Shown here piece by piece: positions 1-64,000 of a stretch of DNA of 64,000 bases; the stretch's first letter is position 1, and each line of letters begins with the position of its first letter. The notes under the pieces were generated by a model. It did not search any database. It was not told where the DNA came from and saw only the letters and a program-made list of their open reading frames with translations. A program made the translations under genes and the position numbers. This DNA comes from Streptacidiphilus carbonis. Lineage in GTDB: Bacteria; Actinomycetota; Actinomycetes; Streptomycetales; Streptomycetaceae. The stretch is from assembly GCF_000787775.1 (NCBI RefSeq), contig NZ_BBPM01000005.1, positions 62,001-126,000 of the forward strand, in the 5' to 3' direction.

Positions 1-39
1 GATGGTGCCCTGCGCGAACCCCGCCGGGATCTCGATCAC
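1..39 (-). CDS. Phosphotransferase-like protein, N-terminal 13 codons only
   Basis: A GTG at 37-39 opens a minus-strand frame that runs off the left edge and reads V-I-E-I-P-A-G-F-A-Q-G-T-I. This resembles the start of aminoglycoside/choline-phosphotransferase-like proteins common in actinomycetes (from memory, not searched). No Shine-Dalgarno is visible. A TAGTGT box lies about seven bases upstream of the GTG, so a leaderless transcript is possible. The identification rests on 13 residues and is weak. Confidence 0.3.
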   Translation of the reverse strand, partial: MIEIPAGFAQGTI

Positions 40-175
40 CACAGCACACTACCCAGCGGCCCGCACCACGTCAGGCTCTCGGAATTACGTGCCGAAGCCG
101 CGGGGAATCGCGGTCTCCGACAGCGCTCCGATCACAAGATCAGCGAGCGCGACGTTCGGACTCCTCTGCCCATGC

Positions 176-1393
176 TCACGACGCGGTGCGCTGTACCTCG
201 ACCTGTGGGTACGGCGAGGACCGGCCGGTCAGCAGCGGTTCCGGGAGGCCGCGGGCGACATGGTCGACGAACGCGACCAGGTAGGCGTCGGTGATGGCCA
301 GCGCGTCGTCGCCGCTGATGGACCCGAGCCCGACCACGGAGCGGATCGGCGCGGCCAGGTAGTAGGCGCCGTAGTCGCTGAAGTTGAAGTGCTCGGACCC
401 GTCGAGCCGGTAACTCCAGACGGGCCCGGTACTGGCTGCCAGCAAGGTGCGAGCGGCGTCGCGTTCGGACTGCTCGTCGGCATTCCTCGGCTGACAGGTT
501 CCGGTGATGCACGAGATCTGGCCGGCCAGCAGCATCATCGGTTTGGCGAGCCCGGACCGGACGACCGTGCCGAACTGGGTGCCGTCCAGATCCGCCGCGC
601 CGACGCAGTGCGCGTCGTCGTGGCAAGCCTGCAGCGCGGACGCGCCGCCGAAGGAGTGGCCCAGGTACACGGTGGTGGCCGCGTCGAGGTGCCCGGTGAA
701 CCGCCCGGTGGTGTCCAGCGCGGCGAGCTCGGTGGCGACGAAGCGGTCGTCGGCCGCCCATACGCCGACCAGCCGGTCGTCGGCTGGGCGCATGCTGGTC
801 GCGTCGGAGCCCTGCGGGTTGCCGGAGGGTGTCGCGCTCACCGGTCGTCCGTTCAGCACCGTCAGGTTCGCGCTGTAGGTGGGGGTGATCCCGGCGACCA
901 GGTATCCGTGGCTGGCCAGGTTCTCCGCGATGGTGGTGTACTGCGGCGCGGCCAGGCCCAACCCGGGTTCGAGCACCACCACGGGGAAGCGGCCGGCGGC
1001 GACGGGGGCCTCGGCGACGGCGTGCACCCGGATGTCGTCGAAGCCGGTCTCGCCCAGCCCGGGCAGGCCCCCCAGATGCAGTCCCGACCAGGCGCCCGGG
1101 GCGTAGGGCGCGGATGGCGCACCAGGGGCGGGTGCGGCCGGGTACCAGAGCCACACGGACAGCTCCCGCGGCGTGCCCGCCCGCGGGGCGAGCGGATCGG
1201 TCCGGGTGTGGTCGGTCCAGTCGGCCGTGGTCCGGCCGACTGGATAACGCCCGGTCGGGGCAGGCAGCGTGACCTGCTGCCCCGACCGGACCGCGACAAA
1301 GCCGATGTAGCCGCCGAGCGTCACCACCAGCACGATCACCAGGACGAGCAGGGTCTTCAGGGTTCGGCGCAGCCACCGGCGGTCAGTGCGCAT
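176..1393 (-). CDS. Membrane-anchored alpha/beta hydrolase, PAF-acetylhydrolase-like
   Basis: This 405-residue protein has one N-terminal membrane segment (about residues 11-33) and is otherwise predicted outside the membrane. It carries the serine-hydrolase nucleophile elbow GHSFGG at 245-250 (Ser247). The fold and the 'LEPGLGL...GHSFGG...DLDG' order resemble the platelet-activating-factor acetylhydrolase (isoform II)/dienelactone hydrolase group, so it is probably a lipase or esterase. The substrate is unknown. The start overlaps the end of the upstream membrane-protein gene by 11 bases, which makes it the third gene of a PadR-controlled operon. The family call is good; the exact reaction is inferred. 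Confidence 0.75.
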   Translation of the reverse strand: MRTDRRWLRRTLKTLLVLVIVLVVTLGGYIGFVAVRSGQQVTLPAPTGRYPVGRTTADWTDHTRTDPLAPRAGTPRELSVWLWYPAAPAPGAPSAPYAPGAWSGLHLGGLPGLGETGFDDIRVHAVAEAPVAAGRFPVVVLEPGLGLAAPQYTTIAENLASHGYLVAGITPTYSANLTVLNGRPVSATPSGNPQGSDATSMRPADDRLVGVWAADDRFVATELAALDTTGRFTGHLDAATTVYLGHSFGGASALQACHDDAHCVGAADLDGTQFGTVVRSGLAKPMMLLAGQISCITGTCQPRNADEQSERDAARTLLAASTGPVWSYRLDGSEHFNFSDYGAYYLAAPIRSVVGLGSISGDDALAITDAYLVAFVDHVARGLPEPLLTGRSSPYPQVEVQRTAS

Positions 1394-2270
1394 CGACGCT
1401 GCCCCGAGTGCCTGCGACGGCGGCCCGCAGACCGCGTGCGGAGGAGGTCGCCGCGACCACCAGCGTGACCGCCATGACCGTGCCGTAGCCGGTCAGTGCC
1501 GTGAACCCCGGCCGGTCGGCGAAGGTGACCAGGCCGCAACCGACGCTGGCGGGAACGGCCACCGCCATGAGTGCCGTGGCGACCGCGCCGGCCAGGGTGG
1601 TCACGCGCAGCTCCGCACCGCTCGGCGCGACGTGCCGCAGCGCGACAGCCGGTCCGGCGGCGCAGGCGGCGCCGGTGAGCAGGCCGAGCCCGATCAGGAC
1701 CAGAAACCCGGTGCGGCCGACACCCGCCCCGTGGGTGATCAGCCGGAGCAACGCCGCAGAGCCCAGGAAGGCCGATACGGCGACCGGCGGGGCGAGCAAC
1801 AGCAGGAGGGCTCGGCGGCGTCCGGGATGGCATTGCGGGGCGCGGAGGACGGCGGCCACCGGCGGCAGCCAGCCGACCGCGATGGCCAGCGCCGACGTCC
1901 CCGAGGCCAGCGCGTAGACGTTGTACCACCCCGCGGCCGGGTCGGTGTGCCCGCTGACGTACCATGCCCCGTCCCGACTGGTCTTGGCGAACAGGACGGC
2001 TCCGGCCGCCAGCGCCGTCCACGCGCACAGGGTGACCGCGACGGTGGCGCGCATCCGTCCCGTCCGGTCGTGCAGGTGCGTGCTGGGACGGACCCAGGCG
2101 TGCAGCGCCGCGACCGCGACGTCGACCACCTGTCGAACCCCGCCGTCGCTGTCCTCCAGCAGGGCCGCGAACTCCGTGGCGTAGCGCTGCCGCCACGCGG
2201 GCGGATACAGCCCGACCAGCGCGCGCGTCCGCCGGTCGGGCCTGTCCTCGGCGGCGTTCGGGATCTTCAC
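1383..2270 (-). CDS. Multi-pass membrane protein, PadR operon partner
   Basis: The 295-residue protein begins with a soluble stretch containing 'LYPPAWRQRYATEFAALLED', a motif seen in actinobacterial proteins encoded next to PadR repressors. About six hydrophobic helices follow, from roughly residue 75 to the C terminus. The GTG start at 2268-2270 overlaps the PadR stop codon (GTGA), so the two are translationally coupled, and the 3' end overlaps the next hydrolase gene. No catalytic motif is visible. The function is unknown; by context it belongs to an envelope or drug-stress operon controlled by the PadR protein. Confidence 0.7.
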   Translation of the reverse strand: MKIPNAAEDRPDRRTRALVGLYPPAWRQRYATEFAALLEDSDGGVRQVVDVAVAALHAWVRPSTHLHDRTGRMRATVAVTLCAWTALAAGAVLFAKTSRDGAWYVSGHTDPAAGWYNVYALASGTSALAIAVGWLPPVAAVLRAPQCHPGRRRALLLLLAPPVAVSAFLGSAALLRLITHGAGVGRTGFLVLIGLGLLTGAACAAGPAVALRHVAPSGAELRVTTLAGAVATALMAVAVPASVGCGLVTFADRPGFTALTGYGTVMAVTLVVAATSSARGLRAAVAGTRGSVDAH

Positions 2271-2575
2271 GGCATGGCCCCTGCGGCCCGGAGCCGGCGT
2301 AGCCCCAGATCGGCCACCCGCCGCATCTGCGCCGCCTGCTCGGCCAGCGTGCGCTCACCCAGAGCGGTGATCCGGTAGGGGCGGCGGCGCCCTTGCGCGG
2401 GCAGCGCCTCGATCAGCCCATCAGCTTCCAACCGGGCCAGCACCCCGTACAGGGTGCCGGGCCGGAGGACGACGCCGACCGAGTCCGCGATGTCCTGGGT
2501 GATCGCGTAACCGTGCCTGGGTTCGTCGGCCAAGCTCGCCAGCACGAGTACGGCTGGATCGTTCTCGGACACCAT
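2267..2575 (-). CDS. PadR-family transcriptional repressor
   Basis: This is a 102-residue winged-helix protein of the short PadR class. The DNA-binding part reads 'HGYAITQDIADSVGVVLRPGTLYGVLARLEADGLI', followed by the beta-wing and a C-terminal dimerisation helix. I prefer the ATG at 2573-2575 because AGAGGGGG sits about seven bases upstream. An in-frame GTG at 2602 would add nine residues but would lie inside the promoter -10 box. PadR proteins usually repress their own operon and respond to phenolics or drugs. Here the operon is PadR, membrane protein, hydrolase. Confidence 0.85.
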   Translation of the reverse strand: MVSENDPAVLVLASLADEPRHGYAITQDIADSVGVVLRPGTLYGVLARLEADGLIEALPAQGRRRPYRITALGERTLAEQAAQMRRVADLGLRRLRAAGAMP

Positions 2576-2586
2576 GAGTTCCCCCT

Positions 2587-2628
2587 CTATGTCGCAGGAC
2601 ACTATAACGCCTCACGATGTATCGCCAA
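2587..2628 (-). promoter_or_regulatory. Promoter and candidate operator of the PadR operon
   Basis: On the minus strand a -35-like TTGGCG (2628-2623), a 16-base spacer and TATAGT (2606-2601) precede the padR start by a short leader of about 20 bases. A partial inverted repeat, TATGTC-GCAG-GACACTATA (2588-2606), covers the -10 box. Its inner TGTC/GACA arms are exact, and it resembles the ATGT-N-ACAT pattern of PadR sites. Autorepression is inferred. Confidence 0.5.
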
Positions 2629-2754
2629 GCAGGGTAACCCATGACGGGTGGCGGGCTTCTGTGTGGAGCCGGCGAAGTCGCGTTCCGGCGCTGACGGTGA
2701 CGAGGTCTCAGTTCCCAGGCTGCGGCCTCGTCGGCGGTGGCGGCCGGTGCTGTC

Positions 2755-2785
2755 CTGCGGTGGTGCCGTACTGCGGTGGTGCCGT
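2755..2785. repeat. Short tandem repeat between the PadR operon and mmpL
   Basis: The 15-base unit CTGCGGTGGTGCCGT occurs at 2755-2769 and again at 2771-2785. It lies in the 324-base stretch (2576-2899) that holds no gene. The rest of this stretch is the PadR promoter and the hairpin at 2807-2837. Confidence 0.6.
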
Positions 2786-2806
2786 CCTGGGACCGGACGT
2801 CTCGGC

Positions 2807-2837
2807 GCCACGGCGGTGCATCGTGCACCGCCGTGGC
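2807..2837 (-). terminator. Perfect hairpin downstream of the MmpL gene
   Basis: GCCACGGCGGTGCA (2807-2820) is followed by a three-base gap and its exact reverse complement (2824-2837). It sits about 60 bases past the mmpL stop codon and upstream of the PadR promoter. There is no T-tract, as is usual for high-GC actinomycete terminators. Confidence 0.65.
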
Positions 2838-2899
2838 TGTTCGGCTCTGCCGCTGTGTGACCGTGCCCCCGGGTGGCTCTACGACTGTGCTGCTGGGCG

Positions 2900-5098
2900 T
2901 CAGACGAGCGCGGCTCCGGGAACGCGGGCGGGCTGCTCCTCCGCGGGCGGCTCGATGGCCAGGTGCGGCAGACGGCGGTCCAGCCAGCGGGGCAGCCACC
3001 AGTTGGCCCGGCCGCACAGGTACATCACGGCCGGTACGAGCACCGTCCGCAGGACGAGCGCGTCCAGCGCCACCGCGGCGGCCAGGCCGATGCCGAACTC
3101 GGCGATGCTGCGCTGGCCCGTGAACACGAATGCGGTGAACACGGCGATCATGATCATGGCTGCGGCGGTGATCACCCGTGCGGTGTGGGTCACGCCGGCG
3201 AGCACCGAACGGGCGTTGTCATGGGTGCGCGACCATTCCTCGGCCATCCTGCTGACCAGGAACACCTGGTAGTCCATGGACAGGCCGAACAGGACCGCCA
3301 GCACCAGCTCGGGAAGGTAGCCCTCGACGGGACTGGGCGAGCCGAGGCCGAACGCCCTGGTCCCCCAGCCCCATTGGAAGAAGGCGGTGAGTACGCCGAA
3401 CGAGGCTGCCGCAGACAGCAGGTTGAGCACCGCTGTGACCGCGGGGATGAGCAGGCTGCGGAAGGCGAGCACGAGCAGCAGGAAGCTGAAACCCACGATG
3501 GTGGTCAGGAGCCAGGGCAGCTTGGCGCTCGTCATGGTCGCGAAGTCGATGAACGTGGCCGTCAGGCCGCCGACGTAGACGTGCAGTGTGGTGCCGTGCG
3601 TGTAGCGCGGTATGACCGTGCCGCGCAGTCGGTCGATCAGCGCGGAGGTGGCGGGATCCTGGGGCGATGTGGCGGGCAGGACCTGGGTCACCTCGATCGT
3701 CGGACCCGCGCCGGGCGTGGTCTGCGCGGGCACGGTCTCCACGGCGGCCACCCCCGGAACGGCGGCGAGCGCCCGGTCGAGCCGGTCGAGTGCGGCGCGG
3801 TCGGCCGCCGACTGGCTCTCGGCGACCAGGAACAGCGGTCCGTTGAAGCCCGGCCCGAACCCTGCGGCGAGCATCTCGTAGCTCCTGTGGGTGTGCGTCG
3901 ACACGGGGTCGTTGGACGCGTCCGCGAAGCCCAGTCGCAGGTGCAGCACGGGAACGGACACCACGAGCATGACCACGAGCCCCAGGGAGGCGAGCACGGC
4001 GGGGAACCGCGGCACCATGCGGGACCAGCGTTCCCACAGGCCGCTGCCGCTGTCCTCGTGGCCCGGTCGGCCGGCCCGCAGCCTGCGGCGTTGCCTGCGG
4101 CTGAGCACGCGCGGGCCGAGCACCCCGAGGAGCGCGGGCAGCAGCGTGACGGCCGCGACCACGGTGCACACCACGGTGATCGCCGCCGGGACGGCCAGCC
4201 CGTTGATGAACTGCAGGTTGACCGAGAGCAGCCCGAGCAGGGCGATGCACACCGTGCCGCCGGCGAACAGAACCGCGCGCCCCGAGGTGTTGAGCGCCTG
4301 CACGGCCGACTGCTCCGGGTCCAGTCCGGACTGCAGGCCGCGGCGGTGCCGGGTGACGATGAACAGGGCGTAGTCGACGCCGACACCGAGGCCGATCAGC
4401 GCCCCGAGGATCGGCGCGATGCCGTTCACCGGCATCAGGTGGCTGAGCGGGGCCATCAGCAGCAGGCCGCTGCCCACTCCGGCCACCGCTGTCACGATCG
4501 GCAGTGCCATCGGCAGCACCGATCCGAACGCGATGAGCAGGATGACGGCGGCTGCGATGATGCCGATCAGCGACGCGTTCGAGGCCGGCGTCTCCTCGGC
4601 GCCCGCGATCGCCTTGCCGCCGACCTCGACCGCGAGACCCGGCTCACGGGCCGCTGTCGTCGCCGCGATCACCCGGTCGACGTCGGCATGCTTCAGGTTG
4701 TCCGCCTGATCGGTGAAGGTCACCGTGGCGTACGCGGTGCGCCCGTCCGAGCTCACCTGGACCTGTCCGCCCGGCCGGTAGGGGCCGGCGACCGAGGCTA
4801 CCGCGGGCAGGTGCGACACCTGCGCGAGCATCGCCGACATCCGATGCTCGACGGCCGGATCGGTGGCGCTGCCATGGCTCACGTGCCAGACGATCTGGTC
4901 GGAGTCGCCCGCCTGGGCCGGCGCCGACCGCTGCAGCAGCTGCTGGGCGCTGCCGGAGCCCGTTCCCGGCAGGGTGAGCGAATTGTCGTACGTCGTCCTC
5001 AGCGCCTGCGACATCACCGCCAGGGCGATGAAGAGACCTGTCCAGGCAGCGATCACGATGAGGCGGTGCTGGTAGCACCAGCGTGCAAGGGCGGACAT
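2900..5098 (-). CDS. MMPL/RND-family membrane transporter
   Basis: The 732-residue protein has the MmpL layout: a first helix at about 12-33, a large extracytoplasmic loop, a bundle of helices in the middle ('VGVDYALFIVTRHRR'), a second loop, and a final bundle ('FGLSMDYQVFLVSRMAEEW'). The duplicated GxxxDY...R motifs of the two halves are the conserved proton-relay elements of this family. Such proteins export lipids, siderophores or antibiotics using the proton gradient. The ATG start is supported by GGAGGATC just upstream. It lies downstream of a NarL-type two-component system on the same strand, which may regulate it. The substrate is unknown. Confidence 0.9.
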   Translation of the reverse strand: MSALARWCYQHRLIVIAAWTGLFIALAVMSQALRTTYDNSLTLPGTGSGSAQQLLQRSAPAQAGDSDQIVWHVSHGSATDPAVEHRMSAMLAQVSHLPAVASVAGPYRPGGQVQVSSDGRTAYATVTFTDQADNLKHADVDRVIAATTAAREPGLAVEVGGKAIAGAEETPASNASLIGIIAAAVILLIAFGSVLPMALPIVTAVAGVGSGLLLMAPLSHLMPVNGIAPILGALIGLGVGVDYALFIVTRHRRGLQSGLDPEQSAVQALNTSGRAVLFAGGTVCIALLGLLSVNLQFINGLAVPAAITVVCTVVAAVTLLPALLGVLGPRVLSRRQRRRLRAGRPGHEDSGSGLWERWSRMVPRFPAVLASLGLVVMLVVSVPVLHLRLGFADASNDPVSTHTHRSYEMLAAGFGPGFNGPLFLVAESQSAADRAALDRLDRALAAVPGVAAVETVPAQTTPGAGPTIEVTQVLPATSPQDPATSALIDRLRGTVIPRYTHGTTLHVYVGGLTATFIDFATMTSAKLPWLLTTIVGFSFLLLVLAFRSLLIPAVTAVLNLLSAAASFGVLTAFFQWGWGTRAFGLGSPSPVEGYLPELVLAVLFGLSMDYQVFLVSRMAEEWSRTHDNARSVLAGVTHTARVITAAAMIMIAVFTAFVFTGQRSIAEFGIGLAAAVALDALVLRTVLVPAVMYLCGRANWWLPRWLDRRLPHLAIEPPAEEQPARVPGAALV

Positions 5099-5218
5099 GA
5101 TCCTCCGTTCGGTTCGGTTCGGTCCTCATCGTCGGATTCCCGGCTGCCCCGGTCACCGGCCGTCCGCAGCGACTGCCCGAAGCGCTACCGCGCCGTCCGG
5201 CGCGGTTCGCGGCATCGC

Positions 5219-5236
5219 CTACTGCGTCGGCAGTAG
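5219..5236. promoter_or_regulatory. Inverted repeat between mmpL and the response regulator
   Basis: CTACTGC-GTCG-GCAGTAG is an exact 7-base inverted repeat in the 221-base gap upstream of the MmpL start. CCCGGGTAC also occurs twice just beyond it (about 5244-5275). It could be a binding site for the adjacent NarL-type regulator or part of a terminator for that gene. The role is not settled by sequence. Confidence 0.35.
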
Positions 5237-5319
5237 TCCTGATCCCGGGTACCCCGCCGGCGCTGCCCGGGTACGGTACGGTGCTCGCGGAAGTCCTCGC
5301 CTCGCGGTGCCGCGGTGGC

Positions 5320-6039
5320 TCACGGACGGGGTCGCGGCGCCCCGGCCAGGCCGGTCTGGTAGGCAAGAACCACGAGTTGGGCGCGGTCCCGGGCACCGAG
5401 CTTGGTCATGGCGTGGTTGACGTGGGTCTTGACGGTGAGCGGGCTGACCGTCAACTGGCAGGCGATCTCAGCGTTGGACATGCCGTCGGCGACCAGGGCC
5501 GCCACCTGTCGCTCGCGGTCGGTGAGGGCGGCGAGCACAGGTGAGGGACGGACCGGCTCGCTGTCGCGCAGCGTGAGGAACCGGGTGATCAGGCCCCGGG
5601 TGGCGGACGGCGAAAGCAGCGCGTCGCCGCGGGCGACCGTGCGGATCGCCTCGATCAGGACCTCCGGGCGGGCGCCTTTGCCGAGGTACCCGCTGGCGCC
5701 CGACCGCAGCGCCTCGAAGACGTACTCGTCGACCTCGAACGTCGTCAGGATCAGCACCCGCACTGCGGCGAGGCTCTCGTCGGCGGCCATCCGCCGGGTC
5801 GCGGCCAGCCCGTCCATGCCGGGCATCCGAATGTCCATCAGGACGACGTCGGGGCGTGCCTCGCGGGCGAGCCGGACCGCGCCCAGGCCGGTGCCCGCTT
5901 CGCCCACGACGGCCAGTCCCGGCGCCCGTTCGATCATCAACCGCAGGCCCGCGCGGACGAGTTCCTGGTCGTCGGCGAGGACCACCCGGGTCGGCGCCGC
6001 GGCGGCGGACGCCGACAAGGCGGTCGCGGTCCCGTTCAT
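5320..6039 (-). CDS. NarL/LuxR-family response regulator
   Basis: The 239-residue protein has an N-terminal receiver domain with the acidic pair D23-D24 and phosphoacceptor Asp69 ('VVLMDIRMPGMDG'). A LuxR-type helix-turn-helix follows at about 168-230 ('LTDRERQVAALVADGMSNAEIACQL...VKTHVNHAMTKLGARDR'). The start codon overlaps the kinase stop (ATGA), so kinase and regulator are translationally coupled. Expected role: once phosphorylated by the upstream kinase it binds DNA and activates targets. The neighbouring MmpL gene on the same strand is an obvious candidate. Confidence 0.92.
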   Translation of the reverse strand: MNGTATALSASAAAAPTRVVLADDQELVRAGLRLMIERAPGLAVVGEAGTGLGAVRLAREARPDVVLMDIRMPGMDGLAATRRMAADESLAAVRVLILTTFEVDEYVFEALRSGASGYLGKGARPEVLIEAIRTVARGDALLSPSATRGLITRFLTLRDSEPVRPSPVLAALTDRERQVAALVADGMSNAEIACQLTVSPLTVKTHVNHAMTKLGARDRAQLVVLAYQTGLAGAPRPRP

Positions 6040-7259
6040 GAGCCCTCGATCCCGGGCGCTCGCAGCGGAAGCTCGGCGAAGACGCGGTAGCCCCCCTCAG
6101 GACGGGGTCCGGCAGCCAGACGTCCGCCCACGGCGGCCACCCGCTCCCGCATGCCCACGAGGCCGTGCCCACCAGGTGTGCGGCCGGCCGGTGCGCGGCC
6201 TGCGGGCGTGGGACGGCTGTCCCACGCAGCCTGGTCGCCCTTGTCCTCGACCGCCAACCTGAGCGCCCCGGGGGCGTATCCGAGCCGCACCACCGCCGTG
6301 TCGCAGCCGGCGTGCTTGCGGGTGTTGGTCAGTGACTCCTGGATGACCCGGTAGGCGGTGAGCTCCACCGCCTCGGGCAACGGCCTGGCATCGCCGGTCA
6401 CCTCGCGGGTGACCCGCAGCCCCGCACCGGCGAACGAGCAGAACAGTTCACCGAGAAGGTCCAGAGCCGGCACCGGCTCCGCCGGGGTGGCCGGCTCGGC
6501 CGCGCCCGGGGCGCGCAGCAGGCCGACGGTCAGCCGCAGTTCGTCGAGGGCCTCCTCGCTCGCCTGCTGGATATGTGCGACCGACTCCTTGGCCTGGGAC
6601 CGGTCCTCGTCGTCGAGCAGACAGGCCAGCGCCCCGGCCTGCACGCTGATCAGGGCGACATGGTGGCCGACGGCGTCGTGCAGCTCCCGTGCGATGCGCA
6701 GCCGTTCCTCGGCGACACGGCGGCCCGCCTCCCCCTCCCTGGCCAACTCGGCGCGTCTGACCCGCTCCTCGGCCTCGGCGACGTAGGCGCGGTGGCTGCG
6801 GGCGGCGCTGCCGGTGGTGACGGCCAGGGCCGCCCACAGCACGATGACCATGCCCGTGATCCCGGGATGGGTGATGAGCGAGCCGGCGAGCAGCGTCGCC
6901 TTGACACCGACGCCGACCGCGAGCGCCCGGGCCGGCGGGGCCTCCAGCGCGACCCAGTACAGCGCGCCGAACAGCGCCAGCATGGTCAGCGGGTAGGCCA
7001 TCCCGTCGGCCATCAGCACGACCGACCCGATGACGGCGACCGCCGTGGCGCCCAGCGGGAACCGCCTGCGCACCAGCAGCACCGCGTAGACCGCGACGGT
7101 GACCAGCCAGCTCAGCGGCTGGTGCGAACCCAGCGCGTGCCGGACAGCCGTGGGGATCGTCGCAAGCGTGAACAGCGCCGTCGAGGCCAGCGACGAGAGC
7201 GGCAGCAGCTGCTGTCTGGCCGTCAGCCTGCTCCAGGGAACCGCGGCCGCAGTCAGCAA
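6036..7259 (-). CDS. NarL-partner sensor histidine kinase
   Basis: About 407 residues if it starts at the TTG at 7257-7259, which follows GGAAGGCACGGAG and overlaps the methyltransferase stop by seven bases. The open frame extends farther upstream but only as an overlap with that gene. Several membrane helices (about 22-150) precede a HisKA_3 dimerisation box with the phospho-histidine in 'RELHDAVGHHVAL' (His194). A GHKL ATPase domain follows, ending in 'HGLVGMRERVAAVGGRL'. This is the class of integral-membrane kinases that signal to NarL-type regulators. The stimulus is unknown. Confidence 0.85.
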   Translation of the reverse strand: MLTAAAVPWSRLTARQQLLPLSSLASTALFTLATIPTAVRHALGSHQPLSWLVTVAVYAVLLVRRRFPLGATAVAVIGSVVLMADGMAYPLTMLALFGALYWVALEAPPARALAVGVGVKATLLAGSLITHPGITGMVIVLWAALAVTTGSAARSHRAYVAEAEERVRRAELAREGEAGRRVAEERLRIARELHDAVGHHVALISVQAGALACLLDDEDRSQAKESVAHIQQASEEALDELRLTVGLLRAPGAAEPATPAEPVPALDLLGELFCSFAGAGLRVTREVTGDARPLPEAVELTAYRVIQESLTNTRKHAGCDTAVVRLGYAPGALRLAVEDKGDQAAWDSRPTPAGRAPAGRTPGGHGLVGMRERVAAVGGRLAAGPRPEGGYRVFAELPLRAPGIEGS

Positions 7260-8011
7260 GGCTCCGTGCCTTCCGGCCGCGGCTCCTTGACGACATGCAG
7301 CAGCGTGATGCCGAGCCACGGACCGCCGTACCAGTAGCCCGCCCCGAGCGGGCGCAGCGTTCCCTGCCCGAGGTGGTCGGCATACTGCCGGGCGATCCAC
7401 CAGGGGTCCGCGATGAGCAGTTGCCCGCCCGGGCGCAGCACCCGCACGGCCTCGTCGACCGCGCGGTGGCGTCCCTCGCGCGACGGGATGTTGTGGATGG
7501 CCATCGCGCTCGTCACGATGTCGAACGTGCCGTCCTCGAACGGGAGTGAGGTCATGTCGCCGGTGTGCACCTCCACCCGGTCGGCGACTCCGGCAGCGGC
7601 GGCGTTGGCGAGGGTGACGGCGGGACCGTTGCCGCTCTGGTCCTTTCGGGACCACAGATCCACGCCGTCGGCCCGCCCCGCCGGTACCCGCCTGGCCGCC
7701 TCGACCAGAACCGCACCGCGACCGCAGCCCAGGTCCAGCAGGTGCTCGTCACCCTTCAGACCGATCCGGTCCAGTTCCTGCTTCCAGATGCGCAGCTTGC
7801 CGCGCAGCGTGGTGTGCAGGTAGACGCCGGTGGACGCGAGCAGCAGCGTTCCCACGGCTGCCGCCCGGATCCGTCCCCGCCGCCACCGGGCGGCGGCCAG
7901 GCAGCTCGCCGCCCCGGCGGCAGCGGTGACAGCCGGGAACGCCGGCGCGTCAACACCGTAGCGAGGCCGTTGAAGCGGCAGGACCGGGGAGGACATCGGG
8001 TTCTTGGACAC
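7253..8011 (-). CDS. Class I SAM-dependent methyltransferase with membrane segment
   Basis: The 252-residue protein has two N-terminal hydrophobic stretches (about 25-40 and 51-68) and then a Rossmann methyltransferase domain. The SAM motif is 'LLDLGCGRGAVL', with the acidic motif 'DGVDLW' and post-motifs 'FDIVTSAMAIHNI' and 'VLRPGGQLLIADP'. The substrate cannot be read from the sequence; the membrane anchor suggests a lipid or envelope target. The GTG start is weakly supported. It is the first gene of a run that continues with overlapping stops and starts into the histidine kinase and response regulator. Confidence 0.85.
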   Translation of the reverse strand: MSKNPMSSPVLPLQRPRYGVDAPAFPAVTAAAGAASCLAAARWRRGRIRAAAVGTLLLASTGVYLHTTLRGKLRIWKQELDRIGLKGDEHLLDLGCGRGAVLVEAARRVPAGRADGVDLWSRKDQSGNGPAVTLANAAAAGVADRVEVHTGDMTSLPFEDGTFDIVTSAMAIHNIPSREGRHRAVDEAVRVLRPGGQLLIADPWWIARQYADHLGQGTLRPLGAGYWYGGPWLGITLLHVVKEPRPEGTEPC

Positions 8012-8019
8012 ACCCGCAG

Positions 8020-8035
8020 CGTCACAGGCGTGACG
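8020..8035. promoter_or_regulatory. Inverted repeat in the methyltransferase/AraC divergent gap
   Basis: CGTCAC-AGGC-GTGACG is an exact 6-base inverted repeat nine bases upstream of the methyltransferase GTG, within the 110-base gap to the divergent AraC gene. Position and symmetry suit an operator for a dimeric regulator. This is inferred only. Confidence 0.35.
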
Positions 8036-8121
8036 TCCCGGCGTCTTGAAGAAATGTTCCCCTCCAGAGCGGTACCGGCCGTTGTGGGACGGACTTTGGC
8101 CGGCTCACGTATCATCGGACG

Positions 8122-9021
8122 GTGCGGAGCTTCGTGCGCGGTACGGCTGTGTGGGGCGTCGAGTGCCCGCAGCGGCCCAGCCAGGTGGCCGGTGTCACCA
8201 TGGCCGGATTCCGTATCCCCGACCTGAACGAGCTCCGTATCGTCCCGCACCCGGCTGTGACCGTGCTCATGGATTTCGGCACCGGCCCGCCCGTCCTCGA
8301 CGGTGCCGCCGGGCGGCAGCAGCGGGGAAGCATGGTCGCCGGGCCCGGGTTCGGATCCGGCGGCGCGGTCCGCGTGCGCGGAGAGAACGTCGAGTGCCTG
8401 CAGGTGCGCCTGTCCCCACTGGTCGCACGCGCCGTTCTGGGCGCCTCCCCCGCCGAGCTCGACGGCGCCGTCGTGTCCCTGGACGACCTGTGGGGGCGGG
8501 AGGCGTCCCGGATCCGCGAGCGACTGGGCGACGCCTCGTCCTGGCAGGAGCGCTTCGCGCTGACGGACGCGCTGCTCGCCCGTCGGTACTCGGCAGCACC
8601 GCCGGTGGACCCGGAGGTCGCCTGGGCCTGGCACCGGATCATCGGCAGCCGTGGCCTGGCCCGGGTCGACGCACTCGCGAGCGAGGTCGAGTGGAGCCGT
8701 AAGCGCCTCTGGTCCCGGTTCCGGTCCCAGCTCGGCCTGCCGCCCAAGCGCGCCGTGACGCTGGTCCGCTTCGACCACGCCGCCCACCGCCTGGTCGCGG
8801 GTGAAGCCGCGGCCCGGGTCGCGGCCGACGCCGGCTACGCCGACCAGTCCCACCTGCATCGCGACATCAGGACGTTCACCGGGGCGACCCCCGCGACCGT
8901 GGCCGACGAGCTGTTCCTCGCCGTCGACGACCTCGCATGGCCGCGCGGCGGAGGGCGAGTGACCAGGAACTGTGCGACGTTCAGCAGGTCTGCTCGCCCG
9001 CCCGCGCGAGCATCTCGTTGA
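8122..9021 (+). CDS. AraC-family transcriptional regulator
   Basis: This 299-residue protein has an N-terminal sensing region with no clear ligand motif. The C-terminal AraC DNA-binding domain (about 185-275) has two helix-turn-helix units, 'RVDALASEVEWSRKRLWSRFRSQLG' and 'RVAADAGYADQSHLHRDIRTFTGATP'. It is divergent from the methyltransferase and two-component operon and may control it. The GTG at 8122 is the first usable start. It converges on the fructokinase gene with a 25-base gap. Confidence 0.85.
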   Translation: MRSFVRGTAVWGVECPQRPSQVAGVTMAGFRIPDLNELRIVPHPAVTVLMDFGTGPPVLDGAAGRQQRGSMVAGPGFGSGGAVRVRGENVECLQVRLSPLVARAVLGASPAELDGAVVSLDDLWGREASRIRERLGDASSWQERFALTDALLARRYSAAPPVDPEVAWAWHRIIGSRGLARVDALASEVEWSRKRLWSRFRSQLGLPPKRAVTLVRFDHAAHRLVAGEAAARVAADAGYADQSHLHRDIRTFTGATPATVADELFLAVDDLAWPRGGGRVTRNCATFSRSARPPARASR

Positions 9022-9046
9022 CGGCGAACAAGGGTTCCCTGTGGTT

Positions 9047-10057
9047 TCAAGGGTGCCGTGCGAACCGCAGGTGGGCGGCTTCGAGTGGGGCGTGGGCTGG
9101 GAGTTGGGGGCGGGGGGTCGCGGTGGGCGGGTCGGCTCCGGTGCGTTCGCAGGTCAGCGCGGAGACCAGGATCGCGTCGTCGAGTGCGGCGGCCAGCTCG
9201 TCTTCGGCGGCATCGGCGAGTTGCGCGGGGGCGTGCAGGTCGCGGCGGATCAGGGCGCTGAGCAGTCCCGCGGTGAAGGCGTCGCCGGCGCCGACGGTGT
9301 CGACGACTGCGGCTTTGCGACCGGGCCGGACCAGCGGTGGGCTGTCCGGTCGGAACGCGCGGGCGCCCTCGGCGCCGTCGGTGATGACGACCAGGAGCGC
9401 GCCCAGGGTGAGCCACCGCGTGGCGGCCTGTTCCAGGCCGCCGGGGTAGAGCCACTCGACGTCCTCACGGCTTGCTTTGACCAGGTGCGCGTCGGCGACG
9501 GTCCGTTCGATCAGTGGACGCGCGATGTCTGCGTCACCCAGGAGCGCGGGGCGGACGTTGGGGTCGTAGCTGATGAGCACGTGCCCGCCGCTGCGCAGCC
9601 GGGAGGTGGCGGTGTGGATGTGCTGGTCCCCGGGCGGGGTCCAGGAGGCGACGGAGCCGAGGTGGAGTACGGCGGTGGCTGCGGGGATGCGGGCGGTCTC
9701 GGCTTGGGTCCACTGCCAGTCGGCTGTGCCCTGGTGGTAGAAGTCGTAACTGGCCTGGGCCTCGGCGTCCAGCGACACGACAGCGAGGGTGGTGGGCTCG
9801 GCGGCGTGCGGGGCGCTCCGGAGGTCGATGCCCTCCCGGTCCGCGTGGTTGCGCAGGATTCGGCCGAAGGCGTTGTCGGCCAGCCGTGCCATCATCGCCG
9901 TGCGCTGGCCCAGGCGTGCCAGGCCGACGGCGACGTTGAACGGGCTGCCCCCGGGGCGGGCTTGGAACCGGTCGGGGCCGCCCTGGGGGACGAGGTCGAT
10001 GAGGGCCTCGCCGATCACGGTGACCAGCGGCTGCGGGACGGGCTGCGGTTCAGGCAC
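9047..10057 (-). CDS. PfkB-family fructokinase
   Basis: A 336-residue ribokinase-fold sugar kinase. It shows the N-terminal 'GEALIDLVP', the first PfkB signature 'PGGSPFNVAVGLARLG' (about 35-50), and the second signature 'DTVGAGDAFTAGLLSAL', with the catalytic base Asp259. The length and the GEALID/AGDAF context match bacterial fructokinases (fructose to fructose-6-phosphate). The start overlaps the LacI repressor stop by eight bases, and the locus also encodes a fructose-type ABC importer and a fructan hydrolase. That makes fructose the likely substrate. Confidence 0.88.
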   Translation of the reverse strand: MPEPQPVPQPLVTVIGEALIDLVPQGGPDRFQARPGGSPFNVAVGLARLGQRTAMMARLADNAFGRILRNHADREGIDLRSAPHAAEPTTLAVVSLDAEAQASYDFYHQGTADWQWTQAETARIPAATAVLHLGSVASWTPPGDQHIHTATSRLRSGGHVLISYDPNVRPALLGDADIARPLIERTVADAHLVKASREDVEWLYPGGLEQAATRWLTLGALLVVITDGAEGARAFRPDSPPLVRPGRKAAVVDTVGAGDAFTAGLLSALIRRDLHAPAQLADAAEDELAAALDDAILVSALTCERTGADPPTATPRPQLPAHAPLEAAHLRFARHP

Positions 10058-11108
10058 GGAGCGGCTCTCCCAGCGGAATCTCGCCCGAGCCCCGCGTGAT
10101 CAGGCGGGTGGGAACGGTGGTGGTGGCGGTGGGTGACTGGTCGCCGTCGAGCCTGCGGAACAGCGCGTGCGCGGCGAGACGGCCGATCGCCTCGATGTCC
10201 TGGGCCATGACCGAGATGCCGGGCCGGAGCATGTCGGCCAGCGGGAAGTCGTCGAACCCGACCATGGCGACCCTGTTCTCCAGGGCCAGGTCGCGCAGTG
10301 CCCGGCTGGCGCCGATGGTGACCAGGTTCTGGCTGGTGAACAGCGCGGTCGGCGGATCGGACAGGGCCATCAGGTGCCGTGCGGCCTCGATGGCGCCCTG
10401 TTCGGTGACCAGCCCCTGCTGGATGAGCGTGCGGTCGGCCGTGACCTGGGCCAGTTCCAGCGCGTGCAGGTAGCCGTCCAACCGCTGGGCGGCGGTGGGG
10501 ATCGACGCCTGGTCCCCCAGGAAGGCGATGCGCCGGTGGCCGGCCTCCATGAGGTGCCTGACCGCCGTCACCGCGCCCTGACGGTTGTCGGAGACCACCA
10601 CGTCGGCGTCCAGCAGCTTCGGCTCGCGGTCCACGAACACCAGGCAGGTGCCGGCCCGCTGCTCGGCGATGAGGTAGCTCTGGTCGCGGCCCGCGGGCAC
10701 GATGACCAGTCCGTCGACACGGCGGTCGATCAGCGCGAGGGCCAGTTCGCGTTCGCGGTCCGGGTCCTCGTCCAGGCTGCCGATCAGGACCAGGACGCCG
10801 CGTTCGCGCGCGATGTTCTCCACGGTCCGGATGAGGGCCGCGGAGTAGGGGTTGGCGGCGTCCTCGACCAGCATGCCGATCGTGGCGGTGCGGCCGTCCC
10901 CGCGCCGCAGGTTACTGGCCGTCAGATTCGGCCGGTAGCCGAGCTTCTCCGCGGCCTCGCGCACCCGGGCGGCCATCTGCGGGTCGACCGTGCTCACCCC
11001 GTTGACCACCCGCGACACGGTCTTGGGGGCCACTCCCGCGAGCCTGGCGACCTCCCGCATCGTGGGGCGGCCCGGCCGTCTCGACTGCCCTGGTTCGCCC
11101 TGAGGCAT
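10050..11108 (-). CDS. LacI-family repressor of the fructose/fructan locus
   Basis: The 352-residue protein has an N-terminal LacI helix-turn-helix ('TMREVARLAGVAPKTVSRVVNG', about residues 16-37) and hinge helix, followed by a periplasmic-binding-protein-like effector domain. GGGAGA precedes the ATG. It is co-transcribed with the fructokinase and divergent from the transporter genes, the usual arrangement for a local repressor released by a sugar or sugar phosphate. Fructose or fructose phosphate as effector is inferred from the neighbours. Confidence 0.9.
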   Translation of the reverse strand: MPQGEPGQSRRPGRPTMREVARLAGVAPKTVSRVVNGVSTVDPQMAARVREAAEKLGYRPNLTASNLRRGDGRTATIGMLVEDAANPYSAALIRTVENIARERGVLVLIGSLDEDPDRERELALALIDRRVDGLVIVPAGRDQSYLIAEQRAGTCLVFVDREPKLLDADVVVSDNRQGAVTAVRHLMEAGHRRIAFLGDQASIPTAAQRLDGYLHALELAQVTADRTLIQQGLVTEQGAIEAARHLMALSDPPTALFTSQNLVTIGASRALRDLALENRVAMVGFDDFPLADMLRPGISVMAQDIEAIGRLAAHALFRRLDGDQSPTATTTVPTRLITRGSGEIPLGEPLRA

Positions 11109-11202
11109 CGTTGTCTCCCATGAATCCTGCGTTACCGACTCGTTGCCTGGACACTTCGATCTGTGTCTTGACTCACTTTTGCATGGCGGTCACTCTGATG
11201 TC

Positions 11203-11218
11203 GAGACCACGTTGTCTC
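11203..11218. promoter_or_regulatory. Candidate LacI operator upstream of the transporter
   Basis: GAGAC-CACGTT-GTCTC is an exact inverted repeat centred in the 148-base gap between the LacI gene and the FrcB-like gene. A related CGTTGTCTC half lies next to the LacI start (about 11108-11117). A -35-like TTGACT lies at 11168-11173, but no convincing -10 follows. Binding by the neighbouring LacI protein is inferred. Confidence 0.45.
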
Positions 11219-11256
11219 ACCGTGTCGGGTCGCGATGGTTCGGAAAGGTTTCTGAG

Positions 11257-12387
11257 ATGCACATCTCGATACGCAGCGCGGCAGCGGCGTCGCACGACCG
11301 TTCGCGCCGCCCCCAGCTCGCCTCGGCGGGCCTGGTCGTCTGTCTTGCGGCGTCACTCGCGGCCTGCAGTTCCTCCAGCGGCACCACCGCCACCGGGGGC
11401 TCGGCGTCCGGCGGCGGCGCCAAGGTCGGGGTCGCGTTGATCCTCAAGACGCTGTCCAACCCGTACTTCGTCTCCATGGAGAAGGACGCCAAGACCGAGG
11501 CGGCCAAGGACAACGTGAGCCTGACCGTGGCGGCCGGCAACACCGACGGCGACACCCAGACCCAGATCAGCGCGATCGACACCGCGATCTCCCGCGGCGA
11601 CAAGGGCATCCTGATCACCACCAACGGGGACGCCGTCAACGCGGCGCTGAACCAGGCCAAGCAGGCCGGCCTGTTCGTCATCGCGCTGGACACCGCGACC
11701 AACCCCGCCACCGTCGCGGACATCACCTACGCGACCGACAACACCCAGGCCGGCAAGCTCGACGGCCAGTACGCCGCAACCGCGCTGGGCGGCAAGCCGG
11801 CGGACATAGCCATGCTCGACCTGTTCAACAACCAGGTCGTGTCGGTCGACATCAACCGCGACCACGGGTTCCTGCAGGGCATGGGCATCGACCCGGGCAG
11901 CACCACCCAGAACGCCAAGGAATCCAAGACCGGGAAGTACTCCGGCGGCACCTACACCGTCGCCTGCCACCAGCCGACCCAGGGCGCCATCGACGGCGGC
12001 CGCACCGCGATGGAGAACTGCCTGTCGGCCGACCCGAACATCAACGTCGTGTACGCGATCAACGAACCCGCGGCCGAAGGCGCCTACGCGGCCCTCAAGG
12101 CCGCAGGCAAGACCGACGTCCCGGTCTACGCCATCGACGGCAGCTGCGCCGGCCTCAAGCTGGTCGCCAGCGGCGAGTTGGCCGCCGACGCCGTGCAGTA
12201 CCCCGGCAAGATGGCCAGCCTGGGCGTGGACGCGATCGCCAAGCTGGCCCGGGGCGGCTCCAAGCCCGCGGTGACCTCGGGCAAGGACTTCTACGACACC
12301 GGTACCGCGTTGGCCGCCACGAAGCCGCAGACCGGAGTCACCATCGAGTCCCCCGACCAGGCCGCAGGCGCCTGCTGGGGCAACTAG
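11257..12387 (+). CDS. frcB: FrcB-like sugar-binding lipoprotein of an ABC importer
   Basis: The 376-residue protein has a lipoprotein signal peptide with the lipobox 'LAAC' (Cys37) and then a type-I periplasmic-binding-protein fold starting at 'VGVALILKTLSNPYF'. It resembles the ribose/fructose/xylose group, with 'IDTAISRGDKGILITTNGD' and a C-terminal 'VYAIDGSC'. It captures sugar outside the membrane for the permease and ATPase encoded next. The ATG at 11257 has GGAAAGG eight bases upstream; an upstream in-frame extension lacks a signal sequence and is rejected. The fructose assignment comes from the linked fructokinase, GH32 enzyme and single-domain ATPase. Confidence 0.88.
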   Translation: MHISIRSAAAASHDRSRRPQLASAGLVVCLAASLAACSSSSGTTATGGSASGGGAKVGVALILKTLSNPYFVSMEKDAKTEAAKDNVSLTVAAGNTDGDTQTQISAIDTAISRGDKGILITTNGDAVNAALNQAKQAGLFVIALDTATNPATVADITYATDNTQAGKLDGQYAATALGGKPADIAMLDLFNNQVVSVDINRDHGFLQGMGIDPGSTTQNAKESKTGKYSGGTYTVACHQPTQGAIDGGRTAMENCLSADPNINVVYAINEPAAEGAYAALKAAGKTDVPVYAIDGSCAGLKLVASGELAADAVQYPGKMASLGVDAIAKLARGGSKPAVTSGKDFYDTGTALAATKPQTGVTIESPDQAAGACWGN

Positions 12388-12410
12388 CCCCGCAGCTGCG
12401 GCCCCCGGAC

Positions 12411-12459
12411 CAGGTGCGCCGACGGGCGCCCATCGACCCGACCCTCGTCGGCGCACCTG
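12411..12459 (+). promoter_or_regulatory. Long intercistronic hairpin between binding protein and permease
   Basis: CAGGTGCGCCGACG (12411-12424) and its exact reverse complement (12446-12459) enclose a 21-base loop, starting 24 bases after the frcB stop. The frcB-frcC gap is 237 bases, unlike the overlapping frcC-frcA junction. Such stems often act as partial terminators or mRNA stabilisers that let the binding protein be made in excess. Confidence 0.6.
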
Positions 12460-12624
12460 CACCCCCCGGACGATCCGCGCCACCCGCGCCACCCGCGGAC
12501 CAGCGATTCCGGCACACCTGTACAGCCGTCAGCCACGGGTCGACATCTCCTCTCAGCAGCGCACCCCGCAGGTCCACCACGAATCAGAACGCCGCCGGCC
12601 CACGTCGGCGGCGAAGGGATCCAG

Positions 12625-13659
12625 ATGACCGCCCACGTGGACAGCCACGCCGCACCGACATCGGCGGAGGACTTCCTCAACCGCCGCGCCACCCTGAGCC
12701 AGCGCATCCACACCGTGCTGCACCGCCAGCCCGCACTGAGCCCGGCCATCGTCCTGGTCCTCGCCGGCGCCGTGTTCGCCCTCCTCAACAGCCGCTTCTA
12801 CCAGCTGGGGAACCTGTCGCTGGTCGCGCAGCAGGTCGCCGTCGTCGGCTCCCTGGCGGTGGGCCAGACCCTGGTGATCCTCACCGCCGGCATCGACCTG
12901 TCCATCGGCGCGGTCATGGTGCTCTCCTCCCTGGTCATGTCGAAACTCGCGTTCGACCACGGCGTGCCGGGCGTGCTCGCCCTGCTGATCGGCGCAGCCC
13001 TGGCGGTGGCGGCCCAGGCCGTGAACGGGCTGCTGGTCACCCGCATCAAACTCCCCCCTTTCATCGTGACGCTGGGCACCTTGAGCATCTTCACCGCCGC
13101 CACGCTGATCTTCGCCAAGGGCCAGACCGTAGCCCTGCCCCCCGGCGCGTTCCTGCTGTGGAGCTCGCAGACGATCTCGCTGGGCTCACTGCACCTGACC
13201 ACCGGGGTCCTGCTCATGATCGCCCTCTATGCGGTGATCGGCTTCGCCCTGCGCTACACCGCCTGGGGCCGGCACCTGTACGCGGTGGGCGACGACGTCG
13301 AGGCATCCCGGCTGGCCGGGATCTCCGTCAACCGCGTACTGCTGAGCGCCTACATGGTCGCCGGCCTGGCCATCGCCGTGGCCGCCTGGATCCTGGTGGG
13401 CCGCGTCGGCGGCGGCGACCCCAACAGCGGCATCAACGCCAACCTGGAGTCCATCACCGCCGTCGTCATCGGCGGCACCAGCCTGTTCGGAGGCCGCGGC
13501 GTCGTCCTCGGCTCACTCATCGGCGCCTGCATCGTCCAGGTCTTCGACAACGGCCTGGCGCTGGCCGGATTCGACCCCAACTACCAAGTGCTGGCCGTCG
13601 GCGTCCTGGTGATCGCCGCGGTCTCCGTCGACCAGTGGATCCGGAGCGTGAAGTCATGA
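12625..13659 (+). CDS. frcC: FrcC-like ABC sugar permease
   Basis: A 344-residue RbsC/FrcC-type permease with about ten membrane helices from residue 40 on. It shows the conserved 'LVILTAGIDLSIGAVMVLSS' segment and the cytoplasmic 'GDDVEASRLAGISVNRV' EAA-like loop that contacts the ATPase. 'GGTSLFGGRG' near the C terminus is also typical. The ATG has GAAGGG seven bases upstream. The stop overlaps the start of the ATPase gene (ATGA). A homodimer of this protein would form the channel for the sugar delivered by the FrcB-like lipoprotein. Confidence 0.9.
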   Translation: MTAHVDSHAAPTSAEDFLNRRATLSQRIHTVLHRQPALSPAIVLVLAGAVFALLNSRFYQLGNLSLVAQQVAVVGSLAVGQTLVILTAGIDLSIGAVMVLSSLVMSKLAFDHGVPGVLALLIGAALAVAAQAVNGLLVTRIKLPPFIVTLGTLSIFTAATLIFAKGQTVALPPGAFLLWSSQTISLGSLHLTTGVLLMIALYAVIGFALRYTAWGRHLYAVGDDVEASRLAGISVNRVLLSAYMVAGLAIAVAAWILVGRVGGGDPNSGINANLESITAVVIGGTSLFGGRGVVLGSLIGACIVQVFDNGLALAGFDPNYQVLAVGVLVIAAVSVDQWIRSVKS

Positions 13660-14432
13660 CCGCACCCGTGCTCGAAGCCAAGGGCCTCGTCAAACTCTTC
13701 GGCAGGGTCGTCGGCCTGAACGACGTCGACCTCACCCTGTACCCCGGTGAAGTCCTCGCCGTCATCGGAGACAACGGCGCCGGCAAGTCCACCCTGATCA
13801 AATGCCTGTCCGGAGCCATGGTCCCGGACGAGGGCAGCATCCTGGTCAACGGCTCAGCGGTCCACTTCAAAGGCCCCCAGGACGCCCGCGACGCTGGAAT
13901 CGAGACGGTCTACCAGACCCTGGCAGTGGCCCCCGCCCTGGACATCGCCAGCAACCTCTTCCTGGCCCGCGAGATCCGCCGGAAGGGACCGCTGGGATCC
14001 GTGCTGCGCATGCTCGACACCAGCGCGATGAAGCAGCAGGCGACCGAGCACATCAACCGACTGGGCATCACCACCCTGCAGAACATCGGCCAGGCCGTGG
14101 AAACCCTGTCCGGCGGCCAGCGCCAGGCCGTCGCCGTCGCCAGGGCCGGCGCCTTCGGCGGCAAGGTCGTCATCCTCGACGAACCCACCGCCGCCCTCGG
14201 GGTCCGCGAGACCGGGCAGGTGCTCAAGCTCGTCAAGGACCTGCGCGACCAGGGTCTGGGCATCATCCTGATCAGCCACAACATGCCCAACGTCTTCGAA
14301 GTCGCCGACCGGATCCACATCCAACGCCTCGGCAGCTGCGCCGGCGTCATCACACCCAGGTCCCACTCGATGGAGGACGCGGTGGCCGTGATGACCGGAG
14401 CCAAGACCCTCACTCCCACGAGCGGGACATGA
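13656..14432 (+). CDS. frcA: FrcA-like ABC transporter ATPase, single nucleotide-binding domain
   Basis: The 258-residue ATPase has Walker A 'GDNGAGKS' (about 40), Q-loop 'VYQTLA', signature 'LSGGQRQAVAVARA', Walker B 'KVVILDEPTAAL' and H-loop 'LISHNM'. Most carbohydrate importers of this CUT2 class use a duplicated ~500-residue ATPase. A single-domain version of ~260 residues is characteristic of the fructose system FrcBCA, which supports the fructose assignment. The ATG overlaps the permease stop. The open frame extends far upstream, but only as a shadow of the permease gene. Confidence 0.9.
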   Translation: MTAPVLEAKGLVKLFGRVVGLNDVDLTLYPGEVLAVIGDNGAGKSTLIKCLSGAMVPDEGSILVNGSAVHFKGPQDARDAGIETVYQTLAVAPALDIASNLFLAREIRRKGPLGSVLRMLDTSAMKQQATEHINRLGITTLQNIGQAVETLSGGQRQAVAVARAGAFGGKVVILDEPTAALGVRETGQVLKLVKDLRDQGLGIILISHNMPNVFEVADRIHIQRLGSCAGVITPRSHSMEDAVAVMTGAKTLTPTSGT

Positions 14433-14532
14433 ACGGCTGCGACCCGCTGCACGGGTTCCAGGACCTCCCGGAACCAGCGGGCGTCGGGCGCGCCGGCCGG
14501 GTGACCGGCGCGACACTCCCAGGAGCCTGACG

Positions 14533-15543
14533 GTGGTTCAGTTCAACGTCGAACACGACCGCATCGGCGCCGAGCCCACCGTGGTCGTCTCCGCGACGGA
14601 CGGATCGACACGTCTGGTGATCGCATGCCGCGGCGCGACCCTGCTCAGCTGGCGGAGACGGCTGGGCGGCCATCCGGTGGAGCTCACCGACGGGTACCGC
14701 AGCGAGGCCGAACTCCAGGCCCAGGACGGTGTGCGCAACGGCCTCCTGGCCCCGTTCCCCAACCGGATCGCCGGGGGCCGCTACCGGTTCGAGGGCCGCG
14801 ACCACGACCTGCAGCCGGGCCAGGAACACCCGCGCGAACCCGTCTACCACGGATTCGCCCGCACGGAGCCGTTCGACCTCGACCACGTGGAACCGACGGC
14901 CCACGGAGCCCGGCTGACCTTCCGCAGTACCGGGATCAGGCCCGGAAGGCATCCGGGCTACCCGTTCCCGCTCGACCTCCGAGTGGTCTACCTGATCGGT
15001 GCCGACGCGATCGGGATCGAGATCCGTGCGACCAACACCGGCGAAGTGCCGGCACCGTACGCGGCCGGCTGGCACCCCTACTTCCGCCTGGCGGCGACCA
15101 TCGACACGCTGACCCTGCAGGTCCCCGCCGCGAGCGTCGTCCGCACCGACGACGCGCTGATCCCCCTCCATCCCCCGAACACCATGGCCGCGCTGGAACA
15201 CCAGCCCGCGATGGACTTCCGTCAGCCCCGGACGCTCCGCGGCGCGGTCATCGACGCCTGCTTCAGCGACCTGCGGTTCGCTCCCGACGGACGGGCCGAG
15301 ACCGTGCTGCGTGACCCGCTGACCGGAAGCGAACTGCGGATCTGGCAGGTCAGCGGCCATCTGCACGTGTTCACCGGCGACACCCTGGCCCGGGACCGGC
15401 GCCGGTCCATCGCCCTGGAGCCGGTCGAGACCCTCACCGACGCCTTCAACCGCGACGAGTACGCGTCGGCCATCCGCATCGAACCCGGCGAGGAGCGCCG
15501 TTTCCGCTTCGGCGTCCGCCACCTCCCGCCCGTCAGCGGATGA
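14533..15543 (+). CDS. Aldose-1-epimerase family protein
   Basis: This 336-residue protein has the galactose-mutarotase beta-sandwich fold. Recognisable elements are 'GLLAPFPNRIAGGRYRF', a catalytic-type His in 'PVYHGFAR', 'YAAGWHPYF' with the second His, and a C-terminal 'ALEPVETLTDAFN' containing the glutamate. The family interconverts alpha and beta anomers of aldoses, and some members act on sugar phosphates. AGGAG lies seven bases before the GTG start. It sits between the fructose importer and the GH32 gene, so a role in handling fructan-derived sugars (including glucose ends) is likely. Confidence 0.85.
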   Translation: MVQFNVEHDRIGAEPTVVVSATDGSTRLVIACRGATLLSWRRRLGGHPVELTDGYRSEAELQAQDGVRNGLLAPFPNRIAGGRYRFEGRDHDLQPGQEHPREPVYHGFARTEPFDLDHVEPTAHGARLTFRSTGIRPGRHPGYPFPLDLRVVYLIGADAIGIEIRATNTGEVPAPYAAGWHPYFRLAATIDTLTLQVPAASVVRTDDALIPLHPPNTMAALEHQPAMDFRQPRTLRGAVIDACFSDLRFAPDGRAETVLRDPLTGSELRIWQVSGHLHVFTGDTLARDRRRSIALEPVETLTDAFNRDEYASAIRIEPGEERRFRFGVRHLPPVSG

Positions 15544-15659
15544 CCCGGCGGCTCCGGCCCTGCCCCTACGTCAGGGAATCCGCCCGACGGTCGTCGGAGC
15601 TCTCAGCGTGGCCCGACCCAACCGACGTCCTGTTCAGCGACGAATAGGAAGGTACACCT

Positions 15660-18215
15660 GTGTCCACAACAACCCGCCGACGCCGCGCACTGCTCATCAC
15701 CGCGGCGACCGCCCTCTGCGGGGCGGCACTGCTCAACACGTCACCGGCCGCAGCCGGCACCCCCTACAGCGAGACCTACCGCCCCCAGTTCCACTTCACC
15801 CCCGCCGGGAACTGGATGAACGACCCCAACGGTCTGATCTACGACAAGGGCCAGTACAACCTTTTCTACCAGTACAACCCGGACGGCAACACCTGGGGCA
15901 ACATGTCCTGGGGCCACGCCGTGAGCACCGACCTGGTGCACTGGGAGCAGCTTCCGATCGCCATCCCGCAGGACGCCGACGAGATGGTCTTCTCCGGCAG
16001 CGTCGTGCGCGACCAGAACAACACCAGCGGCTTCGGCACCCGCTCCGATCCGCCGCTGGTCGCCGTGTACACGAGCTACCGCAAAGCGACCGGCATCCAG
16101 GAGCAGTCGCTGGCCTACAGCACCGACGACGGTCTGACCTGGAAGAAGTACGCCGACAATCCGGTACTCGACATCAACTCGCAGAACTTCCGCGATCCGA
16201 AGGTCTTGTGGTACGCCCCCGCGCACCGCTGGTTGATGACCGTCGCCCTCTCCGCGCAGCACCAGGTCTCGTTCTACAGCTCCACCGACCTCAAGTCCTG
16301 GACCCATCTGAGCGACTTCGGCCCGGCCGGGGCCACCGGCGGAGTCTGGGAGTGCCCGGACCTGTTCCCGCTGGAAGTCGACGGCAACCCCAAGGACGTC
16401 AAATGGGTGCTGGCCGTCGGCACCAACCCGGGATCCATCGCCGGCGGCTCCGGCGTGCAGTACTTCGTCGGCACCTTCAACGGCACCACCTTCGCCGCCG
16501 ACGACCCGGCCGGCTACACGCCGCCGGCCGGCACCGTGCTGCAGGACTTCGAATCCGGCAGCTACGGCGACTGGACGGCGACGGGCACCGCCTTCGCCAC
16601 CGCTCCCGCATCCGGCGCCCTGCCGGGTCAGTCCGCCGTCACCGGAAGCCAGGGAACCTACTTCGCCGACAGCTTCAACGGCGGCGACGCCTCCACCGGC
16701 ACGCTGACCTCCCCGGCCTTCACCGTCACCAGCAACTACATCAACTTCAAGGTCGGCGGCGGCAGCCATGCGTACGTACCCGGCACGATCCTGGGCAACG
16801 AGCCGGTCCCGACCGGCGAACTGCTCGCCGACTTCGAGGGAGGCACGTACTCCAGCCCCATCGGCGACTGGACCAGCAGCGGCACCGCGTTCGGCACCGG
16901 ACCGGCCCGAGGCACCCTGCCCGACCAGCAGCAGGTCACCGGCTACCTCGGCAACGGGCTGGTCAACAGCTACCTGGGCGGCGACACCTCCACCGGCACG
17001 CTGGCCTCGCCGGGCTTCACCATCGACAAGAAGTACCTCGACTTCCTGATCGGCGGCGGCGACCACTCCGCCGGCTCGGCGAACCCGACCGCGGTCGAAC
17101 TCCTGGTCGGCGGCAAGGTGGTGCGCAGCGCCACCGGCTCCAACGACGAGCACCTGAACTGGGACTCCTGGGACCTGTCCGACCTGCAGGGGCAACAGGC
17201 CCAGATCGAGGTCGTCGACGACAACACCGGCGGCTGGGGCCACATCAACCTCGATCAGGCCGTCATGTCCGACACCCAGGCCGAACCCGTCTCCGCCGAG
17301 ACCGGCGTGAACCTGATCGTCAACGGCCAGGTGGTGCAGAGCGCCACCGGCTCCAACTCCGAGAACCTGGACTGGGCTTCCTTCGACACCGCCGCCTACC
17401 GGGGCAAGCAGGCGCAGATCCAGATCGTCGACGACAACACCGGCGGCTGGGCCCACGTCCTGGCCGACGACTTCCAGACCTCCGACCAGCCGGCGGCCTC
17501 CGCCGTCCAGCGCGCGCACTGGATCGACTACGGCGAGGACTTCTACGCCTCCCAGACCTACAACGACGCTCCCGGCGGTCGCCGCATCATGATCGGCTGG
17601 ATGAACAACTGGAACTACGGCGGCAACATCCCGACCAGCCCCTGGCGCAGCGCCGACACCTTCCCGCGTGAGCTGAGCCTGCGGACCGTCGACGGCACGG
17701 TCCAGCTGATCCAGCAACCGGTCGGCGAGCTGGCCGGCCTGCGCGGCACGGGCGTCCAGGTTCCCAGGACCGACGTCACGAACACGACCACGCCGCTCGG
17801 CGTGAACGGCAGCACCCTGGAGATCCAGGCCGGCCTCGAAGCGGGCAACGCCGGACAGTTCGGCCTGGACGTGCACACCGGCAGCGGCCAGCACACCCGG
17901 ATCGGCTACGACACGACCACCGGCGAGGTCTACATCGACCGCACCGCCTCGGGCGTGGTCGATTTCGACCCCGCCTTTCCCGGCATCCACACCGCACCGC
18001 TCGCTCTCCACGGCGGAAGCCTCCACCTGCACATCCTCGTCGACACCTCCTCCGTCGAGGTGTACGCGCAGAACGCCGACGGCGAGCAGGTCGTCCTGAC
18101 CGACCAGGTCTTCCCCGGCCCCTCAAGCACCGGGGTCGACGCCTTCGCCACCGGCGGCACCGCCACCGTCGCCGGCCTGCACGCCTGGCAGCTGAACTCC
18201 ATCTGGAAGCAGTGA
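15660..18215 (+). CDS. Secreted GH32 levanase/inulinase with inserted repeat modules
   Basis: The 851-residue protein has a signal peptide ending near Ala32. The GH32 catalytic triad is clear: nucleophile Asp55 in 'WMNDPNG', transition-state Asp179 in 'FRDPK' and acid/base Glu231 in 'WECPD'. After 'YFVGTFNG' (about 275) the propeller is broken by some 335 residues of repeated modules. It then resumes at 'WIDYGEDFYASQTYND' (about 621) and 'GWMNNWNYGGNIPTSPWR', and ends in the usual beta-sandwich domain. Expected action is hydrolysis of beta-fructans (levan or inulin), releasing fructose for the adjacent Frc importer. AGGAAGG lies seven bases before the GTG start. Levan versus inulin specificity cannot be read here. 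Confidence 0.92.
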   Translation: MSTTTRRRRALLITAATALCGAALLNTSPAAAGTPYSETYRPQFHFTPAGNWMNDPNGLIYDKGQYNLFYQYNPDGNTWGNMSWGHAVSTDLVHWEQLPIAIPQDADEMVFSGSVVRDQNNTSGFGTRSDPPLVAVYTSYRKATGIQEQSLAYSTDDGLTWKKYADNPVLDINSQNFRDPKVLWYAPAHRWLMTVALSAQHQVSFYSSTDLKSWTHLSDFGPAGATGGVWECPDLFPLEVDGNPKDVKWVLAVGTNPGSIAGGSGVQYFVGTFNGTTFAADDPAGYTPPAGTVLQDFESGSYGDWTATGTAFATAPASGALPGQSAVTGSQGTYFADSFNGGDASTGTLTSPAFTVTSNYINFKVGGGSHAYVPGTILGNEPVPTGELLADFEGGTYSSPIGDWTSSGTAFGTGPARGTLPDQQQVTGYLGNGLVNSYLGGDTSTGTLASPGFTIDKKYLDFLIGGGDHSAGSANPTAVELLVGGKVVRSATGSNDEHLNWDSWDLSDLQGQQAQIEVVDDNTGGWGHINLDQAVMSDTQAEPVSAETGVNLIVNGQVVQSATGSNSENLDWASFDTAAYRGKQAQIQIVDDNTGGWAHVLADDFQTSDQPAASAVQRAHWIDYGEDFYASQTYNDAPGGRRIMIGWMNNWNYGGNIPTSPWRSADTFPRELSLRTVDGTVQLIQQPVGELAGLRGTGVQVPRTDVTNTTTPLGVNGSTLEIQAGLEAGNAGQFGLDVHTGSGQHTRIGYDTTTGEVYIDRTASGVVDFDPAFPGIHTAPLALHGGSLHLHILVDTSSVEVYAQNADGEQVVLTDQVFPGPSSTGVDAFATGGTATVAGLHAWQLNSIWKQ

Positions 18216-18230
18216 CCGACCCGGTCGGGA

Positions 18231-18269
18231 ATGGGCGGCACCCCGGTCCCGGACCGGGGTGCCGCCCAT
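18231..18269 (+). terminator. Near-perfect hairpin closing the fructan operon
   Basis: A 19-base arm (18231-18249, beginning ATGGGCGGCACC) and its exact complement (18251-18269) are separated by one base, 15 bases after the GH32 stop. It is the strongest hairpin of the region and the natural end of the frc-GH32 transcript. It may also block read-through from the convergent cation-efflux gene. Confidence 0.8.
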
Positions 18270-18362
18270 GTGCTCCTGCGCACCGACCCGGTGACCACCG
18301 GAAGCCGAGCCCGCTGCCCACGGATTCGTTCCGAGCGAGTGAAACGCGGGCTGCACAGGCCG

Positions 18363-18962
18363 TCAGTGGTCGCCGGAGAAGATCTCCTTCGCCTCGCGGA
18401 CCGCGTAGAACACGACGACCAGCCCGGCGAGGGGATCGGCCCACCATGCGCCGAATGCCGAGTTCAGTACCAGGCCCAGCAGAACGGCGGCGGCCAGGAT
18501 GCCGTCGACCATCGTGACCCGCCCCTCGGTCCTGAGCACGGGGTTGTCCAGGGCCGCTCCCGTTTTCGCCTTGCCGAGGGCCAGCGCGAACATCACCGCG
18601 GCGGTCACCGCCGTCCACACGATGCCCAGCGTCGAGTGACGCGCGTGGAAGCCCGCGGCCAGCACCACCGAGGACTGCACCAGCAGGTACAGCGCGAGTA
18701 GCACGAACGCGCCCCCGATCAGCCGCAGCGCCCGGCGCCGGCGGTCCTCCCCACTGCCGGATAGCTCCCAGACCACCACCGTCGACGCGCCGATCTCGAT
18801 CAGCGAGTCCAGGCCGAAGCCCGCCAGTGCCACCGACTTCGCGGCGAGTGCGGCGACGGCCAGCACCACGATCCCGGCCACGTTCCAGCCGAGCGTTGCG
18901 TACTCCAGGGCGAAGCCGCGGCGGAGAAGGGCATCTCGGGAGGTCTCATTCAAGCTGCTCAC
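18363..18962 (-). CDS. Cation-diffusion-facilitator-type transporter
   Basis: A 199-residue membrane protein with about five or six helices. It carries the CDF-like 'GFGLDSLIEIGAS' in helix 2, where the acidic metal-site residue sits, and a second 'DGILAAAVLLG' plus 'WADPLAGLVVVFYAVREAKE' in the last helices. CDF proteins export zinc, iron or other divalent metals in exchange for protons. This one is short and lacks the usual cytoplasmic metal-binding tail, as in small actinobacterial members. It is not obviously linked to its neighbours. The metal is unknown. Confidence 0.8.
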   Translation of the reverse strand: MSSLNETSRDALLRRGFALEYATLGWNVAGIVVLAVAALAAKSVALAGFGLDSLIEIGASTVVVWELSGSGEDRRRRALRLIGGAFVLLALYLLVQSSVVLAAGFHARHSTLGIVWTAVTAAVMFALALGKAKTGAALDNPVLRTEGRVTMVDGILAAAVLLGLVLNSAFGAWWADPLAGLVVVFYAVREAKEIFSGDH

Positions 18963-19118
18963 TGCGGCATTTTCGCAGCCGTGGCCAGAGCCGCGGCACC
19001 CGGGCCGAAGAGTCCGACCGGCCGTTTCACGAACCGGCGAATCTGGTGCGGCCCCGGCGGTGGTCGCCGGCGCCGCACCTCACGCCCGGTCCGCTGGGGC
19101 CGGTCGCCGGGGCTGTTG

Positions 19119-21358
19119 TCAGTTGATCGGGACGGGCGGGCTGAGCCGGATGTGACTGGGGGTCGTGTACAGGACGGGGCCGGTGCTGGAGGGGATGGTT
19201 CCGGCGCGCAGTGCGAGGCCCCCGCTGACGGTGTACATGGCTTCGTCGAAGGCCTGGCCGTTGGTGGGCGCCTTGCCGACGGGGAACAGGCCGATGCTCT
19301 TTCCCGCGACCACCGAGGTGGAGATGTAGTCGCCGACCATCGGGCCCTGCGAGGTGGAGGCGATCTGGGCCAGCGTCATGGGTCCGGCCACGGTCTGGGC
19401 GGTGCTCCAGGTGGAGCCGCCGTTGGTGGAAGAGGTGAAGCCGACCTCCAGTTGGCAGGTGGCGGCGGTGCAGCTGTGGTTGGGGTAGAAGTAGTAGTAC
19501 AGGCCCAGTTTGGCGGTGGCGCCGGAGGTGGTGGGGTCCACGCCCAGGCCGGGGGTGAAGTGGTCGGCACTGCTGGTGACCGCGTCGATGGGCACCCGCG
19601 TCACGGCGGTCCAACTGGTGCCGTTGGTGGTGGTGGAGTAGACGATGTCGTTGCTGGGGCAGCCGGAGCGGAAGCGGCAGTCCTGCCAGGCGACGTAGAT
19701 CTTGCCGGCAGCGTCGATCTCCGCGGACGGCAGGCCGTCGCCGGCGCGCAGGCCGCCCGAGACGGTGGCCGAGGAGATGTTGGCGACCAGGACCGAGGAG
19801 CCCCAGGACGCTCCCCCGTTGGTGGAGCTGAAGGAGCGGATCGAGGAGCCGTCGGTGGAGAACGGGACCACGACGGTGCCGTTCGGTTGGACCAGGGGCT
19901 GGCCGCCGAGGCCGGAGTCGCCGCTGGCCGGGGAGGCGGGGGCGGACCAGGTCGCGCCGCCGTCGGTGGAGGTGGACATGATCTCCTGGTTGCCGCTGGA
20001 GGTGATGTCGGCCTCGATGTAGCAGTTGCCGTAGTGCGGGCTGGTGCTGGTGTTGTCGCAGGCGATCCATTCCTTGTCGTAGCCCTGGCCGTCGTTGCCG
20101 ACCGCGAGTACGGGGTTCTGCCAGGTCAGGCCGTCGGCGGAGCGGCTGACGGTGACTCCTGCGCCGTTGACGTTGGCGTCCAGGACCAGTCCGACGATCA
20201 TCCAGGTGCCGTGTTTGGCGTCGTAGCTGACCGATGCGTCCGAGACCCGGGCCCACGGGCCTGATCCCTGATAGGTGGTGATGCCGGGAAGCATGCCGTG
20301 CTGCCAGGTGGCGCCGCCGTCGGTCGAGGTGTTCCAGCTGATGTCGGAGGCTCCCCCGTCGTAGAACGGCCGACCTGGGAGGAGGACACGATGGTGCTGC
20401 CGTGGGCGAAGGTGTCGGGTTCGACCTCGGTGGCGTGCTGGCTGGTGGAGTTGGTGAACGGGTCGGTGCTGATCTGTACCAGGCTCGGTCCGCTGCCGTT
20501 GACGGTCAGGGTGAACGTGGTGGTGTGGGTGGCCGACGTCCCGGTGCCCGTGACGGTGATCGGATAGCTGCCGGCCGGGGTCGAGGCGGCGGTGCTCACG
20601 GTGAGGGTGGAGGAGGCGCCGGCGGTCACCGAGGCCGGATTGAAGGTCGCGGTCGCGCCGGTGGGCAGGCCGCTCGCCGAGAAGGCGACGGTCTGGGCCG
20701 CCCCCGAGGTGACGGCCGTGGTCAGCGTCGAGGCCGCCGAGGCGCCGGGGTTGACCGCCGCCGCTGCAGGGCTGTCGGTCAGTGAGAAGTCGTTGGTGGT
20801 GGTTCCGCCGGTCAGGGCGATGTCGTCGTACAGGGTGTAGGTCGGGTCGCCCGTGTAGTTGTCGTCCTTGCTGGTCAGTGTCAGCGTGTAGTTGTGGCCC
20901 GCGGTGACGGCCTTGCTGACCTGCTTCCAGCCGGAGTTGGCCACGCAGGTCTTGGCCAGCACCGTGGTCGTGGTCCCGGCGGTGGTGTCCGCCAGGGTGG
21001 CGGTGGCCCAGTCGTAGGTCACGGTGTCGGGGCAGGTGACGTCGTACCAGAAGGACAGCACCGGGCTGCCCGCGGGCGCGGTGAAGGACTGCGCGATCGA
21101 GGAAGCGCCGTTGGTCGGCGAGGAACTGCCGAGCTCGGCGGCGTAGGTTCCGCTGTGCGGGCCGCTGGTGGTGACGCCGGTGGCGGGTCCGGTGGCGGTC
21201 CAGCCGGAGAGGCTGCCGGTCTCGAAGCCGCCGTTGGTGATCGAGGTCGCTGCGGTGGCGGGGGTGGCCGCGACGGCGAGCCCCCCGGCGAGCAGGGCGG
21301 CGGTGGAGGCAGTGGAGGCGATGGCGCGCCACCAGCCCCGTGGGCGTAAGGACTTCAT
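19119..21358 (-). pseudogene. Secreted BNR/Asp-box (sialidase-like) protein, frameshifted
   Basis: Two minus-strand frames together make one coherent protein. The first (start ATG 21356-21358, AGGAG upstream) encodes a signal peptide ending 'TPATAA', a beta-sandwich domain ('NGGFETGSLSGWTATG') and an Ig-like linker up to 'AHGSTIVSSSQVGR' near 20367. The frame then shifts. The continuation 'FYDGGASDISWNTSTDGGATW' and several 'DGGATW'/'NGGASW' Asp boxes form a beta-propeller running to the stop at 19119. One missing base in the CGGCC run around 20366-20371 explains the break. Proteins of this build include exo-sialidases and other secreted glycan hydrolases, but catalytic residues cannot be confirmed. 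The break may be a sequencing error or a true mutation. Confidence 0.7.
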
Positions 21359-21434
21359 GGGGGACTCCTGACGTGGGTGGGCCACCGCATCTCGTGCGGC
21401 GGCCGACCGTTCGGTTGGATGATGTGGTGTCGGG

Positions 21435-21673
21435 TCAGTTCACGGTTACGTCGCCGTACGCGGTGCAGGTCGGCTCCACACAGGTCGTCGAGGTGGATCC
21501 GGCCGCGGCGTGCAGGGTGCGCAGCTGCGGGGAGGTGTCGTGGCGCACCGCCTTGCCGGAATCGACGGAGTGGTGCACGGACACCGCAGCGGTGGGGGCC
21601 AGACCGCGGGCAGCGAGGCGGGCAGGGCCGCGAGTGCGGCGACACGGCCTCGTCGGCGGAGGGAACGTGGCAC
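21435..21673 (-). pseudogene. Small secreted protein, apparently frameshifted
   Basis: A GTG at 21671-21673, with AAAGG seven bases upstream, opens a signal-peptide-like start 'MPRSLRRRGRVAALAALP'. That frame soon becomes implausible (runs of P, R and C). One base off, the frame continues sensibly as 'LAPTAAVSVHHSVDSGKAVR' and ends 'CVEPTCTAYGDVTVN' at the TGA at 21435-21437. The span is 239 bases, one short of 80 codons, so a single missing base near 21595-21615 would restore a ~79-residue secreted peptide with two cysteines. It lies 76 bases upstream of the frameshifted sialidase-like gene on the same strand and is probably its operon partner. This is a new reading; no family is recognised. 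Confidence 0.45.
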
Positions 21674-22025
21674 TGAACATCCTTTCGGCGGCCGGGGATC
21701 ACCCGGGAGGCAGAGGAGAAGGACGTTCGCGCAAGGTGCACGCGTGTTCGCAAGTCGTGAGTCTGGGCCAGGACATGACACGATGCAAGGGGAGTGACAC
21801 CCCGGCGAGTGCGTGCGACCAAAGATTTGCACAGGAAGCGCACAGCATTTGATTTTCCGTCAGGTATCGACACGGCCGCGAGACCTCCGGGACCGGATCC
21901 GCTGGGCTCCACGCTCGGGGCCGCCCGCCGCGGATCCAGCCGTAGCGAGAAGGGGCAGGGAACCCCGGCCCCATCTGCCGCGTCCAAGGCATGAGCACTT
22001 CCGACCCATGTACTGAGGAGCCGAA
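21674..22025. other. Divergent intergenic region, 352 bases
   Basis: This gap separates the minus-strand secreted-protein operon from the plus-strand lipoprotein gene. It contains a locally AT-richer patch (about 21828-21862) that could hold a promoter, and GAGGAG just before 22026. I see no further gene; frames across it lack codon-position bias or recognisable motifs. Confidence 0.5.
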
Positions 22026-22586
22026 ATGACGCGCCGGTACCCACGTCTGGCAGCTGCTCTGCTCACCGCGCTGGCCCTTGGCGGTGCGGCGGCCTGCAGC
22101 TCCGGTTCCGGCGCCCCCACCGCTGCCGCTTCCGCACCACGGACCGCATCGGGAGCAGGCTCGGCGCCCGCGCCCTCGGCGACGACCGCATCGCCGTCCC
22201 CAACCGGCATGGGGTCCGCTCCCGCCACGCCCAGTACCGCTGCCCCCGTGACGGTGGCCCCGAGCGCGTCCTGTCTCAGCGGAGCGGTACGGGTGCTCTA
22301 CCCGGGCGCGGACAATCCCCTGCGCACCGTCTGCGTCCACGTCGGGACCCAGATCACGATCACTCTCGACGCCGTGGCCTCCTACAAGTGGGCGCCCGTC
22401 ACCAGCTCGGTCCCCGCCGTGGTGCTCATGCTGGGCAACCACGCGGCCGACGGCGGCACCCTGGTCGAGGTCGCCCGTGCCCAGGCGCCCGGAGCGGCCA
22501 CCCTCACCTCCGCCGACACCTTCACCCCCGGCCCCCACGGACCGCCCTCACGGACGTGGCAGCTGACAGTCACCGTCGTGCCCTGA
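22026..22586 (+). CDS. Small secreted lipoprotein, unknown function
   Basis: The 186-residue protein has a lipoprotein signal with the lipobox 'GAAAC' (Cys24) and a ~50-residue low-complexity linker rich in Ala, Ser, Thr and Pro. A compact C-terminal domain (about 78-186) follows, with one pair of cysteines ('ASCLSGAVRVLYPG' and 'LRTVCVHVGTQITITL') and beta-strand-like alternation. GAGGAG precedes the ATG. It is probably attached to the outer face of the membrane. I do not recognise the family, and the gene looks monocistronic. Confidence 0.75.
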   Translation: MTRRYPRLAAALLTALALGGAAACSSGSGAPTAAASAPRTASGAGSAPAPSATTASPSPTGMGSAPATPSTAAPVTVAPSASCLSGAVRVLYPGADNPLRTVCVHVGTQITITLDAVASYKWAPVTSSVPAVVLMLGNHAADGGTLVEVARAQAPGAATLTSADTFTPGPHGPPSRTWQLTVTVVP

Positions 22587-22720
22587 CCACCGGAAGCGCG
22601 GAGATCCGTCGCGGAGCGTCAAGGGCGACCCGTACCGTCAGGTCCCCTACCGTCGGCGCGTTGACCGGCAGCACAGAAAACCGCATGACACCGGCTGACG
22701 GAGGCGCAGAGCATAGGCAG

Positions 22721-23101
22721 ATGGCGCGACTTCATGACATCGTGTTCGACTGTGCTCACCCGGCGGCCACGGCTCGTTTCTGGGCCGCGACTCTTGACGG
22801 CTATACCGTCGCACCCTATGACGACGCGGAACTCGCACGCCTGCGCTCCCTTGGCATCACCCGTCCCGAGGACGACCCCACGGTACTCGTCGAGGCCGCA
22901 GACGGAGGACCTCGCCTGTGGTTCCAGCTTGTGCCAGAACCCAGAAGCGTGAAGAACCGCGTGCACGTGGACCTGCTCGCCGAGGACCCGGAGGCCGAGA
23001 TCCGGCGTCTGACCGGTCTCGGCGCGACCGTCCAGGCCCGGCATTCCGACAACGTCGTCCTGGCCGATCCCGAGGGAAACGAGTTCTGCCTGTCGCTGTA
23101 G
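22721..23101 (+). CDS. VOC/glyoxalase-like domain protein
   Basis: A 126-residue single VOC domain starting 'MARLHDIVFDCAHPAATARFWAATL' and ending 'VVLADPEGNEFCLSL', the standard glyoxalase/bleomycin-resistance pattern of two beta-alpha-beta-beta-beta units. The initial His and terminal Glu are the usual metal-ligand positions. I chose the ATG at 22721 because the fold begins there; an in-frame ATG at 22685 adds twelve residues without homology-like features. The function may be a metal-dependent lyase, dioxygenase or drug-binding protein; no substrate can be inferred. Confidence 0.8.
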   Translation: MARLHDIVFDCAHPAATARFWAATLDGYTVAPYDDAELARLRSLGITRPEDDPTVLVEAADGGPRLWFQLVPEPRSVKNRVHVDLLAEDPEAEIRRLTGLGATVQARHSDNVVLADPEGNEFCLSL

Positions 23102-23122
23102 CCTGCGGCCCGCACAACCGCG

Positions 23123-23215
23123 TCATCCGTGGACGCGGACTTTGAGGAGGGCTTCGGCGCCGTCCAGACCCCATCGGGCCCAGGTGACGACGGCGTAGGC
23201 ACACCGCGCCACCGA
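23123..23215 (-). pseudogene. Transposase C-terminal relic, possibly ISKra4-like
   Basis: A short minus-strand stretch encodes 'ARWGLDGAEALLKVRV' before a stop at 23123. This closely resembles the conserved near-C-terminal segment 'RWGLxGAEAxLKLRA' that I know from ISKra4-type transposases. The normally following residues (SNGDFDEYW) are missing, and the upstream frame loses similarity after about 30 codons. No ends or target duplications are visible. It lies in the 274-base gap between the VOC and TAP-hydrolase genes. Confidence 0.4.
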
Positions 23216-23375
23216 GGGGTCCCGGGCCGGCGGTCCGTCCTGTCGGCATCCCCCGAGCGAGCTACCTGCCTTTGTCCACTCTGCGGTGACGCGCGCCGCC
23301 GGTGGTCTCTTGTTGACTCGAACGGTCAGCACAACGGCACCAGCCAGGCCGACCAGCCGAGTTAAGGACATTCCC

Positions 23376-24983
23376 ATGACCACGACACGCAGTTCCGCGA
23401 TGCTCAGCTTCCCCGGCGGCCGCCGACTCGCCGCGGCGCTCCTGGTATCCACGTTGGCCGGAACGGCACTGGTCGCGTGTGGGTCCGAAGCCACCGGCGC
23501 GCAAACGGCCAAGGCCGCCGGTACGAGCGCCGCCGGGACCGCGACCAACGCGAAAATAGCCTGGGACCGATGCCCGGCGCCGGCCGCGGGCGTAACCCGC
23601 AACCCCCACCTGACCTGCGGGACGTTGAAGGTCCCGCTGGACTACCAGAACCCGCGCGGCAGGCAGATCGACGTGGAAGTCTCCCGGCTGTCCACCGCCA
23701 CGCCCGGGAAGCGCCGCGGCGTCCTGGTGCTCAATCCCGGCGGGCCGGCCCTCGGCGGTCTGGACATGCCCGAGACCATGGCCGCCACACTGCCGAAGTC
23801 CGTACTGGAACGCTACGACCTGATCGGCTTCGACCCGCGCGGCGTCGAACACAGCACGCCGCAAAGCTGCGACCTGAAGGACCCCAGCGTGACCGGGCTC
23901 TTCCCCTACCCCGCCGCGGACGGCTCGATCACCAAGAACGTGGCCCTCGCCGAAGCCGACGCCACGCAGTGCGCCGACACCCAGGGCACGAACCTGCGCT
24001 ACTACACCACCGCCGACACCGCCCGCGACCTGGACCGCATCCGCCAGGCGCTCGGCGAGAACAAGATCTCCTACTGGGGCCAGTCCTACGGCACCTACCT
24101 AGGCGCCGTCTACCGCACGCTCTTCCAGGACCACACCGACCGTATGGTCCTGGAAGGCAACGTCGACCCCACCAAGGTGTGGGCCGACCAGGTGGCGGAC
24201 ACCTGGGGCAAGGGCATGGCCGACCGGTTCCCCGACGCCGCCCGCGTCGCCGCGGCGCAGGACAGCACCCTCAAGCTGGGCAGCAGCGTCGCGGAGGTGA
24301 CCCGCACCTACCTCGCCCTGGCCGACCGGCTCGACCGCACACCGGCAACCGTGCCCGGCACATCGGTGTCGCTGGACGGCGCGATGTTGCGGAACATCAC
24401 CTACGCCCTGCTTCTGCACAACAGCACCCTTCCCGCGCTCGCCGAGTTCTGGCGGGCCACCGCCGACCTGGCCGACGGAAGGATGACGGCCGCCGACACC
24501 GCCGTCTTCAAGCAGGTGTTCGCCGACACACCCGGGTCGCCGGGTGTCCCGGCGGACAACCAGGCCACCATGTTCATGGCTATCACCTGCGGCGACGCCG
24601 AGTGGTCGCACGACGTCGCCGGCTACGCCTCCCGCACCGCCGCCGACCGCAAGGCGTGGCCGCTCACTGCGGGCATGCCCGCCGGCATCTGGGCATGCGC
24701 CTTCTGGAACAAGCCGGCCGAGGCGACCGTCACCGTGACGTCCGGCGGCCCGCGCAACACCCTGATCCTGCAGAACCGCCGTGACAACGCCACCCCGTGG
24801 GAGGGCGCCCTCGGGCTGCACAAGGCCCTCGGCCAGGGCTCCGCCTTCGTCGGCGTCGACAACGGCGGGCACTACGTCTACAACGAGGGATCCGCCTGCG
24901 CCGACAAGGCCACCGTCGGCTTCCTGGTCACCGGCCACCTGCCGGACAAGAACGTCTACTGCACCGATGTCACCCGGAAGTAA
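23376..24983 (+). CDS. TAP-family secreted alpha/beta hydrolase (tripeptidyl aminopeptidase-like lipoprotein)
   Basis: The 535-residue protein has a lipobox 'LVAC' (Cys35). The alpha/beta-hydrolase core includes the oxyanion region 'LVLNPGGPALGG', the nucleophile elbow 'GQSYGTYLG', and a TAP C-terminal domain holding Asp ('NRRDNATP') and His ('NGGHYVY'). Four further cysteines are typical of secreted members. The family includes the Streptomyces tripeptidyl aminopeptidases and the SlpD/SlpE proteases, so it probably removes short peptides from N termini outside the cell. AAGGA lies seven bases before the ATG; an upstream in-frame extension is rejected because it would bury the signal peptide. 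Confidence 0.9.
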   Translation: MTTTRSSAMLSFPGGRRLAAALLVSTLAGTALVACGSEATGAQTAKAAGTSAAGTATNAKIAWDRCPAPAAGVTRNPHLTCGTLKVPLDYQNPRGRQIDVEVSRLSTATPGKRRGVLVLNPGGPALGGLDMPETMAATLPKSVLERYDLIGFDPRGVEHSTPQSCDLKDPSVTGLFPYPAADGSITKNVALAEADATQCADTQGTNLRYYTTADTARDLDRIRQALGENKISYWGQSYGTYLGAVYRTLFQDHTDRMVLEGNVDPTKVWADQVADTWGKGMADRFPDAARVAAAQDSTLKLGSSVAEVTRTYLALADRLDRTPATVPGTSVSLDGAMLRNITYALLLHNSTLPALAEFWRATADLADGRMTAADTAVFKQVFADTPGSPGVPADNQATMFMAITCGDAEWSHDVAGYASRTAADRKAWPLTAGMPAGIWACAFWNKPAEATVTVTSGGPRNTLILQNRRDNATPWEGALGLHKALGQGSAFVGVDNGGHYVYNEGSACADKATVGFLVTGHLPDKNVYCTDVTRK

Positions 24984-24990
24984 CCGCGGG

Positions 24991-25026
24991 CACCGGGCCC
25001 GGAGCGGTTCCGACCGGGCCTCGGTG
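24991..25026 (+). terminator. Hairpin after the TAP hydrolase
   Basis: CACCG-GGCCCGG and CCGGGCC-T-CGGTG pair across an 11-base loop, with one bulged T, just after the stop at 24983. It is likely the transcription end of the TAP gene and separates it from the two-component system. Confidence 0.6.
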
Positions 25027-25133
25027 TCGTATGGTGCGGATCTCGAACAAGTCGTACCGAACGGGCGGCCCGGCGGGCGGATCACAGGCCGCAGTCCGTT
25101 CCTCATACCGCCCGGCGCCGGACGTACAGGATC

Positions 25134-26447
25134 ATGGAAGAGATGACGACGCAAGACCAAGCAGCGCGTGAACCGTCGGGCTCGGCGTCCGCCACGCCGA
25201 CGGCGCGCGCGCAGGACCGGGGCGCGGCCCAGGGCGCGAACCTGGTGGCCGCAGCAACCGTGCGGCTGCGGGTGCTGGCACGCTGGTGGGGATCCCGCTC
25301 CGCCGCCACCAAGGACCGCGGAATCGCGCTCGTCTTCACGGTGCTGTCGTTCGCGCCGCCGCTGTCGCGGGTCGGGGCCCAGATCAGTGACCTCCCCCAG
25401 CACGGCGCCTCCGTCGCGGGCGTGCTGCTGCCGCTGGGGCAGACCCTGCCGCTCGCGGTTCGCACCCGGTGGCCGGCCGCCTGCCTCGCCGTGGCGGGGG
25501 TCTCGTTCGCGGTGCACGAGGCGCTGGGCTACCCGCCGAGCTTCGGCAGCCTGGGGCTGTACATCGCGCTGTACTCCGTCGGTGCCCATCAGGACCGCCT
25601 GCGGCGGGTGGTACCGCTGGCGGCGACGGGCGGGTACGTGGTCTTCGTCGCCGTCCTGATCGCGCTGGGGTCCCACGAGGGCATGACCAGCTACTTGGTC
25701 TACTACATGGCCCTGGCGGTGGTGTGGGGCCTGGGCGTCCAGGTCCGCGGCCGGCGGGCGCAGGAGGCCGAGCGCCGGCGGCTGTCCACGCAGATGGCCA
25801 TCGACGCGGAACGCAGCCGCCTGGCCCGGGAGTTGCACGACGTGGTGACCCACCATGTCACCGCGATGGTGGTGCAGGCGGACGCGGCTCAGTACCTGAC
25901 CCGGTCGCCGGACCGCCTCCAGCAGACCCTCGACGCCATCGGCGGCACCGGGCGCCGCGCGATGGCCGACCTCCGGTTCCTGCTCGGCGTGCTGGAGCCG
26001 ACCGGTGACTCGGCGCCCAGGGAGCGGACGCCGGTGCCGGGCCGGGTGCCTGATCTGGTGGAGCAGACGCGGGCCGGCGGCCAGCCGGTCGAACTGGTCG
26101 AGGACGGAGAACCGTCCACCATGGCCATGGGCGCCCAACTCACGGCGTACCGCGTCGTGCAGGAATCACTGACGAACGCCGTGAAGCACGCCCCGGGGCG
26201 GCAGACGCTGGTACGGCTCACCCACAGCCCCGACTGGACGGCCGTCGAGGTCACCACCGCGGGACCGACCGACGGCGGTTCCAAGTCCTCCGCGCTGCTG
26301 GGTGGCGGCCCGCACATGTCGGGAGGCCGGGGCCTGACCGGGCTGCGGGAACGGGTGGAGATGCTCGGCGGCGAGTTCACGGCCGGGCCCCGCCCCGACG
26401 GCGGGTTCCGTGTGCACGCACGCATCCCCGCGGGAGGCGTCTCGTGA
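25134..26447 (+). CDS. NarL-partner sensor histidine kinase
   Basis: The 437-residue kinase has a ~60-residue charged N-terminal tail and about five to six membrane helices (residues 63-200). A HisKA_3 box follows with the phospho-histidine in 'RELHDVVTHHVTAMVVQ' (His235), then a GHKL ATPase domain ending 'GRGLTGLRERVEMLGGEF'. The stop overlaps the GTG of the response regulator (GTGA). The tail before the first helix is longer than usual for the family, so the true start could lie further inside. The signal is unknown. Confidence 0.88.
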   Translation: MEEMTTQDQAAREPSGSASATPTARAQDRGAAQGANLVAAATVRLRVLARWWGSRSAATKDRGIALVFTVLSFAPPLSRVGAQISDLPQHGASVAGVLLPLGQTLPLAVRTRWPAACLAVAGVSFAVHEALGYPPSFGSLGLYIALYSVGAHQDRLRRVVPLAATGGYVVFVAVLIALGSHEGMTSYLVYYMALAVVWGLGVQVRGRRAQEAERRRLSTQMAIDAERSRLARELHDVVTHHVTAMVVQADAAQYLTRSPDRLQQTLDAIGGTGRRAMADLRFLLGVLEPTGDSAPRERTPVPGRVPDLVEQTRAGGQPVELVEDGEPSTMAMGAQLTAYRVVQESLTNAVKHAPGRQTLVRLTHSPDWTAVEVTTAGPTDGGSKSSALLGGGPHMSGGRGLTGLRERVEMLGGEFTAGPRPDGGFRVHARIPAGGVS

Positions 26448-27142
26448 GCGCTCCACCCCCTGCGATCAAGGTGCTGGTCTGCGAGGACCAGGCCCTGGTG
26501 CGCGCCGGCTTCGTCACCATCCTCTCCGCCCAGCCCGACATGGAGGTCGTCGGAGAGGCCGCGGACGGCCGAGCGGCGATCCGCAGCGCCCAGGAACTGA
26601 AGCCGGACGTCGTCGTCATGGACATCCGCATGCCCCTGCTCGACGGAATCGAGGCCACCCGCCACCTGGCCGGCCCCGACTCCCCCAACCCCGCCAGGAT
26701 CCTGGTCGTCACGACGTTCAACATCGACGAGTACGTCTACGAAGCCCTGCGCGCCGGCGCCAGCGGCTTCATGCTGAAGGACGCCCCCGCGCCCGAACTG
26801 ATCAACGCGGTACGCGTCATCGCCCAAGGCGAGTCCCTCCTGGCCCCAGCCGTCACCCGCACCCTGATCGGCCGCTTCGCCGAACGCGTGCGACCCTCCA
26901 CCGCCCCCGCGCAAACCGAGAGCGAACGCCTGAAGGTCCTCACCTCCCGCGAGCAGGAAGTCTTCCTCCTCATCAGCGAGGGCCTGTCCAACGCCGAGAT
27001 CGCCAACGAACTGGTCATCAGTCACGAGACCGTGAAGACCTACGTGTCGCGCATCCTCACCAAACTGGACCTCCGCGACCGCGTCCAGGCGGTGGTCCTG
27101 GCGTATCGGGCGGGGTTGGCCGGGGGCCGCGACCGAGCCTGA
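26444..27142 (+). CDS. NarL/LuxR-family response regulator
   Basis: A 232-residue regulator with receiver phosphoacceptor Asp60 ('VVVMDIRMPLLDG'), a conserved Lys in 'GFMLKDAPAPE', and a LuxR helix-turn-helix near the C terminus ('LTSREQEVFLLISEGLSNAEIANELVI...VKTYVSRILTKLDLRDR'). It is translationally coupled to the kinase by the GTGA overlap. It is similar in layout to the regulator at 5320-6039, but the pairs are separate systems. The target is unknown; the flanking TAP hydrolase is one candidate. Confidence 0.92.
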   Translation: MSAPPPAIKVLVCEDQALVRAGFVTILSAQPDMEVVGEAADGRAAIRSAQELKPDVVVMDIRMPLLDGIEATRHLAGPDSPNPARILVVTTFNIDEYVYEALRAGASGFMLKDAPAPELINAVRVIAQGESLLAPAVTRTLIGRFAERVRPSTAPAQTESERLKVLTSREQEVFLLISEGLSNAEIANELVISHETVKTYVSRILTKLDLRDRVQAVVLAYRAGLAGGRDRA

Positions 27143-27291
27143 CGCGCTGTGACGAACGTCGTGGGCACCGTCAACCGGATACCGAGTAGACGGTGTCGAC
27201 CGGTCCGGCTTGCAGGACGCCGGCCAGCGAAAGTCCGACACCGGTCAACTGCCGGTAGGGAAACGCCGATCGGCCCGTAGGGACCCGGCTT

Positions 27292-28647
27292 TCAGCCTGG
27301 TGTCGGGACGTGGGTCAGTGGCCGGAGGAAGTCGGCGGCATCGGTGTGGTGGAAGTGCTCGCCACGGCCCAGCGCGTTGACGTCGAATCCGAGCCCCACC
27401 AGCAGCGGGACCGCATCCCAGGCGCCGCGGGCCGCCGCCCACACGACCAGGCCGGGCCGCTGCCGGCGTGCGGCGCCTGCTGCTGCCCGCAACAGCTCCA
27501 CCGCGGCCTGGTCGCCCGCCAGGGCTGCGGCGACCAGCCTGTCGGCACCGTCGGGCGGTGACCAGGGAGCGCCGTGCGCAGCCAGGTACTCCAGCACCCG
27601 GGTGCTGCCGCACACCGCGGCCAGGCGTGCCGGGGCGGTTCCGTTCCAGGCCCGCAGGTGCTCCGGACGGTCCTCGGGGAACCGGAACTCGGCGCGCAGG
27701 TCGGCGCACTGGCCCAGCAGTCGCACCCGGTCGGCGAGGTCGTGGGTGACGGCCCACCACAGTTGATCGGCGATCAGCTCGGCGGGCGAGGGGATCGCGT
27801 CGCCGAGCCGTGCCCGCCACGGGCCGCCGCCACGGCCGAGGCCGTGGTCGATCAGCAGGCCCAGGTGGCTGTCGTCGGTTCCGAACTGCCGGTTGTACAG
27901 CGCCTGGGCGTCATTGGGGTCGGCACCTGAGTCCAGGAGCGTCCGCGCCAGCGCATCGGCTGCCGGGTGGGCGGGCTGCCCGCCCTCGCCGCCGCCCAGC
28001 GCACCGGCCAGGGCGGTGAAGGGCGAGGTCAGGCCGTGCCAGAGGTAGCCGGCGTTCGGGTCGGCGCCGTGGTCCAGCAACACGCGGGCGGTCCGGACGA
28101 CCGCGTCCGGGCGGATGGCGGGGTCGTGCCGGGCGTACGCCAGATACAGCATCGGCTCCCATCCGAACGGGCCGCCCTCGGCCGCGGCCAGGGTCGGATC
28201 CGCGGCCAGCAGGGCAGCGAGCGCCTCGACGTCGGCGGCGGCAGCCGCCGCGTGGACCGAGCCGGCGGTGAGCCCGGGGTGCGCCGCCAACAGCGCGGAG
28301 GCCCGTTGCCAGCGGGCCGGATGGTCGTCGTGGCCGTACCGCAGACAGGCCAGCAACAGGAACGCGTCGGCGCGTGAACCCGCCGCGTCGACCTGGTCCG
28401 GGACCCGGCGGTAGCGCCGGATGGTCTGCACGTGCCGCTTGAGCGCGGCCCACGACGGGAAACCGTGACGGCGGGCGATGACCAGCTGAGCGCCGGCCAG
28501 GGACGGCCGGTGCGGCCCGTCCGGGTGGTGGGCGCCCACCAGGACCAGTGCGTCCGAGGCACCGGACCCGGCACGGTCGCGAAGATCCTTCGCCTGCTTG
28601 CGCAGCTGCTCGAAGTTCGGGTCGTCGGGAAGACGAACGGTCGCCAC
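27292..28647 (-). CDS. Ankyrin-repeat-like protein
   Basis: This 451-residue cytoplasmic protein begins 'ATVRLPDDPNFEQLRKQAKDLRDR', an N-terminal module found in actinobacterial ankyrin proteins. It then has degenerate ankyrin repeats such as 'ARVLLDHGADPNAGYLW', 'ARTLLDSGADPNDAQAL' and 'VLEYLAAHGAPWSPPDGADRLVAAALAGDQAAVELL'. Such repeats mediate protein-protein contacts; no enzyme domain is visible. The GTG at 28645-28647 is chosen for the strong GGAAGGAGG six bases upstream. The partner and role are unknown. Confidence 0.8.
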   Translation of the reverse strand: MATVRLPDDPNFEQLRKQAKDLRDRAGSGASDALVLVGAHHPDGPHRPSLAGAQLVIARRHGFPSWAALKRHVQTIRRYRRVPDQVDAAGSRADAFLLLACLRYGHDDHPARWQRASALLAAHPGLTAGSVHAAAAAADVEALAALLAADPTLAAAEGGPFGWEPMLYLAYARHDPAIRPDAVVRTARVLLDHGADPNAGYLWHGLTSPFTALAGALGGGEGGQPAHPAADALARTLLDSGADPNDAQALYNRQFGTDDSHLGLLIDHGLGRGGGPWRARLGDAIPSPAELIADQLWWAVTHDLADRVRLLGQCADLRAEFRFPEDRPEHLRAWNGTAPARLAAVCGSTRVLEYLAAHGAPWSPPDGADRLVAAALAGDQAAVELLRAAAGAARRQRPGLVVWAAARGAWDAVPLLVGLGFDVNALGRGEHFHHTDAADFLRPLTHVPTPG

Positions 28648-28944
28648 AGCGACCTCCTTCCAGGGCCCGCGGTCCGCTACGCCGGGCTGAAAGGAGGTAC
28701 AGGACCATGCCCTTGCCTCATACACAACCGGGTGGGCTCAGCCCCGTCCGCGGACCGGAGGCGCCCCGGGACGCCAACGGCAGTCTAGCCGGACCGCCGG
28801 CGCCGCACCCGGTTCTCGTAGTCGGCCCGGTAGCCCCCCGCACAACCCGCTCGGGCCGCGGTGGCACCGGCCGCCACCGATGAGTTTCGCCATGGCGTCC
28901 CGTCTGTACCGACAGACCGTTCAACCGCGACCAAGGAGTGCACC
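28648..28944. other. Divergent intergenic region, 297 bases
   Basis: This gap separates the divergent ankyrin-like and DHFR-like genes. It must hold both promoters, but I could not pick confident -35/-10 pairs. Shine-Dalgarno sequences are clear at both ends (AAGGAGG for the minus gene, AAGGAG for the plus gene). No small gene is convincing. Confidence 0.5.
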
Positions 28945-29520
28945 GTGACTGCCACCTACACCTTCGACGTCTTCGCCAGCCTCGACGGCTACGCCGACGT
29001 GACCAGCGGCGACTGGGGCGGCTACTGGGGCAAGCAGGGCCCCGAGCTGCTCGACCACCGCCTCGGCCTGTACGCCGCGGAGCAGCGGATGGTCTTCGGG
29101 GCCAACACCTACCGGGCCTTCGTGGGACTGCTGGCGAGCAGCGAGGAGACTGTGGGCGACCCGTGGGTCACCCGGATGCTGGGCATGCCGGCGACGGTGG
29201 TGTCGTCCACTCTGCAGGGCCCTCTGGACTGGCCGGACGCGACCGTCGTGAGCGGTGACGCCGTCGACGTCGTGGCCCGGCTCAAGAAGGAGTCCGACGT
29301 TCCGTTGCGTTCGCACGGCAGCCTGTCGTTGAACCGGGCGCTGATGGCCGCCGGTCTGGTCGACCGCGTGCAGGTGACGATCTTCCCGGTGATCACCGGT
29401 CGGACCGGAGACCACCTGATCTTCGCCGGTGCGGCGGACTTCGACCTGGAGTTGCTCGAGAGCCGGACGCTGGACGGCCGCATCCAGGAACTCGTCTACC
29501 GTCCCACCCTGCACGTCTGA
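28945..29520 (+). CDS. RibD C-terminal/dihydrofolate-reductase-like protein
   Basis: The 191-residue protein has the DHFR-like fold of the RibD C-terminal family. It opens 'YTFDVFASLDGYADV', shows 'RMVFGANTYRAFVGLL', continues with 'PLRSHGSLSLNRALMAAGLVDRVQVTIFPVITG', and ends 'LLESRTLDGRIQELVYRP'. Members bind NADPH and reduce pteridine- or pyrimidine-like compounds; many actinobacterial paralogues are uncharacterised. AAGGAG lies six bases before the GTG at 28945. The physiological substrate is unknown. Confidence 0.85.
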   Translation: MTATYTFDVFASLDGYADVTSGDWGGYWGKQGPELLDHRLGLYAAEQRMVFGANTYRAFVGLLASSEETVGDPWVTRMLGMPATVVSSTLQGPLDWPDATVVSGDAVDVVARLKKESDVPLRSHGSLSLNRALMAAGLVDRVQVTIFPVITGRTGDHLIFAGAADFDLELLESRTLDGRIQELVYRPTLHV

Positions 29521-29752
29521 GACCGCCGACCCGAGGACACCCCGGGCCTCCTCGACCTGCAGACCGCGGCCTCCCGGGCCCGTTCGAGGCCGAGGAGCGC
29601 CGGCGGCGCGCCCCGACCGGCCCCGCCTCGTGCGGACCGGCCGGAGGCCACTGCCCCGGTCCCCCGGGCCAGCTCTCCATCTCTCGGGCGAAGTAGACTA
29701 ATCAGGCATTTCCCCGAGGAGCCGGGTATCCCCTAGCGCCGGGAGCACTCGT

Positions 29753-31846
29753 ATGGCGGACCAATCTGTGCGCGGCCCGACCGGCTACGACCCGCGGAAC
29801 AGACCGGCGTCGTCGCCGGCCAAGGCGGACCTGCTGGCCCTCACCGGCATGGGCAGCTTCGACTGGGACCTCGAAGCCGGGACGTACCACCTCGACGAGG
29901 TCGGCCTGGACGTCTTCGACCTGCGGGCGGACGAGTACGACGGCCGCCCGGCCTCACTCGCGGACCGCGTCACCCGCGAGGACGGCATGCGCCTCGACGC
30001 CGCGGTGACACTGGCCATCCAGGCCGGCCACCTGACCTTCGCGGCCTACTTCCAGGTGGTCTGCCGCGACGGAACCCGCCGCTGGGCGCACACCCAGGGC
30101 CGCATCCTGCGGGACGAGCGGGCCCGCCCCTACCGAATCGTCGGCATCGTCCGCAACGCCGACGAGGAACTGGCGCACGCCGAGGCGATGCGCACCCTGG
30201 GAGCCGACCGGCGCCGCCAGACGGACGCCGTCCGGGCCACCACCGAGGCCCTCGCCCGTGCCCTCACCGTGCAGGACGTGATCGGCGTGCTCACCGACAG
30301 TGAAGGGCTCCGCCGGTTCGGCGCGGACGGACTCGCCCTCGGCCTGATCGAAGGCACCAGCCTGCGGCTGGTCGCCGCCACCCACCCGCCCTCACCGGCG
30401 CTCAAGGCCCAGGACGACTTCTCGCTCACCCGATTGGACGACCAGCTGCCGCTGGCCGAAGCCGTCCGCACCGGACGGCCGCAGTTCATCGCCGACCAGG
30501 ACGAACTCTGCACCCGCTTCCCCCGGCTCCGCCCCTACGCGGACCAGATGGGCATCAACGCGGGCGCCTTCCTCCCCCTGGTCGCCCAGGCACGCACCCT
30601 GGGCGCACTGGGCCTCTACTACGGCGACAGCCACGACTTCAGCACCGAGGACCGCAACATCTGCATCGCCCTCACCAGCGCCGTGGCCCAGTCCCTGCAA
30701 CGCGCCGTGCTGTTCGACCAGGAGCGCGAGTTCGCCACCACCCTGCAGACCACCATGCTGCCCCGACGGATCCCGCAGATCAGCGGGGGCGAGGTGGCCG
30801 TCCGCTACCGGGCCGGCCGCAGCGGCCGGGAGGTGGGCGGGGACTGGTACGACGTGATCCCGCTGCCGCACGGCCGGGTCGGACTCGCCGTCGGCGACGT
30901 CGAGGGGCACGACAGCCACGCCGCCGCCGTCATGGGCCAGCTGCGGATCGCCCTGCGCGCCTACGCCGCCGAGGGCCACGCCCCCTCCACCGTCCTGGCC
31001 CGTGCCTCGCGGTTCCTGGCCGAACTCGACACCGAGCGCTCCGCCACCTGCATCTACGTCGAGGCGGACCTGGAGGCCGGCTCGCTGCGGCTGGCCCGGG
31101 CCGGCCATCTGGAACCGCTGCTGCGCCACCGCGGCGGCCGCACCACCTGGCCACCCGTACGCGGCGGACTCCCGTTGGGGATGGCCACCGTCCTCGGAAC
31201 GGACGACTATCCGGAGACCCGGCTCCACCTCAACCACGACGGCGTCCTGCTGCTCTGCACCGACGGTCTGGTGGAGCGGCCCGGCCAGGACATCACCGAC
31301 GGCATGGACGCACTCGCTGAGGCGCTGCAGTCCGGGCCGCTGCGCACCGAGGAGCTGGCCGACCACCTGTGCTGCCACGAGTTCGAGCACTCCGGCACCG
31401 AGGACGACATGGCGCTGCTCCTGCTGCGGCGCACCCCCGTCGCCGGCGGCCACCTCCCGATCCGCACGGTGCAGCACATCCACCAGGCCGATCCGCAGGG
31501 GCTGGTCGAGGCCCGCGCCGTGCTGCGGCAGACCCTGTCCGCCTGGGCGGCCACCGGGCCGGTCGGCGACATCGAACTGGTCGCGGACGAGCTGATCACG
31601 AACTCCCTGGTGCACACCGACAGCGGTGCGACGCTGACCGTCGAACTCCTCGGCGACGCCAGCCCCAGGCTCCGCCTGGAGATCCAGGACTCCTCCAGCG
31701 AGTGGCCCCGACGCCGGGCCCCCGGCGAGACCGCCACCTCCGGTCGCGGACTGCTGCTGGTGGACGCCCTGGCCGAGCGGTGGGGAGTGCAACCGCTGGG
31801 TTCCGGCAAGAGCGTCTGGTGCGAGTTCCCGCTGCCCGCACCGTGA
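29753..31846 (+). CDS. PAS-GAF-PP2C (SpoIIE)-HATPase phosphatase regulator
   Basis: A 697-residue signalling protein. Domain order: PAS (about 25-140, 'GSFDWDLEAGTYHLDEVGLDVF'), GAF (about 160-320, 'AFLPLVAQARTLGALGLYYG'), SpoIIE-type PP2C phosphatase (about 325-560, with metal-site Asp residues in 'GGDWYDVIPL', 'VGDVEGHD' and 'LCTDGLVE'), and an anti-sigma-factor-type HATPase (about 580-697, 'ADELITNSLVHT', 'SGRGLLLVDALAERWG'). These proteins dephosphorylate anti-anti-sigma factors and may bind sigma or anti-sigma partners, so they act in stress or development. GGGAG lies seven bases before the ATG. The gene stands alone, and the signal is unknown. Confidence 0.9.
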   Translation: MADQSVRGPTGYDPRNRPASSPAKADLLALTGMGSFDWDLEAGTYHLDEVGLDVFDLRADEYDGRPASLADRVTREDGMRLDAAVTLAIQAGHLTFAAYFQVVCRDGTRRWAHTQGRILRDERARPYRIVGIVRNADEELAHAEAMRTLGADRRRQTDAVRATTEALARALTVQDVIGVLTDSEGLRRFGADGLALGLIEGTSLRLVAATHPPSPALKAQDDFSLTRLDDQLPLAEAVRTGRPQFIADQDELCTRFPRLRPYADQMGINAGAFLPLVAQARTLGALGLYYGDSHDFSTEDRNICIALTSAVAQSLQRAVLFDQEREFATTLQTTMLPRRIPQISGGEVAVRYRAGRSGREVGGDWYDVIPLPHGRVGLAVGDVEGHDSHAAAVMGQLRIALRAYAAEGHAPSTVLARASRFLAELDTERSATCIYVEADLEAGSLRLARAGHLEPLLRHRGGRTTWPPVRGGLPLGMATVLGTDDYPETRLHLNHDGVLLLCTDGLVERPGQDITDGMDALAEALQSGPLRTEELADHLCCHEFEHSGTEDDMALLLLRRTPVAGGHLPIRTVQHIHQADPQGLVEARAVLRQTLSAWAATGPVGDIELVADELITNSLVHTDSGATLTVELLGDASPRLRLEIQDSSSEWPRRRAPGETATSGRGLLLVDALAERWGVQPLGSGKSVWCEFPLPAP

Positions 31847-31868
31847 GCGGCGGCAGCGCACAGCGGCC

Positions 31869-31898
31869 GTGGGGCCGCCGGATGTCCGGCGGCCCCAC
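31869..31898. terminator. Bidirectional hairpin between convergent genes
   Basis: GTGGGGCCGCCGGA (31869-31882), a two-base loop and its exact complement (31885-31898) lie between the convergent phosphatase stop (31846) and ABC permease stop (31935). It probably ends both transcripts. Confidence 0.75.
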
Positions 31899-31934
31899 GT
31901 CGTGGCGCTGTGCTGGGGGCTGTGCCGTGCCCGG

Positions 31935-32882
31935 TCACTCCTCCGCAGCGGCCGCCGCGACGGGTGCGTTGCCCACCCCGGCCGTGCCGGTGGCCGCGCC
32001 GCCGGCGACGCCCTCCACCAGGTACCGCTGCAGCAGCGCGAAGACCACCAGGATCGGCGCGGCCACGATCATCGTGGCCGCGGCGATCAGCGGCCATTGG
32101 CTGCCGTGCTCGCCGAAGAAGCTGTAGAGGCCACGGGTGACCGGCCACAGGCTGGAGTCGGTGAGCATGATCAGCGGCAGGATCAGGTTGTTCCAGGAGG
32201 CCACGAAGCCGAACACGGCGAAGGTCGCCAGCGCCGGTTTCATCTGCGGGATGATGATGGTGAAGATGAAGCGGAGGTAGCCGCAGCCGTCCATCGCCGC
32301 CGCCTCGTCCAACTCCCTCGGGATGGTCTTGATGTAGCCGACGAAGAAGAAGAAGCCGGCCCCCGCGAGCGAGGTGAGGGTCAGATAGCCCAGCCGGTTG
32401 TCGTACAGGCCGAGCTTCTGCGCCTCGATGAACAGCGGGATCAGGCCCGCGGGCAGAAAGCCGGAGAAGACGAAGAACGCGTACAGCACATTGGAGTGCT
32501 TGAACCAGCCCCGCGAGATCGGGAAGGCCAGGAACACTCCGAGGACCAGGGTGATGACGTCCGGGACGACGGCGTAGATCAGCGAGTTGACCATCTCGGT
32601 GGCGAAGTCGCCCTGCGTCCAGGCGGCGGAGAAGTTGCTCAGCGTCCAGTGCTTGGGCAGGCCGGTCGGGTCCTGCAGGAAGTCCAGGTTGTTCTTGAAC
32701 GCCTGAAGCAGCATGTAGACCAGCGGCAGCGCGAAGAAGCCCGCCGAGACCACGAAGCAGAACAACTGGACGCCGCTCAGCCGCAGCCCCCGGATCAGCC
32801 CGCGGCGGCGGGCGGCGCGCTTCGGGTCGACGGCGACGGCCGGGTCGCGCTGCCCGTGCAGTCGCGTGGTGAGGGCACTCAC
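31935..32882 (-). CDS. ABC sugar permease, MalG-like (CUT1)
   Basis: A 315-residue permease with six membrane helices and the EAA motif 'EAAAMDGCGYLRFIFTIIIPQMKPALA', which contacts the ATPase. The GTG start (32880-32882) overlaps the stop of the first permease (GTGA). The last ~20 residues are an Ala/Gly-rich tail. Together with the first permease and the binding lipoprotein it forms a CUT1 oligosaccharide importer. No ATPase is encoded in the set, as is common for Streptomyces importers that share MsiK. Confidence 0.9.
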   Translation of the reverse strand: MSALTTRLHGQRDPAVAVDPKRAARRRGLIRGLRLSGVQLFCFVVSAGFFALPLVYMLLQAFKNNLDFLQDPTGLPKHWTLSNFSAAWTQGDFATEMVNSLIYAVVPDVITLVLGVFLAFPISRGWFKHSNVLYAFFVFSGFLPAGLIPLFIEAQKLGLYDNRLGYLTLTSLAGAGFFFFVGYIKTIPRELDEAAAMDGCGYLRFIFTIIIPQMKPALATFAVFGFVASWNNLILPLIMLTDSSLWPVTRGLYSFFGEHGSQWPLIAAATMIVAAPILVVFALLQRYLVEGVAGGAATGTAGVGNAPVAAAAAEE

Positions 32883-33778
32883 AGGGCCACCTCCCGCCGG
32901 CGGAGGCGCCACAGCAGCACGCCGCCGATGGCCGCGGTGAAGACGAACTGCACCATGGCGAGGGTGGAGCCGAGCCCCAGGTCGGGGTTGACGCCGAAGG
33001 CCGAGTTGAACATGAACATCCCGATGGTCTGGGTCTTGTACTGGCCCTGGGTCATCACCAGGATCAGCGCGTACTCGCCCAGGCTGCCGATCGCGGTGAG
33101 GAAGACGTTCACCGTGGTGGCCGGGGCCAGCATGGGCCAGGTGATCCTGGTGAAGCGGCGGACGGGACCGCAGCCGTCCAGCGAGGCGGCCTCGTACAAC
33201 TCCGGTGGAATGCGCCTCAGTCCGGCGATGTAGACCAGCATGGTGTAGCCGGAGAACATCCACACATTGACCGCCACGATCAGCCAGATCGAGATCGAGG
33301 AGTCGCCGAGGAAGGCGCTCGAACCGCCGGAGAGCGAGTGCACGATCTTCTCCGCCGGACCGCTGCTCGGGTCGAGGATCAACGAGAAGAGCACGCCGAC
33401 GATGGTCACCGAGAAGATCTGCGGCATGAAGATCAGGGCCCGGTAGAGCCCGTAGCCGAACCGCCGGCGCTGCAGCAGCAGAGCCAGGCCCAGACCGACC
33501 CCGATCTGAAGCACCGTCACACCGGCGGTGTACTTCAACGTCGTCACCACGGCGTCGGAGACCTGCGAGTAGTTGCTGGTGAACAGGTTGCGGTAGTTGC
33601 ACAGGCCGCAGTAGTTCATCGGGGTGCCCGGCACTCCGGAGTACTCGGTGAGCGAGTAGTAGACCGTGGCCAGGGACGGGTAGAGCCCGAAGGTGAGCCA
33701 GCCGATGGAGGGCACCAGGATGGAGAGCCAGGGGATCCAGCGCCTGGTCCTGCTGGTGCCGAAGGGGTTGGTGGACAC
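32879..33778 (-). CDS. ABC sugar permease, MalF-like (CUT1)
   Basis: A 299-residue permease with six helices, beginning 'VSTNPFGTSRTRRWIPWLSILVPSIGWLTFGLYP', and the EAA loop 'YEAASLDGCGPVRRFTRITWPMLAP'. The GTG at 33776-33778 lies eight bases after the binding-protein stop, with a GGGGG Shine-Dalgarno upstream. The long open frame upstream is a shadow of the binding-protein gene. It pairs with the MalG-like permease encoded next as a heterodimeric channel. Confidence 0.9.
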   Translation of the reverse strand: MSTNPFGTSRTRRWIPWLSILVPSIGWLTFGLYPSLATVYYSLTEYSGVPGTPMNYCGLCNYRNLFTSNYSQVSDAVVTTLKYTAGVTVLQIGVGLGLALLLQRRRFGYGLYRALIFMPQIFSVTIVGVLFSLILDPSSGPAEKIVHSLSGGSSAFLGDSSISIWLIVAVNVWMFSGYTMLVYIAGLRRIPPELYEAASLDGCGPVRRFTRITWPMLAPATTVNVFLTAIGSLGEYALILVMTQGQYKTQTIGMFMFNSAFGVNPDLGLGSTLAMVQFVFTAAIGGVLLWRLRRREVAL

Positions 33779-33786
33779 GGCGCCCC

Positions 33787-35157
33787 CTACTTCTTGACGG
33801 CGGCGGTGTACGCCTTGGCGGAGTCGTCCAGTGCCGAGAGCAGGTCCTTGGAGCCGAAGGGCTTGGTGTCGGTCAGCGTCGGGCCGCCGGCCGGGTTGCC
33901 GGTGCCGACGTTCGACGGCAGCCAGGGCAGCGTGGTGCCGGGGAAGCCCTTGGCGGCGTTGGCCTGCAGCCAGTCGGTCCACTTGAGCTGCGGGGTGGGG
34001 ACGGCGGTCTCGGTGGAGAGGGAGCCGGTGGCCTTGACCCAGGCCTGGTAGTTGGACTCCTGTGTGAAGAAGTCCAGGTACTCCAGCGCCAACTGCTGGT
34101 GCTTGGACCAGGTCGGCACCGTCCAGGCGAGGTCGGGGGCCAGGTCGGCGCGGTTCCAGGCGGCGGTGTCGGTGCCGGGGACGGCCATGAGGCCGAAGTT
34201 CAGCGACGGGTTGTCGGCGGCGATGGTGTTGCCGTCGTAGGAGCCGTCCACGAAGAAGGGGTAGTCGTCGGTCTTCGCCGACCAGGTCCCGGGGGCGCTG
34301 GCGAAGGAGACGCCGCCCGCGTTCGGCTCGATGTACTGCATGATCTGCTCGTAGCGGTTGGCGGCGTCCTGGTACAGCGAGCTGTTCCAGTTCTGGGTGC
34401 CGCCCAGGAAGGCGTTGTCCTTGGCTATGAAGGTGCTGGTGGCCTCGGAGGCCGGCTTGTCCTGCATCATCAGCTGGTTGTAGATCCCCATCCAGACGAT
34501 GTTCTGGATGCCGTCCTTGCCCGCCACGTAGATCGGGCTCATTCCCTTGGACTTGAACGTCTTCAGGTCGCCGACGAACTCGTCGAAGGTGGTCGGCACC
34601 GGCATGCCGTACTTGGCCAGCAGGTCCTTCTTGTAGAACAGCCCGGTGTTGTTGACGTACTCGGCCGTGGTCACGCCGTAGATGCCGTTGTTGTAGCCCA
34701 TCGCGAACTTCTGTGTGGTGGCGTCGAAGCGCGACATGAACGGCTGCTTGCTCAGATCGAGCAGCTGTCCGCTGGAGATCAGCGCCGGGGTGCCGCCGAC
34801 CTTGACGCCGGAGCTGGCCGGCGCGTACTTCTCCGGCGACTGCGCGAACTGGGCGAGCACGTCCACGCCCTTGGAGGCCTCCAGCGAGGACTGCAGGGCC
34901 GGCCAGGCGCCCGCGGTGGTCGGCGCGGTCTCCAGTTTGATCTTGACGTCGGGATGGGCCTTCTCGAACGCGGCGTCGATGGCCTGGGTCTCCTGCACGG
35001 CGGCGGCATTGGTCCATTCGGCCACCACCAGGGTGGTCGACGAGCCGCCGCTGCCGCTGCTGCCGCCGCAGGCGGTGAGCCCGGTGGCGGCCAGGGCGGC
35101 GGCGGCGGTCGCGGCCAGCATGCGGGACGAGCGGATGGTGCGGGTTCTGTCGGCCAT
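33787..35157 (-). CDS. Sugar-binding lipoprotein of a CUT1 ABC importer
   Basis: A 456-residue extracellular solute-binding protein of family 1. The lipoprotein signal ends at 'GLTAC' (Cys30). The mature part shows 'TTLVVAEWTNAAAVQETQAIDAAFEKAHPDVKIK' and the usual mid-domain 'NNGIYGVTTAEYVNNTGLFYKKDLLAKYGM'. I chose the ATG at 35155-35157 because GAGGAAG lies just upstream and the signal peptide begins there. It delivers oligosaccharide to the two permeases downstream. The divergent gene encodes a secreted glycosidase whose products are candidate ligands. Confidence 0.9.
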   Translation of the reverse strand: MADRTRTIRSSRMLAATAAAALAATGLTACGGSSGSGGSSTTLVVAEWTNAAAVQETQAIDAAFEKAHPDVKIKLETAPTTAGAWPALQSSLEASKGVDVLAQFAQSPEKYAPASSGVKVGGTPALISSGQLLDLSKQPFMSRFDATTQKFAMGYNNGIYGVTTAEYVNNTGLFYKKDLLAKYGMPVPTTFDEFVGDLKTFKSKGMSPIYVAGKDGIQNIVWMGIYNQLMMQDKPASEATSTFIAKDNAFLGGTQNWNSSLYQDAANRYEQIMQYIEPNAGGVSFASAPGTWSAKTDDYPFFVDGSYDGNTIAADNPSLNFGLMAVPGTDTAAWNRADLAPDLAWTVPTWSKHQQLALEYLDFFTQESNYQAWVKATGSLSTETAVPTPQLKWTDWLQANAAKGFPGTTLPWLPSNVGTGNPAGGPTLTDTKPFGSKDLLSALDDSAKAYTAAVKK

Positions 35158-35522
35158 GTCTGCTTCCTCTGCTGTGTGGACGAGGGATGCGATCTGGCCG
35201 ACGGGGAAGCCCCGGAGATTGATCCGAAGCATGTGACCGATCGGTCGTCGCGTCAAGCCCGTGCGCACGGAGAATTCTGACGGAGCGCCAAGGGACTTTT
35301 CTTACGGAAGCATGGTGGAAACCCTGCTATCCGCGCAGCCGCGGTGGCATCAGTGCAGGTCGTCTCTGCCACCGGCGAGACGGAGGCAGGTTTTCCGGCT
35401 GGACTGTTGCGTTCATAACACTCTTGGTTTTCCATAGCCCTTGCCGCCGACGGGGCGCCCCGGAGAAGCACACCCGTCGAATTCCACCCGTCCACCCGCC
35501 CCCACCCGGAAGGGCTCCGCCG
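35158..35522. other. Divergent control region, 365 bases
   Basis: This stretch separates the ABC importer operon (minus) from the secreted glycosidase and ROK-fusion operon (plus). It contains the promoter/palindrome described at 35228-35256 and GGAAGGG before the glycosidase start. I found no convincing plus-strand -10/-35 pair and no extra gene. Confidence 0.5.
35228..35256 (-). promoter_or_regulatory. Promoter with a 12-base palindrome in its spacer
   Basis: On the minus strand TTGACG (35256-35251), a 17-base spacer and CATGCT (35233-35228) give a reasonable promoter about 70 bases before the binding-protein start. The spacer contains the perfect palindrome GACCGATCGGTC (35235-35246), well placed for a repressor. 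The regulator encoded at 37862 is a candidate ligand-responsive binder (inference). Confidence 0.5.
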
Positions 35523-37811
35523 ATGCTGCGCACCTCGAAACCCTCGAAACGCAGAACGGTCCCACTCCTCGCCGCCGTCACGGCGGTCGTCGCCGCGACC
35601 ACCTGCATGGTCTCCCCGGCCGGCGCCGCAACCGGCGCCGCCGCGACCGGGTCTGCGACCGGTGCACCCAAGCTGTGGGCCACCCAGCTCCAGTTCGACG
35701 ACAACGGCACCCCGTGGTCCGTCGCACAGTTCCAGGCCATCAAGGCCAAGGGGATGAACAGCGTCGAGATCAACATGCCGTGGAACCAGATCGAGCCCGG
35801 CAAGGGCACCTTCGACTTCAGCGAGCTGGACACCGAGCTCGCCGACGCGACGGCCGCCGGCATCCGGATCGTCCCCATCTTCTGGCAAGCCGGCTGGCGC
35901 GGCAGCCCGGCCGCCTGGATCACCGGCACCGAGACCACCAGCACCGGCGGGACCGGTATCGCCCCGCCCTGGTGGGACCTGACCCAGCAGCAGGACTACT
36001 TCGACTACGTCACCGGCACGGTCGCCCACATCACCGACAACCCGGGCTACGGCGGGGCCATCCTCAACTACGGCCGCCTGGACGCCCAGTGGAGCGACAA
36101 CGGGGACGGCGGCTGGGCCACGGCCGACATCGACTACTTCCACCGGCACTGGCTGCCGCAGACCTACCGCACCATCGCAGCGTTCAACTCCGCCAACGGC
36201 ACCGCCTACACCTCCTTCGACCAGGTGCCCGCCGCCGTCCCCGGAAAGCCGCTGGCCGGCGTCTACCAGGACTTCCGCCAGTGGAGCGTGCAGGACACCT
36301 ACGACCGGCTCACCGCCGCCGTGCGCAGGGTCAGCGCCGGGCCGCTGTACTACTACTTCGGCGGCCACATCTCCAACGCGCCCGACATCGGCAATCTGCC
36401 CGACATCTTCTTCGACCTGGCCCGAAAGTACGGCGTCACCGTCATCGAGGACGCCGCCCAGTCACCCGGCCTCACCCTGACCTTCGGCAGCCTGGCCAAC
36501 GCCTACCACGTGAAGCTGGCCCAGGAGTGGACCGCGCCGGACGACGCCGAGATGCCCGCCCAGGCGGTGCAGTGGATCTCCAACTACGGCATGGGGCTGC
36601 CCTACGGCGGCGGCGAGGACTTCTTCATCCACGACGGCACCTCCAAGGACGTCATCGCCTACCCCATCTACACCGCCGCGCTGTCGCAGCTGCAGAGCCT
36701 CAAGGGCTCGTACCCGCAGCAGCCGGTCGCCGTCTACTTCGACTACTCCAAGGCCTGGGGCAACCCGGCCGGCGGCAGCCTCAGCAGCGTCGAGAACGAG
36801 ATCACCGCGCTCTGGTCGCGCCACCAGAGCGGCTTCGCCGTGGTCACCAGCGACGAGGTCAAGAACCATGCGGTGGACCTGAAGAAGTTCCGCGCCGTGC
36901 TCCCGCTCAACGGCGCCGACGCCAATGTGACGGCCTATCAGAAGGCTGGCGGCACGGCGCTGTCCAGCGGCGACCAGCTCACCGCCGCCGCCCCGGCCTA
37001 CGCGGACCTCAGCAGTGCGCACGCCCTGCAGGTCGTCCCCACCACCGCGGCCGACCACCACAGCGCACAGCTGGTGCTGGCCGAGATCAACCCGTACTTC
37101 GGCTACGACGGCGCGGTCGTGCTGCACCCGGCCGGGCTCGACCTGGCCTCGGGCCGCTACCACGCGGTGGACGCGGCCACCGGCAAGGCGCTGCCGCAGG
37201 TCGCCGAGAACGACGGCGGCGCCTGCGTACCGCTGACGCTCGGCACGGCCACCCTCGCCGACTGGAAACTGGTTGCGGGCCCTGCCCCGGCCGGTACCCC
37301 GGTGCCCGCCTCCTGCTCCACCACCGCGGGCGGCGCGACCACCGTCGGCGCCACCGTCGGCAGCAACGACGGCTCCTCGGGGGTCATCTTCCAGAGCGTC
37401 GGCGCGACCGGCGCGGGCGCGGACGGCAACCTGACCGTCACCACCATCGGCGGCCAGAGCGCGTACCGGACCTGGACCACCGCCCAGACCGGGGTCGGCT
37501 CCGCCAACGCCTACCTCCAGCTCGACCCGGGCAGCGCGGTCGCCCGGGCGGCCACCGTCACCCTCACCGTGACCTACTGGTCGCAGGAGGGGCAGGGCTT
37601 CACCGCCCAGTACGACGCCACCGGCAGCCCGTACCAGAACGGGCCCACGGTCACCGGAAGCGGCAGCGGCAGCTGGCAGACCGCGACCGTGACGCTCACC
37701 GGCGCCCAGTTCGACCAGGCCCAGAACCTCCAGGCCGACCTGCGCCTGGCCGCAACCGACCCGAGCCTGCCGCTGTACATCCACAGCGTCCAGCTCTCCA
37801 CCGCCCAGTAG
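35523..37811 (+). CDS. Secreted GH-A-like glycosidase with C-terminal beta-sandwich
   Basis: A 762-residue secreted protein. Its signal peptide ends near 'SPAGAA'. A TIM-barrel domain like GH42/GH35-type beta-galactosidases follows ('QFQAIKAKGMNSVEINMPWNQIEPGKGTFDF'), then a class-I-amidotransferase-like domain ('VAVYFDYSKAWGNPAGG...FAVVTSDEV', typical of the GH42 trimerisation domain), and a Gly/Ser-rich C-terminal beta-sandwich from about 620 that may bind carbohydrate. The usual acid/base 'NE' after strand 4 is not seen: the region reads 'NYGRLDAQWS'. A Glu occurs in 'LAQEWTAPDD'. It is therefore a clan-A glycosidase of uncertain family and activity. GGAAGGG lies eight bases before the ATG. 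It is followed 50 bases later by the ROK-fusion regulator. Confidence 0.75.
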   Translation: MLRTSKPSKRRTVPLLAAVTAVVAATTCMVSPAGAATGAAATGSATGAPKLWATQLQFDDNGTPWSVAQFQAIKAKGMNSVEINMPWNQIEPGKGTFDFSELDTELADATAAGIRIVPIFWQAGWRGSPAAWITGTETTSTGGTGIAPPWWDLTQQQDYFDYVTGTVAHITDNPGYGGAILNYGRLDAQWSDNGDGGWATADIDYFHRHWLPQTYRTIAAFNSANGTAYTSFDQVPAAVPGKPLAGVYQDFRQWSVQDTYDRLTAAVRRVSAGPLYYYFGGHISNAPDIGNLPDIFFDLARKYGVTVIEDAAQSPGLTLTFGSLANAYHVKLAQEWTAPDDAEMPAQAVQWISNYGMGLPYGGGEDFFIHDGTSKDVIAYPIYTAALSQLQSLKGSYPQQPVAVYFDYSKAWGNPAGGSLSSVENEITALWSRHQSGFAVVTSDEVKNHAVDLKKFRAVLPLNGADANVTAYQKAGGTALSSGDQLTAAAPAYADLSSAHALQVVPTTAADHHSAQLVLAEINPYFGYDGAVVLHPAGLDLASGRYHAVDAATGKALPQVAENDGGACVPLTLGTATLADWKLVAGPAPAGTPVPASCSTTAGGATTVGATVGSNDGSSGVIFQSVGATGAGADGNLTVTTIGGQSAYRTWTTAQTGVGSANAYLQLDPGSAVARAATVTLTVTYWSQEGQGFTAQYDATGSPYQNGPTVTGSGSGSWQTATVTLTGAQFDQAQNLQADLRLAATDPSLPLYIHSVQLSTAQ

Positions 37812-37851
37812 CCCTACCATGAGATCCGCCGGCACCGGCCGGCAGGAGGGG

Positions 37852-37869
37852 ATGACCGCCGGTGCCTGA
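37852..37869 (+). other. Five-codon mini-ORF overlapping the ROK-fusion start
   Basis: The Shine-Dalgarno AGGAGGGG (about 37844-37851) abuts ATG-ACC-GCC-GGT-GCC-TGA. Its stop lies just past the GTG at 37862 assigned to the regulator, in another frame. The regulator's own GTG is unusually far (about 11 bases) from that Shine-Dalgarno. The mini-ORF could tune translation by termination-reinitiation, or simply be chance. Confidence 0.35.
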
Positions 37870-39973
37870 GCACACTGCCACCCGCGCACCGGCGCAGGAC
37901 GAACTCGACGTCCTGCGCCGGTGGGCCACCGGGCCCCAGCCCCGCGCCCTGCGCGCGGCCATCGTGCTGGAGGCCGCGCTCGGCCGGCACAACGCCGAGA
38001 TCGCCCGACGGCTCGGGGTCTCCCGGCAGACCGTGGCCACCTGGCGGCAGCGCTACGCCGCCGAGGGCGCGACCGGGCTCGACGGCCGCTCGCAGAGCGG
38101 CCGTCCCAGCGTGGTCGACGAGGGCGAGGTGGTCGCCGAGAGCCTGCTCGCCCCGCCCGACCAGCGGTCCTCACGCAGCCTGGGACGACGCCTCGGCTGC
38201 TCCCACACCGCGGTCGCCGCCGCCCGCCGCCACTGGAACCTGGGCCGCGACGAACTGGCCTCTCCCGCACCTCCGTTGACACCGCCGCTGGGCCCGGGCG
38301 GGATCTGGGTGGCGGGCCTGCTGCACGAACCGGGCCACACCCTGGTCCTGCTCGCCCAACGCACCGGTCCCAGGGACGAACCGGCGCTCACCGGCATCCA
38401 GCCCCCCGCCGACGCACTGGCCGCGGTCACCAGCGCGTTCACCATCGCGCTGACCGCCCCCACTCCCCCGCCTTCCGGCCCCTCCGCCGTCAGCGCCTTC
38501 CTGGCCGCGGCCCGCCGGGCCCACCCCAGGGCCGCGCTGCACCTGGTCGTCCTGCGCGGCGCCGCCGCCGCCGACTTCACCGAGCACTGCGCACGCGCCA
38601 AGGTGACGCCCCACCAGCCGCCCGAGCACACCAGCACGGTGTCCTTCCTCCGCGCCGCACTGGCCCTGGACGCCGCCCAGCACCCGTCCTCCTCGGCCAG
38701 GGTGCTGCTGGACCTCGCGGCGGCGCTGCGCGGCCCCGCCCCGCTGCGCTGGATCCGCGAGCCGCTGCCGGCCGCCCCGGGCGAGCGCCCCTCGGGCGCG
38801 GCCGGACCGCTGCACACCGCCGTGACCGCGAACGGCGCCGGAGCCAACCAGATCGATCTGGGCTCCTTCAACGAGTGCGTGGTCATCGAGACGGTACGGC
38901 TGGCCGGCACGATCACCCGCGGCGACATCGCCGCCCGTACCCGGCTCACCCAGCAGTCGGTCTCCCGGATCGCACGCTCGCTGCTGGAACGCGGACTGCT
39001 GGTGGAGGACCGCAAACGCCCGTCGGCGGACGGCAAGCCGCGCGGCCTGGTGCGGCTGCGCGACGACGCGGCGCACGCCATGGGCATCCACATCGACCCC
39101 GAGGTGATGACCGCGGTGGTGGTCGACCTGTCGGGCCGGATCGTGGCCCGGCAGGTGGAGCGCATCACCCCCGAACCGCGTCCGGGGGCGGTGGTCGCCC
39201 AGATCGCCGCGCTCGGCCAGGCCGTGCTCGCCGGCGCCGGGCGCCAGGTGCGCGAGAGCAGCTTCCTGGGCCTCGGCGTCGCCGTGCCAGGACCGGTCGA
39301 CACCGTGTCAGGGACGGTGCTCGACCCGCCGCTGATGGGCGTGCTGCGCGACGTACCCCTGCGTACCCTGCTGGAGCGCCGCTTCTCCTACCCGATCCTG
39401 GTCGAGAAGGACTCGATAGCCGCAGCCGTCGGCGAACGCTGGATCGGCCGGGACCGGCGCTCACGCGACTTCGTCTACCTCTACCTGGGCACCGGGGTGG
39501 GGGCGGGGCTGATCCTCAACGGCGACATCTACCGCGGCCTGACCGCCAACGCGGGCGAGTTCGGCCAGCTGTGCGCGGTGGTTCTGGGCCGGGTCGAGCC
39601 GTCCGGGCGCCCGGAGGTGCTGCCCGAGTGCAACCCGGCCAGCCATGTGCTGGTCCCCGACCCCGCCGCCCAGCGCCCGCAGCTGACGGTGCGGCAGGCC
39701 GCCCGCGCCATCGGCCGCGGCACCCTCGCCGTGATCGACCTGCTCGACGTCGGCCTGGTCGTGGTCGGCGGCCCGTTCTGCACCGGACCCGCCGCCGAGG
39801 TCTACCTCACCGAGATCGAACGTGCCGTCAACGACTTCCCCACCGCCCGCCGGCTGCGCCGCGTCCACGTCGAACGGTCCGTCAGCACCCATGAGGCCGC
39901 TGCCGTCGGCGCCGCCTCCACCCTCTTCCACGCCTCGTTCACCCCCCGGCTGCGGCGGCCCGGCTCCCCCTGA
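37862..39973 (+). CDS. ROK-family regulator fused to a degenerate IS630-type transposase
   Basis: The 703-residue protein has two parts. Residues 1-290 match the layout of IS630 transposases: a helix-turn-helix 'HNAEIARRLGVSRQTVATWRQRYAAEGATGLDGR', 'GRPSVVDEGEV', a second helix-turn-helix at about 104-125, and an RNase-H-like part. There the usual VDE, LDNYxxH and NxxE catalytic positions read 'LLAQRTG', 'VVLRGAAA' and 'TVSFLRA'. Residues 330-703 are a complete ROK repressor: winged helix 'TRGDIAARTRLTQQSVSRIARSLLERGLL', then the sugar-kinase-like fold with 'LGVAVPGPVD' and 'LYLGTGVGAGLILNGDIYRG'. The ROK zinc motif CxCGxxGC is absent. It follows a secreted glycosidase gene by 50 bases and lies near a divergent ABC importer, so it probably controls them. 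Confidence 0.85.
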   Translation: MPEHTATRAPAQDELDVLRRWATGPQPRALRAAIVLEAALGRHNAEIARRLGVSRQTVATWRQRYAAEGATGLDGRSQSGRPSVVDEGEVVAESLLAPPDQRSSRSLGRRLGCSHTAVAAARRHWNLGRDELASPAPPLTPPLGPGGIWVAGLLHEPGHTLVLLAQRTGPRDEPALTGIQPPADALAAVTSAFTIALTAPTPPPSGPSAVSAFLAAARRAHPRAALHLVVLRGAAAADFTEHCARAKVTPHQPPEHTSTVSFLRAALALDAAQHPSSSARVLLDLAAALRGPAPLRWIREPLPAAPGERPSGAAGPLHTAVTANGAGANQIDLGSFNECVVIETVRLAGTITRGDIAARTRLTQQSVSRIARSLLERGLLVEDRKRPSADGKPRGLVRLRDDAAHAMGIHIDPEVMTAVVVDLSGRIVARQVERITPEPRPGAVVAQIAALGQAVLAGAGRQVRESSFLGLGVAVPGPVDTVSGTVLDPPLMGVLRDVPLRTLLERRFSYPILVEKDSIAAAVGERWIGRDRRSRDFVYLYLGTGVGAGLILNGDIYRGLTANAGEFGQLCAVVLGRVEPSGRPEVLPECNPASHVLVPDPAAQRPQLTVRQAARAIGRGTLAVIDLLDVGLVVVGGPFCTGPAAEVYLTEIERAVNDFPTARRLRRVHVERSVSTHEAAAVGAASTLFHASFTPRLRRPGSP

Positions 39974-40008
39974 CCCCGCAGGGCGCTCGCGCGCTGCCGC
40001 CCGGTCCG

Positions 40009-41223
40009 CTACTTCAGCAGCAGCGTGCCCGGCTGCGCCGACAGCGCGCCGTCGAGCACCAGGGACGCCGCGCCCACGGCGGCCACGTTCGCGCCGAGGG
40101 TGGTCGAGACGACCGCGGTGGCATGCGTCGCCTTGACGAACGGACTGCCGGCCACCATCGGCTCGATGGTCCGCAGCAACCGGTCCGCCAGCACCTGCCA
40201 GGCGGGACCGCCGAACACCACCGTGTCGACGTCCAGCAGCGTGGCCGCCGCGCACACCCCGCGCCCGATCCGGATCGCCAGGCGCTCCAGGATGCCGTCG
40301 GCCGCCGCCTCGCCCGCGGCCGAGAGCTGCGCGAGGCGCTCCAGCCCCCGCTGCGCGTCGGCCGGGTTCACCGCCGTGTACTCGGCCCCGAGCACGCCCA
40401 GCGCCACCGCCTCCTCGACCAGGGTGCGGGTGGAGCAGGCCGCACCCAGACCGCCGACCTCGCCGGCGTTGCCGGAGATCCCCCGCAGCACGGTGTCGTC
40501 CACGACCAGGCCCATACCGGTCCCCGTGCCGAAGTAGAAGAACAGCAGGTTCCGGCTGGCCGTCGCGGCCCCCGTCCAGCGCTCCGCGACCACGGCCGCG
40601 GTCACGTCCTTGTCCAGTACGGCCGGCAGACCGGTCGCCTCGCTCAGCCGGTCGCGCAGCGGGTAACGGCCCCAGCCGGGCAGCTCGGGCGGGTCCACCA
40701 CCCAGCCCGCCACGGCGTCGATCGGCCCGGGCGCCGCGATGCCCAGGCCCAGCACCCGGTCCCGGTTCGCGACCGAGTCCGCCAGCAGCTCGGTCACCGA
40801 GGCGGCCATCTCCGCTGCGATCTTGTCGGTGTCCCCGCCGCTGGGCGTGGTGTGGCTGCGCTGCGCCACCACCGTACCCAGCAGGTCCACCACCACGCAG
40901 GTGATGACGGCCGGGTCCAGGTGGACGCCCACCGCGTACAGCGAGTCCGGGACGACCTCCAGCAGGGTGCGAGGCTTGCCGCTGCCGCTGCTCTGCCGTC
41001 CGGACTCGCGGATCAGGCCCTGGTCCAGCAGCCGACGCGTGATGTTGGAGACCGTCTGCGTGGACAGGCCGGTGGCCCGCGCCAGTTCGACCCGGCTCAG
41101 CCCGGCGCGCTGGCGCCGGATCGCGTCCAGGACCACCGACTCGTTGAAGTCGCCCACCCGCGGCAGATTGGTTCCGCGTCTGATGGGTGACTGCGTGTCC
41201 GAACCCGCCCTCGTACTGGTCAA
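40009..41223 (-). CDS. ROK-family transcriptional repressor
   Basis: About 404 residues from the TTG at 41221-41223, chosen for AGAGG six bases upstream. An internal GTG at 'RVGDFNES' is an alternative. A winged helix ('LSRVELARATGLSTQTVSNITRRLLDQGLI') is followed by the ROK fold with 'LGLGIAAPGPIDAVAG', 'DKDVTAAVVAERW' and 'FYFGTGTGMGLVVDD'. The Cys-rich zinc loop is degenerate ('SGNAGEVGGLGAACS'). It is the last gene of the minus-strand run ThuA, oxidoreductase, two GH38 enzymes, and likely represses them in response to mannose-type sugars (inferred). The open frame continuing upstream to 44322 is a shadow of the mannosidase gene. Confidence 0.88.
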   Translation of the reverse strand: MTSTRAGSDTQSPIRRGTNLPRVGDFNESVVLDAIRRQRAGLSRVELARATGLSTQTVSNITRRLLDQGLIRESGRQSSGSGKPRTLLEVVPDSLYAVGVHLDPAVITCVVVDLLGTVVAQRSHTTPSGGDTDKIAAEMAASVTELLADSVANRDRVLGLGIAAPGPIDAVAGWVVDPPELPGWGRYPLRDRLSEATGLPAVLDKDVTAAVVAERWTGAATASRNLLFFYFGTGTGMGLVVDDTVLRGISGNAGEVGGLGAACSTRTLVEEAVALGVLGAEYTAVNPADAQRGLERLAQLSAAGEAAADGILERLAIRIGRGVCAAATLLDVDTVVFGGPAWQVLADRLLRTIEPMVAGSPFVKATHATAVVSTTLGANVAAVGAASLVLDGALSAQPGTLLLK

Positions 41224-41333
41224 CCTGCGCCTCTTCGCCTCCGGGGAGTGGTGTCCGGTCGCTGGAATGCTATGCCACCGCCCGGCGACCGGCGGCGGGA
41301 CGGACCCGTCGGGCCCGGTCGGAGGTGACCCGC

Positions 41334-44300
41334 TCACCCGTGCCCTCCGCCGTCGGCGGGCTCGGGGCGCAGCCGCAGCGTGAGGATCTGGAAGGGGCGC
41401 AGCCGCAGCCGGAGCCCGTCCGGCCCCTGCGCCGGCACGGCGGCAGGCCTGAGCTCGGTGGTGCCCGACGGCTCGCCCGGCACGGGCTGCGGCCACGGCT
41501 GCTCCAGCAGGTCGCAGTCCCAGGCGGCGGCGAGCGGGAACCCGGTCGACAGGCGCGCCGCGGCGGCTCCGCCGCCCGACTCGTACAGCCGTACCACCAC
41601 GTCCCCGCTGCGGTCGTCCGCCAGCTTGACCGACTCCACCAGGACCGCGTCGTTGTCGAGGACGACCAGCGGAGCGGCCCGGACGGCGGCCGCACGCAGC
41701 GGCAGCGACAGCGCGTAGCCGCCCGCGATGGCCTGCTCGACCCCGGCGCCGGGGGCGAAAGCGTAGCTGAAGCGGTGCCGGCCCCGGTCGGCCTGCGGGT
41801 CCGGGCTGTGCGGGGCGCGCAGCAGGGACAGCCGCACCGTGGTGGTGGTACCGCCGTCGGTACGGGTGTCGCGGTGCAGGTCGTGGCCGTAGGTGGAGTC
41901 GGTCAGCAGCGCGGCGCCCCAGCCCCACTCGCCGACGTGGATCCAGCGGTGCCCCCACAGCTCGAAACGGGCCGCGTCCCAGCTGGTGTTCTCGTGGGTC
42001 GGCCGGCGCACATGGCCGAACTGGATCTCGGCGCTCTCGTGCTCGGCGTGGACGTCGATCGGCCACGCCGCCTTGAGCACGGTGTCGCGTTCCTGCCAGT
42101 CGATGTCGTTGCGCACCGTCAGCCAGGGGCTCTCCGCGGCGAGTTCGATGTGTTGGACGAAGCGCGACGCTCCGTGGGTGCGCTCGACGCGGACGGCTGC
42201 CAGCAGCGGCCCGGCGTCGGTCAGGGTGACGGACTCGGCGCGGTCGAGGTCGCGGACGGTGTCGCGGTAGTAGGCGTCCAGGTTCCAGGCCGACCACAGG
42301 GTGGGGTCGTCCGGGTGGACCTGCAGCAGGTTGCCCGCGGCACCGGGCGCGATCGCCTCGCGGTCCGCCGCGTGGTCGTGCACGGAGGTCACCAGGCCGC
42401 GGCGGTCGACCACGACCCGCAGCCGGCCGTTGTCCAGGACGTAGCCGCCGTCCTCGGCGCTGGCGGTTACCGGCTGCGCGGGGACCGTCGCCGTACCGGA
42501 GCCGAGGGCGGGCGCCTGGGCCAGCAGGGCGGTCCTGCCGTCCGAGAGGAGCTGGCCCGCGGTCCCGTCCGGGCCGTCCGCCGCGGTCCGGTCCGGCATC
42601 TGCTCCGGCGTCAGGAAGGCGACCTCGCGGCGCGGCAGCGGGCCGCTGTTCAGAAAGCCCGGCGCACCGGGCAGCTGTGCCACCGCCGTGCCGATGACCT
42701 GCTCCAGCTCCCGCTGGATCTCGCCGTACTCGCGTTCGGCCTGCCGGTGCACCCAGGCGATGGACGAGCCGGGCAGGATGTCGTGGAACTGGTTGAGCAG
42801 CACCCGCCGCCAGATCCGCTCCAGCCGCTCGAAGGGGTAGTCCGCGCCCGCCTGCACGGCCGCCGTCGCGGACCACAGCTCGGCCTCGCGCAGCAGGGCC
42901 TCGGCGCGGCGGTTGCCCCGTTTGGTGCGCGCCTGACTGGTGTAGGTGCCCCGGTGGTTCTCCAGATAGAGCTCGCCGCGCCAGACCGGGAGCTGGTCGT
43001 ACTCGGCCTGCGCGGCGGCGAAGAAGGCGTCCGGCGCTTCGACCACGACGCGGGGCGACCCCTCCAGGTCCCGCAGCCGGCGGGCCTTCTCCAGCATCGA
43101 GGGGGTGGGGCCGCCACCGCCGTCGCCGTGGCCGAACGGCACCAGCGACCGGCCGGCCACCCCCTTCTCCGCGAAGTTGGCCTCGGTGTGGGCGAGTTCG
43201 GCCCCGGTGAGCTCGGCGTTGTAGGTGTCGACGGGCGGGAAGTGGGTGAAGACGCGCGAGCCGTCGATGCCCTCCCAGGCGAAGGTGTGGTGCGGCAGCC
43301 GGTTGGTCTCGTTCCAGGAGAGCTTCTGGGTGAGGAACCAGCGGGCGCCGGCCAGCCTGGCGAGCTGGGGATAGGCGGCGGTGTAGCCGAACGAGTCGGG
43401 CAGCCAGACGCCGTCCTGCCCGATGCCGAACTCCTCGGCGAAGAAGCGTCGGCCGTACACGAGTTGGCGGGCCAGCGCCTCGCCACCGGGGAGGTTGCCG
43501 TCGGCCTCCACCCACATGCCGCCGACCGGCGCCCAGACGCCGTCGGCGACGGCCTTCCTGATCCGGGCGAAGACCTCCGGGTACTGCTCCTTCATCCACG
43601 CGTACTGCTGCGCGGAGGAGCAGGCGAAGACCAGTTCGGGGTACTCCTCGGCGAGGGTCGTCATATTGGTGAAGGTGCGCGCGCACTTGCGCACCGTCTC
43701 CCGGACCGGCCACAGCCAGGCGGAGTCGATATGGGCGTGCCCGACCGCCGAGACGGTGTGGGCGGAGGCGTGCGCGGGCCGGGCGAGCACGTCGGCCAGC
43801 CGGTTCCGGGCCTCCGCGGCCGTGCCCGCGACATCGGCGGGGTCCACGGCCTCGGCCGCGCGGCGCAGCGCGTGCAGGATTCCATGGCGCCGCGAGGAGC
43901 CCTCGGGCAGTTGGTGCATCAGTTCGTCGAGCACCTCGACGTCGTGGATCAGGTGCCAGACGTCCTCCTCGCGCACCGCGATCTCGGCCTGCGCCAGGCG
44001 GTAGAGGTGTTCGGTGCCGGCGGTCTCCGGCGAGCCGAGGTGGGTGTTGCGGCCGGCGCTGCCCAAGATCCAGGGGTTGGCGGCGAGTTCCACGAGCAGG
44101 TCGACGCCCGCACCGGCGGTGGCGGACCGGCTGAGCAGGACGCTGCGGTGGTAGGGGTGCAGTCCCTGGAGCGGTGTGCCGTGGGCGTCGTGGACCAGGC
44201 CCTCGGCCTGGCCGCCGGGGCCGCGGGTGAGGTCGAAGCCGAGGTCGAAGACGGCCTCGACGCGGCGACCGGCCCACTCCCGGGGGATCTGCGCGCGCGC

Positions 44301-44516
44301 CCGGAGCCAGGTGGTCGACCACGGGCCGCCCCAGCTGGAGCCGAGGGCGAACGGCTGGTAGCCGGCGTTCAGTGCCTCGGCGACCGGAACGGGCTCGCCG
44401 TCGACCTGCCAGGCACTCAGGGTCAGCGGGTGGGCGGCGCTGTGGAGGGCGGGTCGCAGCACCCGGTCCAGCAGCTTGCGGATCCGGGCCTCGGTGATCC
44501 GGCGGTCGTCATGCAC
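41334..44516 (-). CDS. GH38 alpha-mannosidase
   Basis: The 1060-residue enzyme has no signal peptide, so it is cytoplasmic. GH38 marks: zinc-site 'AVGHAHIDSAWLWPVRETVRKCARTF', nucleophile Asp in 'WLPDSFGYTAAYPQL', 'LSWNETNRLPHHTF', and zinc/structural 'LLNQFHDILPGSSIAWVH'. The all-beta C-terminal domains follow ('THENTSWDAARFELWGHRW'). It hydrolyses alpha-mannosides from the non-reducing end. I start at the GTG at 44514-44516 because the next residues (HDDR) match the start of the paralogue encoded upstream and AAGGA precedes it. It is fourth in the operon, 127 bases after its paralogue. Confidence 0.92.
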   Translation of the reverse strand: MHDDRRITEARIRKLLDRVLRPALHSAAHPLTLSAWQVDGEPVPVAEALNAGYQPFALGSSWGGPWSTTWLRARAQIPREWAGRRVEAVFDLGFDLTRGPGGQAEGLVHDAHGTPLQGLHPYHRSVLLSRSATAGAGVDLLVELAANPWILGSAGRNTHLGSPETAGTEHLYRLAQAEIAVREEDVWHLIHDVEVLDELMHQLPEGSSRRHGILHALRRAAEAVDPADVAGTAAEARNRLADVLARPAHASAHTVSAVGHAHIDSAWLWPVRETVRKCARTFTNMTTLAEEYPELVFACSSAQQYAWMKEQYPEVFARIRKAVADGVWAPVGGMWVEADGNLPGGEALARQLVYGRRFFAEEFGIGQDGVWLPDSFGYTAAYPQLARLAGARWFLTQKLSWNETNRLPHHTFAWEGIDGSRVFTHFPPVDTYNAELTGAELAHTEANFAEKGVAGRSLVPFGHGDGGGGPTPSMLEKARRLRDLEGSPRVVVEAPDAFFAAAQAEYDQLPVWRGELYLENHRGTYTSQARTKRGNRRAEALLREAELWSATAAVQAGADYPFERLERIWRRVLLNQFHDILPGSSIAWVHRQAEREYGEIQRELEQVIGTAVAQLPGAPGFLNSGPLPRREVAFLTPEQMPDRTAADGPDGTAGQLLSDGRTALLAQAPALGSGTATVPAQPVTASAEDGGYVLDNGRLRVVVDRRGLVTSVHDHAADREAIAPGAAGNLLQVHPDDPTLWSAWNLDAYYRDTVRDLDRAESVTLTDAGPLLAAVRVERTHGASRFVQHIELAAESPWLTVRNDIDWQERDTVLKAAWPIDVHAEHESAEIQFGHVRRPTHENTSWDAARFELWGHRWIHVGEWGWGAALLTDSTYGHDLHRDTRTDGGTTTTVRLSLLRAPHSPDPQADRGRHRFSYAFAPGAGVEQAIAGGYALSLPLRAAAVRAAPLVVLDNDAVLVESVKLADDRSGDVVVRLYESGGGAAAARLSTGFPLAAAWDCDLLEQPWPQPVPGEPSGTTELRPAAVPAQGPDGLRLRLRPFQILTLRLRPEPADGGGHG

Positions 44517-44643
44517 GGGGAAGGTCCTTCCAGGGGTCCTGCGCGCGGTCCGCGGCGGGGGTGGGCGGGCGTAGGGTGTCGCCTGCCCGGCCGAGCCGCC
44601 GCCCCGCAGCCTGCGCCGCTCCACACGTCACCCATGAGTGCTG

Positions 44644-47600
44644 TCAGGCTCGCGGAATGCGCAGGGTCAGCAGTTGGAAGGGCCGCAGGTCCAGTCCGGC
44701 GGCTCCGTCCTGGACCGCAGGTGGTGCGGACTGCGTGAGAGGGCGCTCCAGCAGGTCGGTCCGGACGGCGCGGTCCACGGCGAAGCCGTCGGCGACGGAC
44801 ACGGCGGCCCGCGTACGGCCGCCGTGGGCCTCGTAGAGGCGGACCACCAGGTCACCGCTGCGGTCGTCGGCCAGCTTCACCGAGCTGACCACCACCCCGT
44901 CCCCGGCCACGGACACCACGGGCGCCACCGGGGTCGCCGCACCGGTGACCTTGCGCTCGGGCAGGTTGGCACGGTAGCCCTCGCGCACCGCGTCGCCGAT
45001 CGTCGCACCCGGTACCAGCGCGTGGCGGAAGCGGTGCACCCCCTGGTCCGTCTCCGGGTCGGGGTAGCGCGGCGCGCGCAGCAGCGACGCCCGCACCGTG
45101 GTGGTGGTGCCCGCGTCGGCGGCGCGTACCGCGCGGGTGACGTCATGGCCGTAGGTGGCGTCGTTGACCACAGCCACCCCCCAGCCCGGCTCGTCGACGT
45201 GGACGAAGCGGTGGTTGCAGGCCTCGAACTTCGCCCATTCCCAGCTGGTGTTCTGATGGGTGGGCCGGTACACGTGCCCGAACTGGGTCTCCGAGGCGTA
45301 CCGGTCCGCCTTCACGTCCAGCGGGAACGCCAGCTTCAGGAAGCGCTCGCGCTCGTGCCAGTCCACCTCGGTTTCGATGTCCAGCCGCCGCACGCCGTTG
45401 GGCACCGACAGCAGCTGGGTGACCCTGGACCCGCCGAAGACCCGCTCGATGCGCACCGAGGTGCCCTGCACGCCCAGGGACTCCACCTCGACCAGGTCGC
45501 GGCCGGTGTTGCGGTAGAAGGCGTCGACGTCCCAGGCGTCCCACTGGTTCGGGAAGTCGGGGTGCAGCTGCAGCAGGTTGGCCGCCGCTCCCGGGGCGAC
45601 CGCCTCGCGGTCGGCCGCGAGGTCGTAGGCCGACACCACCAGCCCGCGGGTGTCGATCTCGACCCGCAGCAGGCCGTTGTCCAGGACGTAGCCCCCGCCC
45701 TGGCGCGGCGTCGGCGCGACCGCGCCGCCCGCGGACCCGGGTGCGGCGGCGCCGGCGGGCACCCCGCCGCGCGGGTGCGGTGCGCCGTTGAACACCAGCT
45801 CGACCGAGCCCTCCCCGGCCAGCGCCCGCTGCGCGCCCGCGATGATCCCCTCCAGCTCCTCGCCCAGCCGGGCATAGGTCCGCCGCGCCTCGCGGTGCAC
45901 CCAGGCGATGGACGAACCGGGAAGGATATCGTGGAACTGGTGCAGCAGCACCGACTTCCAGATCCGGTCCAACTCCTGGTAGGGGTACCGGAATCCGGCG
46001 CGCACCGCTGCCGTCGCGGCCCACAGCTCGGCCTCCGCCAGCAGCGACTCGCTGCGCCGGTTGCCGCGCTTGGTCTGCGCCTGGCTGGTCAGCGTGGCCC
46101 GGTGCAGCTCCAGGTACAGTTCGCCGACCCAGACCGCCGGGTTCGGGTACTCGGCCTCGGCCTTGTCGAAGAACGCAGCGGGGGCCTCCCACCGCACGCT
46201 GGCTGAGCCCTCCAGGCTGCGCAGCCGGGCCGCCTTGGCGACCATCTCGCGGGTGGTGCCACCCCCGCCGTCCCCGAAACCGGTCGGCGCCAGCGACCGG
46301 GTGGCGACCCCCTTCTCCTTGAAGTTGCGTGCCGCGTGGGCGATCTGACGCCCGTTCATCTCGCAGTTGTAGGTGTCGACCGGCGGGAAGTGGGTGAAGA
46401 CCCGGCTTCCGTCGATGCCCTCCCACAGGAAGGTGTGGTGCGGGAAGCTGTTGGTCCGGCTCCAGGAGATCTTCTGGGTGAGCAGTCGCCGGGCTCCGGC
46501 CGCCCTGATGATCTGCGGCAGCCCGGCGGCGAAGCCGAAGGTGTCCGGCAGCCACGCCTCCTGGCTGTCGATGCCGAACTCCTCGATGAAGAACCGCTTG
46601 CCGTGGACGAACTGCCGCACCATCGCCTCGGAGCCGGGCATGTTGGTGTCGGACTCCACCCACATGCCGCCGACCGGGACGAACCGGCCGTCCGCCACCG
46701 CCTTCTTGACGCCGGCCCAGACCTCCGGCCGGTGCTCCTTGAGCCAGGCGAACTGCTGGGCCTGGGACATGGCGAAGACGAACTCGGGCTCCGCCTCGAT
46801 CAGCGCGGTCATGTTGGAGGCGGTCCTGGCGACCTTGCGCACCGTCTCGCGCAGCGGCCACAGCCACGCCGAGTCGATGTGGGCGTGGCCGACCGCGCTG
46901 ATCCGGTGCGCGGCGGGGGCGGCGGGCGCGGCCAGCACGCCCGCCAGTTCGTCCCGGGCCGCCTGGGCGGTGCCGTTGACGTCCTGCAGGTCCAGTGCGT
47001 CCAGGGCCCGGCCGACCGAGCGCAGGATCTCGAAACGGCGCGCGCCGTCCAGCGGGAGCTGGGCCATCAGCTCGCCGAGCACCTCCAGGTCCATGGCCAG
47101 GTTCCACACCGTCTCGTCGAACACGGCCAGCCGCATCGACCCCAGGACGTACTGGGGCGCGTCGCCGGCGGTGGCCCTGTCCCCCATCGGCGTGGGCTGG
47201 AAGGGCACACCGCCGGCGTCCAGGTCCGGATTGGAGGCCGCCTCGATCCGCCAGTGCACCTCCTCACCGCCGGCCACCGGGGAGTCCAGCCGCACATAGG
47301 AGTTGCGCGGATGCAGGCCCTTGACCGGAGAGCCGTCGGGCAGGTATACGAGGCCCTCGCACTGGAAGCCGGGGGTGCGCGGGGTGAAGCCGAGGTCGAG
47401 CACGGCCTCGACGGTGGAGCCGGCCCATTCGGCGGGAACCCTTCCGGAGACCTTGAACCAGCTGGTCCCCCAGGGCGCGCCCCAGGCGGTGCCCGCGGCG
47501 ATGGGGCGGGTCGGCGCCGCCAGACCCTCGGCCACGGTCACGGGTTCACCCGCGGTGGACCAGATCTCGACGTCCAGCGGCGCCGTCAGCGGGTGGACGG

Positions 47601-47667
47601 CCGGATGGATGCGCTCCCGCAGGACGCGCGCCAGTCGTGCTTCGACCAGTTCTCGGTCGTCGTGCAT
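44644..47667 (-). CDS. GH38 alpha-mannosidase, paralogue
   Basis: A 1007-residue cytoplasmic GH38 enzyme starting MHDDRELVEARL at the ATG 47665-47667, with AGGAG eight bases upstream. It shows 'AVGHAHIDSAWLWPLRET', nucleophile 'WLPDTFGFAAGLPQI', 'ISWSRTNSFPHHTFLWEGIDGSRVFTHFPP' and 'LLHQFHDILPGSSIAWVH'. It shares long stretches with the downstream gene at 41334-44516, so the pair arose by duplication. Differences cluster in the N-terminal beta region, which may reflect distinct linkage preferences. Expected role: release of mannose from imported manno-oligosaccharides. Confidence 0.93.
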   Translation of the reverse strand: MHDDRELVEARLARVLRERIHPAVHPLTAPLDVEIWSTAGEPVTVAEGLAAPTRPIAAGTAWGAPWGTSWFKVSGRVPAEWAGSTVEAVLDLGFTPRTPGFQCEGLVYLPDGSPVKGLHPRNSYVRLDSPVAGGEEVHWRIEAASNPDLDAGGVPFQPTPMGDRATAGDAPQYVLGSMRLAVFDETVWNLAMDLEVLGELMAQLPLDGARRFEILRSVGRALDALDLQDVNGTAQAARDELAGVLAAPAAPAAHRISAVGHAHIDSAWLWPLRETVRKVARTASNMTALIEAEPEFVFAMSQAQQFAWLKEHRPEVWAGVKKAVADGRFVPVGGMWVESDTNMPGSEAMVRQFVHGKRFFIEEFGIDSQEAWLPDTFGFAAGLPQIIRAAGARRLLTQKISWSRTNSFPHHTFLWEGIDGSRVFTHFPPVDTYNCEMNGRQIAHAARNFKEKGVATRSLAPTGFGDGGGGTTREMVAKAARLRSLEGSASVRWEAPAAFFDKAEAEYPNPAVWVGELYLELHRATLTSQAQTKRGNRRSESLLAEAELWAATAAVRAGFRYPYQELDRIWKSVLLHQFHDILPGSSIAWVHREARRTYARLGEELEGIIAGAQRALAGEGSVELVFNGAPHPRGGVPAGAAAPGSAGGAVAPTPRQGGGYVLDNGLLRVEIDTRGLVVSAYDLAADREAVAPGAAANLLQLHPDFPNQWDAWDVDAFYRNTGRDLVEVESLGVQGTSVRIERVFGGSRVTQLLSVPNGVRRLDIETEVDWHERERFLKLAFPLDVKADRYASETQFGHVYRPTHQNTSWEWAKFEACNHRFVHVDEPGWGVAVVNDATYGHDVTRAVRAADAGTTTTVRASLLRAPRYPDPETDQGVHRFRHALVPGATIGDAVREGYRANLPERKVTGAATPVAPVVSVAGDGVVVSSVKLADDRSGDLVVRLYEAHGGRTRAAVSVADGFAVDRAVRTDLLERPLTQSAPPAVQDGAAGLDLRPFQLLTLRIPRA

Positions 47668-47737
47668 GGGGTGGGTCTCCTGTTGCTGGGAGCGTGTGGG
47701 CACGGGTCCGATGGCGCCGATGTCGCCGGACTGCCGG

Positions 47738-48835
47738 TCAGACCACCGGGGAGGGGCGCTCGCAGGTGCTGACGACCGGGAGCGCACGGCCCTGGTCCGC
47801 GGCGTCCATGAGAGTGAGCATCACATCCAGTACGTGCGCGGCCAGTTCGGCCGAGGCGCGGTGCGGACGGCCCTGCGCCAAGGCCTCGGCCAGATCGGCG
47901 AGGCCGGTGCCGCGACCGGCGTCCCGGTAGCCGGCGCCGACCGGCACCACCTCCCAGCCGGCGCCGCGGTTGATCTCGACCGGCCCGTCGAAGCCGTTGG
48001 GATCGGGCACGGACAGCGATGCCTCGGTGCCGTGCACCTCGATCCGCGGCAGCCGGGCGGCATGGACGTCGAAACTCATCATCAGGGTGCTCAGCGCCCC
48101 GTCCGCGTGTTCCAGCACACCGGTGATGTGGGTGTCCACCTCCACCGGGAAGCTGTCCCCGGCCCGGGGGCCGCCGCCGATGGTGCGCCGGGCACGCGGC
48201 CGGGACGAGGCCCCGGTCACCCTGACCACCGGGCCGAGCAGGTGCACCAGGGCGGACAGGTAGTAGGGACCCATGTCCAGCAGCGGGCCCCCGCCGGGCC
48301 GGTAGTAGAACTCCGGGTCCGGATGCCATGTCTCGTGGCCGGCGGTGGTCATGAACGCGGTGGCGGCGACGGGCCGGCCGATCAGCCCGTCGTCGACGGC
48401 CTTGCGTGCGCTCTGGACGCCGGTGCCGAGAACGGTGTCGGGGGCACAGGCCACCCGCAGTCCCGCTGCCCGGGCCGCGGCCAGGACGGTTTCCGCTTCC
48501 TTCCGGTCGACCGCGAGCGGTTTCTCGCCGTAGACGTGCTTTCCCGCGCCCAGCGCGGTGAGGGCGACCTCGGCGTGCGCGGCGGGGATGGTCAGGTTCA
48601 GCACCGCGTCCACGTCCTCCCGGGCGACCAGCTCGGCGACCGACCCGACGACCGCGACCTCGCTCCCGTTGCCCGCTCCCCCGGCCGATCCCCGCTGGGC
48701 CAGGCTCTGCGCGCGCTGCGGGTCGAGGTCGGTGACGGCGGTGAGCCGGACCGACGTCAGGCGGTCCAGGGTGTCGAGATAGGCTCCGCTGATCTTGCCC
48801 GCGCCCACGATGCCGATCTTCAGCGGCTCGCCCAC
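47738..48835 (-). CDS. Gfo/Idh/MocA-family oxidoreductase
   Basis: A 365-residue NAD(P)-dependent sugar oxidoreductase. It has the Rossmann motif 'KIGIVGAGKISGAYLDTL' at the N terminus, the 'EKPLAVDRKEAE' motif holding the catalytic Lys, and the C-terminal beta-sheet domain with 'GGGPLLDMGPYYLSALVHLLG', whose Asp and Tyr/His positions are typical. The GTG start overlaps the ThuA-like stop by 16 bases and has AAAGGGG upstream. The pairing of such an oxidoreductase with a ThuA-like protein recurs in disaccharide and sugar-alcohol loci. The exact substrate is unknown. Confidence 0.9.
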   Translation of the reverse strand: MGEPLKIGIVGAGKISGAYLDTLDRLTSVRLTAVTDLDPQRAQSLAQRGSAGGAGNGSEVAVVGSVAELVAREDVDAVLNLTIPAAHAEVALTALGAGKHVYGEKPLAVDRKEAETVLAAARAAGLRVACAPDTVLGTGVQSARKAVDDGLIGRPVAATAFMTTAGHETWHPDPEFYYRPGGGPLLDMGPYYLSALVHLLGPVVRVTGASSRPRARRTIGGGPRAGDSFPVEVDTHITGVLEHADGALSTLMMSFDVHAARLPRIEVHGTEASLSVPDPNGFDGPVEINRGAGWEVVPVGAGYRDAGRGTGLADLAEALAQGRPHRASAELAAHVLDVMLTLMDAADQGRALPVVSTCERPSPVV

Positions 48836-49479
48836 AGCAGTCCCCTTTCGGTCATCGTGCGGACCTCAGGCACGTCGAAGTCGTCGGGCTTGTGCCCGAT
48901 GGTCGAGACGAACACCCGCCCCGCGCCCCAGGTCCGGGTCCAGACGGCGGGCATCACCGCGGGCCGGTCGCGCAGGTCGTCGGGCGGGAAGGTGCTGGTG
49001 GCCAGCACCTCGATATGCGGGTCGGTGAGCACCCAGTACTGCTCGGTGTGCACGTCGAAGTCCTGCAGCCCCGCGATGACGGGGTGCTCCGCCTGTTCCG
49101 GCAGCAGGTGCACGGTGTGGTCGTGGAAGCCCGGCGGGTGCATCACGAACCGGCCGCCGGTCAGCAGGTGGTAGCCGTGGTCGAGGAAGGAGTCGACGAT
49201 GCCGCCGTGCCAGCCGGCCAGTCCGCTGCCGGCGCGGACCGCCGCGGCGAGGTTCGCGCTCTGCTCGGGGCTGATCGTGCCCATGGTCCAGCACTGCACG
49301 ATCAGATCGGTGGCGGCCAGTCGTTCGGCGTCCTCGTAGACCGCGAGGTCCTCGAAGGTCTCGACGGCGAAACCCCGGTCCTTCAGGAAGGGGACGAAGT
49401 CGTCGCTGATCGCCACGGGCTGGTGCCCGTCCCAGCCGCCGCGGACGACCAGCGCCCGCCGGGTCGTGTGAGTGGTCAA
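48820..49479 (-). CDS. ThuA-like protein (trehalose-utilisation family)
   Basis: About 219 residues, with a class-I-glutamine-amidotransferase-like fold. Key parts are 'RALVVRGGWDGHQP' at the start, 'DLIVQCWTMGTISPEQSANLAAAVRAGSGLAGWHGG', 'LTGGRFVMHPPGFHDHTVHLL', and 'PAVWTRTWGAGRVFVSTIGHKPDDF'. I place the start at the TTG at 49477-49479; the frame upstream crosses the promoter. ThuA proteins occur with Gfo/Idh oxidoreductases and may take part in 3-keto-sugar metabolism. It is the first gene of the mannosidase operon. Confidence 0.82.
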   Translation of the reverse strand: MTTHTTRRALVVRGGWDGHQPVAISDDFVPFLKDRGFAVETFEDLAVYEDAERLAATDLIVQCWTMGTISPEQSANLAAAVRAGSGLAGWHGGIVDSFLDHGYHLLTGGRFVMHPPGFHDHTVHLLPEQAEHPVIAGLQDFDVHTEQYWVLTDPHIEVLATSTFPPDDLRDRPAVMPAVWTRTWGAGRVFVSTIGHKPDDFDVPEVRTMTERGLLWASR

Positions 49480-49814
49480 GGTGAATGCACGCTCCCATCG
49501 GCACCGTGCGAGGTAGCGCACGGCATGGGGTGGTGGTCGCTTTCCCGGCGAACCTACGAACGGCCCTGATGGTTTGTCAATACGTTGGACGAACTCGGGA
49601 ACAGAGGCTCCGCCGCGCTCGCGACACCCCTGCACGAGGGCTCGGCGATATCGGCAGGCCACCCTGAGTGACCACTCCTGCTCAATCGGCCCTTCACCCT
49701 GCCCCTTGGGGTCCAGACCCCCGGGACGGCGGACCCGCCGCCATTGACTAACCCCAGTCAATGGATTTGGTGTCCGGGGGCGCACCGGCCACTCCTCGTC
49801 GGCCTATGCCCGGC
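49480..49814. other. Intergenic region upstream of the ThuA-like gene, 335 bases
   Basis: This lies between the YciO-like gene (stop 49815) and the ThuA-like gene, both on the minus strand. It contains the consensus-like promoter at 49551-49580. Frames across it show no recognisable protein. Confidence 0.6.
49551..49580 (-). promoter_or_regulatory. Sigma-70-type promoter of the mannosidase operon
   Basis: On the minus strand a perfect -35 TTGACA (49580-49575), an 18-base spacer and TAGGTT (49556-49551) give a vegetative-type promoter with a predicted leader of about 65 bases before the TTG start of the ThuA-like gene. It is the best consensus match I found in the window. Confidence 0.7.
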
Positions 49815-50435
49815 TCACTCGAACCGCGTGGCGTCGCCCGCCCCGCGCCGTACGATTTCCGCGTCCCCGTCCGAGAAGTCGATGACCGTGGTCGGCTCGG
49901 TACCGCAGTCGCCCGAGTCGAGCACGGCGTCCAGCACATGGTCGAGGCGTTCCTTGATCTCCCAGCCCTGCGTCATCGGCTCGTCCTCGCCGGGCAGCAG
50001 CAGCGTGCTGGAGACCAGCGGCTCGCCGAGCTCGGTGAGCAGGGCCTGGGCGACCACATGGTCGGGGATCCGCACCCCCACGGTCCGCTTCTTCGGGTGC
50101 AGCAGTTGCCTCGGCACCTCGGAGGTCGCCGGGAGGATGAAGGTGTAACTGCCGGGCGTGGCCGCCTTGATCGCGCGGAACACCTTGTTGTCGATGTGCA
50201 CGAACTGCCCCAGTTGCGCGAAGTCCCGGCACACCAGGGTGAAGTGGTGACGGTCGTCGAGTTCGCGGATCGTCCGGATCCGGCTGATGCCGTCGCGGTT
50301 GCCCAGCCGGCATCCCAGCGCGAAGCACGAGTCCGTCGGGTACGCGACGAGTGCCCCGGACCGGACGAGATCCGCCACACTGCCGATGGTGCGGGGCTGC
50401 GGGTTCTCGGGGTGCACATCGAAATACTTGGCCAT
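49815..50435 (-). CDS. Sua5/YciO/YrdC-family protein
   Basis: A 206-residue protein with the YrdC fold. It opens 'MAKYFDVHPENPQPRTIG' and shows 'LVRSGALVAYPTDSCFALGCRL', the tRNA-threonylcarbamoylation family signature. It also has 'DRHHFTLVCRDFAQLGQF', 'PGSYTFILPAT', 'KRTVGVRIPDH' and 'LVSSTLLLPGED'. The start motif and 'TDSCFALG' are closer to E. coli YciO than to the essential TsaC/Sua5 that makes L-threonylcarbamoyl-AMP. Its role could be nucleotide or RNA binding rather than the housekeeping step. It is unrelated to the sugar genes around it. Confidence 0.85.
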   Translation of the reverse strand: MAKYFDVHPENPQPRTIGSVADLVRSGALVAYPTDSCFALGCRLGNRDGISRIRTIRELDDRHHFTLVCRDFAQLGQFVHIDNKVFRAIKAATPGSYTFILPATSEVPRQLLHPKKRTVGVRIPDHVVAQALLTELGEPLVSSTLLLPGEDEPMTQGWEIKERLDHVLDAVLDSGDCGTEPTTVIDFSDGDAEIVRRGAGDATRFE

Positions 50436-50498
50436 CCGAGGAGCCTAGGGGATCCCTGGTCGGATTCCCGGCCGCCACGAGGAACGGCCGCGCGGCCG

Positions 50499-50553
50499 GG
50501 TGGGTGGTGATACCGCCGACGGGCCCGATCCGCCGGCGGCATCACCACCCACC
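50499..50553 (-). terminator. Large hairpin after the GH95-like gene
   Basis: GGTGGGTGGTGAT (50499-50511) pairs exactly with 50541-50553. The enclosed sequence can pair further (CCGCCG/CGGCGG). It lies nine bases beyond the stop of the minus-strand GH95-like gene at 50562. Confidence 0.75.
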
Positions 50554-50561
50554 GCTTGCCG

Positions 50562-53405
50562 TCAGTCAGTGATCAGGTCGAACTCCTCCCAGGGGCCGAT
50601 GGCGGTGCGGTTGGCGATCAGCGGAGCGGCGCCGGCGCTCTCGGCGGTGACGATCTGGTTGTCGGCCAGGGAGCGCAGGCTGATGCTCCCGTCGCCGTTG
50701 TGGATGAGCGTGAACGTCTCCCATGAGCCGACGGCCGTACGGTTGGCGATCAGCGGGGAGGCTCCGGCGTTGTCGGCGCACACGTACTCGTTGTTCACAT
50801 GCGAGCGCAGCGCGATGTTGCCGTTGCCCTCGTCGATCTCGTCGAACTGCTCCCAGGTGCCGATGGCGGTGTTCTTGGCGATCAGCGGGGAGGCGCCGGC
50901 GTTGTCGGCGGTGACGATCAGTCCGTTGGCGTGCGCCCGCAGGCTGATCACCGGCGTGCCGGTGGTGGCCCGGTCCAGTCCGATGCTGACGTTGCCCAGG
51001 TGCTTGGCGGCCGTGGCCGGGCTGCCGCCGACACCGGCGAACGGCAGTGAGGTGGTCGGTGACCCGGTCGGTTCGACCAGGTAGGACTTGCCCGTCTGGG
51101 CCGCGATGGTGAAGGTCGCGTTGCTCTGCGAGGCCAGCACCGTCGCGCCGCCGGCGCCGTCCACCACGGTGACGGCCTGCCCGGGCCAGGGACTGCGCAT
51201 GGTGATCGGGGAGTTGGAGCCGGAGACGATGGCGACCGTGCTCGGCGTGCCGTTGCTGACCTGCAGGTCGACCTTGGTGTTGTGCTGGATGTACACGGTG
51301 CCTTCGCCGGTCCAGTCCGAGGGCCAGGCCGGGGCGATGCGCAGCAGTCCGTCGTAGTCCTGCACGAAGGCCTCGCTGACCGCGGCCGCCAGGACCCCGG
51401 ACTGCTCGATGTAGGGCTCCGACGCCGCACTGCCGGTGAAGCTCGCCAGGCCGGAGGGGTAGGCCTGGTAGGACTTGGTAGCCGCCAGCAGGTCGTTCTT
51501 GACCTCGCTCGCCAGGCCCAGGCGGGCGGCGTCCAGCGGGTCGTTGGACCAGTCGTTGCCGTTGACGTAGCTGCGCGAGGTGTAGGTCCGCTTGGCCAGT
51601 GCGGTGAGCGTGCTGCTGTCGCCGATCAGGTTGTAGGGCCAGACCGCTTCCAGGCCCAGGTTCTCGCTGTTGTGCCGGGTCGCGGTGGGCTGGGCCGACA
51701 GGCCGATCATGTCGTTGCCGGCTGCGTCGGCCGACGCGGTCAGCAGCTGGGTCTGGGTGGCGGTGTCGGTGCGCGGCACCTGCGGGATCTTGGGAATGGC
51801 CGCGTCGAGCTGGGCCACCAGGTCGGAGTCGACGCCGAGGGTCTGTGCGGCCTTCACCGCCACCGGGAAGAGCGCCTGCATGGCGACGATGTCGGTGGTC
51901 GGGTCGGTCACGTTCCACTGGGTCTCATGGGCGTTGGCCTGGGTGTGCAGCAGGCCGTCCGAGCCGGTGGTCGCGGCGGAGAGCAGGAACCGGGCGGAGC
52001 CGCTGATCAACGGGTAGTCGTTGCTGAGCAGTGTGCGGTCGTCGGTGGCCAGGTACTCCTGCCACACCCACAGGGCGATCTCGGCGCCGCTGGTGAACGT
52101 GAGCGAGTTGTAGCTCGGCGCGATGGTGGAGTCGCAGGACGCGTTGCTCTCCCCGCCGGTGTAGTAGCCGTTGCCGTTGAACCGCATCGTCTCGGGGACG
52201 CAGAGGCCCTGTTTGCCCGGGACCTTGGACGAGGTCCAGGACGCGATGGCGTTGGCGTTGCTCTCGTAGAGGTTCAGGACCGGATCGTTGAGGCTCGACT
52301 CGCCGGCCGACAGGTTCGCCTGGACCTGCATCCTCAGGTTCCAGAACCAGTAGCCGGCCGGGAACCAGTCCTGGTGGTCCTGGGAGAAGTTGAACAGGTC
52401 CGCGACGCCGGCCTGGGATCCGGGCACCGCTCCGCCGCGTTCGGCGGCGGCGTCGTAGAGGTAGAGGGTGCGCAGGTTCTCCACGTACTCGCCGGAGCCG
52501 TCCGACGACGAGATCTTGATCAGTCCGGCGGTGCTCCAGTAGGTGTGCCACCACGCCAGGTGAGCCGCCGTCAGCGCGGAACCCGCCTTGCCGGTGTCAC
52601 CGTTGATCACCGAGTTGACGGTGGCCAGGGCGTCGCCCCCGGTCCAGGCGGGGGCTGCGACCACGACCCGGAAGGTGCCGTCGGTGTTGGGGTTGAAGGA
52701 GACCTGTGCGGTCAGCGAGTCGGGATTGGAAGCCGCGACGTTGCGGCCGCCGGCGCTGACGCCGGCCAGCGAGCCGAAGGTCTGTCCGGAGGCGCCCTGG
52801 CCGCTGTTGTCCACCCAGGTCTCCGCCAGCGCGGCCGTGGCACCGGAGGCCTGGGCCGACGGGCTGCGCCCGCTCCACAGCTTGACCTGCGCGGTCTGGG
52901 TGCTGTTCGGGTCCGCTCCGGTGACGTCGACCACCAGTTGCGCGGTGTCGGCGCGCACGTATGCGGTCAGCGTCATGCCTCCGCCGGATTCGTGCAGCAT
53001 TCCGTCGTAGGGGTCGAGGTAGCCGGCGAAGTCCGCGGCGCCGGTGAGCCTGGACAGTCCCGGGATGACGACTTGGCCGGGGGACTTGCGGTCGGGGAAG
53101 GTGTCGGACCGGTTCAGCTGGGCGGTGAAGCCGCCTGCCGCCCACACCGCCGCTCCCAGGGTGCCGTTGCCCAGCGGTACGAACTGGGACGGGCTGGTGT
53201 TGGCCTTGCCCAGCACGATGTCCGAGCGGCGCACCACATTGGCGGTGTCGAGTGAGAAACTCCCGTTCTGCCACGCCGTCGTGGCGGTGGCGGCGGTGGC
53301 GGCCGCGGCGGGGAACAGCAGCCCGAGTGCGGGTAGGAACAGAGAGAGCAGCAGAGCCGTCAGCACGCGGGCGCGTGGACGGCGCGGTGATCGCGCTGGG
53401 GACAT
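50562..53405 (-). CDS. Secreted GH95-like glycosidase with fascin-like repeats
   Basis: The 947-residue protein has a signal peptide ending near 'AATAATA'. A domain resembling the GH95 N-terminal part follows ('FVPLGNGTLGAAVW...TAQLNRSDTF'). An (alpha/alpha)6-barrel then carries 'YWFWNLRMQVQANLSAGE' and 'NAHETQWNVTDPTTDIVAMQALFPV', the position of catalytic polar residues in GH95. The next segment is a barrel-linked beta region ('GLLRIAPAWPSDWTG'). The last ~130 residues are three tandem repeats of fascin/beta-trefoil type. GH95 enzymes release alpha-L-fucose or L-galactose; the activity here is inferred from fold only. AAGGAGG lies five bases before the ATG. It is 130 bases downstream of the GH3 gene on the same strand. 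Confidence 0.75.
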   Translation of the reverse strand: MSPARSPRRPRARVLTALLLSLFLPALGLLFPAAAATAATATTAWQNGSFSLDTANVVRRSDIVLGKANTSPSQFVPLGNGTLGAAVWAAGGFTAQLNRSDTFPDRKSPGQVVIPGLSRLTGAADFAGYLDPYDGMLHESGGGMTLTAYVRADTAQLVVDVTGADPNSTQTAQVKLWSGRSPSAQASGATAALAETWVDNSGQGASGQTFGSLAGVSAGGRNVAASNPDSLTAQVSFNPNTDGTFRVVVAAPAWTGGDALATVNSVINGDTGKAGSALTAAHLAWWHTYWSTAGLIKISSSDGSGEYVENLRTLYLYDAAAERGGAVPGSQAGVADLFNFSQDHQDWFPAGYWFWNLRMQVQANLSAGESSLNDPVLNLYESNANAIASWTSSKVPGKQGLCVPETMRFNGNGYYTGGESNASCDSTIAPSYNSLTFTSGAEIALWVWQEYLATDDRTLLSNDYPLISGSARFLLSAATTGSDGLLHTQANAHETQWNVTDPTTDIVAMQALFPVAVKAAQTLGVDSDLVAQLDAAIPKIPQVPRTDTATQTQLLTASADAAGNDMIGLSAQPTATRHNSENLGLEAVWPYNLIGDSSTLTALAKRTYTSRSYVNGNDWSNDPLDAARLGLASEVKNDLLAATKSYQAYPSGLASFTGSAASEPYIEQSGVLAAAVSEAFVQDYDGLLRIAPAWPSDWTGEGTVYIQHNTKVDLQVSNGTPSTVAIVSGSNSPITMRSPWPGQAVTVVDGAGGATVLASQSNATFTIAAQTGKSYLVEPTGSPTTSLPFAGVGGSPATAAKHLGNVSIGLDRATTGTPVISLRAHANGLIVTADNAGASPLIAKNTAIGTWEQFDEIDEGNGNIALRSHVNNEYVCADNAGASPLIANRTAVGSWETFTLIHNGDGSISLRSLADNQIVTAESAGAAPLIANRTAIGPWEEFDLITD
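50565..50948 (-). repeat. Three tandem ~132-base coding repeats (fascin-like)
   Basis: The C terminus of the GH95-like protein repeats the unit 'SLRAHANGLIVTADNAGA' ... 'TAIGTWEQFD' three times: about 50948-50817, 50816-50685 and 50684-50565. The third copy is slightly shorter. They probably form one beta-trefoil carbohydrate-binding module. Confidence 0.8.
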
Positions 53406-53535
53406 TCGATCCTCCTTCGGCGCGCCGGGGCGGCGCGCGCGGCAACGACGGGCGGCGCCCTCCACTGGCGGGACGGGCGTGGACGGACCGCAGCTCGCCC
53501 CCCGGCTCAGGGCGGCGCCGGGGCCGGGCCTCTCG

Positions 53536-56500
53536 TCACGATCCGGTCGCGGGCATCAGCTGGGCCATGTTGAACTCGGCCACGTTCTTGTTGTCGCCGA
53601 TGCCGCCGCCCCACTCCAGATAGCCGTTGCGCACCCCGGTGTCCACGTTGTTGAACATCGTCGACAGCGAGAACACGGAGTTCGCCACGGCCGGCACCGA
53701 GGTGAGGTCGCTCCAGGGCAGCGCCACCTCGTACAGGGTGGTGTGGGCGGCCTCGTCCCTGGTGACGTGGACGGTCGCATCGGTGACCTGTCCGGCTCCC
53801 TCGGAGGGGCTGGTCCACCGGTAGAGCTGTGAACCGGCCGGCGTGAGCGCGGCGCCGTACTCGTAGTGCCCGTCGACCGAGTCGCTGCTCACCGCGGCCG
53901 ACGAACCGGGCACCCCGGGGGTGGCCGCCACCTGCAGGCTGTCGCCCTGCCAGATGTCGGCGCCGGTGAAGGACTGGGAGAAGGACTGCTCGGTCATGTC
54001 CGCGGTGATGTACAGGTTGTCGGCGTCCCAGTCGAACCACATCTTCCCGGACAGGTAGGACGGACCGCCGTAGGGCAGCGAGCCGACCAGCGACCCCCAG
54101 GTCCCGTCCGCCGTGGTGGCCATGTCCACCGCCGGGCCGTCCTGGACCTGGGCGAGCGTCCATGAACTGCCCAGGCTCCGGTGGGTCACCGGCAGGAAGG
54201 TGACGTGCCCGGAGAGGGCCTCCGAGGGCAGGTTGCCGGAGACGACGCTGGTCACCGTCAGGGGATAGCCGGTGGCGAAGCTGATGCCGCTGACGGGCAC
54301 CGTCACGGTGGCGGACGAGCCCGCCGCGATGGTCGCGCTGACCGACTGGGTGCCCGACAGGCTGCCGAGCTTCCAATTGATCCCCGTGACCGCGGTGGGG
54401 GTGTCCGACGGGTTGTCCAGGACGACCTTCAGCTCTCCGGCGGCGGGACCGGTGCCGGTGATCACCGGCGTGGCCTGTTCCGGTGTGGCGCCCGAGGTCA
54501 CGGTGACCGGGTCGACCGCGCCTTCGCTGTAGGGACCGGCCGCGCCGGTGAAGGCCGTCGTCGCGTCGAGTTCGGTCCGGGTGCCCGGCGCCGCGCTGCT
54601 GGGAACGGTCACGCCCCAGCTCGCGGTCGCCCGCTGCCCCGGAGCTACGCTCGCCAGTGACACCGGTGAGGTCGCGGTCACCGTCCAGCCGCTCGGCGCG
54701 GACAGGCCGAACCGCAGGTCGCGCACGGGCTTGCTCCCGGTGTTGGTAAAGGTCTCGGTGGCGGTGAAGGTGGTCGCCGGCTTCACCACGGTCGGCGCAT
54801 GCAGGCCGAAGGCGTCCTGCACCACGATCGGCGTGCTGCCGCTCACCCCGTTCACGGTCACCCGGATCGTCGCCGCACCGGGCGCCTGCGCGGTGACCGT
54901 GCCGCTGCCGCTGACGGTTGCGACCCGCGGGTCGCTGCTGGAGTAGCTGACGTGGGCGTGGGACAGGTCGGCGAAGGACTGGTCGTTGTTGACCGCCTCC
55001 ACGATGTGGTCGGCGCTCGCGTGGTTCTGCTCCCGCGAGGAGTCCGTGTCCGGGGCGATCCACGGGTTGGTGGCGGAGAGGTCCAGGGTCTGACCGGCCG
55101 TCAGGTCCACCTGGTCGGGCTGGACGGTGACCGACTGCACCTGGGGCGTGATCGCGCCGTGAACGGTGACACTGCCGGATCCGACCGTCCTGGAGGCGTC
55201 GGAGGCGACCCGGAACTGGTAGGCGCCGTCGGCGACGACCTGCTTCAGACTGCCCTCGTCCCAGCTGCTGAGGCTGGAGACCTTGACCGACAGCGTGATG
55301 TGCTGGGTCTGCCCCGGTTGCAGCAGTTCGGTCTTCTGGAAGCCGGCGAGCTGCTCGCGAGCGGTGTCGCCGCTCCCCGCTCCCGGGGGCGCCACGTACA
55401 GCTGCGCGACCGTGGTCCCGGCAACCGCCCCGGAGTTGGTGACGTCGAAGCCGACCCTTACCGTCCCGTCCGCGGACGTGCTCGCCGGGCCGACCTGGGT
55501 GTGGGAGTACGTGAAGGCGGAGTAGGACAGGCCGTAGCCGAACGGATAGGTCGGCGTGCCGGTGAAGTACATGTAGGTGCGGCCGAGTCCGTCGGTCTGG
55601 GACGGGGTGAGGCCGTAGTTCGTCATCGCCGCGAGCTGGGCGTCATCGGCGTACCAGGTGAAGTCCAGGTGCCCGGCGGGGTTCTGCTGCCCGAACAGCA
55701 CCTGCGCGAGCGCCGTGCCCTGGCTCTGCCCGTTGTAGCCGCTGAACACGATCGACGGGAAGTCCTTCTGGGACTGCTGGATCCGGTACGGGCCGTCCGC
55801 CTGCATCACCATCGCGGTGCGCGGATTCCCCAGTGCGGCGACCTGGTCGATCAGCGACTCGTAGTTGCCCGGCATGGCCAGGGTGGTCCGGTCGTGCGAT
55901 TCGTCGGCCACCTGCTGGTCGGAGCCGGCGAACACGACCACCAGTGAGGCGCCCTTGATCGCCGCCTGCGTCGCGGCCGAACACGAAGCCGCCGCGGTGG
56001 CCGTGGTGGAGGTGCCGCAGGCGTCGAAGGTCACGGTCGCCGCCGGGTTGGCCGCCTTGACCGCGGAGGTGATCCCCTGGACGGCGCTGACCTGCGTCGT
56101 CGGTTCCCCGGAGTATCCGCCGAGGGTCACCTTGCCCGCCAGGTCCCCGACCACGACCACGCTGGACAGCTTGGCCGGGTCCGCCGGCAGCAGCTTCGAC
56201 GAGGTGCCGACCACGTTGTCGTTCTGGAGCAGGGTGATGTCGTTGGCGGCGACCTTCTCCGCCAGTGCCTGGTGGGCGGGGCTCTCGATCTGCGACTTGG
56301 TGATCGAGGTGTAGCCGACCTTGGGCGCCGGGTCGAACTCGCCGGTCTCCATCCGCACCGTGAACAGCTTGGTCAGCGAGGCGTCGAGGACGCCGGTGGA
56401 CAGCATGCCCAGGGCGAGCGCGGCGTTGATGTTCTGCGTGGTCAACTCGCCACCGGAGCAGTTGAGCTGGGTCCCGGCGCGGATCGAGTAGGCCTGTCCG

Positions 56501-57582
56501 CCCGCCGCGGCGGAGATCTGCTTGCCGGTGGCCGTCTCGGTCCACGTCGTGCCGTTGGACGTCCAGCCCGGCGGTGCCCAGTCGTGCGAGGAGGACTGGT
56601 AGACGTCGCCGATCGCCCCGCAGTCCGAGGTGGTGTACCCGGCGAACCCGTAGGTCGCCTGCAGCAGTTCGTCGGCGGTGTAGGTGTCCGCGGGCGACGG
56701 CGTTCCGTTGACCGCGTTGTAGGAGGTCATGATCCCGGAGACGTGCGCGTTCTGCACCAGGTCGGCGAACTGCTTGGTGTAGTAGTCCCGGATGTTGGCG
56801 TCGGTGGTGTCGGAGCTGCCGGTGTGCCGGGAGTCCTCGATGTTGTTCAGCGCGTAGTGCTTGGCGGTGGCGGCGACCTTCAGGTACGGGGTCTGCTGCT
56901 TCCCGGTGATCGTCTCGCCCTGGTAGCCGTCGACGAACGCGCCCGCCATGGTGGAGGTCAGGTACGGGTCCTCACCGAAGGACTCGTTGGTCCGGCCCCA
57001 CAGCGGGTCCCGGTCCATGTTGACGTTCGGCGCCCAGAAGGTCAGCGACCCGTAGTCGGACGCCGAAGGGCCGAGGTTGTTCTGCCCGGTCCCCCACAAC
57101 GACTTGTCGAGGAAGCCGCGGGCCTCGTCGGAGACCGCCGTCGTCTCCTGGTACGTCAGCTGCGGATCCCAGGTCATCGTCGAGGCGAAGTTCACCGGGA
57201 AGCTCGTCGCGTGCACCCCGCCGGGGACGCCCCCGCGATCGGTGTCCGCCCCCAGCGTGTTGACGCCGTGCTGGCCCTCGCTCCAGTACGTGTACTCCTG
57301 CACCCCGAGGCGCGGTATCGCCGGGGCGCTGTTCGTCTGCAGCTGCGCCACCTTCTCCGGCAGCGTCATCCGCGACACCAGGTCCGCCGCCCGCTCGGCG
57401 AAGGAGTAGTGGGTGTTCAGGTAGACCGGCACCCCCGCAGGGGACTGCGTCGTGCCCGCCGCCCGGGCGGTCTGTGCGCCGGACCCAGGACTCGCCTGGG
57501 CGACGGCCGGAAGGGCCAGGACGAGGCTCACCGCACACGCGGTGGCCAATAGTCGTGGCATCGGGCGTTTGAGCACCTTCAA
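53536..57582 (-). CDS. Secreted multidomain GH3 beta-glycosidase
   Basis: A 1348-residue exported enzyme; the signal peptide ends near 'AQASPG'. The GH3 N-domain has 'RGFLDKSLWGTGQNNLGPS', 'NESFGEDPYLT', 'VAATAKHYALNN' and nucleophile Asp320 in 'GYTTSDCGAI'. The GH3 C-domain ('LVVVFAGSDQQVADESHDRTTLAMPG') and FnIII-like domain follow. After these come a Big2-type Ig domain ('YSSSDPRVATVSGSGTVTA'), a NEW3 domain ('TVVKPATTFTATETFTNTGSKPV') and a CBM9-like C-terminal domain ('SGKMWFDWDADNLYITADM'). The layout resembles secreted beta-xylosidases/beta-glucosidases of actinomycetes. The TTG start at 57580-57582 has GGAGGAG six bases upstream; an ATG seven codons later is a weaker option. Confidence 0.9.
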   Translation of the reverse strand: MKVLKRPMPRLLATACAVSLVLALPAVAQASPGSGAQTARAAGTTQSPAGVPVYLNTHYSFAERAADLVSRMTLPEKVAQLQTNSAPAIPRLGVQEYTYWSEGQHGVNTLGADTDRGGVPGGVHATSFPVNFASTMTWDPQLTYQETTAVSDEARGFLDKSLWGTGQNNLGPSASDYGSLTFWAPNVNMDRDPLWGRTNESFGEDPYLTSTMAGAFVDGYQGETITGKQQTPYLKVAATAKHYALNNIEDSRHTGSSDTTDANIRDYYTKQFADLVQNAHVSGIMTSYNAVNGTPSPADTYTADELLQATYGFAGYTTSDCGAIGDVYQSSSHDWAPPGWTSNGTTWTETATGKQISAAAGGQAYSIRAGTQLNCSGGELTTQNINAALALGMLSTGVLDASLTKLFTVRMETGEFDPAPKVGYTSITKSQIESPAHQALAEKVAANDITLLQNDNVVGTSSKLLPADPAKLSSVVVVGDLAGKVTLGGYSGEPTTQVSAVQGITSAVKAANPAATVTFDACGTSTTATAAASCSAATQAAIKGASLVVVFAGSDQQVADESHDRTTLAMPGNYESLIDQVAALGNPRTAMVMQADGPYRIQQSQKDFPSIVFSGYNGQSQGTALAQVLFGQQNPAGHLDFTWYADDAQLAAMTNYGLTPSQTDGLGRTYMYFTGTPTYPFGYGLSYSAFTYSHTQVGPASTSADGTVRVGFDVTNSGAVAGTTVAQLYVAPPGAGSGDTAREQLAGFQKTELLQPGQTQHITLSVKVSSLSSWDEGSLKQVVADGAYQFRVASDASRTVGSGSVTVHGAITPQVQSVTVQPDQVDLTAGQTLDLSATNPWIAPDTDSSREQNHASADHIVEAVNNDQSFADLSHAHVSYSSSDPRVATVSGSGTVTAQAPGAATIRVTVNGVSGSTPIVVQDAFGLHAPTVVKPATTFTATETFTNTGSKPVRDLRFGLSAPSGWTVTATSPVSLASVAPGQRATASWGVTVPSSAAPGTRTELDATTAFTGAAGPYSEGAVDPVTVTSGATPEQATPVITGTGPAAGELKVVLDNPSDTPTAVTGINWKLGSLSGTQSVSATIAAGSSATVTVPVSGISFATGYPLTVTSVVSGNLPSEALSGHVTFLPVTHRSLGSSWTLAQVQDGPAVDMATTADGTWGSLVGSLPYGGPSYLSGKMWFDWDADNLYITADMTEQSFSQSFTGADIWQGDSLQVAATPGVPGSSAAVSSDSVDGHYEYGAALTPAGSQLYRWTSPSEGAGQVTDATVHVTRDEAAHTTLYEVALPWSDLTSVPAVANSVFSLSTMFNNVDTGVRNGYLEWGGGIGDNKNVAEFNMAQLMPATGS

Positions 57583-57844
57583 GGTTGACTCCTCCGACGT
57601 CGTCCGCGGATCTCTTCTCGGGAGGTGTGTCTACAACCCGTCGCGTTATCGACGCAATATGACCGACGGATGTTTCCGGACCCGGTTTCTGACCTGGGAA
57701 GACGGCACCACTTTCCTGACCGGAAGCGTCCCGTCCGACTGCGGGTGTAAGTTAATCCGGCTCCACCCGGGGATGCGTCGGCCCGGCAACGTCCGTGGAC
57801 GATTTGACGCCGCCCCCGAAAATCCTCCGCCGCGGGAATAGCTG

Positions 57845-59152
57845 TTACGGGGCCTCCAGGCCGCCGTCGGGGCGGCGGACCCGGGTGGACCAGCGCTCGT
57901 GCAGGAACTTGACCGGCGGGTGGCGCAGGGCCGCCTTCTCGTCCAGTTCCACGCCCCATCCCGGCAGCTCCGACGGAGTCAGGTAGCCGTCGCGGACGAC
58001 CGGGGTGCCGGGGAAGACCTCGTGGGTGGCCTCGTTGTAGGTGTGCGACTCCTGGTAGCCGAAGGCCGGGGTGCTGACGTCGACCGCCAGGTTGGCCGCC
58101 ACGCCGACCGGCGAGATGTCACCGGGTGAGTGGAACGCCGTTCGCACGCCCAGGAGTTCGGCCAGCGCGACCAGTTTGCGGGTGGGGGTCAGCCCGCCCA
58201 CCGAGGAGGTGTGCAGCCGTAGCAGGTCCACTCCCCCGTCGCGTACCAGTCGCACCGCCTCGGCCGCCGAGCCGAGCTGCTCGCCGACGGCGATCGGCAC
58301 CGGCGAGGCCTCGCGCACCTCGGGCAGCCGGTCGTAGTGCTCCGGCGGCACCACGTCCTCCAGGAAGGACAGCCGGTACGGCTCCAGCGCCCTGGCGAGC
58401 ACCACCGCCTGTTTGGGCGTCAGTCTGCTGTGGACGTCGTGCATCAGACTGACCCGGTCGCCCAGGCGCTCCCTGGCGGCGGCGAACAGGGCCGGGGTGG
58501 CGGCCAGGTAGTGGTTCACGTCCCAGCCGTCCGGGTGCGGCGAGCGGGGGTAGCCGTTCGGGCTGCCGGGGGCGCCGTAGGTGCCCAGGCCGGGACCGCC
58601 CACCTGCAGCCGGACGTGGCGGTAGCCTTCGGCGAGCAGCGCCTCGGCCCGGTCCAGGGTCTCCGCCACGGTGGCTCCGGCCGCGTGCGAGTAGACCTCC
58701 ACCGCGGCTCGGCTGCGTCCGCCGAGCAGCTCGTGCACGGGCATGCCGGCACGTTTGCCGGCTATGTCCCACAGCGCCTGGTCGACGCCGGACAGCGCGT
58801 TGTTGAGCACGGGGCCGCCGCGCCAGTACGAGGAGTAGTGGATCATCCGGGTGATGTCCTCGATGTCCGCCGGATGGCGCCCGACGACCAGCGGTCCGAC
58901 GTGCTCCTCGACCGCGGCCACGACGGCGGCGTAGCGCTGGGTGAAGGTGGCGCAGCCGAGCCCGTACAGGCCGGGGTCGCTGGTGTCGACGCGGACCACG
59001 ACCAGCGGGGTGCCTTCGGGGGCGGTGACGACAACGCGCACCCCGGTGACCCGCAGGGCGTCGCGCGCCGGCCAGGGCGGCTGGGCCTGCGGGAGGCCGC
59101 CGGTGGCGTCCAGCAGCTGGTCGGCGTGGCGTTCGGCGCGTTCCATGGACAT
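57845..59152 (-). CDS. Enolase-superfamily dehydratase, mannonate-dehydratase-like
   Basis: A 435-residue mandelate-racemase/enolase-type protein. Capping domain: 'VTGVRVVVTAPEGTPLVVVRV' and 'HYSSYWRGGPVLNNALSGVDQALWDIAGKRAGMPVHELLGG'. Barrel: metal ligands in 'LMHDVHSRLTP', 'FLEDVVPPE' and 'AVGEQLGS', and a His in 'RTAFHSPGDISPVG'. These patterns match the ManD/RspA subgroup that dehydrates mannonate or gluconate-type acid sugars, though many members have low activity. GGAGG lies seven bases before the ATG. It is next to the GntR/LacI-type regulator, 50 bases downstream of it. Confidence 0.87.
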   Translation of the reverse strand: MSMERAERHADQLLDATGGLPQAQPPWPARDALRVTGVRVVVTAPEGTPLVVVRVDTSDPGLYGLGCATFTQRYAAVVAAVEEHVGPLVVGRHPADIEDITRMIHYSSYWRGGPVLNNALSGVDQALWDIAGKRAGMPVHELLGGRSRAAVEVYSHAAGATVAETLDRAEALLAEGYRHVRLQVGGPGLGTYGAPGSPNGYPRSPHPDGWDVNHYLAATPALFAAARERLGDRVSLMHDVHSRLTPKQAVVLARALEPYRLSFLEDVVPPEHYDRLPEVREASPVPIAVGEQLGSAAEAVRLVRDGGVDLLRLHTSSVGGLTPTRKLVALAELLGVRTAFHSPGDISPVGVAANLAVDVSTPAFGYQESHTYNEATHEVFPGTPVVRDGYLTPSELPGWGVELDEKAALRHPPVKFLHERWSTRVRRPDGGLEAP

Positions 59153-59202
59153 GACAGATCCTCCGGTGTGGTGGGGTGTCGTTCCAGAAGGGTGCTACGG
59201 CG

Positions 59203-60366
59203 TCAGGGCGCTGTCGGCAGCGCGGGCGAGGTACCGGACGGCGTGTCGGCGGCACCGAAGATCCGCAGGTGGGCCCGGGCGGCCTGGCGGGTCCGGACGG
59301 TGACCGGGACGACCATCAGTTCGGTGCCGGTGTCTGGCCCGTCGTCACTGATGCGCCGGTGCAGCAGGTGCATGGCCCGCCGGCCCATCTCCCGGGAGGG
59401 AAGCGAGACGGCCGCGGCGGTCAGCGGGAGCACGTCGAAGGGACCGGCGTCGTCCATTCCGGCCAGGTCGACGTCGCCGGGGATCCGGAAGCCCAGCGCC
59501 AGCAGCGCCTGGGCTGCCTCCGCCAGTACGTAGCCGTTGGCGCAGATCAGGACAGTGGGCGGCCGGGGGCCGCGCAGCAGGTCGGCCAGCAGGGCCTGCC
59601 GCCGCTCGGTCGCGAGGGCGCCGAAGGGGCGAAGCACCGTCAGGTCGGGCCGGACGGTGATGCCGTGGCTGCGCAATGCGTCGATGTGCCCGGCGAGGCG
59701 GTCGCGGACGCTGGTGACGGTGGTCTCGTCCCACAGCGTGGCCATGGTGCGGTGCCCCGCGGCGATCAGTGCCTCGGTGAGCCGTCGTCCGGCGCCGACG
59801 TTGTCGGCGACGACTGCGTCGGTGGCGAGGTCGGGCCGGTAGCGGTCCACCAGCACCAGCGGGACCCCGCGGCCGAGCAGCCCGGTGTAGGCCGATTCCG
59901 GGGCGCCGTCCTGGGCGGGGTAGACGATGACGCCGTCGGCCCGGTGGTCGAGGGCGTCGAGCAGGGCCCTCTCCTCGCGCCGGGGGTCGCCCTCGCAGTG
60001 GGTGAGGTAGAGCCGGTAGCCCAGCTCGGCACAGGTCGCCTCGATGCCGGCGAGCAACTGGGACACGTGCGGGCCCTGGAACTGGAGCACGCAGGAGATG
60101 GACCCCCCGGCCTGCAGCGGTCGGCGCAGCGGCCGCTCGGCGACGAAGGTGCCACTGCCGCGGCGGCGCACCACATAGCCTTCGGCGGCCAGATCGTTGA
60201 GTGCGCGCACGGCCGTGGCGTGGCTGACCCCGAAGCGCTCGCAGATCTGACGCTGGGTCACGAAGGGTGCCCCGGGCGAGTAATCGCCCGACCCGATCGC
60301 CTGCAGGAGCTCGCGTTTGACCTGCTGGTACAGGGGGACGCGGGAACTACCCTCTTCCGCCGCCAT
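59203..60366 (-). CDS. GntR-type DNA-binding / LacI-type sensor regulator
   Basis: A 387-residue hybrid like B. subtilis AraR. An N-terminal GntR winged helix ('PLYQQVKRELLQAIGSGDYSPGAPFVTQRQICERFGVSHATAVRALNDLAAEGYVVRR') is joined to a LacI/periplasmic-binding-type effector domain ('LAGIEATCAELGYRLYLTHCEGD', 'DGVIVYPAQDG', 'DVDLAGMDDAGPFDV'). I use the ATG at 60364-60366, with AGGAGG about ten bases upstream; a TTG twenty codons earlier overlaps the operator region. It is divergent from the SDR-oxidoreductase-isomerase operon and upstream of the dehydratase. It probably represses both in response to an uncommon sugar. Confidence 0.9.
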   Translation of the reverse strand: MAAEEGSSRVPLYQQVKRELLQAIGSGDYSPGAPFVTQRQICERFGVSHATAVRALNDLAAEGYVVRRRGSGTFVAERPLRRPLQAGGSISCVLQFQGPHVSQLLAGIEATCAELGYRLYLTHCEGDPRREERALLDALDHRADGVIVYPAQDGAPESAYTGLLGRGVPLVLVDRYRPDLATDAVVADNVGAGRRLTEALIAAGHRTMATLWDETTVTSVRDRLAGHIDALRSHGITVRPDLTVLRPFGALATERRQALLADLLRGPRPPTVLICANGYVLAEAAQALLALGFRIPGDVDLAGMDDAGPFDVLPLTAAAVSLPSREMGRRAMHLLHRRISDDGPDTGTELMVVPVTVRTRQAARAHLRIFGAADTPSGTSPALPTAP

Positions 60367-60434
60367 CCACGATCGACCTCCTCGACCTCCCGCCGGCTCG
60401 ATCGGAGCCGGCTCCAACGTCGCCAAGTTAACAG

Positions 60435-60452
60435 GTCAACTCGCCGGTTGAC
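60435..60452. promoter_or_regulatory. Candidate operator for the GntR/LacI-type regulator
   Basis: GTCAAC-TCGCCG-GTTGAC is an exact inverted repeat (60435-60452) in the 225-base divergent gap. It shares the TTGAC/GTCAA half-site with the palindrome at 60491-60502. It overlaps a plausible minus-strand promoter for the regulator itself (TGTCAA, 16 bases, TTAACT). Confidence 0.5.
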
Positions 60453-60490
60453 AGCCGTCCGGTTGGACATCGCACGCACTGCGGAACCTA

Positions 60491-60520
60491 TTGACATGTC
60501 AAATCCGGCGTACTTATGGT
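60491..60520 (+). promoter_or_regulatory. Promoter with palindrome TTGACATGTCAA
   Basis: A perfect -35 TTGACA (60491-60496), an 18-base spacer and TATGGT (60515-60520) precede the SDR operon, with a leader of about 65 bases. The -35 box is half of the perfect palindrome TTGACATGTCAA (60491-60502), so a repressor bound there would block polymerase directly. Confidence 0.7.
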
Positions 60521-60591
60521 CTGGAGGCCTGGCCGGAGCGCTCAAGGGCTGACCGGGCCCGGACGCCCGGGCCCCGGAAAGGAACACAGAC

Positions 60592-61473
60592 GTGAGAGTC
60601 CTGGTCACCGGAGCCGGCGGAACCCTCGGCAGCGAGGTGGTCGCGCACCTGACCGCGCTCGGCTGGAGCGTCCGCGCCCACGACCGAACCCCGCCCCAGG
60701 AAGCCGCCCCCGGCCCCGCCGCAGCCGCCGAGACGGCCTGCGGCGAACTGCTCGACCCCGGACATGCTCGCACCGTCGTCTCCGGCATGGACGCGGTGGT
60801 GCACGCCGCCGCGCTGCCCTCCCCCGGGGCCGGCACCGAGCAGGAGGTGTTCTCCAACAACGTCATGGCCGCCTACCAGGTCCTGGGCGCGGCCGGGCGG
60901 GCCGGAGTGCCGAGGATCGTCTACGTCTCCAGCCTGTCCGCCCTGGGCATGGCCTGGTCGGTCCAGGACCGCTCCCCCACCGAGATCCCCGTGACGGAGG
61001 CTCACCCCTGTCTCGCCGAGGACGTCTACGGCCTCTCCAAGCGCCTCGGCGAGCTGATCGCGGAAACCGTCTCCAGGCGCTGGGGCAGCACCGTGGTCAG
61101 CCTGCGCTTCCCCTTCCTGGGCAGCGGGGACCGGCTGCGCGCACACCTGCGCCACGTACAGGCGGACCCCGGCCGGGACCGGGGCGCGCTGTGGTCCTGG
61201 CTGGACACCCGCGACGCCGCGCGCGGCATCGCCGCGGCGCTGACCCGGCCGCTGACCGGACACCACCTGATCAACCTGGTGGCACCCGACACCACCGCCA
61301 CCCGGCCCACCCGCGAACTGCTCGCCCGCTACCACCCCTCGGCCCCCCTCGACCACGCCCCCGACGGTTTCGGCACCCCTTACGCCACCGGTCCGGCCAC
61401 CCGGCTGCTCGGATTCACCACCATCCACGGCTGGCGGCAGGGCGCCGCCCGCCAGGAGGAGACCAGCTCATGA
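60592..61473 (+). CDS. NAD-dependent epimerase/dehydratase (extended SDR)
   Basis: A 293-residue extended-SDR protein. It has the nucleotide-binding 'MRVLVTGAGGTLGSEVVAHL', 'AVVHAAALPSPG', the catalytic Ser in 'IVYVSSLSALG' and Tyr-Lys in 'EDVYGLSKRLGE'. Members oxidise or epimerise sugars or nucleotide sugars. GGAAAGGA precedes the GTG. The stop overlaps the start of the next gene (ATGA). With a Gfo/Idh oxidoreductase and a TIM-barrel isomerase downstream it fits a catabolic route for an uncommon sugar or sugar acid. Confidence 0.87.
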   Translation: MRVLVTGAGGTLGSEVVAHLTALGWSVRAHDRTPPQEAAPGPAAAAETACGELLDPGHARTVVSGMDAVVHAAALPSPGAGTEQEVFSNNVMAAYQVLGAAGRAGVPRIVYVSSLSALGMAWSVQDRSPTEIPVTEAHPCLAEDVYGLSKRLGELIAETVSRRWGSTVVSLRFPFLGSGDRLRAHLRHVQADPGRDRGALWSWLDTRDAARGIAAALTRPLTGHHLINLVAPDTTATRPTRELLARYHPSAPLDHAPDGFGTPYATGPATRLLGFTTIHGWRQGAARQEETSS

Positions 61474-62657
61474 CGACCCCTCAGCGGCAGTCCCTGCGCG
61501 TCGGCATGGTCGGCTACGCCTTCATGGGCGCCGCGCACTCCCAGGCGTGGCGCAACGCGGCCCGGTTCTTCGACCTGCCACTGCGACCCGAACTCGCGGT
61601 GCTCTGCGGCCGCTCGGAGCGGGCGGTGCGGGCGGCCGCCGACACCCAGGGCTGGTCGGACTGGGAGACGGACTGGAAGCGGTTGGTCGCCCGCGACGAC
61701 ATCGACGTCGTGGACATCTGCACCCCGGGCGACAGCCATGCCGAGATCGCCCTCGCGGCACTGGCCGCGGGCAAGCATGTGCTGTGCGAGAAGCCGCTGG
61801 CCAACACCACCGAACAGGCCCGGACGATGACCGCGGCCGCCGAGGAGGCCTCCCGCCGCGGCCGGCGCTCCATGGTGGGCTTCAACTACCGGCGCGTCCC
61901 GGCCCTGGCGCTCGCCCGGCAGTTGATCGCGGACGGCCGACTGGGCACCGTCCACCAGGTGCGCGCCCAGTACCTGCAGGACTGGATCGTCGACCCGGAC
62001 TTCCCCCTGGTCTGGCGGCTGCAGGCGGACCGGGCCGGATCCGGCGCCCTCGGCGACCTGGGCGCGCACAGCATCGACCTGGCCCAGTACCTGACCGGTC
62101 AGCACATCGTCGGCGTCAGCGGGCTGCTGCAGACCTTCGTGCCGGAGCGGCCGCTGCCGGAGGCGTCCACCGGCCTGTCCGCCTCGGGCGGTACCGGACG
62201 CGGCGCGGTCACCGTGGACGACGCCGCGCTGTTCACCGCGCGCTTCGACGGCGGCGCGGTCGGCGTCTTCGAAGCCACCCGCTTCGCCACCGGGCACAAG
62301 AACGCGATGCGGATCGAGGTCAGCGGCTCACACGGCAGCCTCGCCTTCGACTGCGAGTCCCTCAACGAGCTCTCCTTCCACGACCGGGCCGAGGACCCGC
62401 GGACCGCGGGCTTCCGCCGGATCCTGGTCACCGAACCGAACCACCCCTACATGTCCGCCTGGTGGCCGCCGGGCCACCTCATCGGCTACGAGCACAGCTT
62501 CACCCACCAGGTGAAGGACTTCGTCGAAGCCGTGGCGGCGGGCACCGACCCCGCGCCCTCGTTCGCCGACGGGCTCCAGGTCCAGCGGGTGCTCGCCGCC
62601 GTCACCGACAGCGCCGCGGCCGACAGCGTCTGGACGGCCGTCCACGACGGCAGGTGA
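61470..62657 (+). CDS. Gfo/Idh/MocA-family oxidoreductase
   Basis: A 395-residue NAD(P)-dependent oxidoreductase with '[19 protein letters not shown]', '[32 protein letters not shown]' (catalytic Lys), '[25 protein letters not shown]' and '[19 protein letters not shown]'. These are typical of inositol- and glucose-dehydrogenase-like enzymes. The ATG overlaps the SDR stop by four bases, so the genes are coupled. It is only distantly similar to the oxidoreductase at 47738-48835. The substrate is unknown. Confidence 0.9.
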
Positions 62658-62712
62658 ACCGGCGCCAGCCCCCCAGCCCCCACCCGCCCCGCAACGGAAA
62701 GGCACACCGACC

Positions 62713-63720
62713 ATGCCCCGACCCGTCACCCTCTTCACCGGCCAGTGGGCCGACCTCCCGCTTGAGGAAGTCTGCCGCCTGGCCTCCGACTGGGGCTACG
62801 ACGGCCTGGAACTCGCCTGCTGGGGCGACCACTTCGACGTCCCCCGGGCCCTGGCCGACGACTCCTACCTGCCCGCCCTGCGCGCCACCCTGGACCGGTA
62901 CGGTCTGCGGGTCTGGACCGTCTCCTGCCATCTGACCAGCCAGGCCGTCTGCGACCACCCGATCGACGAGCGCCACCGCGGCATCCTGCCCGACCGCGTC
63001 TGGGGCGACGGCGAGCCCGAGGGCGTACGGCAGCGGGCCGCCGAGGAGATCAAGGACACCGCGCGCGCCGCCGCCAGGTTCGGCGTCGACACCGTGGTCG
63101 GCTTCACCGGCTCGTCCATCTGGCACACCGTCGCCATGTTCCCCCCGGTGCCGCCGGAGATGATCGAGCGCGGCTTCACCGACTTCGCCGAGCGCTGGAA
63201 CCCCATCCTCGACGTCTTCGACGAGGTCGGCATCCGGTACGCGCACGAGGTCCACCCCAGCGAGATCGCCTACGACTACTGGACCACCCAGCGCGCGCTG
63301 GACGCGATCGGCCACCGGCCCGCCTTCGGCCTCAACTTCGACCCGAGCCACTTCGTCTGGCAGGACCTCGACCCGGTCGGCTTCCTGTACGACTTCCGCG
63401 AGCGCATCTACCACGTCGACTGCAAGGAGTCCGTCAAGCGGTTCAACGGCCGCAACGGCCGCCTGGGCTCGCACCTGCCCTGGGGCGACCCGCGGCGCGG
63501 CTGGGACTTCGTCTCCACCGGCCACGGCGACGTCCCGTGGGAGGCGTGCTTCCGGATGCTCAACTCCATCGGCTACGAAGGACCGGTCTCCGTCGAATGG
63601 GAGGACGCGGGCATGGACCGCCTGGTCGGCGCCCCCGCCGCGCTCGCCCTGGTCCGCGAGCTCACCCGGATCGAGCCTCCGGCCGCCTCCTTCGACGCCG
63701 CCTTCAGCCAGGGCTCCTGA
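62713..63720 (+). CDS. Sugar phosphate isomerase/epimerase-like TIM barrel (IolE/IolI type)
   Basis: A 335-residue xylose-isomerase-like TIM barrel: '[31 protein letters not shown]', '[16 protein letters not shown]', metal-ligand Glu in '[15 protein letters not shown]', Asp/His in '[11 protein letters not shown]', 'IYHVDCKES', and Glu in '[14 protein letters not shown]'. It is longer than IolI and closer to the group found with Gfo/Idh genes. It probably isomerises or dehydrates the keto-sugar made by the upstream oxidoreductase. GGAAAGG lies before the ATG. Last gene of the three-gene operon. Confidence 0.88.
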
Positions 63721-63752
63721 CCCGGCGGCACCGGCGCGGCCCGCGCCGCGTC

Positions 63753-64000
63753 TCACGCGTCGGCGTCGGGGTCCGCCAGGGCGAAGTCGGCGTAGTCGAA
63801 GCCGGGGGCGACGACGCAGCTGACCAGGACGGGCTGGTCGGCGGCGGGTTCGGCGGCCTGCCAGGTCCCGGCGGGCACCAGGAGTTGGGGCCGTTCGCCG
63901 TACTCCACCGCGGGGCCGAGGACGTCCTCGGTCGCGGTGGCGGCATCCGGCGTGTCGCCGGTGCCGCCCAGGCGCAGCAGCAGCGGGCCGCCGCGGTGCC
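63753..64000 (-). CDS. Cupin protein, DUF985 type, C-terminal part
   Basis: The last 81 codons of a minus-strand gene that enters from the right edge. The end reads 'YGERPQLLVPAGTWQAAEP' ... 'VLVSCVVAPGFDYADFALAD', the hallmark of DUF985 cupins (YML079w-like). These are small double-stranded beta-helix proteins that may bind or convert a small sugar-like ligand. The start lies outside the window. It converges on the isomerase gene with a 32-base gap. Confidence 0.8.
   Translation of the reverse strand, partial: HRGGPLLLRLGGTGDTPDAATATEDVLGPAVEYGERPQLLVPAGTWQAAEPAADQPVLVSCVVAPGFDYADFALADPDADA

Follow-up and report, generated by a model that had tools for sequence, protein, structure and literature searches.

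A carbohydrate-binding-like module predicted to be nested within its own homologue in a GH32 fructanase of Streptacidiphilus carbonis

A GH32 exo-fructanase-like gene of Streptacidiphilus carbonis carries within its catalytic domain a long extra stretch, in which two related first halves (A) are followed by two related second halves (B). This order raises the question whether one whole A-B module lies inside another, which halves belong together, and how such an arrangement arose. The gene occupies positions 15660..18215 on the forward strand of the analysed 64,000-nt stretch (the window), and encodes a protein of 851 aa with a GTG start and, by eye, a signal-like N-terminus. The first part of the propeller (15771..16520, +, residues ~38-287) includes the motifs WMNDPNG, RDP and WECPD, while the GH32 remainder (17511..18212, +, residues 618-851) consists of the propeller from WIDYGEDFYA onwards and the C-terminal beta-sandwich. 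A Pfam scan of the protein assigned PF00251 (Glyco_hydro_32N) to residues 45-292 with 322 bits (cut-off 22.1) and PF08244 (Glyco_hydro_32C) to residues 690-844 with 118.3 bits (cut-off 21.9), and placed no family between the two. The motifs NDPNG, RDP and EC, which we take to be the catalytic motifs of GH32, are present as WMNDPNG at residue 52, RDPK at 178 and ECPD at 231. Judged by its sequence, the protein is probably a GH32 fructan hydrolase and putatively secreted.

The best-scoring solved GH32 structure, the exo-inulinase 8i12 (E 9.1e-148), covers residues 22-280 and then 613-836, and has 11 residues opposite the 332 aa at 281-612 of the query. Thus, about 320 residues are extra relative to 8i12, and the additional stretch in the propeller, originally put at about 335 residues, is real. 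The exo-inulinase or beta-fructosidase structures 8i12 and 1y4w have the catalytic domain, the motifs and the C-terminal sandwich in common with the 851-aa protein, but between the matched parts they hold 11 and 4 residues, respectively, compared to about 330.

The whole insert spans about 16527-17498 (+, residues ~290-613), so that the coordinates given in the original prediction were accurate to within a few codons; its quoted strings YFVGTFNG, DFESGSYGDW, DFEGGTYSSP, ELLVGGKVV, NLIVNGQVV and WIDYGEDFYA were found at the residues stated (268, 296, 391, 480, 551 and 621). The order is A1-A2-Bm-Bo, where Bm denotes the middle and Bo the last B half, and the terms outer and inner module refer to A1+Bo and A2+Bm, respectively. 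A1, the first half of the outer module (16536..16772, +, residues ~293-371), is connected by a linker (16773..16820, +, residues 372-387) to the contiguous inner module (16821..17273, +, residues ~388-538; A2 388-470, Bm 479-538), and a second linker (17274..17306, +, residues 539-549) leads to Bo, the second half of the outer module (17307..17486, +, residues ~550-609). A1 and A2 aligned with a score of 236 compared to a mean of 37 (sd 7, maximum 75) in 1000 shuffles, and Bm and Bo with 188 compared to a mean of 27 (sd 5, maximum 49), which bears out the proposed A-A-B-B order. Likeness between A and B halves was at shuffle level in all three pairs compared. No other copy of the insert was matched in the same genome at E up to 0.01. 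This genome has a second GH32-like gene (G000:C58:16186-16869, L018) with one TGA within the match.

Structure prediction, proposed earlier as a check on the pairing of the halves, was applied to the insert alone. The AlphaFold model built from 62 sequences was of moderate confidence (pLDDT 70, pTM 0.57). When this model was compared to known structures with VIA-align, 26 of 50 rows spanned residues 1-3 to 320-324 of the insert with only 124-147 residues aligned, and 24 rows spanned 93-98 to 248-256, corresponding to the inner A2-Bm pair, whereas crossed spans occurred in none of the 50. These rows give the first and last aligned residue only and are not independent, including several meprins and many CBM29 mutants. 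A single domain composed of A1 and Bo, with the inner domain passed over in the alignment, would give such long-span rows. In the predicted structure, the host module is hence split in sequence and continuous in structure, with the guest module in the gap. Predicted on its own, the inner module reached a pLDDT of 72 and a pTM of 0.76, with weak loops in the A half.

The module was found in 55 of 394 genomes in a family-level search, at least 38 of which showed the nested pattern of A alone, whole module and B alone, and in 4 of 396 genomes in a phylum-wide search; the full double was present in 10 of 61 genomes, including that of the window. A genome scan yielded at least 576 confirmed stretches, of which 80 were kept, all from Streptomyces or Kitasatospora. 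Plasmid records with the module comprised Actinomyces oris (nested), Arthrobacter (nested, frame broken), Catenovulum (single and tandem), Pseudalkalibacillus (in another GH32 loop), a Sinorhizobium fragment and three Streptomyces records. The Catenovulum adriaticum plasmid region (L119, 15000-49001) encodes SusC, SusD, two GH32 proteins with a single module at the site discussed here and GH32 proteins with tandem modules. A 680-residue ABABAB frame adjoins SusC/SusD in this region, and its modules are low-scoring and distant. In the Pseudalkalibacillus plasmid (L121, 2288-5872) the propeller is cut elsewhere, around position 195 of the N part of the query, by a longer insert in which the B half scores and an A-like stretch can be recognised by eye.

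To tally the architectures, loci were scanned with separate profiles of each half, and the count covered 136 distinct ORFs in which both halves were matched. The nested arrangement, N-AABB-C, accounted for 105 ORFs. Seven ORFs (L012, L036, two in L119, L129, L152 and L153) had one module at that position of GH32 (N-AB-C), and one had a tandem there (N-ABAB-C). In seven further ORFs the module followed GH32 (five N-C-A-B and two N-A-B with the module far after the propeller), in five it preceded GH32, and the remaining 11 were tandem arrays, one lone A-B and cut or broken frames; tandem arrays occur in the Catenovulum region and, before GH32, in L165. An N-terminal module variant in L026 is, we presume, possibly CBM38-like. 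Since tandem whole modules read ABAB, A-B is the unit; it is a single portable module that occurs before, behind and within GH32 and in tandem. The 171 frames with a match, a number in which overlapping loci are counted repeatedly, included no triple nest.

Unbalanced numbers of halves were confined to a minority of frames: ABB in L039 and L069, AAB in L120, and B alone in L121, L122 and L170. Seven ORFs were left out of the tally, missing a scored A or B half or repeating a counted region; those with an unscored half were the second frames of L037 and L120, and L121, L122 and L170. The L037 frame is cut at a contig end, L120 switches frame within the middle B half, L122 is a fragment, and L039 and L069 have no recognisable A1 or GH32 N part, though their frames are long. 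The modules of L121, L170 and some L119 proteins are distant, and their A halves may score too low.

An alignment showed, at one and the same position of the GH32 domain, a protein without insert (L014), one with a single module (L012) and doubles. The homologues proposed for comparison, those with one or no module, therefore exist: L012, L036, L119, L129, L152 and L153 have single A-B modules there, which are guest-free homologues of the host module, and there are insert-free proteins in 16 of the 47 rows of the GH32-body tree. In the single-module L012 protein, the end of A runs directly into B exactly where the doubles hold A2-Bm. The inner joint is equally long in all 76 loci compared; another measure gives 6 residues for the window and for 4 of the 7 singles, and 3, 4 and 8 residues for the remaining singles. 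In Kitasatospora phosalacinea (L036), a gene with a nested double adjoins one with a single module. Similarly, a locus in another genome of the organism's family (L163, 1-9001, G580) has adjoining GH32 frames with nested AABB and tandem ABAB modules at the same site. The tandem copies share 137 identical residues of 147-148 (about 93%), and this duplication looks recent from its sequence. As the tandem exists beside AABB and looks different, the AABB order is no quirk of reading.

Co-divergence of the halves was assessed in a mirror-tree test on 23 non-redundant doubles with the GH32-body distance partialled out. The partial r was 0.81 for A2-Bm, 0.30 for both A2-Bo and A1-Bm, and 0.22 for A1-Bo; without L011 and L118, it was 0.12 for A1-Bo compared to 0.30 for A1-Bm. 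By this measure the inner halves clearly co-diverge, and the outer pair showed no excess co-divergence over the crossed pairs among these 23 doubles. For outer pairing, support comes from the fold spans and from a single homologue, the one-module protein L153. In the A half of this protein, identity to the nine type-I doubles defined below amounts to 68% for A1 and 39% for A2, and in its B half to 74% for Bo and 53% for Bm. Compared to the 94 type-II doubles, the respective values are 62% and 68% for the A half, which here does not favour A1, and 65% and 55% for the B half, which again favours Bo. A quick tree search on the GH32 body placed L153 with doubles around it (SH-aLRT 84-93). Its joint, TDGADTQT, is similar to what would result if the beginning of the A1-A2 linker were fused to the end of the Bm-Bo linker. 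The likeness of its halves to A1 and Bo of the type-I doubles, its place in the tree and its joint suggest, in this one case, that L153 lost its inner module. The Kitasatospora singles are nearer to the type-II inner A2 than to A1 (73% versus 64% in L036).

Altogether, we estimate a probability of about 0.85 that a loop of the GH32 propeller has been opened by a CBM-like jelly roll with a putative role in fructan binding, which itself has been opened at its A/B joint by a homologous jelly roll. The fold spans, the single-module homologues and the ABAB tandems support the insertion into an insertion that was originally proposed. The accompanying idea of a module inside a copy of itself held for the nesting, but the inner module is not a close copy in every case, that of a second lineage being of another subtype. 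Two subtypes of the inner module can be distinguished, with 9 type-I doubles and 94 type-II doubles carrying the common type; these labels derive from the A tree and inspection by eye, and two of the 105 doubles (L011 and L118) fall in neither. The type-I representatives L005, L006, L010, L154 and L166 have A2 halves that group with C-terminal modules in the A tree (SH-aLRT 90).

The predicted inner module resembled CBM29, CBM16, CBM61 and a porphyran CBM with Z 8.4-9.1, with reelin repeats and Stig cyclases tied within 1 Z. The match to the CBM29 structure 1gwk reached Z 9.1 with an rmsd of 3.5 over 127 of 141 residues aligned, Foldseek ranked the CBM6 structure 1gmm best (E 3.1e-4), and one outer-spanning VIA-align row matched a porphyran CBM with Z 10.0 over 128 of 137 residues. 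These modest scores fix the fold class of the model, a CBM-like jelly roll, and not the family. None of six modules matched a Pfam family at E up to 10, and one further single module gave CBM_35 with 14.7 bits (cut-off 28) and DUF5753 with 12.1 bits (cut-off 23.4), both below threshold. Comparison of the module profile to the sequences of solved structures gave two weak matches only, to bean alpha-amylase inhibitor (E 0.004-0.006); no stretch of them passed alone, and they were discounted as chance. In the listed alignment columns, one residue exceeds 75% in both the 105 inner and the 105 outer copies, and signature residues such as D442, G446, S450, F453, G493, D520 and W526-G-H are kept in both modules. 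This implies that neither module looks like a relic. At position 504, tryptophan is present in all inner modules (W 1.00) and phenylalanine in 90% of the outer equivalents, and this W/F switch may reflect different functions of the host and guest modules.

Several other readings of the locus have to be weighed. Duplications of half-modules could have produced the AABB order without nesting, with A and B as separate small domains or paired crosswise (A1-Bm and A2-Bo). Such a history would agree with the lack of similarity between A and B, with the unremarkable co-divergence of the outer pair and with the unbalanced half counts. We nevertheless regard it as very improbable, because none of the VIA-align rows was crossed, A-B recurs as a whole ahead of, behind and inside GH32 and in tandem, A2 and Bm co-diverge strongly, and the unbalanced frames include a frame change, a contig end, cases with A1 and the GH32 N part unfound and distant modules. 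A different account leaves the protein nested but derives AABB from stepwise recombination between paralogues, through duplications of A and B, conversion and cassette exchange. In L003 (G011), A1 and A2 share a run of 45 identical residues and 66 identical bases, compared to a median of 15 bases in the 105 doubles, a stretch that shows, as far as sequence can tell, gene conversion between host and guest halves. The relationships of insert and GH32 body conflict: L003 and L005 are 84% identical in the body, with 45% in A2 and 60% in Bm, whereas L003 and the L036 double are 63% identical in the body, with 76% in A2 and 71% in Bm. For L005, where Bo is also nearer to type I, exchange of the whole insert would explain the data as well as exchange of the inner module. 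Adjoining paralogues that differ in module number, and the lack of clean single-origin groups of halves in the half-module trees, likewise speak for the stepwise account; these trees were poorly resolved (43 of 66 and 42 of 66 inner branches open). However, duplication of a half needs an intermediate with an unpaired half, of which no clear intact case was seen in the frames scanned, and the inner halves co-diverge; we therefore consider stepwise assembly unlikely. The GH32-body tree requires at least six changes of module state, with gain and loss indistinguishable.

The nested modules might also serve a structural purpose, in stability, spacing, oligomerisation or contact with the cell surface, instead of binding fructan. 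No sugar-binding residue was identified in them, and their fold class includes MAM domains, reelin repeats and ephrin-receptor domains. On the other hand, most tallied ORFs place the module in GH32 proteins, tandem arrays adjoin SusC/SusD beside GH32 genes, and CBMs head the matches for the inner module on its own, together with others of equal rank, which makes a purely structural role doubtful, if somewhat less so than stepwise assembly. Fructan binding by the modules is putative and inferred from the company they keep, namely GH32, sugar genes and SusC/SusD; the two fructan-binding surfaces near the active site that were originally proposed are likewise putative.

If the nested modules do bind fructan, their position suggests how they could act. 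About twelve residues separate the end of Bo from WIDYGEDFYA, the apparent start of the next blade, and the motifs WMNDPNG, RDP and WECPD each seem to stand ahead of a blade's first strand. With the catalytic motifs at the starts of earlier blades and Bo just before the next one, the insert would leave from the active-site face, and this layout of motifs, together with general knowledge of GH32, would put the modules at its rim. There they could hold the fructan chain, two binding plates providing avidity. Upstream of the fructanase gene, genes for a PfkB-family sugar kinase, possibly a fructokinase (9047..10057, -), and a LacI-family regulator (10050..11108, -) are followed by a sugar ABC importer (11143..14432, +; binding protein 11143-12384, permease 12625-13656, ATPase 13644-14429) and an aldose 1-epimerase family protein (14533..15543, +). 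The adjoining ABC system would take up the freed fructose and the PfkB kinase would phosphorylate it, with the LacI-family regulator in control. A 737-aa frame adjoining the fructanase gene (19119-21332, -) matched BNR_2 with 31.3 bits, just below the Pfam cut-off of 31.4. As a speculative extension that is probably not correct, the outer module could be a rigid host on which an interchangeable inner cassette for specificity is docked above the active site of GH32, with A2+Bm swapped between subtypes, lost cleanly and regained at the A/B joint while the outer module and the enzyme stay, and with nested and tandem forms presenting fructan differently.

Separate elements of this architecture have precedents. 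The Xyn10C-like GH10 xylanase Pm25 is reported to have two CBM4 modules in its catalytic domain, consecutive at residues 161-321 and 324-486 (PMC7848910). There, two homologous binding modules are inserted likewise, yet one after the other and not nested, the GH32 counterpart being the L163 tandem. For the SI3 region of cyanobacterial RNA polymerase, a recursive A1-B1-C-B2-A2 insertion is described, with 33 of 59 insertions involving single hybrid motifs (PMC13114784). On this description, SI3 shares the nesting but differs in fold and role from the CBM-like module pair, and the fructanase, unlike SI3, has homologous CBM-like host and guest in an enzyme loop, with single, tandem and nested forms at one site. 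CE20 esterases are reported to carry a beta-sandwich ancillary domain inserted in the catalytic domain over the substrate-binding region (PMC12313940); this is likewise an inserted beta-sandwich, but a single domain in another enzyme fold and not nested.

Among fructan binders of GH32 enzymes, one report lists the beta-sandwich modules CBM38, from the CFTase of Paenibacillus macerans, and CBM66, from SacC, to which DUF4960 is added, and describes CBM38 as residues 32-389 of the P. macerans CFTase with two beta-sandwiches (PMC10076258). The A-B module may conceivably be a relative of CBM38. No nested modules in GH32 were found in the titles and abstract beginnings retrieved from the open-access literature. 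Inserted CBMs and recursive insertions are thus already known, and a CBM-like module nested in its own homologue within an enzyme loop, with single and tandem forms at the same site, would be a new variation on them.

Domain insertions between homologues are difficult to investigate where intermediates are lacking. At the GH32 site described above, zero, one, two tandem and two nested modules are found, adjoining paralogues differ in two cases, and there is one probable loss of an inner module. This natural series at one site makes it testable with natural sequences how proteins survive an insertion into an insertion. Moreover, the module, for which there is no Pfam model, is a candidate fructan binder and a natural acceptor site for domain insertions in protein engineering.
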